Positions 1 to 36,581 of a stretch of DNA of 36,581 bases are shown here, piece after piece (positions within the stretch are counted from its first letter, which is position 1; each line of letters opens with the position of its first letter). The DNA is from Candidatus Melainabacteria bacterium RIFCSPLOWO2_02_FULL_35_15 (GTDB lineage: Bacteria; Cyanobacteriota; Vampirovibrionia; 2-02-FULL-35-15), in contig MFRN01000021.1 in the NCBI GenBank assembly GCA_001784585.1, forward strand, positions 1-36,581, read 5' to 3'. The notes beneath the pieces are model-generated. The model searched no databases and was not told where the DNA came from. It saw only the letters and a list, made by a program, of their open reading frames with translations. The position numbers were made by a program, and so were the translations under genes.

Positions 1-16
1 AAACGCTCCTACACGA

Positions 17-505
17 TTAATCCAAATAAAATTTTGTCACTATTTTATGCTGCATATGAGCATATTCTATAGCTTCTTTGAGTGTATTACTGTCGTGATA
101 TAAAAAACATATTAATTGATGTGCCATTTCAATTATTTCTCTGTTACATATTCTGCTTGCATCTGCAAGGGTCATATTTTGTCTTTCAGGATGTTCCTGT
201 ACACCTTTAATTCCAATTAATGCATTTTGAACTTCTGTAGGCTGTTGTCCTATTGTCTGGGGAAGAATTACTTCAAGTTTGTTTTGATCTGCACGACAGG
301 AGCCTTTTATTACTGCAGAGTTAACACCGCTGGCTCCACCACTTGTTATAATAATGTTTCCGCTTACTACCAGTGCATAAGAGAGGATTTCAACAAGCTG
401 CTGATGCATAAGTGATAAGTTCCTGGTTCCGATTATTGCAATTTTTCTGGTGCCTATGTTCTGTATTAATTTCAACTCTTCAACTAAAGTATCTATAGTA
501 GGCAT
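17..505 (-). CDS. DprA/SLOG-like Rossmann-fold protein
   Basis: A 162-residue single-domain protein. Around residues 54-67 it has a Gly-rich stretch (TSGGASGVNSAVIKG) like the nucleotide/ssDNA-binding loop of DprA and other SLOG proteins, followed by alternating strands and helices. Full DprA proteins are about twice this length and carry extra domains. This one matches the shorter stand-alone DprA-like proteins, so a role in DNA uptake or recombination is only an inference; nucleotide binding or nucleoside processing is also possible. It is divergent from the helicase gene, with about 70 bp between the two starts. The ATG at 503-505 has no strong Shine-Dalgarno sequence, only a G-rich stretch upstream. 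The gene is complete, with a TAA at 17-19. Confidence 0.6.
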   Translation of the reverse strand: MPTIDTLVEELKLIQNIGTRKIAIIGTRNLSLMHQQLVEILSYALVVSGNIIITSGGASGVNSAVIKGSCRADQNKLEVILPQTIGQQPTEVQNALIGIKGVQEHPERQNMTLADASRICNREIIEMAHQLICFLYHDSNTLKEAIEYAHMQHKIVTKFYLD

Positions 506-575
506 TGTTAATTGCCCGGCACCCCCACTCTTTTTTTCTGAACTGTAAATCTTCTTATCTCCTTATTTCAAAAAA

Positions 576-2969
576 ATGACTCAAAAATTTTATTCGAATA
601 ATTTGCTCTCCAATGATACCATCACCTCAGGTTTGAATGAAAGTCAGATTCATTCAGTTACTCATGGTGACGGGCCGCTTCTTATTATTGCAGGCGCCGG
701 CTCAGGTAAAACAAGGGTTTTAACACATAGAATTGCATACCTGATTTCTAATGGTTATATGCCAGAAAGTATTCTAGCAGTAACATTTACAAATAAAGCT
801 GCTTGTGAAATGAAAGAAAGATTATGGAAACTGTTGTCAAAAGATGTCTCAGATTTAATCTGGATAGGGACTTTTCATAATATTTGCGGAAGAATATTGC
901 GTCATGACATACCTAAACTTTCTTTACCAACCGGCGAGAGATGGGCAAATAATTTTGTAATTTATGATGAGTCGGATAGTACAAATTTGATCAAACAATG
1001 CACCAAAGCTCTGGACTTGGATGAAAAAGCATATGTACCAAAAAATATAAAAGCACACATTAGCTCATTAAAATCACAAGGGTATGATGCAAAATTATTT
1101 GGCGACAATGCAAAAAATCACCGTGAAATTAAAGTCTCAGAAATATTTGATCTCTATCAGAAAGAATTGGCTAAAAACAATGCACTTGATTTTGATGATT
1201 TGCTTTTATATACAGTAAAACTTTTAGAACAAAACGAAAAAATCAGATCTTATTACCACAAAAGATTTAAACATGTTCTTGTAGATGAGTTTCAGGATAC
1301 AAACTTAATTCAGTATGAATTAGTAAGGTTAATTTCAGAAGGCATATCAAAAACAGAACGTTTAAATACAGACAGGAAGGGCATTTGGAAAGAAAGAGGA
1401 ATAACTGTCGTAGGCGATGTAGATCAAAGTATTTATTCCTGGCGAGGAGCTGATTTTAGAATTATCCTTGGATTCCAAAATGATTTCCCTGAAAATACAT
1501 TAATCAAACTGGAAAAAAATTACCGCTCCACTAAAACAATATTGCATGTTGCTGATGCAATAATTAAAAATAATAAAGAAAGAATTGAAAAGACTTTATT
1601 ACCCACGAAAGAAGAAGGGGATAAAGTGATTTGTTTTGAAGCAGAAGATGAAATCGAAGAAGCTCAATACATTACAAAAGAAATGGCAAGGCTTTTAAAA
1701 CTGGATTTTAAATACAGCGATATCGGTATTCTCTACCGTACAAATGCTCAAAGCAGAGCTATTGAAGAGGCACTTATTAAAAAAAATATTCCCTATCAGA
1801 TCGTAGGCGGATTTAGATTTTATGAGAGGAGAGAAATAAAAGATATCATTGCCTATTTAAAAGTAATTTACAATCCAAGTGATTCTATTTCCTTAAAAAG
1901 AATAATCAATATTCCTAAGAGAGGACTTGGCGCTACTACACTTATAAAGATTGATGAATATGCAAATAAAAATAATTTTACTTTATATAAAACGCTTCTT
2001 GAGATTTCTGATGTTACCGGCTTATCAGAAAAAACTATAATTTCAGTGCAAAACTTTGTAGAATTAATAGAATACTGTAGAAAAGCTTCAAAGTCGCTGT
2101 CACTAAGTGATTTATTAGATTCACTTTTAAAAAAATCCGGTTATTGGGACGAGCTTGAAAAAGAGGGTACCCTTGAATCGGAAGAAAGACTGGCAAACGT
2201 TCAGGAGCTTTATTCTGTGGCAAATGAGTTTGAAGCAAATGCAGTAAAGGCAATTTATGAATTGCCTCAAGAATCAATATTGGGAGATTTTTTAACCCAG
2301 ATTTCTCTTTACACAGATCTTGATAATTTAAAACAAACCACAAATAAAATTACTCTTATGACGCTTCATCTGGCAAAAGGGCTGGAATATCCTGTAGCTT
2401 TTATTTGCGGACTTGAAGAAGGAATATTTCCTCACAGCAAATCCATTAATTCGCCGGGCGACAGTGAAATCGAAGAAGAAAGAAGATTAATGTATGTAGG
2501 TGTAACCCGTGCCAAGGAAAAACTTTATTTTACCTTTGCACGGGAAAGAAGATTATTCGGATCCAGTGAATTTTCACCAAGCAGCAGATTTATAAGTGAA
2601 GCTCCAAAAGAGTGTTTAAGCGGGTTTTATGGGGGGCTGGATGAAAAAGTTAAAAATGACAAACGCTACGTATCAAAAAAAGGCATAAAAAGAAAAATCT
2701 CGGATTACGAATCAGATGAACTGATAGACATAGATGGAGTTCAAAATGTAACTGTAATCAGAAAATTAAATACAGAAGAAAAAATGAAAGAAGTTAAAAA
2801 TTATAAATCCATTTTTAATATAGGAGACAAGGTTACACATGAAAAATTTGGAACAGGAATAATTGAGCAGATCTTCGGAGAAGGGGCTAAACAGCTTTTA
2901 AACATTGATTTTGAAAATAATGGAAAAAAACTTTTAGATCCTAAGTATGCAAAATTAATAAAACTGTAG
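576..2969 (+). CDS. pcrA: ATP-dependent DNA helicase, PcrA/UvrD family
   Basis: A superfamily 1A 3'-5' DNA helicase of 797 residues, normal for PcrA/UvrD. Visible motifs in order: Walker A GAGSGKT near residues 40-46, Walker B VDEFQDT near 235, motif III GDVDQSIYSWRG near 280, motif IV YRS, motif V TLHLAKGLEY near 594 (the usual form is VHxAKGLEF), and motif VI EEERRLMYVGVTRA. The last 50 residues (from FNIGDKVTHEKFGTG) form the Tudor-like tail that in PcrA/UvrD contacts RNA polymerase. The family acts in nucleotide excision and mismatch repair, removal of stalled polymerase and plasmid replication. No clear ribosome-binding site precedes the ATG, which is the only reasonable start. The stop codon lies inside a hairpin shared with plsC. 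Confidence 0.95.
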   Translation: MTQKFYSNNLLSNDTITSGLNESQIHSVTHGDGPLLIIAGAGSGKTRVLTHRIAYLISNGYMPESILAVTFTNKAACEMKERLWKLLSKDVSDLIWIGTFHNICGRILRHDIPKLSLPTGERWANNFVIYDESDSTNLIKQCTKALDLDEKAYVPKNIKAHISSLKSQGYDAKLFGDNAKNHREIKVSEIFDLYQKELAKNNALDFDDLLLYTVKLLEQNEKIRSYYHKRFKHVLVDEFQDTNLIQYELVRLISEGISKTERLNTDRKGIWKERGITVVGDVDQSIYSWRGADFRIILGFQNDFPENTLIKLEKNYRSTKTILHVADAIIKNNKERIEKTLLPTKEEGDKVICFEAEDEIEEAQYITKEMARLLKLDFKYSDIGILYRTNAQSRAIEEALIKKNIPYQIVGGFRFYERREIKDIIAYLKVIYNPSDSISLKRIINIPKRGLGATTLIKIDEYANKNNFTLYKTLLEISDVTGLSEKTIISVQNFVELIEYCRKASKSLSLSDLLDSLLKKSGYWDELEKEGTLESEERLANVQELYSVANEFEANAVKAIYELPQESILGDFLTQISLYTDLDNLKQTTNKITLMTLHLAKGLEYPVAFICGLEEGIFPHSKSINSPGDSEIEEERRLMYVGVTRAKEKLYFTFARERRLFGSSEFSPSSRFISEAPKECLSGFYGGLDEKVKNDKRYVSKKGIKRKISDYESDELIDIDGVQNVTVIRKLNTEEKMKEVKNYKSIFNIGDKVTHEKFGTGIIEQIFGEGAKQLLNIDFENNGKKLLDPKYAKLIKL

Positions 2970-2993
2970 AAAAAAGTCGCGACTTTTCCCTAC
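2966..2993. terminator. Shared convergent hairpin between helicase and plsC
   Basis: A perfect 16-bp palindrome (AAAAGTCGCGACTTTT, 2972-2987) is extended by GTAG/CTAC after a 2-nt mismatch, giving a 28-nt element. The TAG of the helicase gene (2967-2969) and the TAG of plsC (2990-2992, minus strand) both fall in its outer arms. The A/T-rich flanks of the stem give a U-run in either direction, so it could terminate both transcripts. Its GTAG...CTAC ends and 28-nt length match the palindrome at 28755-28782. Confidence 0.6.
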
Positions 2994-3610
2994 AAAGGTA
3001 GCACTTTCAGTCCAGTTAACTCAGCTAATTTTTCTGCACAGTGCCAGCGAGCTTTTTCCAGATCACGCTCCGGATAAAATAATTTTCCTATTTTTACAGT
3101 AACAGGTCCGCCTTTTTTATTTGATCCGGTAATTCCTACTGGTAAAACCGGAACACCGGTTAAATTTGAAATGTAAGCAGGTCCTACATTTGGTTTATTT
3201 AGTAAACCTGGTATTTTACTTCTTGTACCTTCCAGAAACATTCCCAGACACCAGCCTTTACTTAAAACCTCTTTAGCTCCTCTGATGGTAGTTTTTGAAA
3301 CCTTTTCCCTGTCTACTAAAAAAGCTCCAAGCATTGTAATAGCCCATCCGATAAATGGGGTTTCAAAGAGTTCTTTTTTTGCCATATAAGCAATTGGAAT
3401 ATTAAATGAAAGTGAAATAATTGGCGGATCATTATTTGAAAGATGATTTGGCATTACAATAAACGGCTTTCCATCTTTTGGAATATTTTCTTTTCCATAA
3501 ACTTTCAAACGATAAAACAAGTAATAAACCGGAGCAAATAAAAGCCATATAACCATGTAGTAGTAAAATTTAGTAATCCAAGTATAGCGTTTTGGGTTAT
3601 AAACTGCCAT
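2990..3610 (-). CDS. plsC: 1-acyl-sn-glycerol-3-phosphate acyltransferase (PlsC family)
   Basis: This 206-residue membrane-associated acyltransferase transfers an acyl group to the sn-2 position of lysophosphatidate, giving phosphatidate for phospholipid synthesis. The catalytic NHxxxxD motif is visible as NHLSNND (His56, Asp61), and the glycerol-phosphate site is EGTRS at 127-131. A hydrophobic segment at about residues 15-34 is a likely membrane anchor. The length is slightly short but usual for the compact PlsC group. It converges on the helicase gene and lies upstream of tRNA-Ser on the opposite strand. Related LPLAT enzymes with other acceptors cannot be excluded, but glycerolipid synthesis is the default role. 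Confidence 0.88.
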   Translation of the reverse strand: MAVYNPKRYTWITKFYYYMVIWLLFAPVYYLFYRLKVYGKENIPKDGKPFIVMPNHLSNNDPPIISLSFNIPIAYMAKKELFETPFIGWAITMLGAFLVDREKVSKTTIRGAKEVLSKGWCLGMFLEGTRSKIPGLLNKPNVGPAYISNLTGVPVLPVGITGSNKKGGPVTVKIGKLFYPERDLEKARWHCAEKLAELTGLKVLPL

Positions 3611-3693
3611 GTATAAATGATATCGTATAGCAATTATCAGATAAGTTATAATTTATACGACCTTCAATAACCTAAATGTTTCCAAATAAAAAA

Positions 3694-3784
3694 GGACAGG
3701 TGTTCGAGTGGTTTAAGAAGCAGACCTGGAAAGTCTGTGTGCCCCAAAAGGGTACCGAGGGTTCGAATCCCTCCCTGTCCGCCA
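3694..3784 (+). tRNA. tRNA-Ser (anticodon GGA)
   Basis: The 7-bp acceptor stem GGACAGG (3694-3700) pairs with CCTGTCC (3774-3780), followed by discriminator G and an encoded CCA. The anticodon stem CAGAC/GTCTG (3721-3725, 3733-3737) closes the loop CTGGAAA, giving anticodon GGA at 3728-3730, which reads UCC/UCU Ser codons. There is a long variable arm, as expected for a class II tRNA, and a T-loop with GTTCGAATC. It is a common target for integrating DNA, and an IS66 remnant lies 117 bp downstream. Confidence 0.97.
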
Positions 3785-4008
3785 TGTGGAATGAAGCGGT
3801 ATCAAAGCCACTTCTTTCTCAGTCTCAGACAGCGTTTCATCAAGTTCGAACCTCAAATATTCTTTCTCAAGAGATTTATAATTTTCTTTTATTGGAATTA
3901 ACCATTCTTTGCTTTCAATTGGAGATTAAATAAATTAACAAAAGTTCCATTAACAACAAAAGAAGCAATCAAAATTCAAAACAGACTAAAAAAGCACAGA
4001 GATAAAAT

Positions 4009-4173
4009 GTTTTTGCCTACCGCCCTCCTTGCTTCGTACCTCGCTTGTCGGGCTTTGCAAAGTGCTCGCAGTCTGCCTTTTGTATCATTTTCCAGGTTTT
4101 GCTGGATAAACCAGGCAAAACCTTTCTTTGTAAGTTAGTCAGATGAGACTTAGTAACATAGCTAGGCAGTAAC
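4009..4173. mobile_element. 165-bp MITE-like non-autonomous IS66-type element
   Basis: Exact 8-bp direct repeats (GATAAAAT) flank this segment at 4001-4008 and 4174-4181; IS66 elements make 8-bp target duplications. The ends are imperfect inverted repeats: left GTTTTTGCCTAC, and the right end read in reverse is GTTACTGCCTAGC (about 10 of 13 matching). The right end (4161-4173) is identical over 13 bp to the right end of the host IS66 remnant (4408-4420), so both were probably moved by the same transposase. There is no transposase frame inside. A strong hairpin (4094-4105 with 4111-4123, one bulge, 5-nt loop) followed by a T-rich run could act as a terminator. Its composition is more GC-rich than the surroundings. 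Confidence 0.78.
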
Positions 4174-4407
4174 GATAAAATCTTAACTTTCATGAGAGAT
4201 TCTGATATTCCTTATCATAATAACGGTTCAGAAAGAGCAATAAGAAAAGCAAAAATACATAGAAAAGTATCAGGATGTTTTAGAAGTGAAACTGGAGCTC
4301 AGAGATACGCCATACTAATGTCAATAATTGATACAGCTAAAAAACATGGTCTTAGAATGTTTGATGCCTGTCAAAGACTTTTTTCAGACAGCCTTACGTT
4401 TGCTCAT

Positions 4408-4420
4408 GCTAGGCAGTAAC
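4408..4420. repeat. IS66 right terminal inverted repeat, second copy of 4161-4173
   Basis: The 13-bp sequence GCTAGGCAGTAAC is identical to 4161-4173, 247 bp upstream. It marks the right end of the IS66 remnant and contains its stop codon. The repeat links the miniature element and the transposase remnant as one family. Confidence 0.75.
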
Positions 4421-4666
4421 ATTTATTCCTTAAGATTTCATTATTACCAAATTGGTACATTTATTAACAAATCAATTTAAATTTAAGAAAATTGCATAAC
4501 AAATCATGAAAAAGTCTAAAAAAATGATTGTTTAGGTTGCATTAGGAACATAAAAGGTGTTTTAATTTGTCTTTGAAGTTTAAGTAGTTAACGCTTAATT
4601 TACCTGTATAAATATAAAAGAGTTAGAAAGTACGTGTACAATATCTAGGTTTGGGAGACACAATAG

Positions 4667-5401
4667 ATGGTAGAAGTAACAACCAACATTAGTAAATTCA
4701 GGCAGAAACGATTAAAAGGATTACTAAGCAAGTCTAAAACAAAAGAAACAATTCAGACAAATAGCTACTTCTATCCAAAGAATAATTTATATACCAGGGA
4801 AGAATTTGAACTTCTGGATACTATTTATTCAGACGAACCTTCAATCCTGGAACAAAATAATGAAGTTAAATCAGAAGCTATAAATGTTGAAAACTTTTGG
4901 CCTCAAAATAAAGAAGAATATCTAAGCCTTGCAAATAATAAAAACAATTTCCTTACAAATTTAAGCTGGTTTTTAAGTGGTGTAGCTATAACATCATTAG
5001 TCTGGCTTATTTATTTTCAGGTTAATGTCCATGAAATAAGAACAAAAAGTGATACACAAATTGTTTTTCAAAAGTCAGCAAATATAATGACGGATAAAAA
5101 TATTGATAAGGAAGTAAGCAAACAATTAAAAGATAAAATAACTGCCAAAGAAAACGTAATTTCAAAATATTTTAGTAATCTGTTCTCCAGAAAAAAACCT
5201 AACCCTGTAGTAATAAACGAACCTCCCAAAATTGAACCGGTTAAATTTCATATTGTTACAAACGGTGATTCCCTGTGGATTATTGCAAATAAATATTATT
5301 CAAATCCTTCCCCTGATAATATAAACAAAATAATGAAAGCCAATAATATGAAAAGAGCCGGCATGCTTTCTATCGGACAAAAGCTTGTAATACCACAGTA
5401 A
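4667..5401 (+). CDS. LysM-domain single-pass membrane protein
   Basis: A 244-residue protein with a hydrophilic N-terminal part (1-95), one transmembrane helix near 98-120 (LSWFLSGVAITSLVWLIYFQ), a Lys-rich linker, and a C-terminal LysM domain (about 193-242, starting KFHIVTNGDSLWIIA and ending GQKLVIPQ). LysM binds N-acetylglucosamine in peptidoglycan, so the C-terminus should sit on the wall side and the long N-terminus in the cytoplasm. It may anchor or sense the cell wall; no enzymatic domain is seen. The start is supported by GGGAGA about 8 nt upstream of the ATG. The next gene begins 8 bp after its stop, so the two are likely cotranscribed. About 245 bp upstream is non-coding and A/T-rich. 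Confidence 0.8.
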   Translation: MVEVTTNISKFRQKRLKGLLSKSKTKETIQTNSYFYPKNNLYTREEFELLDTIYSDEPSILEQNNEVKSEAINVENFWPQNKEEYLSLANNKNNFLTNLSWFLSGVAITSLVWLIYFQVNVHEIRTKSDTQIVFQKSANIMTDKNIDKEVSKQLKDKITAKENVISKYFSNLFSRKKPNPVVINEPPKIEPVKFHIVTNGDSLWIIANKYYSNPSPDNINKIMKANNMKRAGMLSIGQKLVIPQ

Positions 5402-5409
5402 GGTTTTAG

Positions 5410-7185
5410 GTGACAGAGGATAGGAAAAATTTTACCTGTCATCTGATTTTATTAATTTGTCTATATTTAACTGTACTAGAAGCATGTCATGGCATGCCTC
5501 TGCAAAAACCAAAAACTGTAATTATTAACAATACAGAATATAAGCAGGTTTTTGATCTTCCTGGAAAATTTGGCGGGACATTAAATCTCTCTGTCTTTGG
5601 CTCCGGGCCAAAAACCTTTAACCCATGGGCTTCTGCTGATAATACAAGCAGCACACTTGGGAGATTAATGTTTGATGGTTTATTTGAGGATAATCCGGAC
5701 ACCGGAGAAGTAGTTCCGCACCTTGCAAAAAGCTATGAATTAAAAGATGAAGGGAAAACAATTATTGTAAAACTTAGAAAAGGAATTAAATGGTCAGATG
5801 GTGTTTCAATAACAAGCGATGATGTGGTTTTTACCTGGAATGAAATTGTTTTTAGCGGGCTTGAGTCCAGTGGATTTCAGTCTTTATGCCTTATTGACGG
5901 AAAGTATCCCACAGTTAAAAAAATTGACGATACTACTGTAGAATTTATGACACATGTAGTGTTTGCACCCTTTTTAAGACAGATCGGATATCAAATCGCA
6001 CCAAAACATATATTTGAGCCTCTGTTTAAAAATACTCCAAAGAAAGATCTAAAAAAAGTTTTTTTAAGTTTCTGGAGTACAAATACAAAGCCAGGTGATT
6101 TTGTAAGTAGCGGACCTTATAAATTACTCCGCTATGTTCAGGGAGAAAGAATTGAATTTACAAGAAACCCGGACTACTTTGTTATAAACACAAAAAATGA
6201 AAAGCTCCCATATCTGAATAGTATTATTTATACAATTGTTCAGGATTCCACCCTGGAACTGTTTAAATTTTTAGCCGGTGAAATAGATGTAGCCTCGATA
6301 AGGGGTGAAGATGTCGGACTTGTAAAAAAACTTGAGAAAAAGAAAAACTTTTATACTGTAAATCTCGGACCTTCATCGGGCACAGAATTTCTGGTATTTA
6401 ATCTTAGTAGAAACACAGTTAACCGCATTTCTACAGCAGAATGGTTTAATAATCTTTATTTCAGACAGGCAGTTTCTCATGCAATAGATCGAATGGCAAT
6501 TGTAGACAATGTTTTAGGCGGTGTGGGCAAACCTTTATTTACAGCAGAGTCATTGCCTTCAATTTATTTAAATAAAAAAATTGCAGATGGTTATCCGCAA
6601 GATTTTAAACTTTCAAGAAAATTATTAATAAAGGGCGGGTTTAAATGGAATGAGAATGGTGAATTAACTGACAGTAAAAACAAAAAGGTGGAATTTACTA
6701 TTCTTACAAATGCTGAAAATACAACCAGGCAATCAATAGGGGTAATTATTCAGGATGATTTAAAAAAGCTTGGGATAAAGGTAAACTTAAGACCAATTGA
6801 TTTTAATACATTAATAGGAAGATCAGATTCCGGCGACTGGGAAGCAATAATCATAGGATTTACAGGAGGATTTTTTGAGCCAAATGAAGGAGCAAATGTA
6901 TGGAAATTAAATGGAAGGCTTCATATGTTTGATCAATCTCCACACAAACCAAGAGACTGGGAAATTGAAATAGACAGAATTTTTAATGATGCCACAAAAG
7001 TAGTTGATTTCAACACCAGAAAAAAACTTTATGACAGGTACCAGGAAATAGCATACAAGCAGCTTCCATTTATATATCTGACCTCACCACTTAGGATATT
7101 TGCACTTCAAAATAATCTTAAGAATATCAGACCTACTGTTTATGGGGGAGTTATCTATAATCTTGAAAGTATTTACAAGAAGTGA
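5410..7185 (+). CDS. ABC transporter substrate-binding lipoprotein, family 5 (peptide/nickel type)
   Basis: The 591-residue protein has the SBP_bac_5 pattern: LNLSVFGSGPKTFNPWASAD near the mature start, PHLAKSYELKDEGKTIIVKLR, then the hallmark GIKWSDGVSITSDDVVFTW, the ASGPYKL-like SGPYKLLRY, and FRQAVSHAIDR. These periplasmic proteins deliver oligopeptides, dipeptides, nickel or related solutes to an ABC permease. No permease or ATPase gene is adjacent, so the ligand is unknown. A GTG at 5410 is the likely start. The N-terminus has a hydrophobic stretch ending LEAC, so Cys26 is a plausible lipidation site, though Glu at -2 is unusual. The codons of this lipobox lie in a palindromic repeat (5482-5497). 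It probably forms an operon with the LysM gene. Confidence 0.88.
   Translation: MTEDRKNFTCHLILLICLYLTVLEACHGMPLQKPKTVIINNTEYKQVFDLPGKFGGTLNLSVFGSGPKTFNPWASADNTSSTLGRLMFDGLFEDNPDTGEVVPHLAKSYELKDEGKTIIVKLRKGIKWSDGVSITSDDVVFTWNEIVFSGLESSGFQSLCLIDGKYPTVKKIDDTTVEFMTHVVFAPFLRQIGYQIAPKHIFEPLFKNTPKKDLKKVFLSFWSTNTKPGDFVSSGPYKLLRYVQGERIEFTRNPDYFVINTKNEKLPYLNSIIYTIVQDSTLELFKFLAGEIDVASIRGEDVGLVKKLEKKKNFYTVNLGPSSGTEFLVFNLSRNTVNRISTAEWFNNLYFRQAVSHAIDRMAIVDNVLGGVGKPLFTAESLPSIYLNKKIADGYPQDFKLSRKLLIKGGFKWNENGELTDSKNKKVEFTILTNAENTTRQSIGVIIQDDLKKLGIKVNLRPIDFNTLIGRSDSGDWEAIIIGFTGGFFEPNEGANVWKLNGRLHMFDQSPHKPRDWEIEIDRIFNDATKVVDFNTRKKLYDRYQEIAYKQLPFIYLTSPLRIFALQNNLKNIRPTVYGGVIYNLESIYKK
5482..5497. repeat. Imperfect palindrome inside the SBP signal-peptide codons
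   Basis: GCATGTCATGGCATGC is an inverted repeat with only its central region imperfect. It shares CATGGCATG with the perfect palindrome at 31499-31514. It encodes the Ala-Cys-His-Gly-Met of the lipobox region. It may be a short dispersed palindrome that landed in or near the signal peptide, or a chance match. Confidence 0.35.
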
Positions 7186-7312
7186 TGTCAACACGTAATT
7201 CAATTTTAAAATTAAAAACTAAAATTTTTCTAAATAAATTCTAAAATATCTGTCTTCTCAGTGATAATTAAGTACTGGTCATTTTGAGAGCCTTAATCTA
7301 TCTTGATTTGGT

Positions 7313-7341
7313 TTGAGCTAGAGTAGAGGAATCAATAAAAT
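7313..7341 (+). promoter_or_regulatory. Candidate sigma-70 promoter of groES-groEL
   Basis: TTGAGC (7313-7318) and TAAAAT (7336-7341) are separated by exactly 17 bp, predicting a start near 7348 and a leader of about 25 nt that carries the GAAAGGAG ribosome-binding site. No CIRCE inverted repeat (TTAGCACTC-N9-GAGTGCTAA) occurs in the 187 bp upstream of groES, so HrcA control is not visible. Confidence 0.5.
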
Positions 7342-7372
7342 CGGCCAGAAAAAAATGAAAGGAGTAATTATA

Positions 7373-7678
7373 ATGACTACTGCAACGAAAAAAACTTTAA
7401 AACCATTAAGCGATAAAGTCATAGTTCAAAAATTAGAACCAGAAGAAAAAACCAGAGGAGGGATTCTTCTTCCCGATACTACAAAAGAAAAACCACAGGA
7501 AGGAAAAGTAATAGCTGTCGGTCCTGGAGCAGTTGATGACAAGGGACAAAGAAAACCAATGGATGTCAAAGAAAGTGACCATGTGCTTTTTGCAAAGTAC
7601 AGCGGCACTGAAGTTAAGTTAGAGGGGGAAGAATATTTAATTCTTTCTGAAAGAGATATTCTGGCAATAGTTAAATAA
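7373..7678 (+). CDS. groES: Co-chaperonin GroES
   Basis: A 101-residue Hsp10. It forms the heptameric lid of GroEL and encloses client proteins during ATP-driven folding. Recognisable blocks are [19 protein letters not shown] near the start, the mobile loop [25 protein letters not shown], and the ending [15 protein letters not shown]. An ATG at 7355 would add six residues, but that stretch (MKGVII) contains the ribosome-binding site GAAAGGAG, which sits 8 nt before the ATG at 7373; the later ATG is therefore chosen. It is followed after 28 bp by groEL in the usual operon order. Confidence 0.97.
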
Positions 7679-7685
7679 CAAATAA

Positions 7686-9407
<1,722 letters not shown>

Positions 9408-9409
<2 letters not shown>

Positions 9410-10127
9410 ATTCGGCAATTTTATGAGCCACTGATTTAATATTTTCTCTTGTAAGCTTTGTTATGCAAGCAAGCTCATTTCCTTTAGCCCAATTAGGATT
9501 TTTTTCTACAAAATATTTAATGTGAACATCTTGCATTTTTTTTTCATCTATATCAGCAATTCCTTCTTTTAAATAATCCTTTTCCTGCTTAAAGCTTATA
9601 ACTCCTCTTTGTAGATCATAGTGATCCCGAAATTTTAGAATTGCAAGACTGTCTAATATCCTTTTTTCTTTTTCTGGAAAATTCTTACCATATTGTGGAT
9701 AAAACTCATGAAAAAAGAGAGGTAAAAACTTATATGTTTTATAACCTTTTGTTATTAAAAACCAGTACAATTCTGCCTGGGGGACTTGATCAATTAAACA
9801 AAAAACATACCTAAACCAGAACTTAGGCAGCTTATTACTTCCCCAGCATTCCTTTTCAATAATTGTATCCCCAGAAAATAAGGCCATAATAAGCTTCTTA
9901 TCAATAACTTGCTTTAATAATCCAATTGTTGAAAAACCTTTAATTTCACCACTAATTAATTCTTTCAATAGAATCACATCTTTTTTTTCTTGTAAGTCAT
10001 TTTTAAAGCTTTCAATTTTTGTATTATAGTAGTATTTTTGCATAATAGAGTACATAATCTCAATTTCAGAGCAAGTTAAGCAGCTAATTTTTCTTACTTC
10101 GCCAGTAAGTTGTTTTAGCCCACCCAT
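9408..10127 (-). CDS. GNAT-like protein, last gene of island operon
   Basis: A 239-residue cytoplasmic protein that I cannot name firmly. The middle (about residues 50-145) has the strand pattern of a GNAT acyltransferase: VILLKELISGEIKGFSTIGLL, then LIMALFSGDTII, then AELYWFLITKGYKTYKFLPL followed by FFHEFYP. The last stretch resembles the beta5-alpha4 region in which a strand leads into a helix after a bulge. No classical Q/RxxGxG/A acetyl-CoA loop is obvious, so catalysis is uncertain. The ATG follows the previous gene's TGA by one base and has AGGAG 9 nt upstream, indicating translational coupling. Its TAA overlaps the edge of the left 95-bp repeat. It probably acts with the neighbouring GNAT-like protein. 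Confidence 0.5.
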
Positions 10128-10128
10128 T

Positions 10129-11193
10129 TCACAAAGCTCCTAATTCAAGATAAGGGACTCTCTTCTTTAAAAATTCTATTTCATTAGCTATATTACTAAA
10201 AGAAACAATATAAATCTTTGATTTATACTTGATTGAAGAAAAATGATTAAGTGCTTCATTTAAAGGATCAAATTCTTCAAGTCCTATAGCAAAATAGTCA
10301 AAACCTTTATCCACTTCATCCAGAGATAAAGTCAACAACATATCTTCTAATATTTTTGGCTCATTATCCTTAATAGTAAAAAGAGAAACATAAAAAAAAT
10401 TAATCCTCTTAGCTTTTGGGGAAAATTTAAGCAAGCCAGATATTTTAAATTGATTACAATCTGTCAAATGCACTTGTTTGAATGCTCTTTGATCCCACTT
10501 TGCAAAAATTCCGACAATTTCTTCTTTGTTATTTACTGCAATGTAAAAATCTTCTTGTTTTAATCCTTTAAGAAAACCAGTACCAAAATCTGATACTTTA
10601 TAATATGGATAAAATTGTTTTTTTTGTCCTTCTTCATGCAAAAAGTTGATTACAGATTCCAGTGGAAAGTCGGTGCCTTTTTTGATCTTATATATTTTGC
10701 TTTGTTTTATTCTATCCAGCTTTACCAAGTATGTCAGCAAATTACCATAAGGAGTATAAGTTGGAAGTCCAGCTTTTCCACTTTCGAGGACTTTTCTTGC
10801 TTCTAAATTATCTTCAACAATTGTTGTTAGATAAAAGGGAGCACAATTGTCTTGATCCAGTTTTCGAAGAAATTTATAACCTTTTGCAAGATAAATATTT
10901 TTTCTAAATTTTGAAGTTACTCTTAAACTACTTAAATATCCAATATTTACAATCTCACCATTTACAAAAACTGGTTTTATAGCTCTTACACCAAATGCAA
11001 TAAGTTCACCTTCTTCTTCTGTTTTTATTACAACTATTTGACATTTCTTTCCTTGAACTTGTACTGCATTAAAAAAACTTGGCTCAGTTTCAAAACTAAC
11101 AGAGATTGAACCTTCAATTTGATTAGTTTTTAGACCTTCCCTTAATATATAGTCATCTTCTTTACTTGCAATTTTAACAATGCACTTTACCAT
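10129..11193 (-). CDS. GNAT-superfamily N-acyltransferase-like protein
   Basis: About 354 residues. The N-terminal half resembles a GNAT domain: a strand pair around IVVIKTEEEGELIAFGVRAI, then NIGYLSSLRVTSKFRKNIYL, a V/LRV-x-x-x-x-R type acyl-CoA loop region, and IVEDNLEARKVLESG, which matches the GNAT helix with conserved N and A-R. The C-terminal half (from about 190) may be a second, degenerate GNAT fold. A longer start at 11220 overlaps the upstream gene by 23 bp. The ATG at 11191-11193 is preferred because it follows that gene's stop by 4 nt and has AGGA 8 nt upstream. A likely role is to move an acyl group to an amine in the island pathway; donor and acceptor are unknown. Confidence 0.6.
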   Translation of the reverse strand: MVKCIVKIASKEDDYILREGLKTNQIEGSISVSFETEPSFFNAVQVQGKKCQIVVIKTEEEGELIAFGVRAIKPVFVNGEIVNIGYLSSLRVTSKFRKNIYLAKGYKFLRKLDQDNCAPFYLTTIVEDNLEARKVLESGKAGLPTYTPYGNLLTYLVKLDRIKQSKIYKIKKGTDFPLESVINFLHEEGQKKQFYPYYKVSDFGTGFLKGLKQEDFYIAVNNKEEIVGIFAKWDQRAFKQVHLTDCNQFKISGLLKFSPKAKRINFFYVSLFTIKDNEPKILEDMLLTLSLDEVDKGFDYFAIGLEEFDPLNEALNHFSSIKYKSKIYIVSFSNIANEIEFLKKRVPYLELGAL

Positions 11194-11197
11194 TTTA

Positions 11198-12580
11198 TTA
11201 GTCCTGACAGCCAAGTTCATTGAGAGCTTCAGTTGTAGCTAGCTCTTCTTTGCTAATGACATCTCCAATAGGCCAGTATTGTCTTTGTCGTACTCCATAG
11301 TATGAGGTAAAGTTAGCAGAAAAATAAATTAAAGATTGATTAATATTTTTGCAATTAGCCTTAAAATCAATCATTCGCTTAAAGATAGAGCCAGAATTGT
11401 AAAATTTAGTTCTACACTCAAAACATTTTTCTGCAAGGATCTCAGCTGAAAAATTTTTAGGTCTAAAAGCTACTTCACCAAACTTGTAATCGGGTTTAAT
11501 CCACCAGTTTGGAGTAATTAGCCTTCCTTCGCTCATTAGTCTATTATAAAGTGCCGTTCCAGGGTATGGTACTAGATGATTAAAAGCAGCAAGAGCAAGT
11601 TTTTGTTCAATAGCAAAGTCTAAAGTTCTGTCAAAGTCTTCTAAAGTATCATAATCATATCCAAAGACAAATGTTGCATAAATAGTAATTCCATGATCTC
11701 TGAGCATACTAATCGATTCTGAATAATTCCTCTTTACAACAGTCCAGCTTTTTCCCATAGCTTCTAAATTTTTGGGATTAAGAGATTCAAAACCAATTAA
11801 AATATTTGCACAACCACTTTTTTCCATAAGCCTTAAAAGTTCTCTGTGATTAGTCATATTTATGCTTCCATGGCTAAACCACTTTTTCTTAAGTGGAGCA
11901 ATTGCCTTGCACAGCTCTTTAGTTCTGTTGATTCTTGAAACAAAGTTATCATCAACAAAATAAATAAGATCTCCCTTTAAACTCTCAATATCGGCAACAA
12001 TATTTTTTATTTCTTTGTTTCTATAATTTCCTTTAAATGAACCTGCAATAGCACAAAATTCACAATAAAAAGGACAACCTCTACCGGTCTCAACCATTTC
12101 AAGAGCAATATACTTTTTTTTAGCAAATAAATCTCTTTTAGGTTTCACATGTTCAAGCATTCCTGTAGTCGCTTTTGATCTATAAGTCTTTTGTAAAGTG
12201 CCTTTTCTTGCGTCTTCCATTACTGTTCCCCAAGTATCTTCTGCATCACCTATAATTACAGAATCTGTATGCTTAGCTGCTTCTTCAGGAATTAAGGATG
12301 CATGTATGCCACCCATTACAACAGGGACTCTTCTTTTTCTAAATTCCTTAGAAATATTGTAGGCCCTTTGAGCTGTGTATGTTTCTATGGGAATTGCTAC
12401 TAAATTGGTCTGTTCATCATAAGGGATTTCATCTAACCTATCATCATAAAATTTAATTTCGACATCTTCTGGAGTTAACCCTGCAATAACTGCTATAGCT
12501 AAAGGCTGCATTTGCCATGAGTCAACATATTTCCCTCCCTTAATTTTCCCAATACTTGGCTGTATAAGAGTTAATCTCAT
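11198..12580 (-). CDS. B12-binding-type radical SAM enzyme (first)
   Basis: 460 residues with an N-terminal Rossmann-like domain of the B12-binding type (1-130; VPVVMGGIHASLIPEEA is the typical second half), then a radical SAM barrel with the cluster motif CPFYCEFC (Cys169, 173, 176), and later GFESLNPKNLEAMGK and FVFGYDYDTLEDF, which are standard in this group. The canonical DxHxxG cobalamin ligand motif is not seen, so cobalamin may be bound base-off without His, or not at all. Family members methylate unactivated carbons or remodel rings and lipids. The C-terminal 100 residues are family-specific. The gene is preceded by GAGGA and lies 2 bp after the paralogous gene, so the two are cotranscribed and probably act in sequence. 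Confidence 0.85.
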   Translation of the reverse strand: MRLTLIQPSIGKIKGGKYVDSWQMQPLAIAVIAGLTPEDVEIKFYDDRLDEIPYDEQTNLVAIPIETYTAQRAYNISKEFRKRRVPVVMGGIHASLIPEEAAKHTDSVIIGDAEDTWGTVMEDARKGTLQKTYRSKATTGMLEHVKPKRDLFAKKKYIALEMVETGRGCPFYCEFCAIAGSFKGNYRNKEIKNIVADIESLKGDLIYFVDDNFVSRINRTKELCKAIAPLKKKWFSHGSINMTNHRELLRLMEKSGCANILIGFESLNPKNLEAMGKSWTVVKRNYSESISMLRDHGITIYATFVFGYDYDTLEDFDRTLDFAIEQKLALAAFNHLVPYPGTALYNRLMSEGRLITPNWWIKPDYKFGEVAFRPKNFSAEILAEKCFECRTKFYNSGSIFKRMIDFKANCKNINQSLIYFSANFTSYYGVRQRQYWPIGDVISKEELATTEALNELGCQD

Positions 12581-12582
12581 AT

Positions 12583-13956
12583 TTAAGCAATTTCCTCTTT
12601 AAGAATGTACTCATCTGAGTCATGATTTGGATTCCATTTAAACTGAATTTCCTCCATTTTACTTATTGGAAAATCCTTTAGTTTTTTTGCATAGTACCTA
12701 TATCCAATATTTGTGATCAATGGAACGTAAGGTGGTACTCCTGAGCCTAAAATCCTGTGAATAATAGATTTTATGCTATAAGTTTGTTTCCATGCCCAAA
12801 GTTGGCCTTCCCTTAATTCCTCTGATGTCATTTTTAGTGGCTTATATACAACATGTTGTGCATCATATAGTGTCCAATTCTTTGTTAGAATTCTGCCCTC
12901 TTTTTCTAATCTTTTAAATAATGGTGTACCTGGGAAAGGAGTATAAATAGAGTATCGTGGGAGATCGATTTTTACCTCATTAACAAAATCAACTGTCCTC
13001 TTAAAAGAGTCCTTATCGTCATGGTCCATCCCGAACATAAAAGTTCCATTAATTGTAATACCTCTGTCATGAAGTTTTTTAACTATTTCTTTGTAATTAC
13101 TAACATTGTTAAAACTTTTATTTATAATTTGTGTTCCTTCATTAGAAACTGTTTCAAAACCTATTAGCAATCCTTTGCAACCACTCTTAACTGCCAAGTC
13201 CATTAACTCTTCATCATCTGCTATTTTTACTGTAGCTAAACCACTCCATATTTTCTTTAATGGGATCATGGCTCTCCATAGTTCCTTTATATATTTTTTA
13301 TCTTCAATTGGACTTGGATCAACAAAAATAATAAGATGACTACCTAGTGCTTCAATTTCATTAATTACATCAGTTATAGGCCTATGAAGATAATTTTTAG
13401 ATGTTGCTGTAACTGCACAAAAATCACATTTATACGGACACCCAAAGGTTGCTTGAACTGCGCCATAAGATATATAAGAAAATCTCTTAAGAAGATCTCT
13501 TCTAGGTATAGGCAAGTTAGATAAATTAATATTTTCAGGTTGAGTATATAATTTTTTTAATTCTCCGTTTTTAAAATCTCTAAGAAGCTGAGGCCATGTC
13601 TCATAAGCTAACCCAGTTATTACAGCATCTGCATGATGCATTGCTTCCTGGGGCATAAGTGTAGGATGCACACCACCTAAAACCACAGTAGCACCTCTTT
13701 TTCTGAAATGATTAGCTAATGCATATGCCCTAACTGCAGTACCGGTAATTGCACTTATCCCTATTAAATCAGCTTCTATATTTTCGTCTAATACACAAAC
13801 TCCCTCATCAACTATCTCAATTTCAGCTTCTAATTCTTTCGGGACTAATGCTGCCAAGGTTGTTAATGTAAGCGGAGCATATCTAAGTAAGGTAGGAAAT
13901 ATTCCACCTTTTTTTCTATACATTATGCCACTAGGAGATATAAGTAGAATCTTCAT
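12583..13956 (-). CDS. B12-binding-type radical SAM enzyme (second)
   Basis: About 457 residues. It has an N-terminal B12-binding-like domain (MKILLISPSG start, ATVVLGGVHPTLMPQEA) and a radical SAM barrel with CPYKCDFC (Cys173, 177, 180 from this start), followed by GFETVSNEGTQIINK and GTFMFGMDHDDKDSF. It resembles the BchE/HpnJ-like group, whose members act on cyclic or lipid substrates; the substrate here is not determined. It is a diverged paralogue of the next gene, with the same domain order and length. An upstream TTG at 13965, 5 nt after a G6 run, would add MLQ; I prefer the ATG at 13954-13956 because MKILLISP is the normal N-terminus. No DxHxxG is seen here either. Confidence 0.84.
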   Translation of the reverse strand: MKILLISPSGIMYRKKGGIFPTLLRYAPLTLTTLAALVPKELEAEIEIVDEGVCVLDENIEADLIGISAITGTAVRAYALANHFRKRGATVVLGGVHPTLMPQEAMHHADAVITGLAYETWPQLLRDFKNGELKKLYTQPENINLSNLPIPRRDLLKRFSYISYGAVQATFGCPYKCDFCAVTATSKNYLHRPITDVINEIEALGSHLIIFVDPSPIEDKKYIKELWRAMIPLKKIWSGLATVKIADDEELMDLAVKSGCKGLLIGFETVSNEGTQIINKSFNNVSNYKEIVKKLHDRGITINGTFMFGMDHDDKDSFKRTVDFVNEVKIDLPRYSIYTPFPGTPLFKRLEKEGRILTKNWTLYDAQHVVYKPLKMTSEELREGQLWAWKQTYSIKSIIHRILGSGVPPYVPLITNIGYRYYAKKLKDFPISKMEEIQFKWNPNHDSDEYILKEEIA

Positions 13957-14033
13957 TTGAAGCAAATTATCCCCCCTATCTTTATACCTCTATGGTGCAT
14001 ATTCTTTGCTATTAGTTCAATCAAATAAATTCC

Positions 14034-14456
14034 TCAATTACACCTTCTAACTTGTAGAAGCATTGATATGCCAATAACTACAACAACTGCCAATACAATC
14101 ATATTTTTAAATGGGTCAACATTATTTATTAACCCTTCTGGTGATGAGCAAAAGAAGAAAATTCTTTGAGCAATCCTAATAGCACATAAAGCTATCCCAA
14201 TATAAATGATAGTTTTATACTTGCTTGGATTTGTTGCAGCTAAAGCCATGAACACGCCAAAGATCAAAAGGTAAGCAGAAAAGGGATTTAAAACCCAACT
14301 TATCTGATCAGTTAGTATCAAGTTAAAATTAAAAAAAGTTCTTGCAAGGACTACAGTTAGATCCTTTGCAAAAATACCTATACATCCTAGGATGATATGG
14401 TATATTGCAACAAACCATAAGATGGTTTGTAAAAATTGATTTGAGTTTTTTGACAT
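14034..14456 (-). CDS. Small four-helix membrane protein of unknown function
   Basis: 140 residues with about four hydrophobic helices: LQTILWFVAIYHIILGCIGIF, the NPFSAYLLIFGVFMALAAT region, the IIYIGIALCAIRIAQRIFFF region, and a last one near MIVLAVVVVIGISMLLQV. The polar loops are short and no catalytic motif is visible. I do not recognise the family with certainty. A strong ribosome-binding site (GGAGGAG) precedes the ATG. It lies between the GH3 gene (62 bp upstream) and the radical SAM genes (about 75 bp downstream), so it is probably part of the same operon. It might hold the pathway at the membrane or export the product; this is inferred only from its position. Confidence 0.65.
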   Translation of the reverse strand: MSKNSNQFLQTILWFVAIYHIILGCIGIFAKDLTVVLARTFFNFNLILTDQISWVLNPFSAYLLIFGVFMALAATNPSKYKTIIYIGIALCAIRIAQRIFFFCSSPEGLINNVDPFKNMIVLAVVVVIGISMLLQVRRCN

Positions 14457-14518
14457 GATGTTTCTCCTCCAAAAAAGAGTTTAACACTTACTAAATTAAA
14501 AAGTTTGTACGAAACTAT

Positions 14519-16120
14519 TTATATAACAAAATCTCCTTTAAAATTCCTAAGCCAACCTGTTTTATTGCAAAGTACCGTAGATTTAACGCTACCGATTTGT
14601 TTCCCTTTGGTTTTTTCCAGATAAATATCTGAGGCTCTCTTAATATTATTTATGTCGATTAGAAAAATCTTAATTGGTCCTAATTGACCAAGCTTTCTAC
14701 AATACTTATAGTGATAATTTTCTTGCAATCTTTCATCCAAAACTTTTGCGACTTTAACTAAAATTGTATTTTGATGTTTGCCCAACTCCAAAAAAAGCGT
14801 ATATGAGTAAGAATTCTGGTCTTTTATATACTCTGGAGCAATCATATAAAAAGAAGGGTTCAACAAATACTGTTTGAACACTGTCTTTATAACTTGTTCA
14901 ACATTAGATTCGTTTAACTTCTCCCCAAAAAGATCTGATACTTTACTGCTCCTACCCACAAACCTCAAAAGTGGGCACTGATTCTTAAAACCTACAACTT
15001 TGACTATATCTTGTAAGTTGTATCTATATAACCCTCCACTATTAGTTAAAATTACTTCATACTGTTTCCCCAACTCTAGTTCATGAGCTAACTTAAGGTT
15101 ATTTTTTTTATCTCTTTCCTTAAATTCAAAAAAATGAGAGTTTATTGACAATGCAGCCCCCTCACGTTCTACAAGCGGAAAAGAAATAAATCCTTCGGTT
15201 GCAATAAGTCCTTTACCTTGAATCTCAACTTCAGGAAAAAGTTCTTCCACCTCTCTAATAGACATTGCAGCATTCCCATCGACCCACATACTTATCAATG
15301 AGAGTTTTGTCCAAATCCTCTTTAAATAATTTTTTTTCTGCAGGTCAAAAAAAATATTCTCTAGTTCTTTAGATCTAGTTTTATCTTTAATTTTTCTTAT
15401 AACCAAATCTGGATTATTTAATAACGGTCTAAGTAATAACAATAAGAATGTTGGATTCCAAATAGAGATAAAAGCTAAATTTTTGTCATTAAGTAAGGTT
15501 ATTAGTGTTAGATCTTTAAATTCCTCAATATTATGTATCTTAGCAACATCAAAAGGAACAGAACTTAATTTAGAAATAATTTCTTGTTGCTCGCAAGTAA
15601 AATAAGATCTATCATCTCCAAAGCCAATAAGAATTCCATTCTTAGTTCTAATATTTTGAGAGGTAGCGGGAGTTATTGACCAATAAAAACTCCCATTACT
15701 TATCCCAGGTTTATTTTCAAATAAATCATAAAACCAAGCAGAAATCCCATTTCTAAATTCTTGAAACAAAGATTTTGTGTATGGTATTAATTTGGTAGGA
15801 GTTACTGATCCACTAGTTGGCTCCAAAATAATAACTGGCTCGTTGGTTAATATATTTTGTTCCCCATTTATAATTCTATCTATGTAATCTTTATAATCTT
15901 CATAAATTGTTAATGGTACAAATGTTTGAAAATCTTTAATTGTTTTTATTTTCTTGAAATTATATTTTTTGCCATAAACAGAGTCTTCATTACGTTGAAG
16001 GATAGAAAACAGTTTCTTTTGTTGTATCTCTTTAACATTATTGCTAGAACTGCAGAAATCTAAGTTCCCTCTTAAGAAAGAAAGCTTTAGTGCTTGATTT
16101 AGTTTCTGATATTGTTTCAT
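14519..16120 (-). CDS. GH3-family acyl-adenylate amide synthetase
   Basis: 533 residues matching the GH3 (auxin-responsive promoter) family of ANL-type ligases, which activate a carboxylate with ATP and join it to an amine, usually an amino acid. Seen in order: FVPLTIYEDYKDYIDRIING, the ATP-loop EPTSGSVTPTKLIPYTKSL, GSFYWSITPATSQN, an ATEGFISFPL stretch, NSGGLYRYNLQDIVKVVGF, and LRFVGRSSKVSDLFGEKL leading into the small mobile C-terminal domain. All core motifs appear intact. Its ATG overlaps the stop of the upstream gene by 4 bp (ATGA), so translation is coupled to the DUF2145-like secreted protein. It is the best clue that the island makes an acyl-amide product. The acid and amine substrates are unknown. 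Confidence 0.85.
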   Translation of the reverse strand: MKQYQKLNQALKLSFLRGNLDFCSSSNNVKEIQQKKLFSILQRNEDSVYGKKYNFKKIKTIKDFQTFVPLTIYEDYKDYIDRIINGEQNILTNEPVIILEPTSGSVTPTKLIPYTKSLFQEFRNGISAWFYDLFENKPGISNGSFYWSITPATSQNIRTKNGILIGFGDDRSYFTCEQQEIISKLSSVPFDVAKIHNIEEFKDLTLITLLNDKNLAFISIWNPTFLLLLLRPLLNNPDLVIRKIKDKTRSKELENIFFDLQKKNYLKRIWTKLSLISMWVDGNAAMSIREVEELFPEVEIQGKGLIATEGFISFPLVEREGAALSINSHFFEFKERDKKNNLKLAHELELGKQYEVILTNSGGLYRYNLQDIVKVVGFKNQCPLLRFVGRSSKVSDLFGEKLNESNVEQVIKTVFKQYLLNPSFYMIAPEYIKDQNSYSYTLFLELGKHQNTILVKVAKVLDERLQENYHYKYCRKLGQLGPIKIFLIDINNIKRASDIYLEKTKGKQIGSVKSTVLCNKTGWLRNFKGDFVI

Positions 16121-16932
16121 TGGCTGCGATAAAAAATCTTTTTTGTAAATAAGTTTGAATTGTATAAATCACGAACCATTATTGTTTTAACATATCCATT
16201 TTTAGGAAGCTCATCCCAAAAGACATGAGGCATAAGTTTAAGAAGTAGTTTTCTGTAAACCGTTAACCTTAATGGTTCTATAATTATTTCATTATTAATG
16301 ATTTCTAGTAGCTTATTGGCATTATATATATTTTTCTTTGCAGCAAACACATTTAATATAACCCATTCAACACAATTGGTACTATTCAAATTTTCTATTG
16401 GTGAAATTAAGTTGTATTTTTGTGATTTTACTAAATCTTTATATTTCCCAGATACAAAACCTAATATCAGATTTTTTTGAATATTGTTATTAGGGATTAA
16501 TATCAAAGCATTTAATTTCAGATCAGGTTGTGTATAAAAAAAATCATAAACAGAAGTTCTCTTTATTTCAAAGAATCTATGCTTCGTTTTTGGATTTGAA
16601 AACAAGTTATACACCATCCATTGATCAAGTTCAGGATCCCGGAGAATAATGCCTGTATGTCCCATCTTTGTTTTATCAAGCACTCTTACAAATCTTATTC
16701 CAGGTCTTGAAACTATAGCAGCCTTAGTATCTGATTGTTCCAGTATTTCAATAACCCACTTGCTTAGCTTTTTAGCAATCCTCTTTTTTAAGATATTAGG
16801 ATGTTTACATTCTTTTATTAAAGGCAAGGTTGTATTAACTTTGACATAATTATTTGAAGCTTCAACTGACAAGAAAGAAACTAGGATTGAAACAGTTAAT
16901 AGGTATAAGATTAGTAAATGTTTTATGGACAT
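16117..16932 (-). CDS. Secreted DUF2145-like protein (possible permuted papain/NlpC fold)
   Basis: 271 residues with an N-terminal signal peptide (about 1-25). The body follows DUF2145 closely in order: AAIVSRPGI, KMGHTGIILRD (His92), WMVYNLFSNP, DFFYTQPDLKLNALILIPNN, KSQKYNLISP and NSTNCVEWVILNVFAAK (Cys187). A His early and a Cys later in an N-C-x-E/Q-W context is the arrangement of circularly permuted NlpC/P60 (LRAT-like) enzymes, so hydrolase or acyltransferase activity outside the membrane is possible. That fold assignment is my inference. It overlaps the upstream small secreted protein by 10 bp and the downstream GH3 gene by 4 bp, which places it firmly in the operon. Confidence 0.6.
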   Translation of the reverse strand: MSIKHLLILYLLTVSILVSFLSVEASNNYVKVNTTLPLIKECKHPNILKKRIAKKLSKWVIEILEQSDTKAAIVSRPGIRFVRVLDKTKMGHTGIILRDPELDQWMVYNLFSNPKTKHRFFEIKRTSVYDFFYTQPDLKLNALILIPNNNIQKNLILGFVSGKYKDLVKSQKYNLISPIENLNSTNCVEWVILNVFAAKKNIYNANKLLEIINNEIIIEPLRLTVYRKLLLKLMPHVFWDELPKNGYVKTIMVRDLYNSNLFTKKIFYRSQ

Positions 16933-17309
16933 GGCAATTTTTTATAAATGGATCTTATTATTCCGCTTTCTTCGACCCTAAAGCACTTTTTCATACCACT
17001 TGAGTCAATGTAATTAACTTCATAATGCTCTTCAAGCGGATTTAAACTACTTAAGAATAAGTTATTAATTTCTACTTCACTTGAACCTGCTGAAATTTGG
17101 CTATATATAAATCTGTCTGCGCGTGGATTTGAATCATCCAGAATGCTATTATCAGTTGAATCAACGGCTGCATAAGTCCCTAAAACAGCACCTAATACTC
17201 CTAGAGTAACATTACTACTATTATTTTTGTGCTTTGCATAACTAACCTGAACATTTAGACCAAAAATTAAGACAAGAATAATTATTATGACTTGTAATTT
17301 ATTTTTCAT
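16923..17309 (-). CDS. Small secreted protein of unknown function
   Basis: 128 residues. Residues 1-25 form a signal peptide (VIIIILVLIFGLNVQVSYA, with cleavage probable after AYA-type SYA). The mature part has a glycine-rich hydrophobic stretch (VTLGVLGAVLGTYAAVDST) and a C-terminal region with two cysteines (KKCFRVEE and the final LPCP) that could form a disulfide. The C-terminal part, HYEVNYIDSSGMKKCFRVEE, resembles short beta-rich domains with an SmpA/OmlA-like look, but I cannot assign it. It is the second gene of the operon, 14 bp after the first, and overlaps the DUF2145-like gene by 10 bp. A ribosome-binding site (AAGGAG) precedes the start. Confidence 0.65.
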   Translation of the reverse strand: MKNKLQVIIIILVLIFGLNVQVSYAKHKNNSSNVTLGVLGAVLGTYAAVDSTDNSILDDSNPRADRFIYSQISAGSSEVEINNLFLSSLNPLEEHYEVNYIDSSGMKKCFRVEESGIIRSIYKKLPCP

Positions 17310-17323
17310 GATTTCTCCTTTTA

Positions 17324-17809
17324 TTAATCTTCTTCAAATGCTTTTCCTACGAAGAAAGCTGCTGGTATAAATGGAATTAAAATGCTGCTATCTATGCTAT
17401 TGTTTGTTGAACCTTGAACTACTGCTAAAAATCCCACAATAGGGACTGCAACTGCTGTAGCTGCTACTGCACCTATTAATGGTACAACTTTTGGTCCATG
17501 TTTTCCAATTCTTGCACTGGATTTCTTAGTAGGGGCTTGCGATGCTACAAAGTAATGATAGTTCCCAGTTGCATCTACGACATGACCAACATTTCTGCTG
17601 CCCACAGTTCCTTTGCCAAACAACAATCTTCCTTTAGAATAAACATTTTTTGATATTTCAAATCTATTGTTATCAAGTGAAACAACTGAAATGGTTGTTC
17701 CGGAGTTAAGTCTTATTTCTTCTGCATAAACAGGACTGTTTAAAAGAATTGAAATAATAACTAACAAACTAACAATTGTTTTACTTAGGGTTGATACTAT
17801 ATTTTTCAT
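17324..17809 (-). CDS. Secreted/membrane-associated protein, first gene of the TetR-controlled operon
   Basis: 161 residues with a signal peptide ending PVYA (about 1-29). A short beta-rich domain follows (EIRLNSGTTISVVSLDNNRF, then KGRLLFGKGTVGSRNVGHVV); the pattern resembles proteins with an SH3-like or OmpA-associated barrel. A hydrophobic region rich in Ala, Val and Pro comes last (VVPLIGAVAATAVAVPIVGFL and IPFIPAAFFVGKAF), probably one or two membrane-associated helices. I do not recognise a named family. AGAGGAG lies before the ATG, and the gene has its own promoter and two operator-like palindromes upstream, so it is the first gene transcribed in the operon. Confidence 0.65.
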   Translation of the reverse strand: MKNIVSTLSKTIVSLLVIISILLNSPVYAEEIRLNSGTTISVVSLDNNRFEISKNVYSKGRLLFGKGTVGSRNVGHVVDATGNYHYFVASQAPTKKSSARIGKHGPKVVPLIGAVAATAVAVPIVGFLAVVQGSTNNSIDSSILIPFIPAAFFVGKAFEED

Positions 17810-17830
17810 TATTGTTCTCCTCTTTTATTC

Positions 17831-17877
17831 TGAACATTGTTTAATTTATTTATACCACATAATTATACAGTGTTCAA
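17831..17877 (-). promoter_or_regulatory. Operon promoter with two TetR-type operators
   Basis: On the minus strand, TTGAAC (17872-17877) and TATAAA (17849-17854) are 17 bp apart, a good sigma-70 promoter. Palindrome GAACACTGTA (17866-17876) overlaps the -35 box, and TTAAACAATGTTCA (17831-17844) lies just after the -10 box at the expected start site. Both carry the AACAnTGTT-like core also seen over the tetR start. A repressor on these sites would block polymerase. Confidence 0.7.
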
Positions 17878-18002
17878 TTAAGAGAAGGTAATATTAGGAA
17901 AATTTTATATTTGCTCTCTAAAATCAATAAAATTTAATCAAATTTAGAAAATTCTAAAGAATTAAGGTTTAAATTGTGAGGATTGGAATGAGCTTGTCAG
18001 TT

Positions 18003-18019
18003 ATTAAACATTGTTTAAT
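18003..18019. promoter_or_regulatory. Perfect AACA-T-TGTT palindrome between tetR and the operon
   Basis: ATTAAACATTGTTTAAT is a 17-bp palindrome with a single central base, sharing the core of the operators at 17831-17844 and 18643-18663. It lies 11 bp after the tetR stop codon. It may be a distal operator for looping, or a weak transcription terminator for tetR. The other 180 bp between the genes shows no further signal. Confidence 0.5.
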
Positions 18020-18029
18020 TCAATTAAGA

Positions 18030-18635
18030 CTATTTAGATTTGATACCATTAGTAAAAATCTTAGCAAATGAGTTAGCTAGTGTATGTGCTGATCCTGCGC
18101 TTGCAGTGTCAAGTTTTCTGGTTAAAGAAAGAATGCATATGCCATGAAGAGAGGCCCAGAGAACCCTGGATAAATGTTCACTTTCTTTTTTGTGGTTCTT
18201 AGTAAATGGCAATAATGATTTTTCAATAAGCTCAAATATTCTGTCTATTTTATCCTGATACCATTTAGGTAATTTTTCTCCTTGTGGTCTTGGGAAATGA
18301 TGCTCATATAACATACTCCAAAAATTAAAGTGTTTAAAACTAAAATCTATATAACACTTACAAATATTATCTATTACTTGTTCTTTATTACTTATATTTG
18401 AAGTCATCTTTAAGAGTTCTTCATATAATAAATCTAATGTTTGAGCATTAATTTGTAAAATTAATTCGTCTAGATTTTTAAAAAAATTATAAAGAGTCCC
18501 GGGTGTGTATTTGATATCTTTTGCAATTTTTCTAGCACTAAGATTTTGAAATCCTTCTTTTTCTATAATCTTTCTACTGGCAGAAAGAATTATATCTTTA
18601 AGTTCATCTTTTGTATGATCGCTACGTCGTGCCAT
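18030..18635 (-). CDS. TetR/AcrR-family transcriptional repressor
   Basis: 201 residues. The N-terminal helix-turn-helix domain spans about 8-55: IILSASRKIIEKEGFQNLSA, then RKIAKDIKYTPGTLYNFFKN, the typical TetR recognition helix ending in LYNFF. The remaining helices form the ligand-binding and dimer region, with a C-terminal part (SRVLWASLHGICILSLTR) seen in the TetR_C group that includes AcrR-like regulators. The gene is in the island and on the same strand as the operon. A 21-bp palindrome over its promoter and related sites before the operon point to autoregulation and control of the nine genes by a small-molecule ligand, possibly the operon product. The -10 box is only 7 nt from the ATG and no ribosome-binding site is present. 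Confidence 0.88.
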   Translation of the reverse strand: MARRSDHTKDELKDIILSASRKIIEKEGFQNLSARKIAKDIKYTPGTLYNFFKNLDELILQINAQTLDLLYEELLKMTSNISNKEQVIDNICKCYIDFSFKHFNFWSMLYEHHFPRPQGEKLPKWYQDKIDRIFELIEKSLLPFTKNHKKESEHLSRVLWASLHGICILSLTRKLDTASAGSAHTLANSFAKIFTNGIKSK

Positions 18636-18642
18636 AGCTTAT

Positions 18643-18663
18643 ATTATAAACAGTGTTTATAAT
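18643..18663 (-). promoter_or_regulatory. 21-bp TetR operator over the tetR promoter
   Basis: ATTATAAACAGTGTTTATAAT is a perfect palindrome with one central base. On the minus strand its end forms a TATAAT -10 box (18643-18648), 7 nt before the tetR ATG, so the transcript is probably leaderless. Binding here would block transcription of tetR. The core AACA(G/T)TGTT matches the operon sites. Confidence 0.7.
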
Positions 18664-18722
18664 TTGAACGGGTATGTAAACTAAACGCCTCCCTTCAAAC
18701 ACCCAATATTTGGGATACTTGA

Positions 18723-18817
18723 CCAGGTGGCGGAATGGGCATGGGAGACTATTAAGAAGTAGTTAAATAGTTAAATAAAATCAAAATAAAGGCAGGTTTT
18801 GAACCTGCCTTTATTTT
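18723..18817. repeat. 95-bp direct repeat, copy 2 (groEL tail remnant), right edge of island
   Basis: Identical to 9315-9409. Here the groEL codons are orphaned: there is no coding sequence upstream, only the island's end (GGGATACTTGA). This is the scar left downstream of the island and probably the original end of groEL before integration. Confidence 0.95.
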
Positions 18818-18821
18818 TTTT
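18783..18821 (+). terminator. Ancestral groEL terminator copy
   Basis: The same 16-bp stem and 3-nt loop as at 9375-9409, here followed by a longer T-run (TTTT beyond the repeat), the classical form for plus-strand transcription. It now insulates the island from the gene at 18915. Confidence 0.75.
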
Positions 18822-18914
18822 CCAATATTAAAAAAAATTAATGTGATCTTTTAACTTAGGGTTAACTCTTTACCTTTATATTCCCTTTAACCGCATTAGA
18901 CAAGGAGGCTTCCA

Positions 18915-19205
18915 GTGACTACTTCATTTGAGCAAATACAAAAATCTTATATAAGCGATCTTACAAGTAATTTACCTAAGCTTGAGAAAAAAGCATCTGA
19001 AGCCATTAAATCATTTGCTGAACTTGTAGATGAATTAAATAAGGTAAGCCAGCTTAGTAATGGAACTCCTGTAAAAGATCAATTAAAAGACTTAACAGCA
19101 AACATGAATAACACACAGGTATTCTTTACGAGAATGCTTGCCGAACAGCTAGGGGTTATGCACAATATAGTTAACGGTGACGAATCTAAGCAAGAAGCTG
19201 TATAA
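18915..19205 (+). CDS. Small helical (coiled-coil) protein of unknown function
   Basis: 96 residues starting at a GTG with an excellent ribosome-binding site (AAGGAGG, 6 nt upstream). The sequence is almost entirely helical with heptad-like hydrophobic spacing (LPKLEKKASEAIKSFAELVD, then QLKDLTANMNNTQVFFTRML). It has no signal peptide, membrane helix or cysteine. The ending LGVMHNIVNGDESKQEAV is polar. I do not recognise a family; a phasin-like or scaffold role is conceivable but unsupported. It lies 23 bp before coaD on the same strand and was probably the direct downstream neighbour of groEL before the island entered. Confidence 0.7.
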   Translation: MTTSFEQIQKSYISDLTSNLPKLEKKASEAIKSFAELVDELNKVSQLSNGTPVKDQLKDLTANMNNTQVFFTRMLAEQLGVMHNIVNGDESKQEAV

Positions 19206-19228
19206 GATTTTATGATATATTAAAAGGC

Positions 19229-19711
19229 ATGAAAGTACTTTACCCAGGTAGTTTTGATCCTATTACGAATGGTCATGTAGATGTAATTAAAAGAATAGCA
19301 AAGTTATTTGATGAGGTTATTGTAGCAGTATTAAATAATCAGTCAAAAGAAGAATTTATCCCGCTTGAGGACAGATTAAGGCTTGTAAAAGAAGCTATTG
19401 AAAATATAAAAAATGTATCTGTAGAAAGTTTTAGTGGACTGACTGTAAAATACGCAAAATCAAGAAATGCAAATGTAATTGTTCGTGGGTTAAGGGCCCC
19501 GTCCGATTTTGAATATGAATTGGAAATGTCTCAAATTAATTACTTTCTTTCAAATGGACTTGAAACCTTATTTATTATGACGAACCCTAAATATTCATTT
19601 ATCAGGTCGAGCAGGGTTAAAGAACTGGTTAATCTCGGGGGGGAAGTAAAGGAATTAGTGCCTAATGTGGTTTTTAAGTATCTATACCAAAAAATGCCTT
19701 TAAAAAAATAA
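19229..19711 (+). CDS. coaD: Pantetheine-phosphate adenylyltransferase
   Basis: 160 residues, the standard length. CoaD transfers AMP from ATP to 4'-phosphopantetheine, making dephospho-CoA, the penultimate step of coenzyme A synthesis. Motifs: YPGSFDPITNGH (the T/HxGH nucleotidyl-transferase site at 13-16), PLEDRLRLVKEAI, the substrate strand ANVIVRGLRAPSDFEYELEM, and the C-terminal YSFIRSSRVKEL, the equivalent of the usual ISSxxVKE motif. The start has only a weak AAAAGG close to the ATG. It lies between the small helical protein and the coiled-coil gene on the same strand. CoA supply fits with the acpP-fabF genes elsewhere in the window but is a housekeeping function. Confidence 0.96.
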   Translation: MKVLYPGSFDPITNGHVDVIKRIAKLFDEVIVAVLNNQSKEEFIPLEDRLRLVKEAIENIKNVSVESFSGLTVKYAKSRNANVIVRGLRAPSDFEYELEMSQINYFLSNGLETLFIMTNPKYSFIRSSRVKELVNLGGEVKELVPNVVFKYLYQKMPLKK

Positions 19712-19728
19712 ACCCAAAAGTGTATAAT
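19700..19728 (+). promoter_or_regulatory. Candidate promoter of the coiled-coil gene
   Basis: TTAAAA (19700-19705, in the last codons of coaD) and TATAAT (19723-19728) are 17 bp apart. The -10 box is perfect and the -35 box is poor. It would give a leader of about 90 nt before the ATG at 19825. Confidence 0.4.
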
Positions 19729-19824
19729 TATTCGTCAGATACTGTAATAATTAAGGGATGGAAAATAAATAAGCAAAAAATATTCTTAATGGAAGAATAT
19801 TTTGAGCGTTGAAAGAGAAGAAGA

Positions 19825-20433
19825 ATGAGCATATATAAATTAATTGATCGCTTAGGATTAGTGGTAGAAGAATCACCATCAGTTCCATGGAGTTCTTATA
19901 AGTTAGTAAACATTGAAAAATTTTATGATCAGCTTGAACTTGTTATGTCAAAACTCCCGCAGGAAATTAAAGATGCTACTTCCATATTAAGTCAAAAAGA
20001 AGAAATAATCAGTCAAGCCCAATCCAAAGCAGAAAAAGTTTTAAAAGAAGCCCAGAAACAATCTGACGAATTAATGGAAAATACCCAGTACAAAGTAGAC
20101 AAGATGGTAAAAGATTCAGAAATTCTAAAGAAGATTGAACAGGAAGCAGAGAAAATAAAAAGATCAATCTTGCAGGAAGCTGAAGAAATAAGACTTAGAG
20201 CACTCAAAGAATCTGAAGAAATGAGAAATAAAGCATATGAAGAATCAGAAAGCACCAGAGTCGGTGCTGATAATTATGCTGAAAGTATCTTAACCAGTCT
20301 GGATCAAGACCTGACAAATGCTCTGTCCATAATCCGAAATGGACAAAAACATATTTCCTCTTCAAAATCAAATTCAAACAGGTTCCAGAGTACACAATCT
20401 AACGGCAGAGACAAAGAGGCTGCTATTTTATAG
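19825..20433 (+). CDS. DivIVA/Cdv3-like coiled-coil protein
   Basis: 202 residues. A short N-terminal globular part (1-60, with VPWSSYKLVNIEKFYDQLEL, resembling the start of DivIVA-type proteins in which a small domain precedes the coil) is followed by a long charged coiled coil (about 65-150) with repeated A-E-K and E-E-I-R patterns (AQSKAEKVLKEAQKQSDEL and similar). The C-terminus is disordered and Ser/Asn-rich. DivIVA-like proteins position division or polar growth machinery, and cyanobacterial relatives carry a divergent member; ATP-synthase-b-like coil similarity could mislead. It is adjacent to coaD and convergent with nadK/aroF; its TAG at 20431-20433 overlapped the ancestral nadK tail. 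Confidence 0.5.
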   Translation: MSIYKLIDRLGLVVEESPSVPWSSYKLVNIEKFYDQLELVMSKLPQEIKDATSILSQKEEIISQAQSKAEKVLKEAQKQSDELMENTQYKVDKMVKDSEILKKIEQEAEKIKRSILQEAEEIRLRALKESEEMRNKAYEESESTRVGADNYAESILTSLDQDLTNALSIIRNGQKHISSSKSNSNRFQSTQSNGRDKEAAIL

Positions 20434-20438
20434 CGTAG

Positions 20439-20485
20439 TTCCCCAGTGAAATTTTTGTCTGACAGTCCAGTAAAAGTCACTTTCA
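20439..20485. repeat. 47-bp direct repeat, scar copy of the nadK 3' end
   Basis: Identical to 21696-21742. On the minus strand, in the nadK frame, it reads SDFYWTVRQKFHWG and then continues through TTL to a TAA at 20428-20430. That is the probable original C-terminus of nadK, now cut off from the gene by the aroF insert. Confidence 0.9.
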
Positions 20486-21695
20486 CGCAACTTTAAAAAC
20501 GAGATGAACAAAACGGTCTAATTCCCTAGAGGATTGAGCTTTAGGGCCTACAACAAGTTAACAAAACTAAAATTCTCATTTTGTTTCCATTTGTGTCCGA
20601 TTATTTATCACATTTGGTATTACTTACTTAATGCTATAAGCATTGCTTTATGAGCAGATAAAATTAGCTTTTCAGTTGTCTTCCATCCAATACACTTGTC
20701 AGTTATTGAAACTCCATAAAAAAGCTCTTTCTTTCTTCTGCTTATGACTTGATTTCCCGGACTCAAGTTACTCTCAAGCATAATGCCTTTAATATTGTAT
20801 TTCCCATGTAGCCTTCTTTTAAGCACATAGTTAAAAACTACTGATTGTTTCTTGTGATCCTTATCTGAATTTTCATGAGAACAATCAATCATAATTGCTG
20901 CAGGTAAATCATGTTGTCTTAGTAAATGATTTGTCTTCTTGAGATCTTCTTCATAGTAGTTGGGTCTCCCTTGTCCACCGCGTAGAACTATGTGTCCTAA
21001 TTTATTGCCATCAGTATGTATAACTGAAGGCTCTCCATTAAGATTAATCCCGAGAAAACTTTGCGGGTTACGTGCAGAAATAATTGCATTAATTGCAATT
21101 TGTAAATCACCATCTGTACCATTTTTAAAACCAACTGGCATTGAAAGCCCGCTTGCCATTTCTCTATGGGTTTGCGATTCAATAGTTCGTGCACCAATTG
21201 CAACCCAACTAACTAAATCTGCAAGGTATTGTGGAATAATTGGTTCTAAAAATTCTGTTGCTACTGGAAGTCCTAATTTGTTTATAGCTAAGAGTAATTT
21301 CCTGGCTCTTATTAAACCTTTATTCATGTCATTGGACCCGTCAAGTGCTGGATCATTAATGAGTCCTTTCCAACCAATTGTAGTCCTTGGTTTTTCAAAA
21401 TAAACTCTCATGGCAATAAATGTTGTTGCTCTTACTTTCTCTGAAAGCTTGTTTAACTTAACTGCATACTCATAAGCTGCTTCTGTATCGTGAATTGAAC
21501 AAGGCCCAGCAATTAGTAAGAGTCTTTTGTCACGGCTATTTAAAATATTGGTGATTATTTGCCTGGATTTAAGTACAGTATTTGCTTGCTGCCTATCAAT
21601 TGAGAATTCTTCCCTTAGTTGGCGTGGGGTCAGGATTGGTAAAAATGCTTTTATGTTTAAGTTATCAAGTTTTTGCATTTTTTATTTTGCCAGTA
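20486..21695. mobile_element. 1.2-kb inserted segment carrying the DAHP synthase gene
   Basis: The segment lies between two identical 47-bp copies of the nadK tail (repeat unit 1257 bp). It contains one complete gene (DAHP synthase), about 130 bp of non-coding DNA on the left, and the new last codons of nadK on the right. No recombinase gene is present. The structure is the same as that of the large island next to groEL, only smaller. Confidence 0.65.
20620..21678 (-). CDS. aroF: 3-deoxy-7-phosphoheptulonate synthase (DAHP synthase, type I-alpha)
   Basis: 352 residues. It condenses phosphoenolpyruvate and erythrose 4-phosphate to DAHP, the first step of the shikimate pathway leading to aromatic amino acids and chorismate. 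Seen: LTPRQLREEF (N-terminal arm), LLIAGPCSIHD at about 54-64, RVYFEKPRTTIGWKGLINDP, IGARTIESQTHREMASGL, GFKNGTDG and IMIDCSHENSDKDHKKQ. This is the AroF/G/H class typical of gamma-proteobacteria, usually feedback-regulated by an aromatic amino acid. I use aroF as a family symbol; the effector cannot be told. The ATG is 3 bp after the nadK stop with no good ribosome-binding site. The gene lies in a segment flanked by duplicated nadK ends, a sign of acquisition. Confidence 0.9.
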   Translation of the reverse strand: MQKLDNLNIKAFLPILTPRQLREEFSIDRQQANTVLKSRQIITNILNSRDKRLLLIAGPCSIHDTEAAYEYAVKLNKLSEKVRATTFIAMRVYFEKPRTTIGWKGLINDPALDGSNDMNKGLIRARKLLLAINKLGLPVATEFLEPIIPQYLADLVSWVAIGARTIESQTHREMASGLSMPVGFKNGTDGDLQIAINAIISARNPQSFLGINLNGEPSVIHTDGNKLGHIVLRGGQGRPNYYEEDLKKTNHLLRQHDLPAAIMIDCSHENSDKDHKKQSVVFNYVLKRRLHGKYNIKGIMLESNLSPGNQVISRRKKELFYGVSITDKCIGWKTTEKLILSAHKAMLIALSK

Positions 21696-22578
21696 TTCCC
21701 CAGTGAAATTTTTGTCTGACAGTCCAGTAAAAGTCACTTTCATCTCCAAGTAATCTGATTAATTTTGCAGTATGGGCTGCACGACTGATTCTGATTTTAT
21801 CTCCTTTTTGAACAGAGAGATTCTCCTGTCCATCAAGCTGAAGTATTGTACCATCGTGCGGCCGGTTAAATGTAATTGTAATTATCCTGCTGTCTGCTAC
21901 AATGTGCGGCCTGCTGGTTAAGCTATGTGCACAAATCGGGACTATTTCAACCCCTCTTATCTCAGGATCCATAACTGCACCACCTGCAGAAAGTGCATAG
22001 GCAGTGGATCCTGTAGGAGTAGAAATTATAAGTCCATCAGCTATATAATCAGCAACAGGTTTTTCATCTACATTTAATGTCATATGGATCATTCTATGAC
22101 TTGTACCCCTGCTAACTATAATGTCATTTAAAGCAAATAAAGGTCCCTGCTCATTTTGCAGGTGATCAGAACTTAAAATATATCCACACAACATTGCACG
22201 GTCTTCAATCCTGTACTCTTTCTTTAAAACCTTTTCAACCAGCTCTAAAATATTCCCACCTCTGCCTTCACTTAAAAAACCAAGATGCCCGGTATTTATT
22301 CCAAACATTGGAATCCCTTTTGGAGCAAGGATTCTGCTGGTTCCTAAAAGAGTTCCATCTCCACCAAGAACAATTGAAAAATCAAGAGGCTCTGACAAAA
22401 ATTCCCAGTCTCTTTTTTCATTTCCAGTACGTCCGCGCCAGGTACTGATTCCCTTTTCATGCAAAAATTTTTCAAGCTTTTCAACTATCTCCAGATTTTC
22501 CTGGCGGCTTGCATTGTAAATTATTCCGATTTTTTGTTTCATTTCTTTTTTAAACGCTGCTTCTGCTGAACTTTGCAT
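21682..22578 (-). CDS. nadK: NAD kinase
   Basis: 298 residues. It phosphorylates NAD to NADP with ATP or polyphosphate. The catalytic GGDGT is at 72-76 (VLGGDGTLLG), followed by INTGHLGFLSE, ALNDIIVSRG, DGLIISTPTGSTAYALSAGG and RPIVPICAHSL-like VPICAHSLTSRP, all family hallmarks. The ATG at 22578 overlaps tlyA by 29 bp and has GAGGAGG just 3 nt upstream. A second ATG at 22540-22542 (MKQKIGII) gives the more typical N-terminus but lacks a ribosome-binding site. The C-terminal residues ILAK come from the aroF insert; the older tail (TTL) survives in the scar at 20428-20485. The active site is unaffected. Confidence 0.94.
   Translation of the reverse strand: MQSSAEAAFKKEMKQKIGIIYNASRQENLEIVEKLEKFLHEKGISTWRGRTGNEKRDWEFLSEPLDFSIVLGGDGTLLGTSRILAPKGIPMFGINTGHLGFLSEGRGGNILELVEKVLKKEYRIEDRAMLCGYILSSDHLQNEQGPLFALNDIIVSRGTSHRMIHMTLNVDEKPVADYIADGLIISTPTGSTAYALSAGGAVMDPEIRGVEIVPICAHSLTSRPHIVADSRIITITFNRPHDGTILQLDGQENLSVQKGDKIRISRAAHTAKLIRLLGDESDFYWTVRQKFHWGILAK
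21696..21742. repeat. 47-bp direct repeat, functional copy inside nadK
   Basis: Identical to 20439-20485; the match ends at 21695 (A versus G) and 21743 (T versus C). It encodes the last common residues of NAD kinase (DFYWTVRQKFHWG). It defines the right border of the aroF-carrying insert. Confidence 0.9.
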
Positions 22579-23398
22579 GAGCCTCCTCTATTACATGGCG
22601 AATAGTCTCTTCGGTAACATGCTCTGCATCCTCTTCATTAAAAGTAAGATCAAACCAGAATTCTATATTACCAGCAGAACCTGTAATTGGTGAATAAGTA
22701 ACTCCTCTCACAAACAGTCCAAGGTTTGAAATATTCTCAGCATAACCCAAGAGCAATGCTTCATGAATGGATTTATCCTTAATAATGCCCTTTTTACCAA
22801 CTTCACTTTTCAGAGCTTCAAACTGTGGTTTAAATAAAGTCAAAATATGTGTTTCACTGCCTGTTTCTACAAGATCAATTACTGGTTTAAAAACTTTTGA
22901 CAATGAAATAAATGACAGATCAACTGTACAAACAGTAGCTTTTGAATCATCTTTTTTATAAACTTTTTCAGGCATTAAATATCTGATATTTGTTCTTTCA
23001 AATAAAACTACTCTTGGATCTTTTCTCAGTCCCCAGTCAAACTGTCCGTAACCTACATCTACTGCGTAAACTTTTTTTGCACCGCGCTTTAAAAGACAAT
23101 CAGTAAACCCGCCTATTGAAGTACCGATATCCAGACATATCTTATCCATTACACTTATTTCAAAATAACCAAGTGCACCTTCCAGTTTTATTCCGCCACG
23201 GCCTACATATGGGTTTGTAGTAAAGAGAACTGTAATATTACTTTTTAAATCTACAAATGTTCCTGGTTTGGTAATTTTTTCCTTGTCTATTAAAATCGCT
23301 CCCTGAATAATGGCTGAGCGAGCTTGCTCACGGGAAGGAAACAACTGCTTTTCAAGGAGCAGAGTATCAAGCCGCATTTTTGTTTTTTTAGAGGGCAT
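22550..23398 (-). CDS. tlyA: TlyA-family rRNA methyltransferase/hemolysin (S4-FtsJ)
   Basis: 282 residues. An N-terminal S4 RNA-binding domain (about 8-70: RLDTLLLEKQLFPSREQARS, then AIIQGAILID) is followed by an FtsJ-like methyltransferase domain. YVGRGGIKLEGAL leads into the SAM motif CLDIGTSIGGFTDCLLKRGA, then YAVDVGYGQ, CTVDLSFISL and ILTLFKPQFE, which provide the K-D-K-E catalytic set of this family. TlyA 2'-O-methylates 16S and 23S rRNA at the subunit interface; the older hemolysin name comes from pore-forming activity reported for some members. It overlaps nadK by 29 bp, a common gene pair (tlyA-nadK) in bacteria, so cotranscription is likely. Confidence 0.92.
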   Translation of the reverse strand: MPSKKTKMRLDTLLLEKQLFPSREQARSAIIQGAILIDKEKITKPGTFVDLKSNITVLFTTNPYVGRGGIKLEGALGYFEISVMDKICLDIGTSIGGFTDCLLKRGAKKVYAVDVGYGQFDWGLRKDPRVVLFERTNIRYLMPEKVYKKDDSKATVCTVDLSFISLSKVFKPVIDLVETGSETHILTLFKPQFEALKSEVGKKGIIKDKSIHEALLLGYAENISNLGLFVRGVTYSPITGSAGNIEFWFDLTFNEEDAEHVTEETIRHVIEEAHAKFSRSSV

Positions 23399-23427
23399 AA
23401 AAAAATCATCAATTTGAAAGCAGGATC

Positions 23428-24483
23428 TTATGGGTTATTTCCTGAAAGAATTTCATCAATAAAAATATTATTATCCAGAAAGAAATTTATGCTTTCAACA
23501 GCGTCATTTATTTTATCATCAGTTAACATATGCTCAAGAGTAATATTAATTGTTTCAGGATTAAAATCATATGTTTCTTTACTGGTTTCCACAGCTTTTC
23601 GTATTAGCAATAAAGCTAACGCAGGATTTTTTTCTCTAAGTATAACAACTGTATTTTCTACCACAGGCTTGTGAATATAGCCCTTCTCTTTATTACCAAG
23701 GTCAAGAGCTTTTATTAAAATCCTGGCAGATAATTCTGGATTTTGCTTTCTTGTTTTTATTACAGCAATTTCAATTGTTTTTAAACTAAAACTTTTATCA
23801 AGCATTTCCTCAAGAAGTTCACTGGACTCATGGTTGAAACCAGCCTTACTAAGTCTTACTACGCATCTTTGTATATATCCTCTGCTAAATTGATGATCCA
23901 GGGCGTGCAATTGTTTTAGTAAATAGATTGCTTTCTGAGGATTCTCTCTCAGCATCCTATTAAGAGTAATTTCAATTGTTTCAGAATTTATATTGTAAAC
24001 AACATGTCTTCTTTTTGCATTTAATTTTGCACTTAATGTTAAGTCTGCTGTTTCTTCCAGGTAATTGTCTCTTAATTTGACTATTGAAACCTCTATGGTA
24101 TCTGTGTTTATAGAGTAATCATTATCCAGTAATGTAGACAGTAATTTTAAGGATAATAATGGCTCTGCATCCCTAAGGTTAATGACAATTTTTTGAGCAA
24201 TAGTATCATTTAATTTTATCTTTCTTTCACAGTATTTTAAAATCAAATCATTAGCTATTACAAATGCTTCATTACTGTTATTTGTTGCTGCAAGTGACCA
24301 AAGAGTGTTATCGCCCAAAGACGATGAAACATCCTTTCCTTCCTCAAGTGCATTAATAATAAGAGAAGCTGCTGCCTCAGCCATATTGCGCGCAAGCAGA
24401 CTGTTTACCATAGTAGTTAAATCGCCTGTAAATCTTATTACCGGCTTCTGTACAGTGACAGGTAAAGTTCTTAAAACAACCAT
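23428..24483 (-). CDS. Alpha-solenoid repeat protein of unknown function
   Basis: 351 residues, no signal peptide or membrane helix. From about residue 85 on it is built of repeats of roughly 35-39 residues, each opening with a TIE(I/V)(T/A/S) strand-like or helix-start element: TIEVSIVKLRDN, TIEITLNRMLREN, TIEIAVIKTRKQN, VENTVVILREKN and TINITLEHMLTD, each followed by a leucine-rich helix such as PQKAIYLLKQLHALD. The paired helices suggest a PPR/TPR/HEAT-like superhelix for binding protein or RNA. I do not recognise a named family. AAAGGA 7 nt upstream supports the ATG. It is codirectional with tlyA-nadK, 30 bp upstream of tlyA, and may be cotranscribed with them. Confidence 0.7.
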   Translation of the reverse strand: MVVLRTLPVTVQKPVIRFTGDLTTMVNSLLARNMAEAAASLIINALEEGKDVSSSLGDNTLWSLAATNNSNEAFVIANDLILKYCERKIKLNDTIAQKIVINLRDAEPLLSLKLLSTLLDNDYSINTDTIEVSIVKLRDNYLEETADLTLSAKLNAKRRHVVYNINSETIEITLNRMLRENPQKAIYLLKQLHALDHQFSRGYIQRCVVRLSKAGFNHESSELLEEMLDKSFSLKTIEIAVIKTRKQNPELSARILIKALDLGNKEKGYIHKPVVENTVVILREKNPALALLLIRKAVETSKETYDFNPETINITLEHMLTDDKINDAVESINFFLDNNIFIDEILSGNNP

Positions 24484-24578
24484 ATATAATTCCTTTACAC
24501 AAGCTTAAAACATTCTATGATAAATAAATCTCCATTACAATTAGTAATATAAAATTAACAAGGTTAATTCTGTACAAG

Positions 24579-25673
24579 CTAATTCCGTGAAATCACTTTA
24601 ATAATATTGTATTGCGTATCTCTCTGTGCTGCATCTCTGCCTGTTTTGTGAATAGCATGAATTATTTCTTTCATAGAGGTAGGACATGATGTGCCTGCTG
24701 CAGAGACTACATTTTCTTCAAGCATAGTACCGCCCATATCGTTTGCACCAAAAGCTAGTGCTATCTGTCCAATTTTTATTCCCTGAGTTACCCATGAAGA
24801 CTGAAAATTAATTACATTGTCTAAATAAATTCTGGAGACAGCAAGTGTGCGTAAATAATCAATGCTCGTAGAGACATTGCACGCAATATCTCTACCGAGG
24901 GAATTATTTTCTTTTTGAAAAGTCCATGGAATAAATGCTGTAAACCCGCAATACTTTTCCTGAAGTTGTCTTATTTTTTCCATATGTTCAAGTCTTTCTT
25001 CAAAAGTTTCCACATGACCAAACATCATTGTCGCTGTAGTTTTCAGACCTAGTCTGTGAGCTACTTCCATGACTTCAAGCCATCTGTCTGATTTTATTTT
25101 CAGTGGAGAAATAATGTCCCTTACTCTGTCGACTAATATTTCTGCACCACCTCCGGGAATAGAATCTAATCCTGCATTAATTAATCTTCTTAAAACAGTT
25201 TCAATATCAAGTTTTGACACATTGCAAACATGATCCACTTCAGAAGGTGAAAGTGCATGAAGAGTAATATCCGAGAAATCTGTTTTTAATCGTTTAAGAA
25301 GATCTTCATAATACTCGATTTTTAATTCCGGGTTATGTCCACCCTGTAATAAAAGCTGTGTACCACCAAGTTCCACAAGCTCTTTTGTTTTCTCATGAAT
25401 AATTTCGTACGAGTTTATATAAGTTCTTTTATCTCCCGGCCAAAATGCAAATGCACAAAAACGACATGCTGTAGTACAGGCATTTGTATAGTTTATATTC
25501 CTGTCTATTACAAATGTAACAGGCTCTGCATCCGGATGATGTTTTTTCCTTATCTGATCTGCCAGATCACCAAGCTCTAAGCAATCAGTATTTAAATAAA
25601 GATTAATTGCTTCTTCTGTTGTAATTCTTTTACCTGAAAGTTTATCTAAATTTGGTTTGGTTAAAAGCTGCAT
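24579..25673 (-). CDS. mqnC: Cyclic dehypoxanthine futalosine synthase (radical SAM)
   Basis: 364 residues. MqnC cyclises dehypoxanthine futalosine using a 5'-deoxyadenosyl radical, the third step of the futalosine route to menaquinone. Motifs: CTTACRFC (Cys66, 70, 73; the CX3CX2C cluster) in NYTNACTTACRFCAFAFWPG, LLQGGHNPELKIEYYEDLL, SPSEVDHV, LINAGLDSIPGGGAEILV, TATMMFGHVETFEER, FIPWTFQKENNSLGR and FGANDMGGTMLEENVV, all typical of MqnC and close to MqnE/CofH. None of the other mqn genes are in this window. A promoter lies only 7 nt from the ATG, so its mRNA is probably leaderless. It implies menaquinone-based respiration or electron transfer. Confidence 0.93.
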   Translation of the reverse strand: MQLLTKPNLDKLSGKRITTEEAINLYLNTDCLELGDLADQIRKKHHPDAEPVTFVIDRNINYTNACTTACRFCAFAFWPGDKRTYINSYEIIHEKTKELVELGGTQLLLQGGHNPELKIEYYEDLLKRLKTDFSDITLHALSPSEVDHVCNVSKLDIETVLRRLINAGLDSIPGGGAEILVDRVRDIISPLKIKSDRWLEVMEVAHRLGLKTTATMMFGHVETFEERLEHMEKIRQLQEKYCGFTAFIPWTFQKENNSLGRDIACNVSTSIDYLRTLAVSRIYLDNVINFQSSWVTQGIKIGQIALAFGANDMGGTMLEENVVSAAGTSCPTSMKEIIHAIHKTGRDAAQRDTQYNIIKVISRN

Positions 25674-25679
25674 GAGACT

Positions 25680-25707
25680 ATTATAAGCCGTATGTTTTAA
25701 ACTGCAA
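25680..25707 (-). promoter_or_regulatory. mqnC promoter with -10 box 6 nt from the start codon
   Basis: On the minus strand, TTGCAG (25702-25707) and a perfect TATAAT (25680-25685) have a 16-bp spacer. The ATG at 25671-25673 begins 7 bases after the -10 box, about where transcription should begin. There is no ribosome-binding site between them, so translation is probably from a leaderless message. Confidence 0.55.
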
Positions 25708-25730
25708 AAAAAATTAACCGAATAATCAGC

Positions 25731-26213
25731 TCATAGCTTAACGTATAATTTTCCAAGCCTGTGCTTAAATTCTTTCTGAAGACTGTCCTGGAGTGGGGCT
25801 ATAACATCTTCTCCTTTGTCTATTTTGTCAAGTATTTTCTTTTCAAGCTCATGCTTAAGTATTAACTCCTGGGAAATAATCTTATGCGGAGATGATATTT
25901 TAAAAATATTCAGAGATTCTCCCCACAGATTTAATACTATAGTTAACGGGAGTAATCTCTGTTCATCATGAACAAAAGCCAGATCTTTTGTCACCTGCCA
26001 AAGTGCCAGTTTTGGATCTTTAAATGTAAAGAGTGTAGCAATATCTCCGGATAATTCTTGAATAATTCTTTCTATTTCAGTCCTGTCAATTTCCAGAATA
26101 GTGACATCTGTGCCGATTCTTTTTTGAAGTTTATATGGAGCTTCATCACGAAGTTTATAAAACAAACTGTCATCTTTAACAAGCCAGCCTTTCAGCAAGC
26201 CTCTTGGAATCAT
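25731..26213 (-). CDS. Conserved-looking protein of unknown function
   Basis: 160 residues, cytoplasmic, no signal or membrane segment. It begins MIPRGLLKGWLVKDDSLFYK and includes DVTILEIDRTEIERIIQELS, a polar middle part (ATLFTFKDPKLALWQVTKDL) and a charged helical C-terminus (KILDKIDKGEDVIAPLQDSL). I do not recognise the family. Its start overlaps the end of the upstream gene by 38 bp in another frame, which indicates translational coupling and a shared task with that equally unknown protein. It ends 57 bp before mqnC on the same strand, but mqnC has its own promoter. Confidence 0.55.
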   Translation of the reverse strand: MIPRGLLKGWLVKDDSLFYKLRDEAPYKLQKRIGTDVTILEIDRTEIERIIQELSGDIATLFTFKDPKLALWQVTKDLAFVHDEQRLLPLTIVLNLWGESLNIFKISSPHKIISQELILKHELEKKILDKIDKGEDVIAPLQDSLQKEFKHRLGKLYVKL

Positions 26214-27243
26214 CCTGATAAGTTAATAAACAGTCCAGCCCATGCTGAAATTCTTCCAGTGCTGTACTGCAAACCTGGGAATAAAATATAAACTCCTGAT
26301 CATAGTCCTTTTTCAATCTTTCAACCAAATTACGATTAAAATCAAATCTATAACCTCCCTGTTGTAATAAAGCTCTGGCTGATGTCACTGAAAAATAGCT
26401 GCAATAATCACTAAGCATATTAACTGTAGTTTCTCCAGTCATAGGGTTATGACAGCTTCTGCCCTGATCTCTACTTAATGGAAGATAAAAATATTTTTCT
26501 AAAGGCTGTCCATCAATTTCGTAAGATTGATTACCTACTAATATTCCAGGAATTAGGAATTGGGTATATTCTATTGGCTCTAAATGGTTTTCTTCTATCT
26601 TTTTATTTATAGCTTGTCCTGCTTTTGGTACTAACACAAAACCACTTTTACTAAAAACCATACAATTTAAGCTTCTAACAATATAAGGACTTTTTAGCTC
26701 TCTTCGGAGATTCTGGTAATAATCATTATTTACAATTTCATCTAAAATATGTTTAATTTCAGATTTTTTCAAAGGAGTTGACAGAGGCTGTAAAACACCA
26801 GCCAGGTCATCTGTTTTCTTACTGCCTGACTGGACAAAATTTAACAAGGCAGGTATTAGCACCTCTTTCACATATACATCAAGAGCATTAAATCCTTTTC
26901 TAATATTACTTTCACCTTGAACGGATAATTTATTTGAAAGTTTAAAAAATGCATTTACCGCCTCTTTAACACTTTGACCTTCTTGAAAATATTCCGGATC
27001 AAACCCTGCTCTTACATCTATTTGATCTTCTACCCGGTAATTAAATTTTTTAGGTTCTGTTTCAAGTATTCGAAGTGATGAATTCTGTATAGCCTGCTTT
27101 GGTATATCTTTTTTAACTTTTTCTGCCAAAGATGCCAGTCGACATTCAATTGAGTTAACCCTTAAGTTTGTGCTCCTTTTATCAAGCAAGTTGCTTGCAC
27201 GATCATACAGTGACTTAGCAGCTTTTCTTAGTGGATCAATCAT
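26176..27243 (-). CDS. Large protein of unknown function
   Basis: 355 residues with no signal peptide or membrane segment. The N-terminal 120 residues are mostly helical and charged (RKAAKSLYDRASNLLDKRST, then VNSIECRLASLAEKVKKD). The C-terminal half has mixed structure with ESGILVG-like turns (FLIPGILVGNQSYEIDGQPL), YFYLPLSRDQGRSCHNPMTG and HGLDCLLTY near the end. Cys and His residues are present but do not form a known metal motif. I do not recognise a family. No clear ribosome-binding site precedes the ATG. The gene pair with the next frame (38-bp overlap) is probably specific to this lineage. Confidence 0.55.
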   Translation of the reverse strand: MIDPLRKAAKSLYDRASNLLDKRSTNLRVNSIECRLASLAEKVKKDIPKQAIQNSSLRILETEPKKFNYRVEDQIDVRAGFDPEYFQEGQSVKEAVNAFFKLSNKLSVQGESNIRKGFNALDVYVKEVLIPALLNFVQSGSKKTDDLAGVLQPLSTPLKKSEIKHILDEIVNNDYYQNLRRELKSPYIVRSLNCMVFSKSGFVLVPKAGQAINKKIEENHLEPIEYTQFLIPGILVGNQSYEIDGQPLEKYFYLPLSRDQGRSCHNPMTGETTVNMLSDYCSYFSVTSARALLQQGGYRFDFNRNLVERLKKDYDQEFIFYSQVCSTALEEFQHGLDCLLTYQDDSKRLAERLAC

Positions 27244-27327
27244 AAATTATCTATATACTAAAATGAGATTTTAAAAAGTTTATAAGAAATTAATGTTAAT
27301 TTAACAATTTGGAAAGTCTGCAATTAA

Positions 27328-28587
27328 TTACAGTTTCCTAAACACCAGGCACGCATTATGTCCGCCAAAGCCAAATGAATTTGAAATTATTACATTTAAA
27401 TCTTTTACTTTACGGGATTTATGAGCAATAAAATCTAAATCACATTGTGGATCAGGATTATCCAGATTTATCGTCGGTGGCAAAATATTTGTTTGAAGTG
27501 CCATAATACATGAGATTGCTTCTATTGCACCGGTGGCACCAAGCAAATGTCCATGCATTGATTTTGTAGAGCTTACAGGTAAAAGACCTTTTTTAACCCT
27601 GTCTCCGAAAACTCTTTTTATAGCTACTACTTCGACTACATCCCCGACAATAGTACTGGTCGCATGTGCATTTATATAATCAACCTCTTCTCCCTGAACA
27701 TTTGCATCTTCTAATGCAAGTTTAATAGCTCTTGCTGCGCCATCTCCATCCGGTGATGGCGAAACAATATCAGATGCATCCGATGAAGCACCAAAACCAG
27801 CTAGCTCACAATAAATATTTGCACCACGTGCTCTGGCATGTTCCAGCTCTTCAAGAATTAAAATCCCGGCTCCTTCACCCATTACAAAACCATCTCTGTC
27901 TCTGTCAAAAGGTCTTGAAGATTTTTCCGGCTCATTGTTAAAATGAGTTGACAGAGTCCTTGCAGCACCAAATGCAGCAATACTTACACCTGTAAGCGGC
28001 GCTTCACAGCCTCCTGCAAACATTACATCGGCATTACCGGCTTGAATAACCCTGAATGCATCCCCAATACAGCTTGTGCTTGTAGCACATGCTGTAACAG
28101 TACAACTTAATGGTCCTTTTGCATTGTGGTAAATAGAAATATAACCGGCTGGCATGTTTGCAATCATTGAGGGGATGGTAAATGGGCTGACTCTGCCGGG
28201 ACCTTTTTCTCTTAATATATTGTGTTGTTCAATTATTGTAAGTATGCCCCCGGCAGCACTTCCTACAACTACTCCGATACGTTCCGGATTTGGATAATTT
28301 ATAACATCTAACTTTGCATCTTTAACGGCATTAATAGAAGCACTTAAAGCAAGCTGAATAAATCTGTCTGTTCTTCTTATAACTTTTAGTTCAAGAAAAT
28401 CTTCAGGCTTAAAATCATTACACACAGCACCTACACGACAAATATCTTTTGATGTTTTTGCATCAGGGAAAAAATCCATTTTGGATATTCCTGACTTTCC
28501 GTTTATAAGATTTTCCCAGAGTTGTTCTTTACTCTCGCCTAAAGAGCAGATTAATCCCATTCCGGTTATAACTACCCGCTTTTTCAT
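27328..28587 (-). CDS. fabF: 3-oxoacyl-[acyl-carrier-protein] synthase II
   Basis: 419 residues. FabF elongates fatty acids by decarboxylative condensation of malonyl-ACP with acyl-ACP. The thiolase-fold triad is visible: the nucleophile Cys in VTACATSTSCIGDAFR (about 165), His in NAHATSTIVGDVVEV (about 306) and His in STKSMHGHLLGATGAIE (about 341). Other family blocks are RVVITGMGLICSLG, MFAGGCEAPLTG, RPFDRDRDGFVMGEGAGILI and SNSFGFGGHNACLVF. acpP lies 217 bp upstream on the same strand, the usual fab order. A hairpin (28596-28616) sits just before the ATG, and a possible 38-codon ORF ends 2 bp before it. A conventional ribosome-binding site is lacking. Confidence 0.97.
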   Translation of the reverse strand: MKKRVVITGMGLICSLGESKEQLWENLINGKSGISKMDFFPDAKTSKDICRVGAVCNDFKPEDFLELKVIRRTDRFIQLALSASINAVKDAKLDVINYPNPERIGVVVGSAAGGILTIIEQHNILREKGPGRVSPFTIPSMIANMPAGYISIYHNAKGPLSCTVTACATSTSCIGDAFRVIQAGNADVMFAGGCEAPLTGVSIAAFGAARTLSTHFNNEPEKSSRPFDRDRDGFVMGEGAGILILEELEHARARGANIYCELAGFGASSDASDIVSPSPDGDGAARAIKLALEDANVQGEEVDYINAHATSTIVGDVVEVVAIKRVFGDRVKKGLLPVSSTKSMHGHLLGATGAIEAISCIMALQTNILPPTINLDNPDPQCDLDFIAHKSRKVKDLNVIISNSFGFGGHNACLVFRKL

Positions 28588-28589
28588 TT

Positions 28590-28706
28590 TTATTTCGCTT
28601 CAGACAAGCTGAAGCGTCCCGCGATCAATTCTGTTCGCTCGTTCGGATTTGCCCAATGAATGGGACAAATCCTCTGTTCAATTAACGCTATCATGCAGTC
28701 CTTCAT
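28590..28706 (-). CDS. Possible 38-codon leader ORF before fabF
   Basis: This frame starts at an ATG with GGAG about 9 nt upstream and ends with a TAA 2 bp before the fabF start. Its product would begin MKDCMIALIEQRICPIHWAN and end RFSLSEAK. It is too short to judge by composition and no relative is known to me. The leader GCGAAACAACAATGAA resembles the sequence in front of fabF itself. It could be a true coupled leader peptide, or a chance frame in a small duplication or mobile repeat. Confidence 0.3.
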   Translation of the reverse strand: MKDCMIALIEQRICPIHWANPNERTELIAGRFSLSEAK

Positions 28707-28730
28707 TGTTGTTTCGCTCCAGACAAGCTG
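28702..28730. repeat. 29-bp repeat matching the fabF start region (28583-28611)
   Basis: Positions 28702-28730 and 28583-28611 match at 26 of 29 bases, including CAGACAAGCTG and the start-codon CAT of both frames. The 28583-28611 copy forms the 8-bp hairpin CGCTTCAG/CTGAAGCG (28596-28616) just upstream of the fabF ATG. The one at 28702 does not form the hairpin. This small duplication created the frame above, or was created with it. Confidence 0.6.
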
Positions 28731-28754
28731 CTATAACTTATACAATATAGCAAA

Positions 28755-28782
28755 GTAGGGGCATTTTACAAAACGCCCCTAC
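28755..28782. repeat. 28-bp palindrome GTAGGGGC...GCCCCTAC
   Basis: GTAGGGGC/GCCCCTAC arms with an inner TTTT/AAAA stem, between acpP and the possible leader ORF. It could fold in either strand and may terminate or protect the acpP message. The ends (GTAGGG/CCCTAC) and the following CTACAAAG also occur at 2966-2997. Confidence 0.6.
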
Positions 28783-28804
28783 AAAGAATTCCTTTTATTA
28801 GCAT

Positions 28805-29056
28805 TTATGAATGCGAAACAATGTGATCAACAGCCTGCCCGACTGTAGTAATTTTTTCTGCTTCTTCATCAGGGATTTCAACCCCAAATTCCTCTTCGAA
28901 TGCCATTACTAACTCAACTGTATCAAGTGAGTCAGCACCTAAGTCTGCGGTAAAACTTGCTGATTCTGTTACTTCAGATGATTCCACACTTAACTGTGAA
29001 CAAACTACCTTTTTAACTCTTTCTAATGCTTCTTGTCTGTCCATAACTTTAGTCAT
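28805..29056 (-). CDS. acpP: Acyl carrier protein
   Basis: 83 residues, mostly acidic and helical. ACP carries growing acyl chains as thioesters on 4'-phosphopantetheine during fatty-acid synthesis. The attachment motif is [20 protein letters not shown] with the modified Ser at about 43, followed by [20 protein letters not shown], nearly textbook. The ATG at 29054-29056 has GGGGGAG just upstream. A second in-frame ATG (M5) would give the usual start MDRQEAL, but the first has the better ribosome-binding site. It lies upstream of fabF on the same strand and is followed by a 28-bp palindrome that may terminate or stabilise its message. Confidence 0.95.
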
Positions 29057-29150
29057 ATCTCCCCCGTTAATACATAGTTTTTCTAGCTTTGGTTCAGGAT
29101 ATCACAGAATAGTCAACATGAAAACGCATTTACACATTTCAGGTAATAGG

Positions 29151-29768
29151 CTATTTTATTAAATTAGCTACCAGTAAAAACCTATCAGCAAATACTATTT
29201 CATCACCTTTTTTTAAAGAAGCTGCATTTATATTTTCTATTTCGCAGATTATGTTTAATTTCAAACTGTTAAAAAGAAATTTTAATGCCCTTTTTTCATT
29301 TTCATAGTGTGTAGTAATAAAAACATATCCATCCTTGTCTAATAATTTATCAAAGTTAGAAAATATTTTCATAAATACATCTGTATTAAATGTAATTTCA
29401 GGATGCCGGACAATAATCAAATCAAATAATCCGTCTTTTATCCACTCTTCGTAGTTTTTAAATTTTGCAGCATCACCGGATTTTAAGAAAATATTATCTT
29501 TTTTATTAGTTACTAAAAGTCTGTTTTTTGCAAAGTCCAGCAATTTTTCATCACTTTCAATTCCATACAGTTTAACTAACCCTTTGCAAGAAGAAAAATA
29601 ATCAAATAAACACTCTGCTTCAATAAACTTCCCGCATGCAATACTTATAATTTTTACAGTTTTTTTTTCTTCTGCCTTGTCTAAAAGATGTTTTGGAAGA
29701 TAACTTGTAAGCAAATTTGACAAGCTGTTTTGAATTTCTTTTCCAAGTTTTTCATATTCAATATTCAT
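29151..29768 (-). CDS. Class I SAM-dependent methyltransferase-like protein
   Basis: 205 residues with a Rossmann-type methyltransferase outline: motif I KIISIACGKFIEAECLFDYF, motif II KLYGIESDEKLLDFAKNRL, an IFLKSGDAAKF stretch that should contact the SAM adenine, and motif IV LFDLIIVRHPE, then the GYVFITTHYENEKRALKFL strand. The glycine-rich loop is ACGKF, shorter than the usual GxGxG, so SAM binding is probable but activity is not certain. The substrate is unknown. It lies between the flagellar fliF gene and acpP on the same strand, with 79 bp and 94 bp gaps. It could modify a flagellar protein or a lipid, but no motif points to either. Confidence 0.6.
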   Translation of the reverse strand: MNIEYEKLGKEIQNSLSNLLTSYLPKHLLDKAEEKKTVKIISIACGKFIEAECLFDYFSSCKGLVKLYGIESDEKLLDFAKNRLLVTNKKDNIFLKSGDAAKFKNYEEWIKDGLFDLIIVRHPEITFNTDVFMKIFSNFDKLLDKDGYVFITTHYENEKRALKFLFNSLKLNIICEIENINAASLKKGDEIVFADRFLLVANLIK

Positions 29769-29847
29769 TTTAGCAACGCTTTGTCAAGCAGGGTAAGGCA
29801 TTAATAGTTTTTTAGAGGCCAATTGAAAAACACAAACCATTATTCGC

Positions 29848-31458
29848 TTAAATCCTTCCAGCCTGTGAACCTTCTTCAAGCCAGATTTGAAGTTTGCTTG
29901 CTAAAAATTCTGGTTTTTCAATAGCAGCTTCTTTAAGTCCAGTTAGAATACCTGTTAAATCCGGTTGCTGTGCAGTCAGTTCTGCCGGTGAGGCTTCTGG
30001 TGTCTGTGATATTTGTCCTTCTGGTTTTTGAAACTGTTTTTGCATTGATTGATTTATCTGGGACACTGTGCTGGTAGGAGATTCAGGTGGCCTTACTGCA
30101 CCTCTGAATGAATTAATAACCATCAGAAAACCTATGACAGCGATTGCAATTCCTGCCCAGCGCGGCATACCTTTAAAGAAGTTAATAACCTGATTTAGAT
30201 AGTCAGCAAAACTTGGCATAGCAAAAGATTTTACTGGCTTAGCGGAAGGAGGTTTTCCTGTAGCAAATTCTGCTACTGTAATTTTTATATCATCAACTGT
30301 TGTGGCCGGGCTTGTAATTGCAGCTATGCCCTCACGTAACTGCTTGACTGAAATCTTTGGAAGTAAATCACTGTTTAATGCAACTGCGACAGTAATTTTT
30401 GAAATTCTTCCCGGTGGTGTGCTTATAGTTTTTTGTTTGAAGCTTGGATATCTTTGTGTTACCCTGTTTGTTCTTGCATAATTTTTATTGCCTTCTAAAC
30501 CAGGTACTGCTGGTCCAATAGTATGCCCATCTGAAGCTGCTCCACCTAATCTTTCATCGCCAATTTGTTCCTGACCAACTACTCCATCAGCAAATGTAGT
30601 AGCCGATTCTTCAATTTTCCTTCTGCTTATTTCAGAACTTACTCTTACTATGTATCCGTTATAACCAAGTAATGGCTGTAAATATTCTTCAATTCTTTTT
30701 TGTATTATTTTGTTTACTTTTTCAGATTCTTCTACAAGTTCGCTTGCTGCAACTTCTTCTGTCTCTACTGAAGAATATGTTTCGCCATTGGTATCAATAA
30801 CAGAGATATTGTTTTTTTGTAAATTAGGAACATATCCGACTAACAAATTTATAATGCTTCTTACCTGTGCCCTGGCAAGCTTTAAATTCTCGTCAGGAAG
30901 TTCTATCTGTACTGTGGCAGTAGTGGGTGCCTGATACTGGCTGAATAACTGCGGTTCAGGAATATTTACACGGACTGTAGCCCATTTAATGCCGGTCATT
31001 CTGCTGATAATTCGTGAGAGATCTCCGTTAACTGCTCTCATCATCTTTATTCTTTTATCATAGTCTGAAGCAGCCCAGTCGCTTTTATCAAATAAATTAA
31101 AACCATCTTCCTGTAATAAGTCACTTCTTGCAAGTGTAAGAGCAGCTCCGTCAAAATCCTTCTGAAAAACCTGAACATTTACTTTCCCCGGCAAATCACT
31201 GTCAGATATTCTCCCTTCAATATTGCTTAATTTTAGTTTTGAAATTATTTCAAATGCTCTTCCCTGATCAATCTTTTTTACAAGTTCAATCTGGGTTCCT
31301 TTATCCTGACTGTGTGTCCATGCAAAGATTACAATAATAAGTGTTAAAATAACAATTATAACACCAGCACCAATTAAAACCATTCTTTTGTTTTGTCCAA
31401 GATTTGCCATTGCATTCTGGACATTTTGAGGATTTAATTGTGTCTGTTCTGTTGCCAT
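29848..31458 (-). CDS. fliF: Flagellar MS-ring protein FliF
   Basis: 536 residues, typical length. FliF forms the membrane ring of the flagellar basal body, onto which the C-ring and export gate assemble. Two membrane helices are seen: about 26-48 (MVLIGAGVIIVILTLIIVIF) and about 437-457 (WAGIAIAVIGFLMVINSF). The YscJ/FliF domains between them contain ARSDLLQEDGFNLFDKSDWA, IRSIINLLVGYVPNLQKNNI, VIDTNGE, ITVAVALNSDLLPKISVKQL and the RVTQRYPSFKQKT stretch. The tail (LKEAAIEKPEFLASKLQIWL) should bind FliG. It follows fliE in the normal order, with a palindrome in the spacer. fliG is not found in the window; after fliF come unrelated genes, so the flagellar operon ends here. Confidence 0.96.
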   Translation of the reverse strand: MATEQTQLNPQNVQNAMANLGQNKRMVLIGAGVIIVILTLIIVIFAWTHSQDKGTQIELVKKIDQGRAFEIISKLKLSNIEGRISDSDLPGKVNVQVFQKDFDGAALTLARSDLLQEDGFNLFDKSDWAASDYDKRIKMMRAVNGDLSRIISRMTGIKWATVRVNIPEPQLFSQYQAPTTATVQIELPDENLKLARAQVRSIINLLVGYVPNLQKNNISVIDTNGETYSSVETEEVAASELVEESEKVNKIIQKRIEEYLQPLLGYNGYIVRVSSEISRRKIEESATTFADGVVGQEQIGDERLGGAASDGHTIGPAVPGLEGNKNYARTNRVTQRYPSFKQKTISTPPGRISKITVAVALNSDLLPKISVKQLREGIAAITSPATTVDDIKITVAEFATGKPPSAKPVKSFAMPSFADYLNQVINFFKGMPRWAGIAIAVIGFLMVINSFRGAVRPPESPTSTVSQINQSMQKQFQKPEGQISQTPEASPAELTAQQPDLTGILTGLKEAAIEKPEFLASKLQIWLEEGSQAGRI

Positions 31459-31493
31459 TTTTGTTCCTAATTATATTTTTTATTTTCCTCTTT

Positions 31494-31520
31494 CGAGGAC
31501 ATGCCATGGCATGTTCCTAC
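31494..31520. repeat. 27-bp palindrome between fliE and fliF
   Basis: The perfect core ACATGCCATGGCATGT (31499-31514) is set in an imperfect GTAGGA...TCCTCG frame, one base short of 28. It overlaps the last codon of fliE and ends 36 bp before fliF. The core shares CATGGCATG with 5482-5497, and the ends recall the 28-bp palindromes at 2966 and 28755. Confidence 0.5.
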
Positions 31521-31834
31521 ACCTGCATTTGTGTCAGTTTTTCTACTGTACTTATAAACTTCCCTGCTACCTGGGTAGTTAAACCAAGGGCTATTTCTTC
31601 TTCTGCCATAGCAATCATTACTTCATGCAGGTTAACCTTTCCTGTAGTTACTGCAGCTTCAGTTAATTGTTCCGATTTATTCATCATGTTATTTACATTG
31701 CCTAACATACTGGTCAGAACATCTTTGAATTGTCCTCCTCCAGTGCTGACTACACCTTTTAATGTAGGTATCTGAGGGATCTCCGGAATTCCCGGGATCA
31801 TACTTTTAAAATTTTGCGGTGCAAAGTTTTTCAT
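31517..31834 (-). CDS. fliE: Flagellar hook-basal body protein FliE
   Basis: 105 residues. FliE is a rod component that joins the MS ring to the proximal rod. The C-terminal part is diagnostic: a KDVLTSMLGNVNNMMNKSEQ helix, TTGKVNLHEVMIAMAEEEIA and the helix LTTQVAGKFISTVEKLTQMQ. The N-terminal 35 residues (Pro/Ile-rich: MIPGIPEIPQIPTLKG) are variable. The ATG has AAGGAA upstream. It is placed between a lytic transglycosylase gene and fliF, part of the flgB-flgC-fliE-fliF set found in most flagellar operons, here interrupted by the transglycosylase. Confidence 0.93.
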   Translation of the reverse strand: MKNFAPQNFKSMIPGIPEIPQIPTLKGVVSTGGGQFKDVLTSMLGNVNNMMNKSEQLTEAAVTTGKVNLHEVMIAMAEEEIALGLTTQVAGKFISTVEKLTQMQV

Positions 31835-31863
31835 TTTTTTATTTCCTTTATGTTTATTTGGGC

Positions 31864-32340
31864 CTAAATTAGTTTGTTCATAATCCTATTTACATAGTTT
31901 TTTGTTTCTGCAAATGGCGGAACACCTTTAAATTTTTCTACATTTCCTGGCCCGGCATTGTATGCCGACAGAGCCAAAATTACATTACCTTGGTAACGGT
32001 TTAGTAAAGAAGATAAATATTTAGTACCACCCCTTATATTTTCAAGGGGATTTAACGGATTCTTAACACCCATTGCCTGTGCTGTCCCTGGCATAAGCTG
32101 CATTAGTCCTAGTGCACCAGAGCCAGAAACAGCATTTGGGTTAAACCCTGACTCCTGCTCTATCACTGCTTTTACAAGTTTCGGATCTAAATTATTTTCT
32201 TTTGAAATTTGTTCTATATGAGGTTCCAGATCTTTTATAACACTTGAAAAAGAAGGAAGTTCAGAAATTCGCTTTGATATTTCTGCTACTCTTTCCAGTG
32301 CAGAACTTATTCCTGTTAAATCAATATTATTTATACCCAT
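31864..32340 (-). CDS. Flagellar-associated lytic transglycosylase (SLT family)
   Basis: 158 residues. The SLT domain (about 45-155) cleaves the MurNAc-GlcNAc bond of peptidoglycan. Catalytic Glu63 is in [20 protein letters not shown], followed by [27 protein letters not shown] and [20 protein letters not shown], all family hallmarks. No obvious signal peptide is present, but the flagellar rod apparatus can export such an enzyme; the N-terminus resembles secretion-competent leaders of rod proteins. Its position between flgC and fliE suggests that it opens the wall for the growing rod, the role FlgJ has elsewhere. A hairpin (32351-32371) lies in the spacer just before the ATG, and there is no good ribosome-binding site. 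Confidence 0.88.
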
Positions 32341-32350
32341 CTTTTTGTAC

Positions 32351-32371
32351 AGACGCCCCAGTGGGGCGTCT
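32351..32371. repeat. 9-bp stem hairpin between flgC and the transglycosylase
   Basis: AGACGCCCC-AGT-GGGGCGTCT, a perfect 9-bp stem with a 3-nt loop, GC-rich in an AT-rich operon. It lies 10 bp before the transglycosylase start and 7 bp after the flgC stop. It may slow or partly terminate transcription, or control translation of the downstream gene. Confidence 0.6.
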
Positions 32372-32378
32372 CTTCTGC

Positions 32379-32843
32379 TTACCCACCTGGTTTGCCTATA
32401 CTTAAAGTTTCCTTAGCTGCTGCTTTTGCCATTTCAACAATTGATAAATTTGCTTTGTAGTTTCTTACTGCATACATCATTTCAACCATTTCAATTAAAG
32501 TATCAACATTTGACAGCTCTACGTCTCCATTGGCATCTGCATTGGGATGTCCTGGAATATGGACCTTCGCTCCGGGGGTTTGATCTTCTATAACCTGACT
32601 TAGTGCAATACCCCTTCCGACCTGATTCCCGGAAAGAAAGTTCATTAAATTTTCTTCTTTTATTCCAAGCTGTCGCGCCATGATAATAGAAAATGGATCT
32701 GCTGCTCTTTGAGTGAATACCGGTATTTGTCTCTTATAGCCAGGTGTAGATGAATTAGCTATGTTCTTTGAGACAATTTCCATTCTCTCTCTTTGTGCTT
32801 CAAGACCGTTTGATGCTGTATTTAATAAATCAAAAAATGTCAT
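32379..32843 (-). CDS. flgC: Flagellar basal-body rod protein FlgC
   Basis: 154 residues. FlgC builds the proximal rod. Signatures: an N-terminal [20 protein letters not shown] with [14 protein letters not shown], the usual rod-protein N-terminal heptad region, and a C-terminal [30 protein letters not shown] helix shared by axial proteins. A strong ribosome-binding site (AGGAGG) precedes the ATG. It follows flgB by 12 bp, the conserved order. The middle region is short, as expected of proximal rod subunits. Confidence 0.95.
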
Positions 32844-32855
32844 TGGCTCCTCCTA

Positions 32856-33206
32856 TTAACTGGCTCTAACCTCTAATGCTTTTTTCATATGCTCAAAATG
32901 ATGTGAAATTGATTTAACCATTAACGTATATCGCAAATGATTATCATAGAGTTTTGACATCTCAGATTCAAGTGTCATTTGCCCGGAATAATCTCTGTAT
33001 CTTGCGGTAGATAATATAGATTCGTTTCCTTCATCTTGCGGCACAAGCTTATTTTGTAATCCACTTAAGACCCTGCTAAAGTCAATGTCCTGCCTGACAT
33101 AATTTTTTGTCTCAATATTTGCCAGGTTATTAGAAAGAAGCTCCTGACGCTGCATCAATGCATCAGTTAACCCTTTTAGTGTTTGAAATCCTTCTGTGTT
33201 AAACAT
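32856..33206 (-). CDS. flgB: Flagellar basal-body rod protein FlgB
   Basis: 116 residues. FlgB builds the rod next to the MS ring with FlgC, FlgF and FliE. The N-terminal LTDALMQRQELLSNNLANIE, with a T(K)NYVRQDIDF extension, is the standard rod motif; the C-terminal half is helical (ESEMSKLYDNHLRYTLMVKS). AAGGAG lies before the ATG at 33204-33206. It is located 14 bp after a Gly-rich unknown gene and before flgC. Confidence 0.93.
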   Translation of the reverse strand: MFNTEGFQTLKGLTDALMQRQELLSNNLANIETKNYVRQDIDFSRVLSGLQNKLVPQDEGNESILSTARYRDYSGQMTLESEMSKLYDNHLRYTLMVKSISHHFEHMKKALEVRAS

Positions 33207-33220
33207 ATCTTTTCTCCTTA

Positions 33221-34021
33221 TTACATCTCCAGCCCTTCTGGATCAAAATCACTTCCACTTCCTTCATCATCCCACCAGTAACTGTCATCAAAGCTGCCAT
33301 CAGTATGCTCTTCCTTCCCAAATTTTTCTAATGAGATTTTGTAATCAAGTGCTTCCTTATCTATCTGAACCGGTTGCATAGCACCTGCCCCTCTTAAACC
33401 AAAGAGTGATTTTACAAATCCCAATAAACCAATTAAAGGCATAAGAAACATTGACCATTTTCCAAGACCACCAGTCCCAGGCATGCTAAATCCGCCAGGG
33501 AAGCCATATGCCCCTTGCATCTGTCCTGGCATTAAACTACCTGTACCAAAACTTCCTGTTACTGCTCCGGGAATTGCTCCAGGAGTTATACCGGTCGTCT
33601 GAGAATTTGCAAAACCCTGAAGCGGGTTAATTCCTGTAGCCAGCTGTCCTAACTGTGAATAAGAATAAGTTTGCGGTGATGGAGGTGCCTGCAAAGTGTT
33701 AATGACAGCTCCTGGGCTAAAAGCCTCTCTGCCAGAGGATTGTTGATTAACAGTTCCAGAGAAACCTTGTCCGCCAGAAAGACTGTTTGTATATGCCTGT
33801 ACTGCCGGATTAAGATTTTGTCCCTGTGGAAGCATTGTAGTATAACCACCTAAGAAATTAGATCCTCCTCCGTTATATGCCCCGTTTGAAAGCACATTCA
33901 ATAATTTATTAAAAATTCCTTTTGGTCCAACAGCAGGTCCGCCAGCTCTGATGCCGGAAGGATAAGTAAATGCAATGTTTGAAACTGGCCCGGTTATATT
34001 TTGCAGAAATTCTTTTAGCAT
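33221..34021 (-). CDS. Gly/Pro/Ser-rich protein of unknown function in the rod operon
   Basis: 266 residues of unusual composition. Residues 1-170 are rich in Gly, Ser, Gln, Pro and Asn (such as PQGQNLNPAVQAYTNSLSGG and ATGINPLQGFANSQTTG), probably disordered. A hydrophobic segment follows (about 190-210: KWSMFLMPLIGLLGFVKSLF). The C-terminus is acidic (SYWWDDEGSGSDFDPEG). There is no signal peptide, but composition and place recall rod/hook-length or cap proteins that are exported unfolded. I do not recognise a family. The 14-15-bp spacings to flgB and the preceding FlgG-like gene show that it is part of the operon. It may be a lineage-specific rod, anchor or secretion component. Confidence 0.65.
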   Translation of the reverse strand: MLKEFLQNITGPVSNIAFTYPSGIRAGGPAVGPKGIFNKLLNVLSNGAYNGGGSNFLGGYTTMLPQGQNLNPAVQAYTNSLSGGQGFSGTVNQQSSGREAFSPGAVINTLQAPPSPQTYSYSQLGQLATGINPLQGFANSQTTGITPGAIPGAVTGSFGTGSLMPGQMQGAYGFPGGFSMPGTGGLGKWSMFLMPLIGLLGFVKSLFGLRGAGAMQPVQIDKEALDYKISLEKFGKEEHTDGSFDDSYWWDDEGSGSDFDPEGLEM

Positions 34022-34035
34022 TTTTTCTTCCTTTT

Positions 34036-34851
34036 TTATGCAGACCTGCTTATTGTGTAATTGACCTGTTCATAAAGCTTGTCTATAACTTTCAAAACTT
34101 TAAACTGAGCTGAAACCAGGTTTTTAATTTGAGCCATGTCTACCATTTCCTGTGCAATGTCAACATTTCCATATTCTAAGTAACCTTGTTTTACCTTGGT
34201 AGGATTGTTTGGACCGTATTCAATTTCCTGCACCTGACCGGATAATTTTGTAGGTAAGTAAAATCCTTTTCCTATTGATTCCAGTCCTTGTGGATTATTG
34301 AATGCCAGAACATTAATTCTTCCTATTTTCCTTTTTTCACCGCTTTCCGGATTAATTCCGTTGACTGTTCCGTCTTCTGTTACCTCAGGGATAAGATCAG
34401 GCGGGATTATAAGTTTTGGCGTGGTTACTTCTATATTTAAACCAAGTGTATTCTTTTGATCCTTATTAACTTCAATCACTGGTCTGCCAACATCTTCTAC
34501 AAGCGGGATAACACGATATCCTTCATCAGCAGTTACCAGCTCACCCTCACCGCTTAACCTAAAATGTCCTGCTCTCGAATATGCTCTTTGTCCGCTTGGT
34601 AATTCTATTTCAAAAAATCCCGGGCCATCCAGAGCAAGATCAAATTCTTCTCCGGTTTTTCTTAAAGGTCCCTGAGAAAAATCTTTTGTTTCATGTTTGG
34701 CAATCTCACCGTTCAGAGTTTCCATGAATGTAGTCTGATTTTTTTTATAACCGACTGATTTCATGTTTGAAATGTTTTCAACAATTCTGGATAAAGCTTC
34801 AGTGTTTCCTTCTGTTGCTTTTACTGTTTGATAGCCTGTCTTGTTAAGCAT
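34036..34851 (-). CDS. Flagellar rod protein of the FlgF/FlgG family (FlgG-like)
   Basis: 271 residues, near the FlgG length. N-terminal axial motif: NTEALSRIVENISNMKSVGY, then KKNQTTFMETLNG. The SQGPLRKTGEEFDLALDGPG block with FFEIELPSGQRAYSRAGHFR is the characteristic distal-rod signature, and the C-terminal GYLEYGNVDIAQEMVDMAQI pattern ends the protein. FlgG forms the distal rod, FlgF the proximal. The residues after the first motif (SMKSVGYKK rather than NVSTxGYK) differ slightly from the consensus. The next gene upstream is a shorter relative of it, so this is likely the FlgG member. AAGGAG lies before the ATG. Confidence 0.85.
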   Translation of the reverse strand: MLNKTGYQTVKATEGNTEALSRIVENISNMKSVGYKKNQTTFMETLNGEIAKHETKDFSQGPLRKTGEEFDLALDGPGFFEIELPSGQRAYSRAGHFRLSGEGELVTADEGYRVIPLVEDVGRPVIEVNKDQKNTLGLNIEVTTPKLIIPPDLIPEVTEDGTVNGINPESGEKRKIGRINVLAFNNPQGLESIGKGFYLPTKLSGQVQEIEYGPNNPTKVKQGYLEYGNVDIAQEMVDMAQIKNLVSAQFKVLKVIDKLYEQVNYTISRSA

Positions 34852-34862
34852 AAATTTTCTCC

Positions 34863-35498
34863 TTAGACATTTCTTCCATATTTTTCCACTAATTCTTTAT
34901 CCACCGAAGCTTCCATCCCAAGAGCTTTTTCACTGGCTTCAAAAGAGCGGAATGTAAGTAATAATGCAACCATTTCACTCATCAGGTTTACATTTGATCC
35001 TTCGATGAATCCCTGGTGTAGTTTTACAGGTTTGTTATCCATAATTTTCATAGCTATTCTTCCATATCTTTCTCCACCAGCAAAAATTTCTCCATTCTCG
35101 TTAATTCGGATATCGTATTGTTTTGTTAAGCTAATTGGCTTATCTGTTTTTTCTACAATAATTACTTCATGTCCATCCGGTATAACCAGTGAACCTTTGT
35201 CATTAAAACCAAGTTTTCCGTTTCTTGTGGGTATTGGCCCATCTTTTGATTCGACAAGAATAAATGCATTTCCTTCTATTGCAATATCAAGCTGATTGCC
35301 TGTTCTCTTAAGAGGACCCTGCGATCCGTCGCGAAGAGCTACTTCATTCATTACAGATTTAAAATTTACAGTTTCCGGAATTTCTCTTTTGTAACCGGAT
35401 GTACCAATATTTGCTATGTTGTCTGTAACCACATTAAGCATCTTTAGCTTGTTCAGCATCCCGTTTACTGTTTGGCTGTATGTATTTGGTCGTGTCAT
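34863..35498 (-). CDS. Flagellar rod protein of the FlgF/FlgG family (FlgF-like)
   Basis: 211 residues, shorter than the usual FlgF of about 250. NGMLNKLKMLNVVTDNIANI with GTSGYKREI is the axial N-terminal motif; DGSQGPLKRTGNQLDIAIEG with NAFILVES is the FlgF/FlgG core; the C-terminal VKLHQGFIEGSNVNLMSEMV and ALLLTFRSFEASEKAL are the C-terminal helix pair. The shortness is in the middle domain. It is the first gene of the flagellar operon in the window, 11 bp before its longer paralogue. AAGGA precedes the start at 9 nt. A promoter candidate lies about 70-95 bp upstream. Confidence 0.85.
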   Translation of the reverse strand: MTRPNTYSQTVNGMLNKLKMLNVVTDNIANIGTSGYKREIPETVNFKSVMNEVALRDGSQGPLKRTGNQLDIAIEGNAFILVESKDGPIPTRNGKLGFNDKGSLVIPDGHEVIIVEKTDKPISLTKQYDIRINENGEIFAGGERYGRIAMKIMDNKPVKLHQGFIEGSNVNLMSEMVALLLTFRSFEASEKALGMEASVDKELVEKYGRNV

Positions 35499-35564
35499 TT
35501 TTATTTATCCTTCTTTGAAGTAAGCATTAATTTCTATGCTCTTTTTTAAAGAGTTGTAAGAATA

Positions 35565-35594
35565 TATATATGATGTTGTTTATAACTGTGTTAA
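35565..35594 (-). promoter_or_regulatory. Candidate promoter of the flagellar rod operon
   Basis: On the minus strand, TTAACA (35589-35594) and TATATA (35565-35570) have an 18-bp spacer, a weak sigma-70 promoter. No sigma-28 or sigma-54 sequence is seen in the 149-bp spacer, so flagellar control by an alternative sigma factor is not evident. Confidence 0.35.
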
Positions 35595-35613
35595 GAAAAA
35601 ATAAAACTTACAA

Positions 35614-35634
35614 AGGCGTATCATGGTATGCCCT
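35614..35634. repeat. Imperfect palindrome upstream of the flagellar operon
   Basis: AGGCGTATCATGGTATGCCCT has a near-perfect inverted repeat (GGCGTATC/GGTATGCC with two mismatches). It lies just after the gene at 35648 and before the flagellar promoter. The core resembles the other short palindromes at 5482 and 31499; it may terminate the neighbouring upstream gene. Confidence 0.4.
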
Positions 35635-35647
35635 GATTATTTAAGAA

Positions 35648-36016
35648 TTAATTAATAAGCAGAAGTAAAGGCTCATTTATTACTTCATAGAGTTTGCTGA
35701 TTACATTAATATCAGGGATATTAACCCTTCCGTGGATAGCTGTAATAGAGCCGTCTACAACATGTGCCGGGGAATCAGGGCCATAATCGACAGCTTCTCT
35801 TAAAGGAACATTATCAAGTGCTGCCGCTGTTCCTTTTATATGAGCTGGAAGATGTAAATAATATTTAATTTTCTCAAATGTTGAATTAACTGATTCTAAA
35901 TTACATATTGTTTCTGTAGTTTCCATGATGTTCTTATTTAATACAAAGTAGAGAAGCAGTTGTTGTTGATACCCGGCCTGAAAATTCTTTTTGTGACTTT
36001 TATATATTTTTATCAA
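35648..36016 (-). CDS. Unknown protein starting at TTG
   Basis: 122 residues, no signal peptide. TTG at 36014-36016 has an AAGGAG exactly 6 nt upstream, better than any ATG; the first internal ATG (M31, METTETICNLES at 35924-35926) has no such site. The later part (STFEKIKYYLHLPAHIKGT, then LREAVDYGPDSPAHVVDGSI) is conserved-looking with Pro-Asp and His-rich turns. I do not recognise the family. It is transcribed in the same direction as the flagellar operon, 149 bp upstream of it, and diverges from the Cys-rich gene at 36102. Confidence 0.55.
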   Translation of the reverse strand: MIKIYKSHKKNFQAGYQQQLLLYFVLNKNIMETTETICNLESVNSTFEKIKYYLHLPAHIKGTAAALDNVPLREAVDYGPDSPAHVVDGSITAIHGRVNIPDINVISKLYEVINEPLLLLIN

Positions 36017-36101
36017 TATACACTCCTTTTGTTAAAGATAACTTAACTAATATCAATTATGCTTGCAACTTCTCTTTTTAATTATTAGGAAAAAGTGAAT
36101 C

Positions 36102-36581
36102 ATGACAATTAGAAATAAAAAAGAATTAAGAAAACTTTTAAGAGCATCTGTAAATATCTTAATTATTCTAATAGTTTTGTTTTTTCAGTATTTTGTACCA
36201 TTACACTCAAATGCAATTTGTGGAAGTGACATCTGTGGCCCAAACTGTATAAGCATGGATCCTGATACATGTACATGCTTCCCGATTGGTTGTAATGCAA
36301 ACTCTACCTCTGGAACTACTTCCGGTACAGCCATGTGTTCTACTGGACAACCAATTTGTCCCTCCGGCCAATCATATTCATGTCCCTCCGGTCAGGCCCC
36401 GTGTTGTATTAATTTTTCTAATGAAGCAGGTTGCAGCACAGGACTAAGCTGTTACGGAGGAAGAGGATCTTGTATAACTTCTACTTCTTCAACTTCTACA
36501 TCTTCGACAACAGGCGGAGTAATTATGTGTGATGATTCAGGAATGATACTTTGCCCAAGCGGACAAAACTTAATTTGTCCA
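36102..36581 (+). CDS. Secreted Cys-rich protein, N-terminal part (runs off the window)
   Basis: An open frame from ATG 36102 to the end of the window (160 codons, no stop), with AGGA 11 nt upstream. Residues 1-38 are basic then hydrophobic (VNILIILIVLFFQYFVPLHS) with a likely cleavage after SNA. The mature part is full of Cys in short spacings (ICGSDICGPNC, TCTCFPIGC) and has repeats of CPSGQ (about residues 85, 93 and 153). A Ser/Thr stretch separates the clusters. The pattern suggests disulfide-bonded extracellular repeats, such as a surface or adhesion protein; the family cannot be given. No fold can be assigned without the remaining sequence. Confidence 0.75.
   Translation, partial: MTIRNKKELRKLLRASVNILIILIVLFFQYFVPLHSNAICGSDICGPNCISMDPDTCTCFPIGCNANSTSGTTSGTAMCSTGQPICPSGQSYSCPSGQAPCCINFSNEAGCSTGLSCYGGRGSCITSTSSTSTSSTTGGVIMCDDSGMILCPSGQNLICP

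What the first reader, a model, noticed from the sequence alone, without database searches (positions are those of the whole stretch)
3902..4420. Nested insertion: a 165-bp IS66-type miniature element inside an IS66 transposase remnant
The exact 8-bp duplication (GATAAAAT), the inverted ends and a right end identical to that of the host element show that the small element was mobilised by the same transposase family. Removing it restores the frame precisely. It indicates an active IS66 source in the genome at some time and a MITE family not named before, as far as I know.
Basis: seen in the sequence. Interest (0 to 1): 0.65.

Follow-up and report, generated by a model that had tools for sequence, protein, structure and literature searches.

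The report
Family-wide IS66-end miniature transposon in Melainabacteria
A 165-base parasitic DNA element without genes sits inside the broken tail of a jumping gene; nine more near-complete copies are in the same genome and related copies occur in every sampled genome of its bacterial family, so it is a real, previously unnamed miniature transposon that probably borrows that jumping gene's enzyme.

Summary
The genome has 9 further near-full-length copies (97-99% identical) and several fragments; 5 of the 9 have exact 8-bp duplications and 2 more have one mismatch. It also has one intact single-ORF IS66 transposase (460 aa) whose right end GTTACTGCCTAGC is identical over 13 nt to the MITE end. 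Related elements (114-174 bp) occur in all 11 sampled genomes of the family (Candidatus Melainabacteria) and in none of 278 other genomes of the class. The cores are unrelated to IS66 but keep two hairpins by compensatory changes. Relatives lack an intact IS66; some keep its tail or ends. Best reading: an old, family-specific MITE lineage cross-mobilised by ISBst12-group IS66 elements, with a recent burst in this genome. That IS66 acts in trans is inferred, not shown. It is a new member of a known kind; the conserved two-hairpin core is the unusual part.

The parts
4009..4173 (-). MITE, 165 bp (the strand used for the family alignment is minus, 5' end at 4173)
   Evidence: Exact boundaries from TSD and shared ends; 9 further near-full-length copies in the genome; model match 158 bits
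4001..4008 (.). left copy of target site duplication GATAAAAT
4174..4181 (.). right copy of target site duplication GATAAAAT
4009..4020 (+). MITE terminal repeat, GTTTTTGCCTAC
4161..4173 (-). MITE terminal repeat, GTTACTGCCTAGC, identical over 13 nt to the IS66 right end
4094..4123 (-). hairpin H1 of the MITE core
   Evidence: covariation: 9 of 16 H1+H2 pairs changed on both sides; 99.6% paired in 45 other elements
4022..4053 (-). hairpin H2 of the MITE core (outer 4-bp stem)
3917..4420 (+). host: C-terminal remnant of a single-ORF IS66 transposase, interrupted by the MITE; right end of that IS at 4408-4420 with the stop codon (4417-4419) inside the terminal repeat
   Evidence: PF03050 E 1.6e-12; 68% identity to P0001; same end in C31 and C25

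Best explanation
[quoted passage not shown] Its roughly 13-15 bp ends are those of ISBst12-group IS66 insertion sequences. An IS66 transposase made elsewhere in the cell recognises these ends in trans and inserts the element, which creates an 8-bp target duplication. The core does not derive from the IS. It carries two hairpins kept by compensatory substitution, so the core is probably under selection, perhaps to make the element tolerable between genes or for a role of the DNA strand in transposition. The lineage was found only in one family of Candidatus Melainabacteria, has split into subfamilies by genus, and amplified recently in this genome. Shown: ends, TSDs, copies, distribution, covariation, intact IS66 ORF. 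Inferred: trans-mobilisation and any role of the hairpins.
For: Nine further near-full-length copies at 97-99% identity; 5 of these 9 with exact 8-bp TSD and 2 with one mismatch. In 60 further copies found by a covariance model, without TSD used to choose them, 16 have exact and 11 one-mismatch 8-bp TSDs at the model's own boundaries, against expected fractions of about 5e-5 and 9e-4. An intact 460-aa transposase: PF03050 E 7e-42, zf-IS66 E 5.5e-7, NCBIfam transpos_IS66 281.6 bits over a cut-off of 180. The 13-nt end match to the IS is exact and nothing else in the core matches beyond chance. ISDge4, an ISBst12-group IS66 that was seen to transpose, has TIRs GTGACTACTCAGCA/GTAACTGCTCAGCA, one 449-aa ORF and an 8-bp DR (PMC12898284); the IS right end here matches 11/14. 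Model hits in 11/11 family genomes and 0/278 others of the class. Covariation.
Against: No intact IS66 transposase was found in the ten relatives that carry the MITE; only tails of 32-54 residues in three of them. The intact copy on C31 has no 8-bp TSD of its own. The shared end is short (13 nt) and the other MITE end matches less well (about 10/13).
Confidence: 0.82

Rival explanations
1. A MITE mobilised by a different, unrecognised transposase of the family; the 13-nt end likeness to IS66 is convergence or distant ancestry only.
For: Relatives with dozens of end motifs lack an intact PF03050 protein.
Against: The IS66 ends in this genome and in the G007 remnant match the MITE ends, and the TSD length is that of IS66. 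No other long element with these ends was seen in the loci inspected. Multicopy IS are easily lost from draft assemblies: both IS66-type ends on C8 and C25 stop at contig ends.
Confidence: 0.12
2. An internal-deletion derivative of the IS66 element itself (classic MITE origin).
For: Shared end; a true internal-deletion derivative with IS66 tail and left end exists in G007 (L118).
Against: Apart from the 13 nt at one end (and 8 nt at the other) there is no match between the MITE and the IS; the G007 derivative looks different.
Confidence: 0.04
3. A non-mobile structured RNA gene or regulatory repeat that only looks transposon-like.
For: Two covarying hairpins; most copies intergenic.
Against: Exact 8-bp duplications at dozens of unrelated sites and insertion into a transposase reading frame show that it moves; no Rfam match; no terminator-like site.
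Confidence: 0.02

Closest known systems
ISBst12 group of the IS66 family (e.g. ISDge4 of Deinococcus geothermalis, PMC12898284)
   Same: single transposase ORF of about 450-460 aa, TIR GTAACTGCTCAGCA against GTTACTGCCTAGCA here, 8-bp duplication
   Different: the MITE has no ORF and an unrelated core; the C31 transposase is only about 32-35% identical to the best hits in the plasmid collection
Bacterial MITEs that share only ends with a known IS (e.g. MITEPsy1 with ISPsy2, MITEPsy2 with ISPsy30; PMC3189936)
   Same: short, multicopy, no gene, ends near-identical to an IS, sometimes inside other mobile elements
   Different: different transposase families and TSD lengths; here the partner is IS66 and the core has covarying hairpins
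Structured intergenic MITEs of bacteria (QMITE2 of Coxiella, BOX/RUP/SPRITE; review PMC10969869)
   Same: stable secondary structure, mostly intergenic
   Different: no sequence relation known; no IS66 MITE appears in that review (0 occurrences of IS66)

Membership tests
MITE | short, no transposase gene | tested here: met
   165 bp; relatives 114-174 bp; no ORF of 60 aa or more
MITE | terminal inverted repeats | tested here: met
   9/12 in this copy; end consensus over 39 elements
MITE | target site duplication | tested here: met
   exact 8 bp here; 16/60 exact and 11/60 one mismatch in a set not chosen by TSD
MITE | multiple near-identical copies | tested here: met
   9 full-length copies in G000 compared, mean pairwise identity 97.7%
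MITE | ends shared with an autonomous element in the genome | tested here: met
   13/13 with the IS66 right end; C31 ORF intact
IS66 family, ISBst12 group (the putative partner on C31) | IS66 DDE transposase | tested here: met
   PF03050, zf-IS66, NF033517 above cut-offs
IS66 family, ISBst12 group (the putative partner on C31) | single ORF, no tnpA/tnpB | tested here: met
   one 460-aa ORF in a 1582-bp element
IS66 family, ISBst12 group (the putative partner on C31) | 8-bp target duplication | tested here: not met
   the C31 copy has CAGCCATC/TAATTTTT at its ends; this one copy may have lost it or been rearranged; other IS66 ends lie at contig ends and cannot be tested. Membership of the transposase in IS66 rests on the protein. 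The MITEs do have 8-bp TSDs
MITE mobilised by this IS66 | trans-mobilisation by the transposase | not testable with these tools
   needs an assay

The most novel reading that the evidence does not exclude
The MITE core is a functional structured element: two hairpins kept by compensatory substitution across a bacterial family while the sequence turns over, either as a structured RNA that makes the element useful or harmless between genes, or as a single-strand DNA feature needed for IS66-type transposition.
Probability: 0.3. Interest if true: 0.6.

Novelty: new member of a known kind. Interest (0 to 1): 0.42.

Why it matters
No MITE partnered with the IS66 family was found in the papers searched, and how IS66 elements transpose is little characterised. 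A 165-bp substrate with defined ends, dozens of natural variants and a compact single-ORF transposase is a convenient system to learn what IS66 recognises. The covarying hairpins raise the question of why selfish DNA keeps a structure.

Tried and rejected
The transposase protein against named genome contigs found nothing. Rfam: no family. Internal-deletion origin rejected. Intrinsic terminator: none by the simple scan. Empty-site test in the same-genus genome G001 for the L004 copy: the gene beside it is 80% identical and no MITE lies there, but the intergenic flank does not align to the base, so it is inconclusive. The fold of one copy alone is only modestly better than shuffles (z -2.45); the case for structure rests on covariation. 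The 39 elements were chosen with a TSD of at most 2 mismatches, so their TSD rate was not used as evidence; the set, not chosen by TSD, was.

Full report
Observation. The sequence shows GATAAAAT at 4001-4008 and 4174-4181 around a 165-bp element. The element interrupts the reading frame of an IS66 transposase C-terminus; joining the flanks restores it through to the stop codon, which lies inside the terminal repeat of the host IS. The joined reading matches PF03050 and is 68% identical over 107 residues to the intact transposase on contig C31 of the same genome. The last 13 bases of the MITE and of the host IS are the same. IS66 homology begins near 3917; upstream of it lie a different repeat fragment and tRNA-Ser.

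Copies in the genome. The window's genome (1.94 Mb, 45 contigs) has nine further near-full-length copies at 97-99% identity, plus truncated and diverged ones. Flanks show exact 8-bp duplications at five of the nine (TATAATTG, CACTTTAG, GAACTTTA, ATTAAATA, ATTAAATT) and one mismatch at two more. Simple ORF calls place the inspected copies other than the window's between genes. Their mean pairwise identity, 97.7%, is higher than in any relative examined (means of 69.7-91.7%), which points to a recent burst here.

The putative partner. One intact IS66 transposase is present (C31; 460 aa), with IS66 DDE and zinc-finger domains, in a 1582-bp single-ORF element with ends GTTTCTGCCTAGG and GTTACTGCCTAGC. 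This fits the ISBst12 group; ISDge4 of that group has similar ends and an 8-bp duplication (PMC12898284). The C31 copy has no duplication of its own. Further IS66-type ends stop at the edges of contigs C25 and C8, which suggests more copies that did not assemble. The MITE matches this IS only at the ends (13 nt and 8 nt), so it is an ends-only MITE and not a recognisable deletion derivative.

Distribution. DNA search found relatives of the MITE in the ten other sampled genomes of the family and in none of 86 others. A covariance model found it in 11 of 11 family genomes and in none of 278 others of the class. Named records place the family in Candidatus Melainabacteria. The end motif GTTAYTGCCTAG occurs 42 times in G010 and 20 times in G007, against 0 for the reversed pattern in each. 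Subfamilies differ by genus: about 164 bp in most, an additional form of about 122 bp in G006 and G010, and a 114-bp form in G001. In 60 copies chosen by the model alone, 16 have exact and 11 have one-mismatch 8-bp duplications. Intact IS66 is absent from the relatives' assemblies, but tails remain in G007, G008 and G010, and G007 has an internally deleted IS66.

Structure. In 22 diverse elements two hairpins are paired in 99.1% of cells, with 9 of 16 pairs changed on both sides, above all 500 shuffles and far above slid controls. In 45 further elements aligned without structure, H1 is paired in 99.6% and H2 in 98.3% of cells, with 9 and 30 two-sided changes (shuffle maxima 4 and 15). These 45 were found with the model, so they are not fully independent, and relatedness inflates shuffle tests; the G001 form L111, with two long hairpins of unrelated sequence, makes the same point without statistics. 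What the hairpins do is unknown: no terminator-like site was found and there is no Rfam family.

Verdict. The element is a new MITE family of a known kind. Mobilisation by IS66 is likely but not shown. The conserved two-hairpin core is the feature most worth following.

Noticed in passing
window 3785-3916 and G000:C7:9091-9151 (L043): A repeat fragment lies directly downstream of tRNA-Ser-like genes at two loci (90% identical over 61 bp); its minus-strand reading (KEWLIPIKENYKSLEKEYLRFELDETLSETEKEVALIPLH) resembles a reading downstream of the C31 IS66. Pfam names nothing; perhaps the remnant of an element that inserts behind tRNAs.
   Followed up: partly
G007:C160 (L118:1497-1751): A 255-bp internally deleted IS66 with the transposase tail at one end and an IS66-type left end at the other: a second, different kind of non-autonomous IS66 derivative.
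   Followed up: partly
G000:C8:31582-31658, G000:C25:5199-5277, G000:C29:18613-18666: Contigs end inside IS66-type or MITE ends, so the true copy numbers of both are probably higher than the assembly shows.
   Followed up: partly
L136:873-1218 (G010:C51): Two MITEs of 164 and 174 bp sit next to each other in the same orientation, with three copies of ATTATAAC around and between them; a 122-bp MITE lies on the same contig.
   Followed up: no

Follow-up and report, generated by a model that had tools for sequence, protein, structure and literature searches.

A putative acquired island at the groEL locus of a Melainabacteria genome and its five-gene core, a candidate pathway for a modified acyl amide

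Our computational analysis points, with a probability of roughly 0.55, to an acquired island whose core of five genes directs the synthesis of a modified long-chain acyl amide, which would be either aminolipid-like or a secreted lipid metabolite. Judged from sequence comparison, A1, A2, rS1, rS2, and the GH3 ligase form a conserved core, and the other four operon genes look like local extras. The window, by which we mean the whole 36,581-nucleotide stretch of DNA analyzed, contains the operon, its regulator gene, and its terminator as follows.

9408 to 10127, minus strand: A1, single-domain GNAT protein, 239 aa, core gene
10129 to 11220, minus strand: A2, NMT-type double GNAT protein, 363 aa, core gene
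11198 to 12580, minus strand: rS1, B12-type radical SAM protein, 460 aa, core gene
12583 to 13956 from the ATG (reading frame open from a TTG at 13965), minus strand: rS2, B12-type radical SAM protein, core gene
14034 to 14456, minus strand: membrane protein (by eye), 140 aa, no Pfam match, local extra
14519 to 16120, minus strand: GH3-type acyl-amide ligase, 533 aa, Pfam GH3, GH3_M, and GH3_C, core gene
16117 to 16932, minus strand: DUF2145 protein (Pfam), signal-like N-terminus (by eye), local extra
16923 to 17309, minus strand: 128-aa protein, signal-like N-terminus (by eye), local extra
17324 to 17809, minus strand: 161-aa protein, signal-like N-terminus (by eye), local extra
18030 to 18635, minus strand: TetR-family regulator, 201 aa
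9375 to 9409, no strand assigned: bidirectional terminator common to groEL and the operon, perfect 16-bp stem

The open reading frame coordinates bear out the preliminary description of nine closely spaced genes on one strand (9408 to 17809) behind a tetR gene, which lies 220 bp upstream of the first of them and on the same strand. Starting from that first gene, the junctions are a 14-bp gap between the genes for the 161-aa and 128-aa proteins, a 10-bp overlap of the latter with the DUF2145 gene, a 4-bp overlap between the DUF2145 and GH3 genes, a 62-bp gap to the membrane protein gene, a 68-bp gap to rS2 (counted from the TTG), a 2-bp gap between rS2 and rS1, a 23-bp overlap between rS1 and A2, and a 1-bp gap between A2 and A1. 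The gene identities proposed earlier also hold, with Pfam matches above cut-off for the GH3 domains, both Radical_SAM domains, DUF2145, and TetR_N; for the two proteins called GNAT-like, structure models show the GNAT fold, but neither has a significant Pfam match. The transcription signals fared unevenly. The proposed shared terminator is indeed present and is the groEL terminator, used convergently by the operon (the terminator scan returned 2 sites versus 4.8 expected in shuffled sequence), but the "strong promoter" finds no support in the promoter scan, where sites were rarer than in shuffles (35 versus 44.0 expected).

Homologs scattered without a shared neighborhood would speak against the single pathway that had been proposed, and this is not the pattern we found. 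A pattern scan of genome contigs matched 73 stretches and led to 47 confirmed A1 loci, which are no census, as the scan used two short peptide patterns from a seven-sequence alignment with six rows from clusters already seen. GH3 is present in 42 of these loci (in 40 within 200 bp and on the same strand), and in each of the five others a contig end lies at most 301 bp from A1. A2 accompanies A1 in 35 of the 47 and at least two radical SAM genes do so in 34; the full set of GH3, A2, and at least two radical SAM genes occurs in 30, spread over seven named phylum-level groups, and in 19 of the 21 loci having at least 5 kb on each side. Locus L103, where the A2 match lies inside the same open frame as GH3, was counted as missing A2, and the contigs labeled L057 to L061 are the same as those labeled L097, L100, L076, L075, and L077. 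This co-occurrence supports a dedicated pathway made up of five genes of the operon; for tetR and for the genes of the secreted, DUF2145, and membrane proteins, a place in a conserved pathway finds no support.

Within the window's class, A2 was found in 6 of 382 genomes, its own included, and in all five others it is adjoined by A1, GH3, and radical SAM genes; those five are also within the 47 loci. We found no close donor in our trees, where the top identities are 43% for A1, 46% for GH3, 46% for rS1, and 54% for rS2, and where no well-supported sister emerges for A1, GH3, or rS1 of the window (one short A1 was left out of the A1 tree). The top identity to the window's A2 is 37%. Other origins were considered and set aside: the window's block has no near-DNA match that would indicate a plasmid, none of 87 pattern matches in viral contigs was confirmed as a relative, and both radical SAM proteins resembled one candidate defense model in PADLOC, but only weakly (27 and 35 bits). 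The rS1 search in phages yielded two records, both of one Streptomyces phage and at 25% identity. The Citrobacter youngae cluster has no near match in E. coli.

In the pathway that we infer, from its chemical steps to its product and where that product resides, the GH3 enzyme would adenylate a free fatty acid and couple it with an amine, the pair of B12-type radical SAM enzymes would carry out an oxygen-independent oxidation, desaturation, cyclization, or methylation at unactivated chain carbons, and A1 and A2 would add further acyl groups to amines. GH3 ligases carry the nucleotide motif (T/S)(S/G)G(S/T)...K. The window's protein contains TSGSVTPTK and has N, middle, and C domains above the Pfam cut-offs, which together mark it as a GH3 acyl-amide ligase, and the family profile matches plant GH3 structures. 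Its sole NCBIfam match (at E 0.1) is the N-acyl-ornithine synthetase OlsH, at 53.9 bits versus a cut-off of 620, far too low for an OlsH equivalog. The core GH3s are not one clade in our tree (3 changes), from which L057, L080, L004, and GH3s of ≤250 bits or ≤380 aa were left out. In that tree the core GH3s are joined by two GH3s counted as "other," from L002 and L003, whose neighborhoods (L063 and L064) contain the oxygenase set described below and no recognizable A1. A lipid product is hinted at by the OlsH match, by the presence of a fatty acid desaturase and PAP2 in some clusters, and by the fatty-acid hydroxylase of L083, a locus with AurF-like proteins, whose sole NCBIfam match is the ornithine lipid hydroxylase OlsE (47.3 versus a cut-off of 475); both Ols matches lie far under their cut-offs.

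Both radical SAM proteins have the Radical_SAM domain above the Pfam cut-off, and all 119 radical SAM rows scanned for the CxxxCxxC motif (>200 bits, 380 to 520 aa, duplicates included) have it. With the B12-binding domain (34.4 for rS2 and 31.2 for rS1 versus a cut-off of 32.1), they have the features of the B12 type, the rS1 match falling 0.9 bit short. Their tree, which left out L057, L080, and proteins outside 300 to 520 aa or under 90 bits, has two deep clades, and most members of each occupy the same position with respect to GH3 and A2 in different phyla. Neither protein reaches the curated cut-off of a named radical SAM equivalog such as BchE, HpnJ, HpnR, or PhpK: the best NCBIfam match of rS1 is PhpK (92.9 versus 600), that of rS2 is BchE, which is not a methylase (95.8 versus 481.35), and HpnJ is second for both.

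Elsewhere A1, often together with GH3, adjoins Rieske and AurF-like enzymes. The parts of this oxygenase form are A1, two Rieske proteins, an AurF-like protein (AurF at 20.4 bits, below the 29.6 cut-off), a fatty-acid hydroxylase, a hexapeptide-like protein, and GH3. Sorted by module, 74 A1 loci comprise 42 with radical SAM genes only, 23 with Rieske/AurF-like genes only, none with both, and 9 with neither (Fisher p 3e-12, an overconfident value given the kinship among loci). This count draws on a search for additional loci that gave 31 matches, 2 of them marginal (E 3e-4 and 9e-4) and 1 partial; 25 were fetched, and the two that repeat L083 and L069 (L130 and L149) were dropped, with L055, L057 to L061, and L063 to L068 also left out. 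The 23 oxygenase-form stretches include GH3 in 14 and A2 in 2. Mapping the oxygenase label onto the A1 tree takes 6 changes, of which supported branches force 5, and several long branches make the count unsure. The photosystem II gene psbA, scanned for in 35 genomes (3 of the 20 matching genomes hold only pieces below the cut-off), is present in 18 of 21 oxygenase-form genomes, the exceptions, where it was not found, being G039, G384, and G393 (two Burkholderiales loci stand outside the test), and in 0 of 7 radical-SAM-form genomes; among those with neither module it is present in G421 and G419 and was not found in G414, G416, G055, G090, and G406.

These sequence comparisons suggest that photosynthetic cyanobacteria have enzymes that use oxygen in place of the radical ones. 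We tentatively propose, at somewhat under even odds, that one acyl-amide pathway centered on A1 and GH3 has been widely transferred and has swapped its C-H-modifying module repeatedly, with related products as the outcome. Genomes that lack photosystem II would use B12 radical SAM enzymes, cyanobacteria with psbA would account for most cases of the Rieske, diiron-like, and fatty-acid hydroxylase module, and one genome would use a P450 and a desaturase. The radical-SAM form would then give a bacterial NMT-type enzyme a biosynthetic role. A serious minority prospect is that the radical SAM proteins are C-methylases (or phosphorus-methylases) and that the product is a methyl-branched rather than an oxidized acyl amide. 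Cobalamin-dependent radical SAM enzymes are mostly tied to methylation in the available part of PMC13142503, and the NCBIfam matches include the methylases PhpK, HpnR, and KedN5, PhpK being the best for rS1; however, the non-methylase BchE tops the list for rS2, and HpnJ stands second for both. Furthermore, Rieske, AurF-like, and fatty-acid hydroxylase enzymes occupy the radical SAM place elsewhere and no locus of the 74 has both, which, although these counts are phylogenetically non-independent, suggests C-H oxidation.

The proposed acquisition of the block is read from a direct repeat at its two ends, which the preliminary description leaves out.

9315 to 9412, plus strand: left copy of a 98-nt direct repeat, consisting of the last 33 nt of groEL and the terminator
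18723 to 18820, plus strand: right copy of the 98-nt direct repeat, beside the native downstream gene

The copies are identical at 97 of 98 positions, with unbroken identity over the 95 bases from 9315 to 9409, and the genome has no further full copy. The site is empty in both of two same-genus genomes. Horizontal acquisition as an island inserted at the groEL 3' end is part of our best explanation of this arrangement. It is unlikely that the block is instead an assembly product, in which a 9.4-kb circular element or a one-repeat strain variant was joined to the chromosome by the assembler: 95 identical bases is a length at which short-read assemblers can misjoin, and Pfam recognized no integrase or recombinase among the ten genes between the repeats, but at both ends the block continues into the native sequence seen in the sister genomes, groEL on one side and the downstream region on the other.

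Neither A1 nor A2 matches an NCBIfam family. The A1 model (pLDDT 95) has GNAT structural matches, including LasI (Z 11.4, 161 residues, 3.4 Å) and SpNatD (Z 12.6, 157 residues, 3.2 Å), and N-terminal and histone acetyltransferases score as high as LasI. For A2 (pLDDT 90), the best structural matches are N-myristoyltransferases (NMTs). In the VIA lists, where absence of a fold was given no weight, one NMT aligns at Z 23.3 over 304 residues (3.6 Å) and up to its C-terminal residue, and the NMT rows listed span Z 21.8 to 23.3, most of them aligned to their C-terminal residue; a non-NMT double GNAT is close behind (Z 21.8, 298 residues, 3.7 Å). A2 thus models as a double GNAT fold with its C-terminal residue placed as in NMT, and it may act by an NMT-type mechanism with its own C-terminal carboxylate as the base. 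The ending is conserved: the last residue is L, I, or V in 38 of 39 rows and the fifth-last residue is E in 36 rows and D in the other 3, or, since the rows include L057 (the same as L097) and the near-twins L079 and L080, 36 of 37 with E in 35 and D in 2 once L057 and L080 are removed. In L082 the A2 protein stops short, with F as its last residue, and the E in fifth-last place may be coincidental. Human NMT1 without its last two residues is reported to turn over unchanged, with another glutamate as base (PMC7048800, available part), so the conserved ending of A2 is no proof of mechanism.

We consider it quite improbable that the acyl acceptor of A2 (and A1) is a protein or peptide, the operon being a bacterial protein-lipidation system. 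GH3 ligases and most of the B12-type radical SAM relatives listed here act on small molecules or lipids, some acting on peptides, and this argues against such a system, as does the failure of the island's small proteins to recur with the core. Protein N-myristoyltransferases, which transfer myristoyl to an N-terminal glycine, do top the structural matches of A2, and three of the island's proteins have a signal-like N-terminus (by eye).

Those small proteins belong to the local part of the island. Apart from the membrane protein, which has one match (24 bits, in L106), the four extras and tetR are unlisted in the 51 other loci compared (phmmer E 1e-4, open reading frames of at least 80 aa), many of which are cut by contig ends. 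The DUF2145 protein (Pfam 48.5 versus a cut-off of 25), which from motifs seen by eye we take to be a candidate permuted NlpC/P60-like fold, has no intact relative in 15 related genomes, and the 161-aa protein has no match there. That the nine genes are unrelated and came together in an island by chance has a very small probability; four of the nine lack a counterpart or have only the 24-bit one in the compared loci, but the recurrence of the five core families in 30 of 47 loci and seven phylum-level groups largely refutes it for the core. The regulator is a TetR protein by its TetR_N domain (36.3 versus a cut-off of 24), and four operator-like sites flank its gene.

17831 to 17843, minus strand: operator-like site (sequence pattern)
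17864 to 17876, minus strand: operator-like site overlapping a TATAAT upstream of the operon (sequence pattern)
18005 to 18017, minus strand: operator-like site between tetR and the operon (sequence pattern)
18647 to 18659, minus strand: operator-like site overlapping a TATAAT just upstream of tetR (sequence pattern)

These are four of 6 such palindromic sites genome-wide, for a pattern drawn after the fact. TetR would repress its own gene and the operon through them until a ligand, perhaps an acyl compound, binds; weak NCBIfam matches to FadR and FabR hint at a fatty acid.

The operon had been called undescribed, and our searches of an open-access library turned up no paper on the radical-SAM form, although the oxygen-dependent counterpart resembles an orphan cyanobacterial class in the available part of PMC8406957. 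A five-gene core common to gut, sediment, and enteric bacteria is brought to light, with cultured carriers in which the product could be sought, such as Peptoclostridium litorale DSM 5388, which has the whole core (L072), and bacterial NMT-type proteins gain a genomic context. The proposed link of the radical-SAM pathway with a class of orphan clusters in cyanobacteria would allow oxygen-free and oxygen-using routes to similar chemistry to be compared directly. If true, the module-exchange link would reveal the product class of that cluster family.

Among known systems, BchE, HpnJ, HpnR, PhpK, and the ladderane-lipid radical SAM enzymes have the B12-type architecture in common with rS1 and rS2, whose scores are far below the cut-offs, and their genomic context is unlike that of the window. 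LasI-type acyl-homoserine-lactone synthases and other GNATs share the fold of the A1 model, with no sequence match. Eukaryotic NMT shares with the A2 model the double GNAT fold and superposed C-terminus, and A2 has a conserved ending, but A2 is bacterial, has 10 to 14% identity in the listed rows, and matches no NMT sequence family in Pfam or NCBIfam. NMT-type structures in bacteria and archaea have already been reported, with a warning against inferring activity (PMC12219266, available part; for NMT and NMT-type double GNATs, see also PMC4964394, available part). The OlsH/OlsI ornithine-lipid pathway likewise has a GH3-like enzyme as its amide-forming step, but the available part of its account names no radical SAM or GNAT partner (PMC12493201), and the nine genes include no Pfam domain of the OlsI alpha/beta-hydrolase kind. 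Closest to the oxygenase form are the "Rieske-containing" CylC-homolog clusters, 36 of 95 clusters in cyanobacteria and with no known product, whose two to four Rieske proteins, sterol desaturase family protein, single CylC homolog, and acyl transferases are the same kinds of parts, the equation of AurF-like with CylC being presumptive and the terms "GH3" and "acetyltransferase" being absent from the available main text (PMC8406957). The window's operon differs from that class in having no Rieske or diiron domain in its nine genes and radical SAM proteins instead.

The nine open reading frames of the operon run on the minus strand from 17809 down to 9408, within a window of 36,581 bases from a 1.94-Mb genome (45 contigs, 98.95% complete). 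The preliminary description had named a GH3 ligase, two B12-type radical SAM proteins, a DUF2145 protein, and a TetR regulator, and Pfam agrees with these assignments, one B12-binding domain falling just under the cut-off. The gene order here is GH3-(membrane gene)-rS2-rS1-A2-A1, and the features are as follows.

9315-9412, first copy of a direct repeat
9408-10127, minus strand, A1, a single-domain GNAT
10129-11220, minus strand, A2, an NMT-type double GNAT
11198-12580, minus strand, rS1, a B12-type radical SAM protein
12583-13956, minus strand, rS2, a B12-type radical SAM protein
14519-16120, minus strand, GH3 ligase
16117-16932, minus strand, DUF2145 protein (GHTG and NC motifs seen by eye, which we take as possible marks of a permuted NlpC/P60-like fold)
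18030-18635, tetR
18723-18820, second copy of the direct repeat

A1, A2, rS1, rS2, and GH3 recur together well beyond this genome. Scanning genome_contigs (84,980 species genomes) with patterns from the A1 alignment gave 47 A1 loci. GH3 accompanies A1 in 42 of them, 40 times on the same strand and within 200 bp, and in the other five the contig breaks off no more than 301 bases from the A1 frame. A2 is found in 35/47 loci, two or more radical SAM genes in 34/47, and the whole set in 30/47; of the 21 loci with at least 5 kb on each side, 19 are complete (all but L083 and L098). Judged by record title, the 30 complete loci fall in Bacillota (9), Melainabacteria (8), Pseudomonadota (4), Deferribacterota (Mucispirillum; 2), Omnitrophota (2), UBP9 (2), and Synergistota (1), with 2 unspecified. 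The complete set is carried by the named isolates Peptoclostridium litorale DSM 5388, Citrobacter youngae ATCC 29220, Budvicia aquatica DSM 5075, and Limnobaculum allomyrinae BWR-B9. The full cluster also lies, downstream of an alpha-2-macroglobulin gene, on the Citrobacter portucalensis plasmid NZ_CP134684.1 (IncFIB/IncFII, typed mobilizable), where its radical SAM genes number five and PAP2 and fatty acid desaturase genes accompany it.

Two core orders recur, A1-GH3-rS2-rS1-A2 and rS2-rS1-A2-A1-GH3. In the second, a trio following GH3 (hexapeptide-like, Amidohydro_2, and a radical SAM of a further type) was seen at L057 (the same locus as L097), L100, L102, L104, and L107. Separately, a single open frame in a Burkholderiales contig (L103, 3936-6725) holds both GH3 and A2 matches and is a possible fusion.

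In a tree of 112 radical SAM proteins, rS1-like and rS2-like sequences form two deep groups. Inside these, proteins that share a position (following GH3, preceding A2, or in the accessory pair) for the most part group with one another even when they come from different phyla, the pattern expected of a co-inherited pathway. In NCBIfam they come closest to BchE, HpnJ, and PhpK, with scores well short of the cut-offs.

In the window, the nine-gene block and tetR are an island of 9.4 kb between the two copies of a 98-nt direct repeat (97/98 identical, 95 bases in unbroken identity), which comprises the final 33 nt of groEL, including the stop codon, and then the terminator. The genome holds no further full copy, and the A1 stop codon (9408-9410) is created at the island/terminator junction. 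Both same-genus genomes run from groEL through the terminator and a 96-amino-acid gene to coaD, matching the island's right side, and neither GH3 nor A2 was found in these two or in eight other genomes of the family. Because the groEL terminator varies between species while the window's two copies are nearly identical, the duplication is probably young and arose in this lineage. No integrase was recognized between the repeats from open reading frames and Pfam; homology-driven insertion of a circle and duplication during insertion are both possible origins. The block could possibly be an episome or strain variant that the assembler joined to the chromosome.

The genome contains six copies of the pattern TRAACAMTGTWYA, derived post hoc from the region of tetR, and four of the six fall in an 829-base stretch around that gene; the reversed control pattern has four genomic occurrences. 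One operator-like site overlaps a TATAAT directly upstream of tetR, and the other three are in the interval that separates tetR from the operon. These observations support, without proving, that TetR represses its own gene and controls the operon. Its weak similarity to FadR and FabR is at most a hint of an acyl ligand.

Of the two GNAT-like protein families, none of 46 A1 or 36 A2 members has an NCBIfam match, and Pfam Acetyltransf_1 is barely touched by single A1 members and by 2/8 A2 members. The A1 structure model (pLDDT 95) is a single GNAT, its best VIA match being SpNatD (Z 12.6, 157 residues, 3.2 Å), with LasI at Z 11.4 (161 residues, 3.4 Å). The A2 model (pLDDT 90) is a double GNAT best matched by N-myristoyltransferases (Z up to 23.3, 304 residues, 3.6 Å), and most of these alignments extend to the NMT C-terminal residue (492, 451, 455, or 496); in contrast, that of MAB_4324, the other double GNAT listed (Z 21.8, 298 residues, 3.7 Å), stops at model residue 347. 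Published work on yeast and human NMT assigns the role of catalytic base to the C-terminal carboxylate (PMC4964394, PMC7048800), human NMT1 minus two C-terminal residues reportedly keeps turnover via another glutamate (PMC7048800), and NMT-type structures in bacteria and archaea are reported with function left unassigned (PMC12219266). A2 ends in L, I, or V in 38/39 rows, all with stop codons (L082 terminates early, in F), and its fifth-from-last residue is E in 36/39 and D in 3/39.

In the pathway that we propose, GH3 would join a fatty acid to an amine, the radical SAM proteins would functionalize the chain without oxygen, and A1 and A2 would acylate amines. A lipid product is favored, given OlsH and OlsE as nearest named relatives, the fatty-acid enzymes nearby, and the NMT-type A2. 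Among the papers listed in searches of an open-access library, none was found to describe this radical-SAM form.

A counterpart with oxygenases emerged within the window's phylum, where A1 occurs in 31/386 genomes, two of the matches being marginal and one partial; 27 of these genomes belong to classes other than the window's. Among 25 A1 stretches fetched (two duplicating L083 and L069), the usual neighbors are Rieske-1 (19), a 313-amino-acid protein (19), AurF-like (18), Rieske-2 (15), GH3 (15), hexapeptide-like (14), ferredoxin (14), and fatty-acid hydroxylase (13). These names come from L083, in which Rieske and FA_hydroxylase exceed Pfam cut-offs, AurF (20.4 versus 29.6) and Hexapep (24.3 versus 27) fall below them, and ferredoxin was recognized by eye. 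The 313-amino-acid protein (L083, 1134-2075; relatives in L132-L153) is conserved in 20/23 oxygenase-form loci and matches nothing in Pfam or NCBIfam. An oxygenase-type cluster that lacks a recognizable A1 is present in L063 and L064 (genomes G055 and G090); it combines GH3 with Rieske, AurF-like, hexapeptide-like, and ferredoxin genes.

Across 74 loci, 42 have radical SAM genes only, 23 Rieske/AurF-like genes only, none both, and nine neither; L111, one of these nine, encodes a P450 and a desaturase. Mapping the oxygenase label onto the A1 tree takes six changes, five forced by supported branches, so the module swap seems to have occurred several times. psbA was detected in 18/21 oxygenase-form genomes tested versus 0/7 radical-SAM-form genomes, which places the oxygenase form mostly in oxygenic cyanobacteria. 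In the 23 stretches of this form, GH3 and the hexapeptide-like protein were each seen 14 times and A2 twice, so A2 belongs mainly to the radical-SAM form. An Acinetobacter record (L054) has neither module, reading A1-GH3-outer membrane efflux protein-A2-SurE; the group lies downstream of genes that by eye are EmrA/EmrB-like, and these efflux neighbors suggest product export.

The oxygenase form resembles an orphan "Rieske-containing" class of which PMC8406957 reports 36 clusters, centered on CylC homologs and accompanied by sterol desaturases and acyl transferases; the AurF-like proteins found here are candidate CylC homologs.
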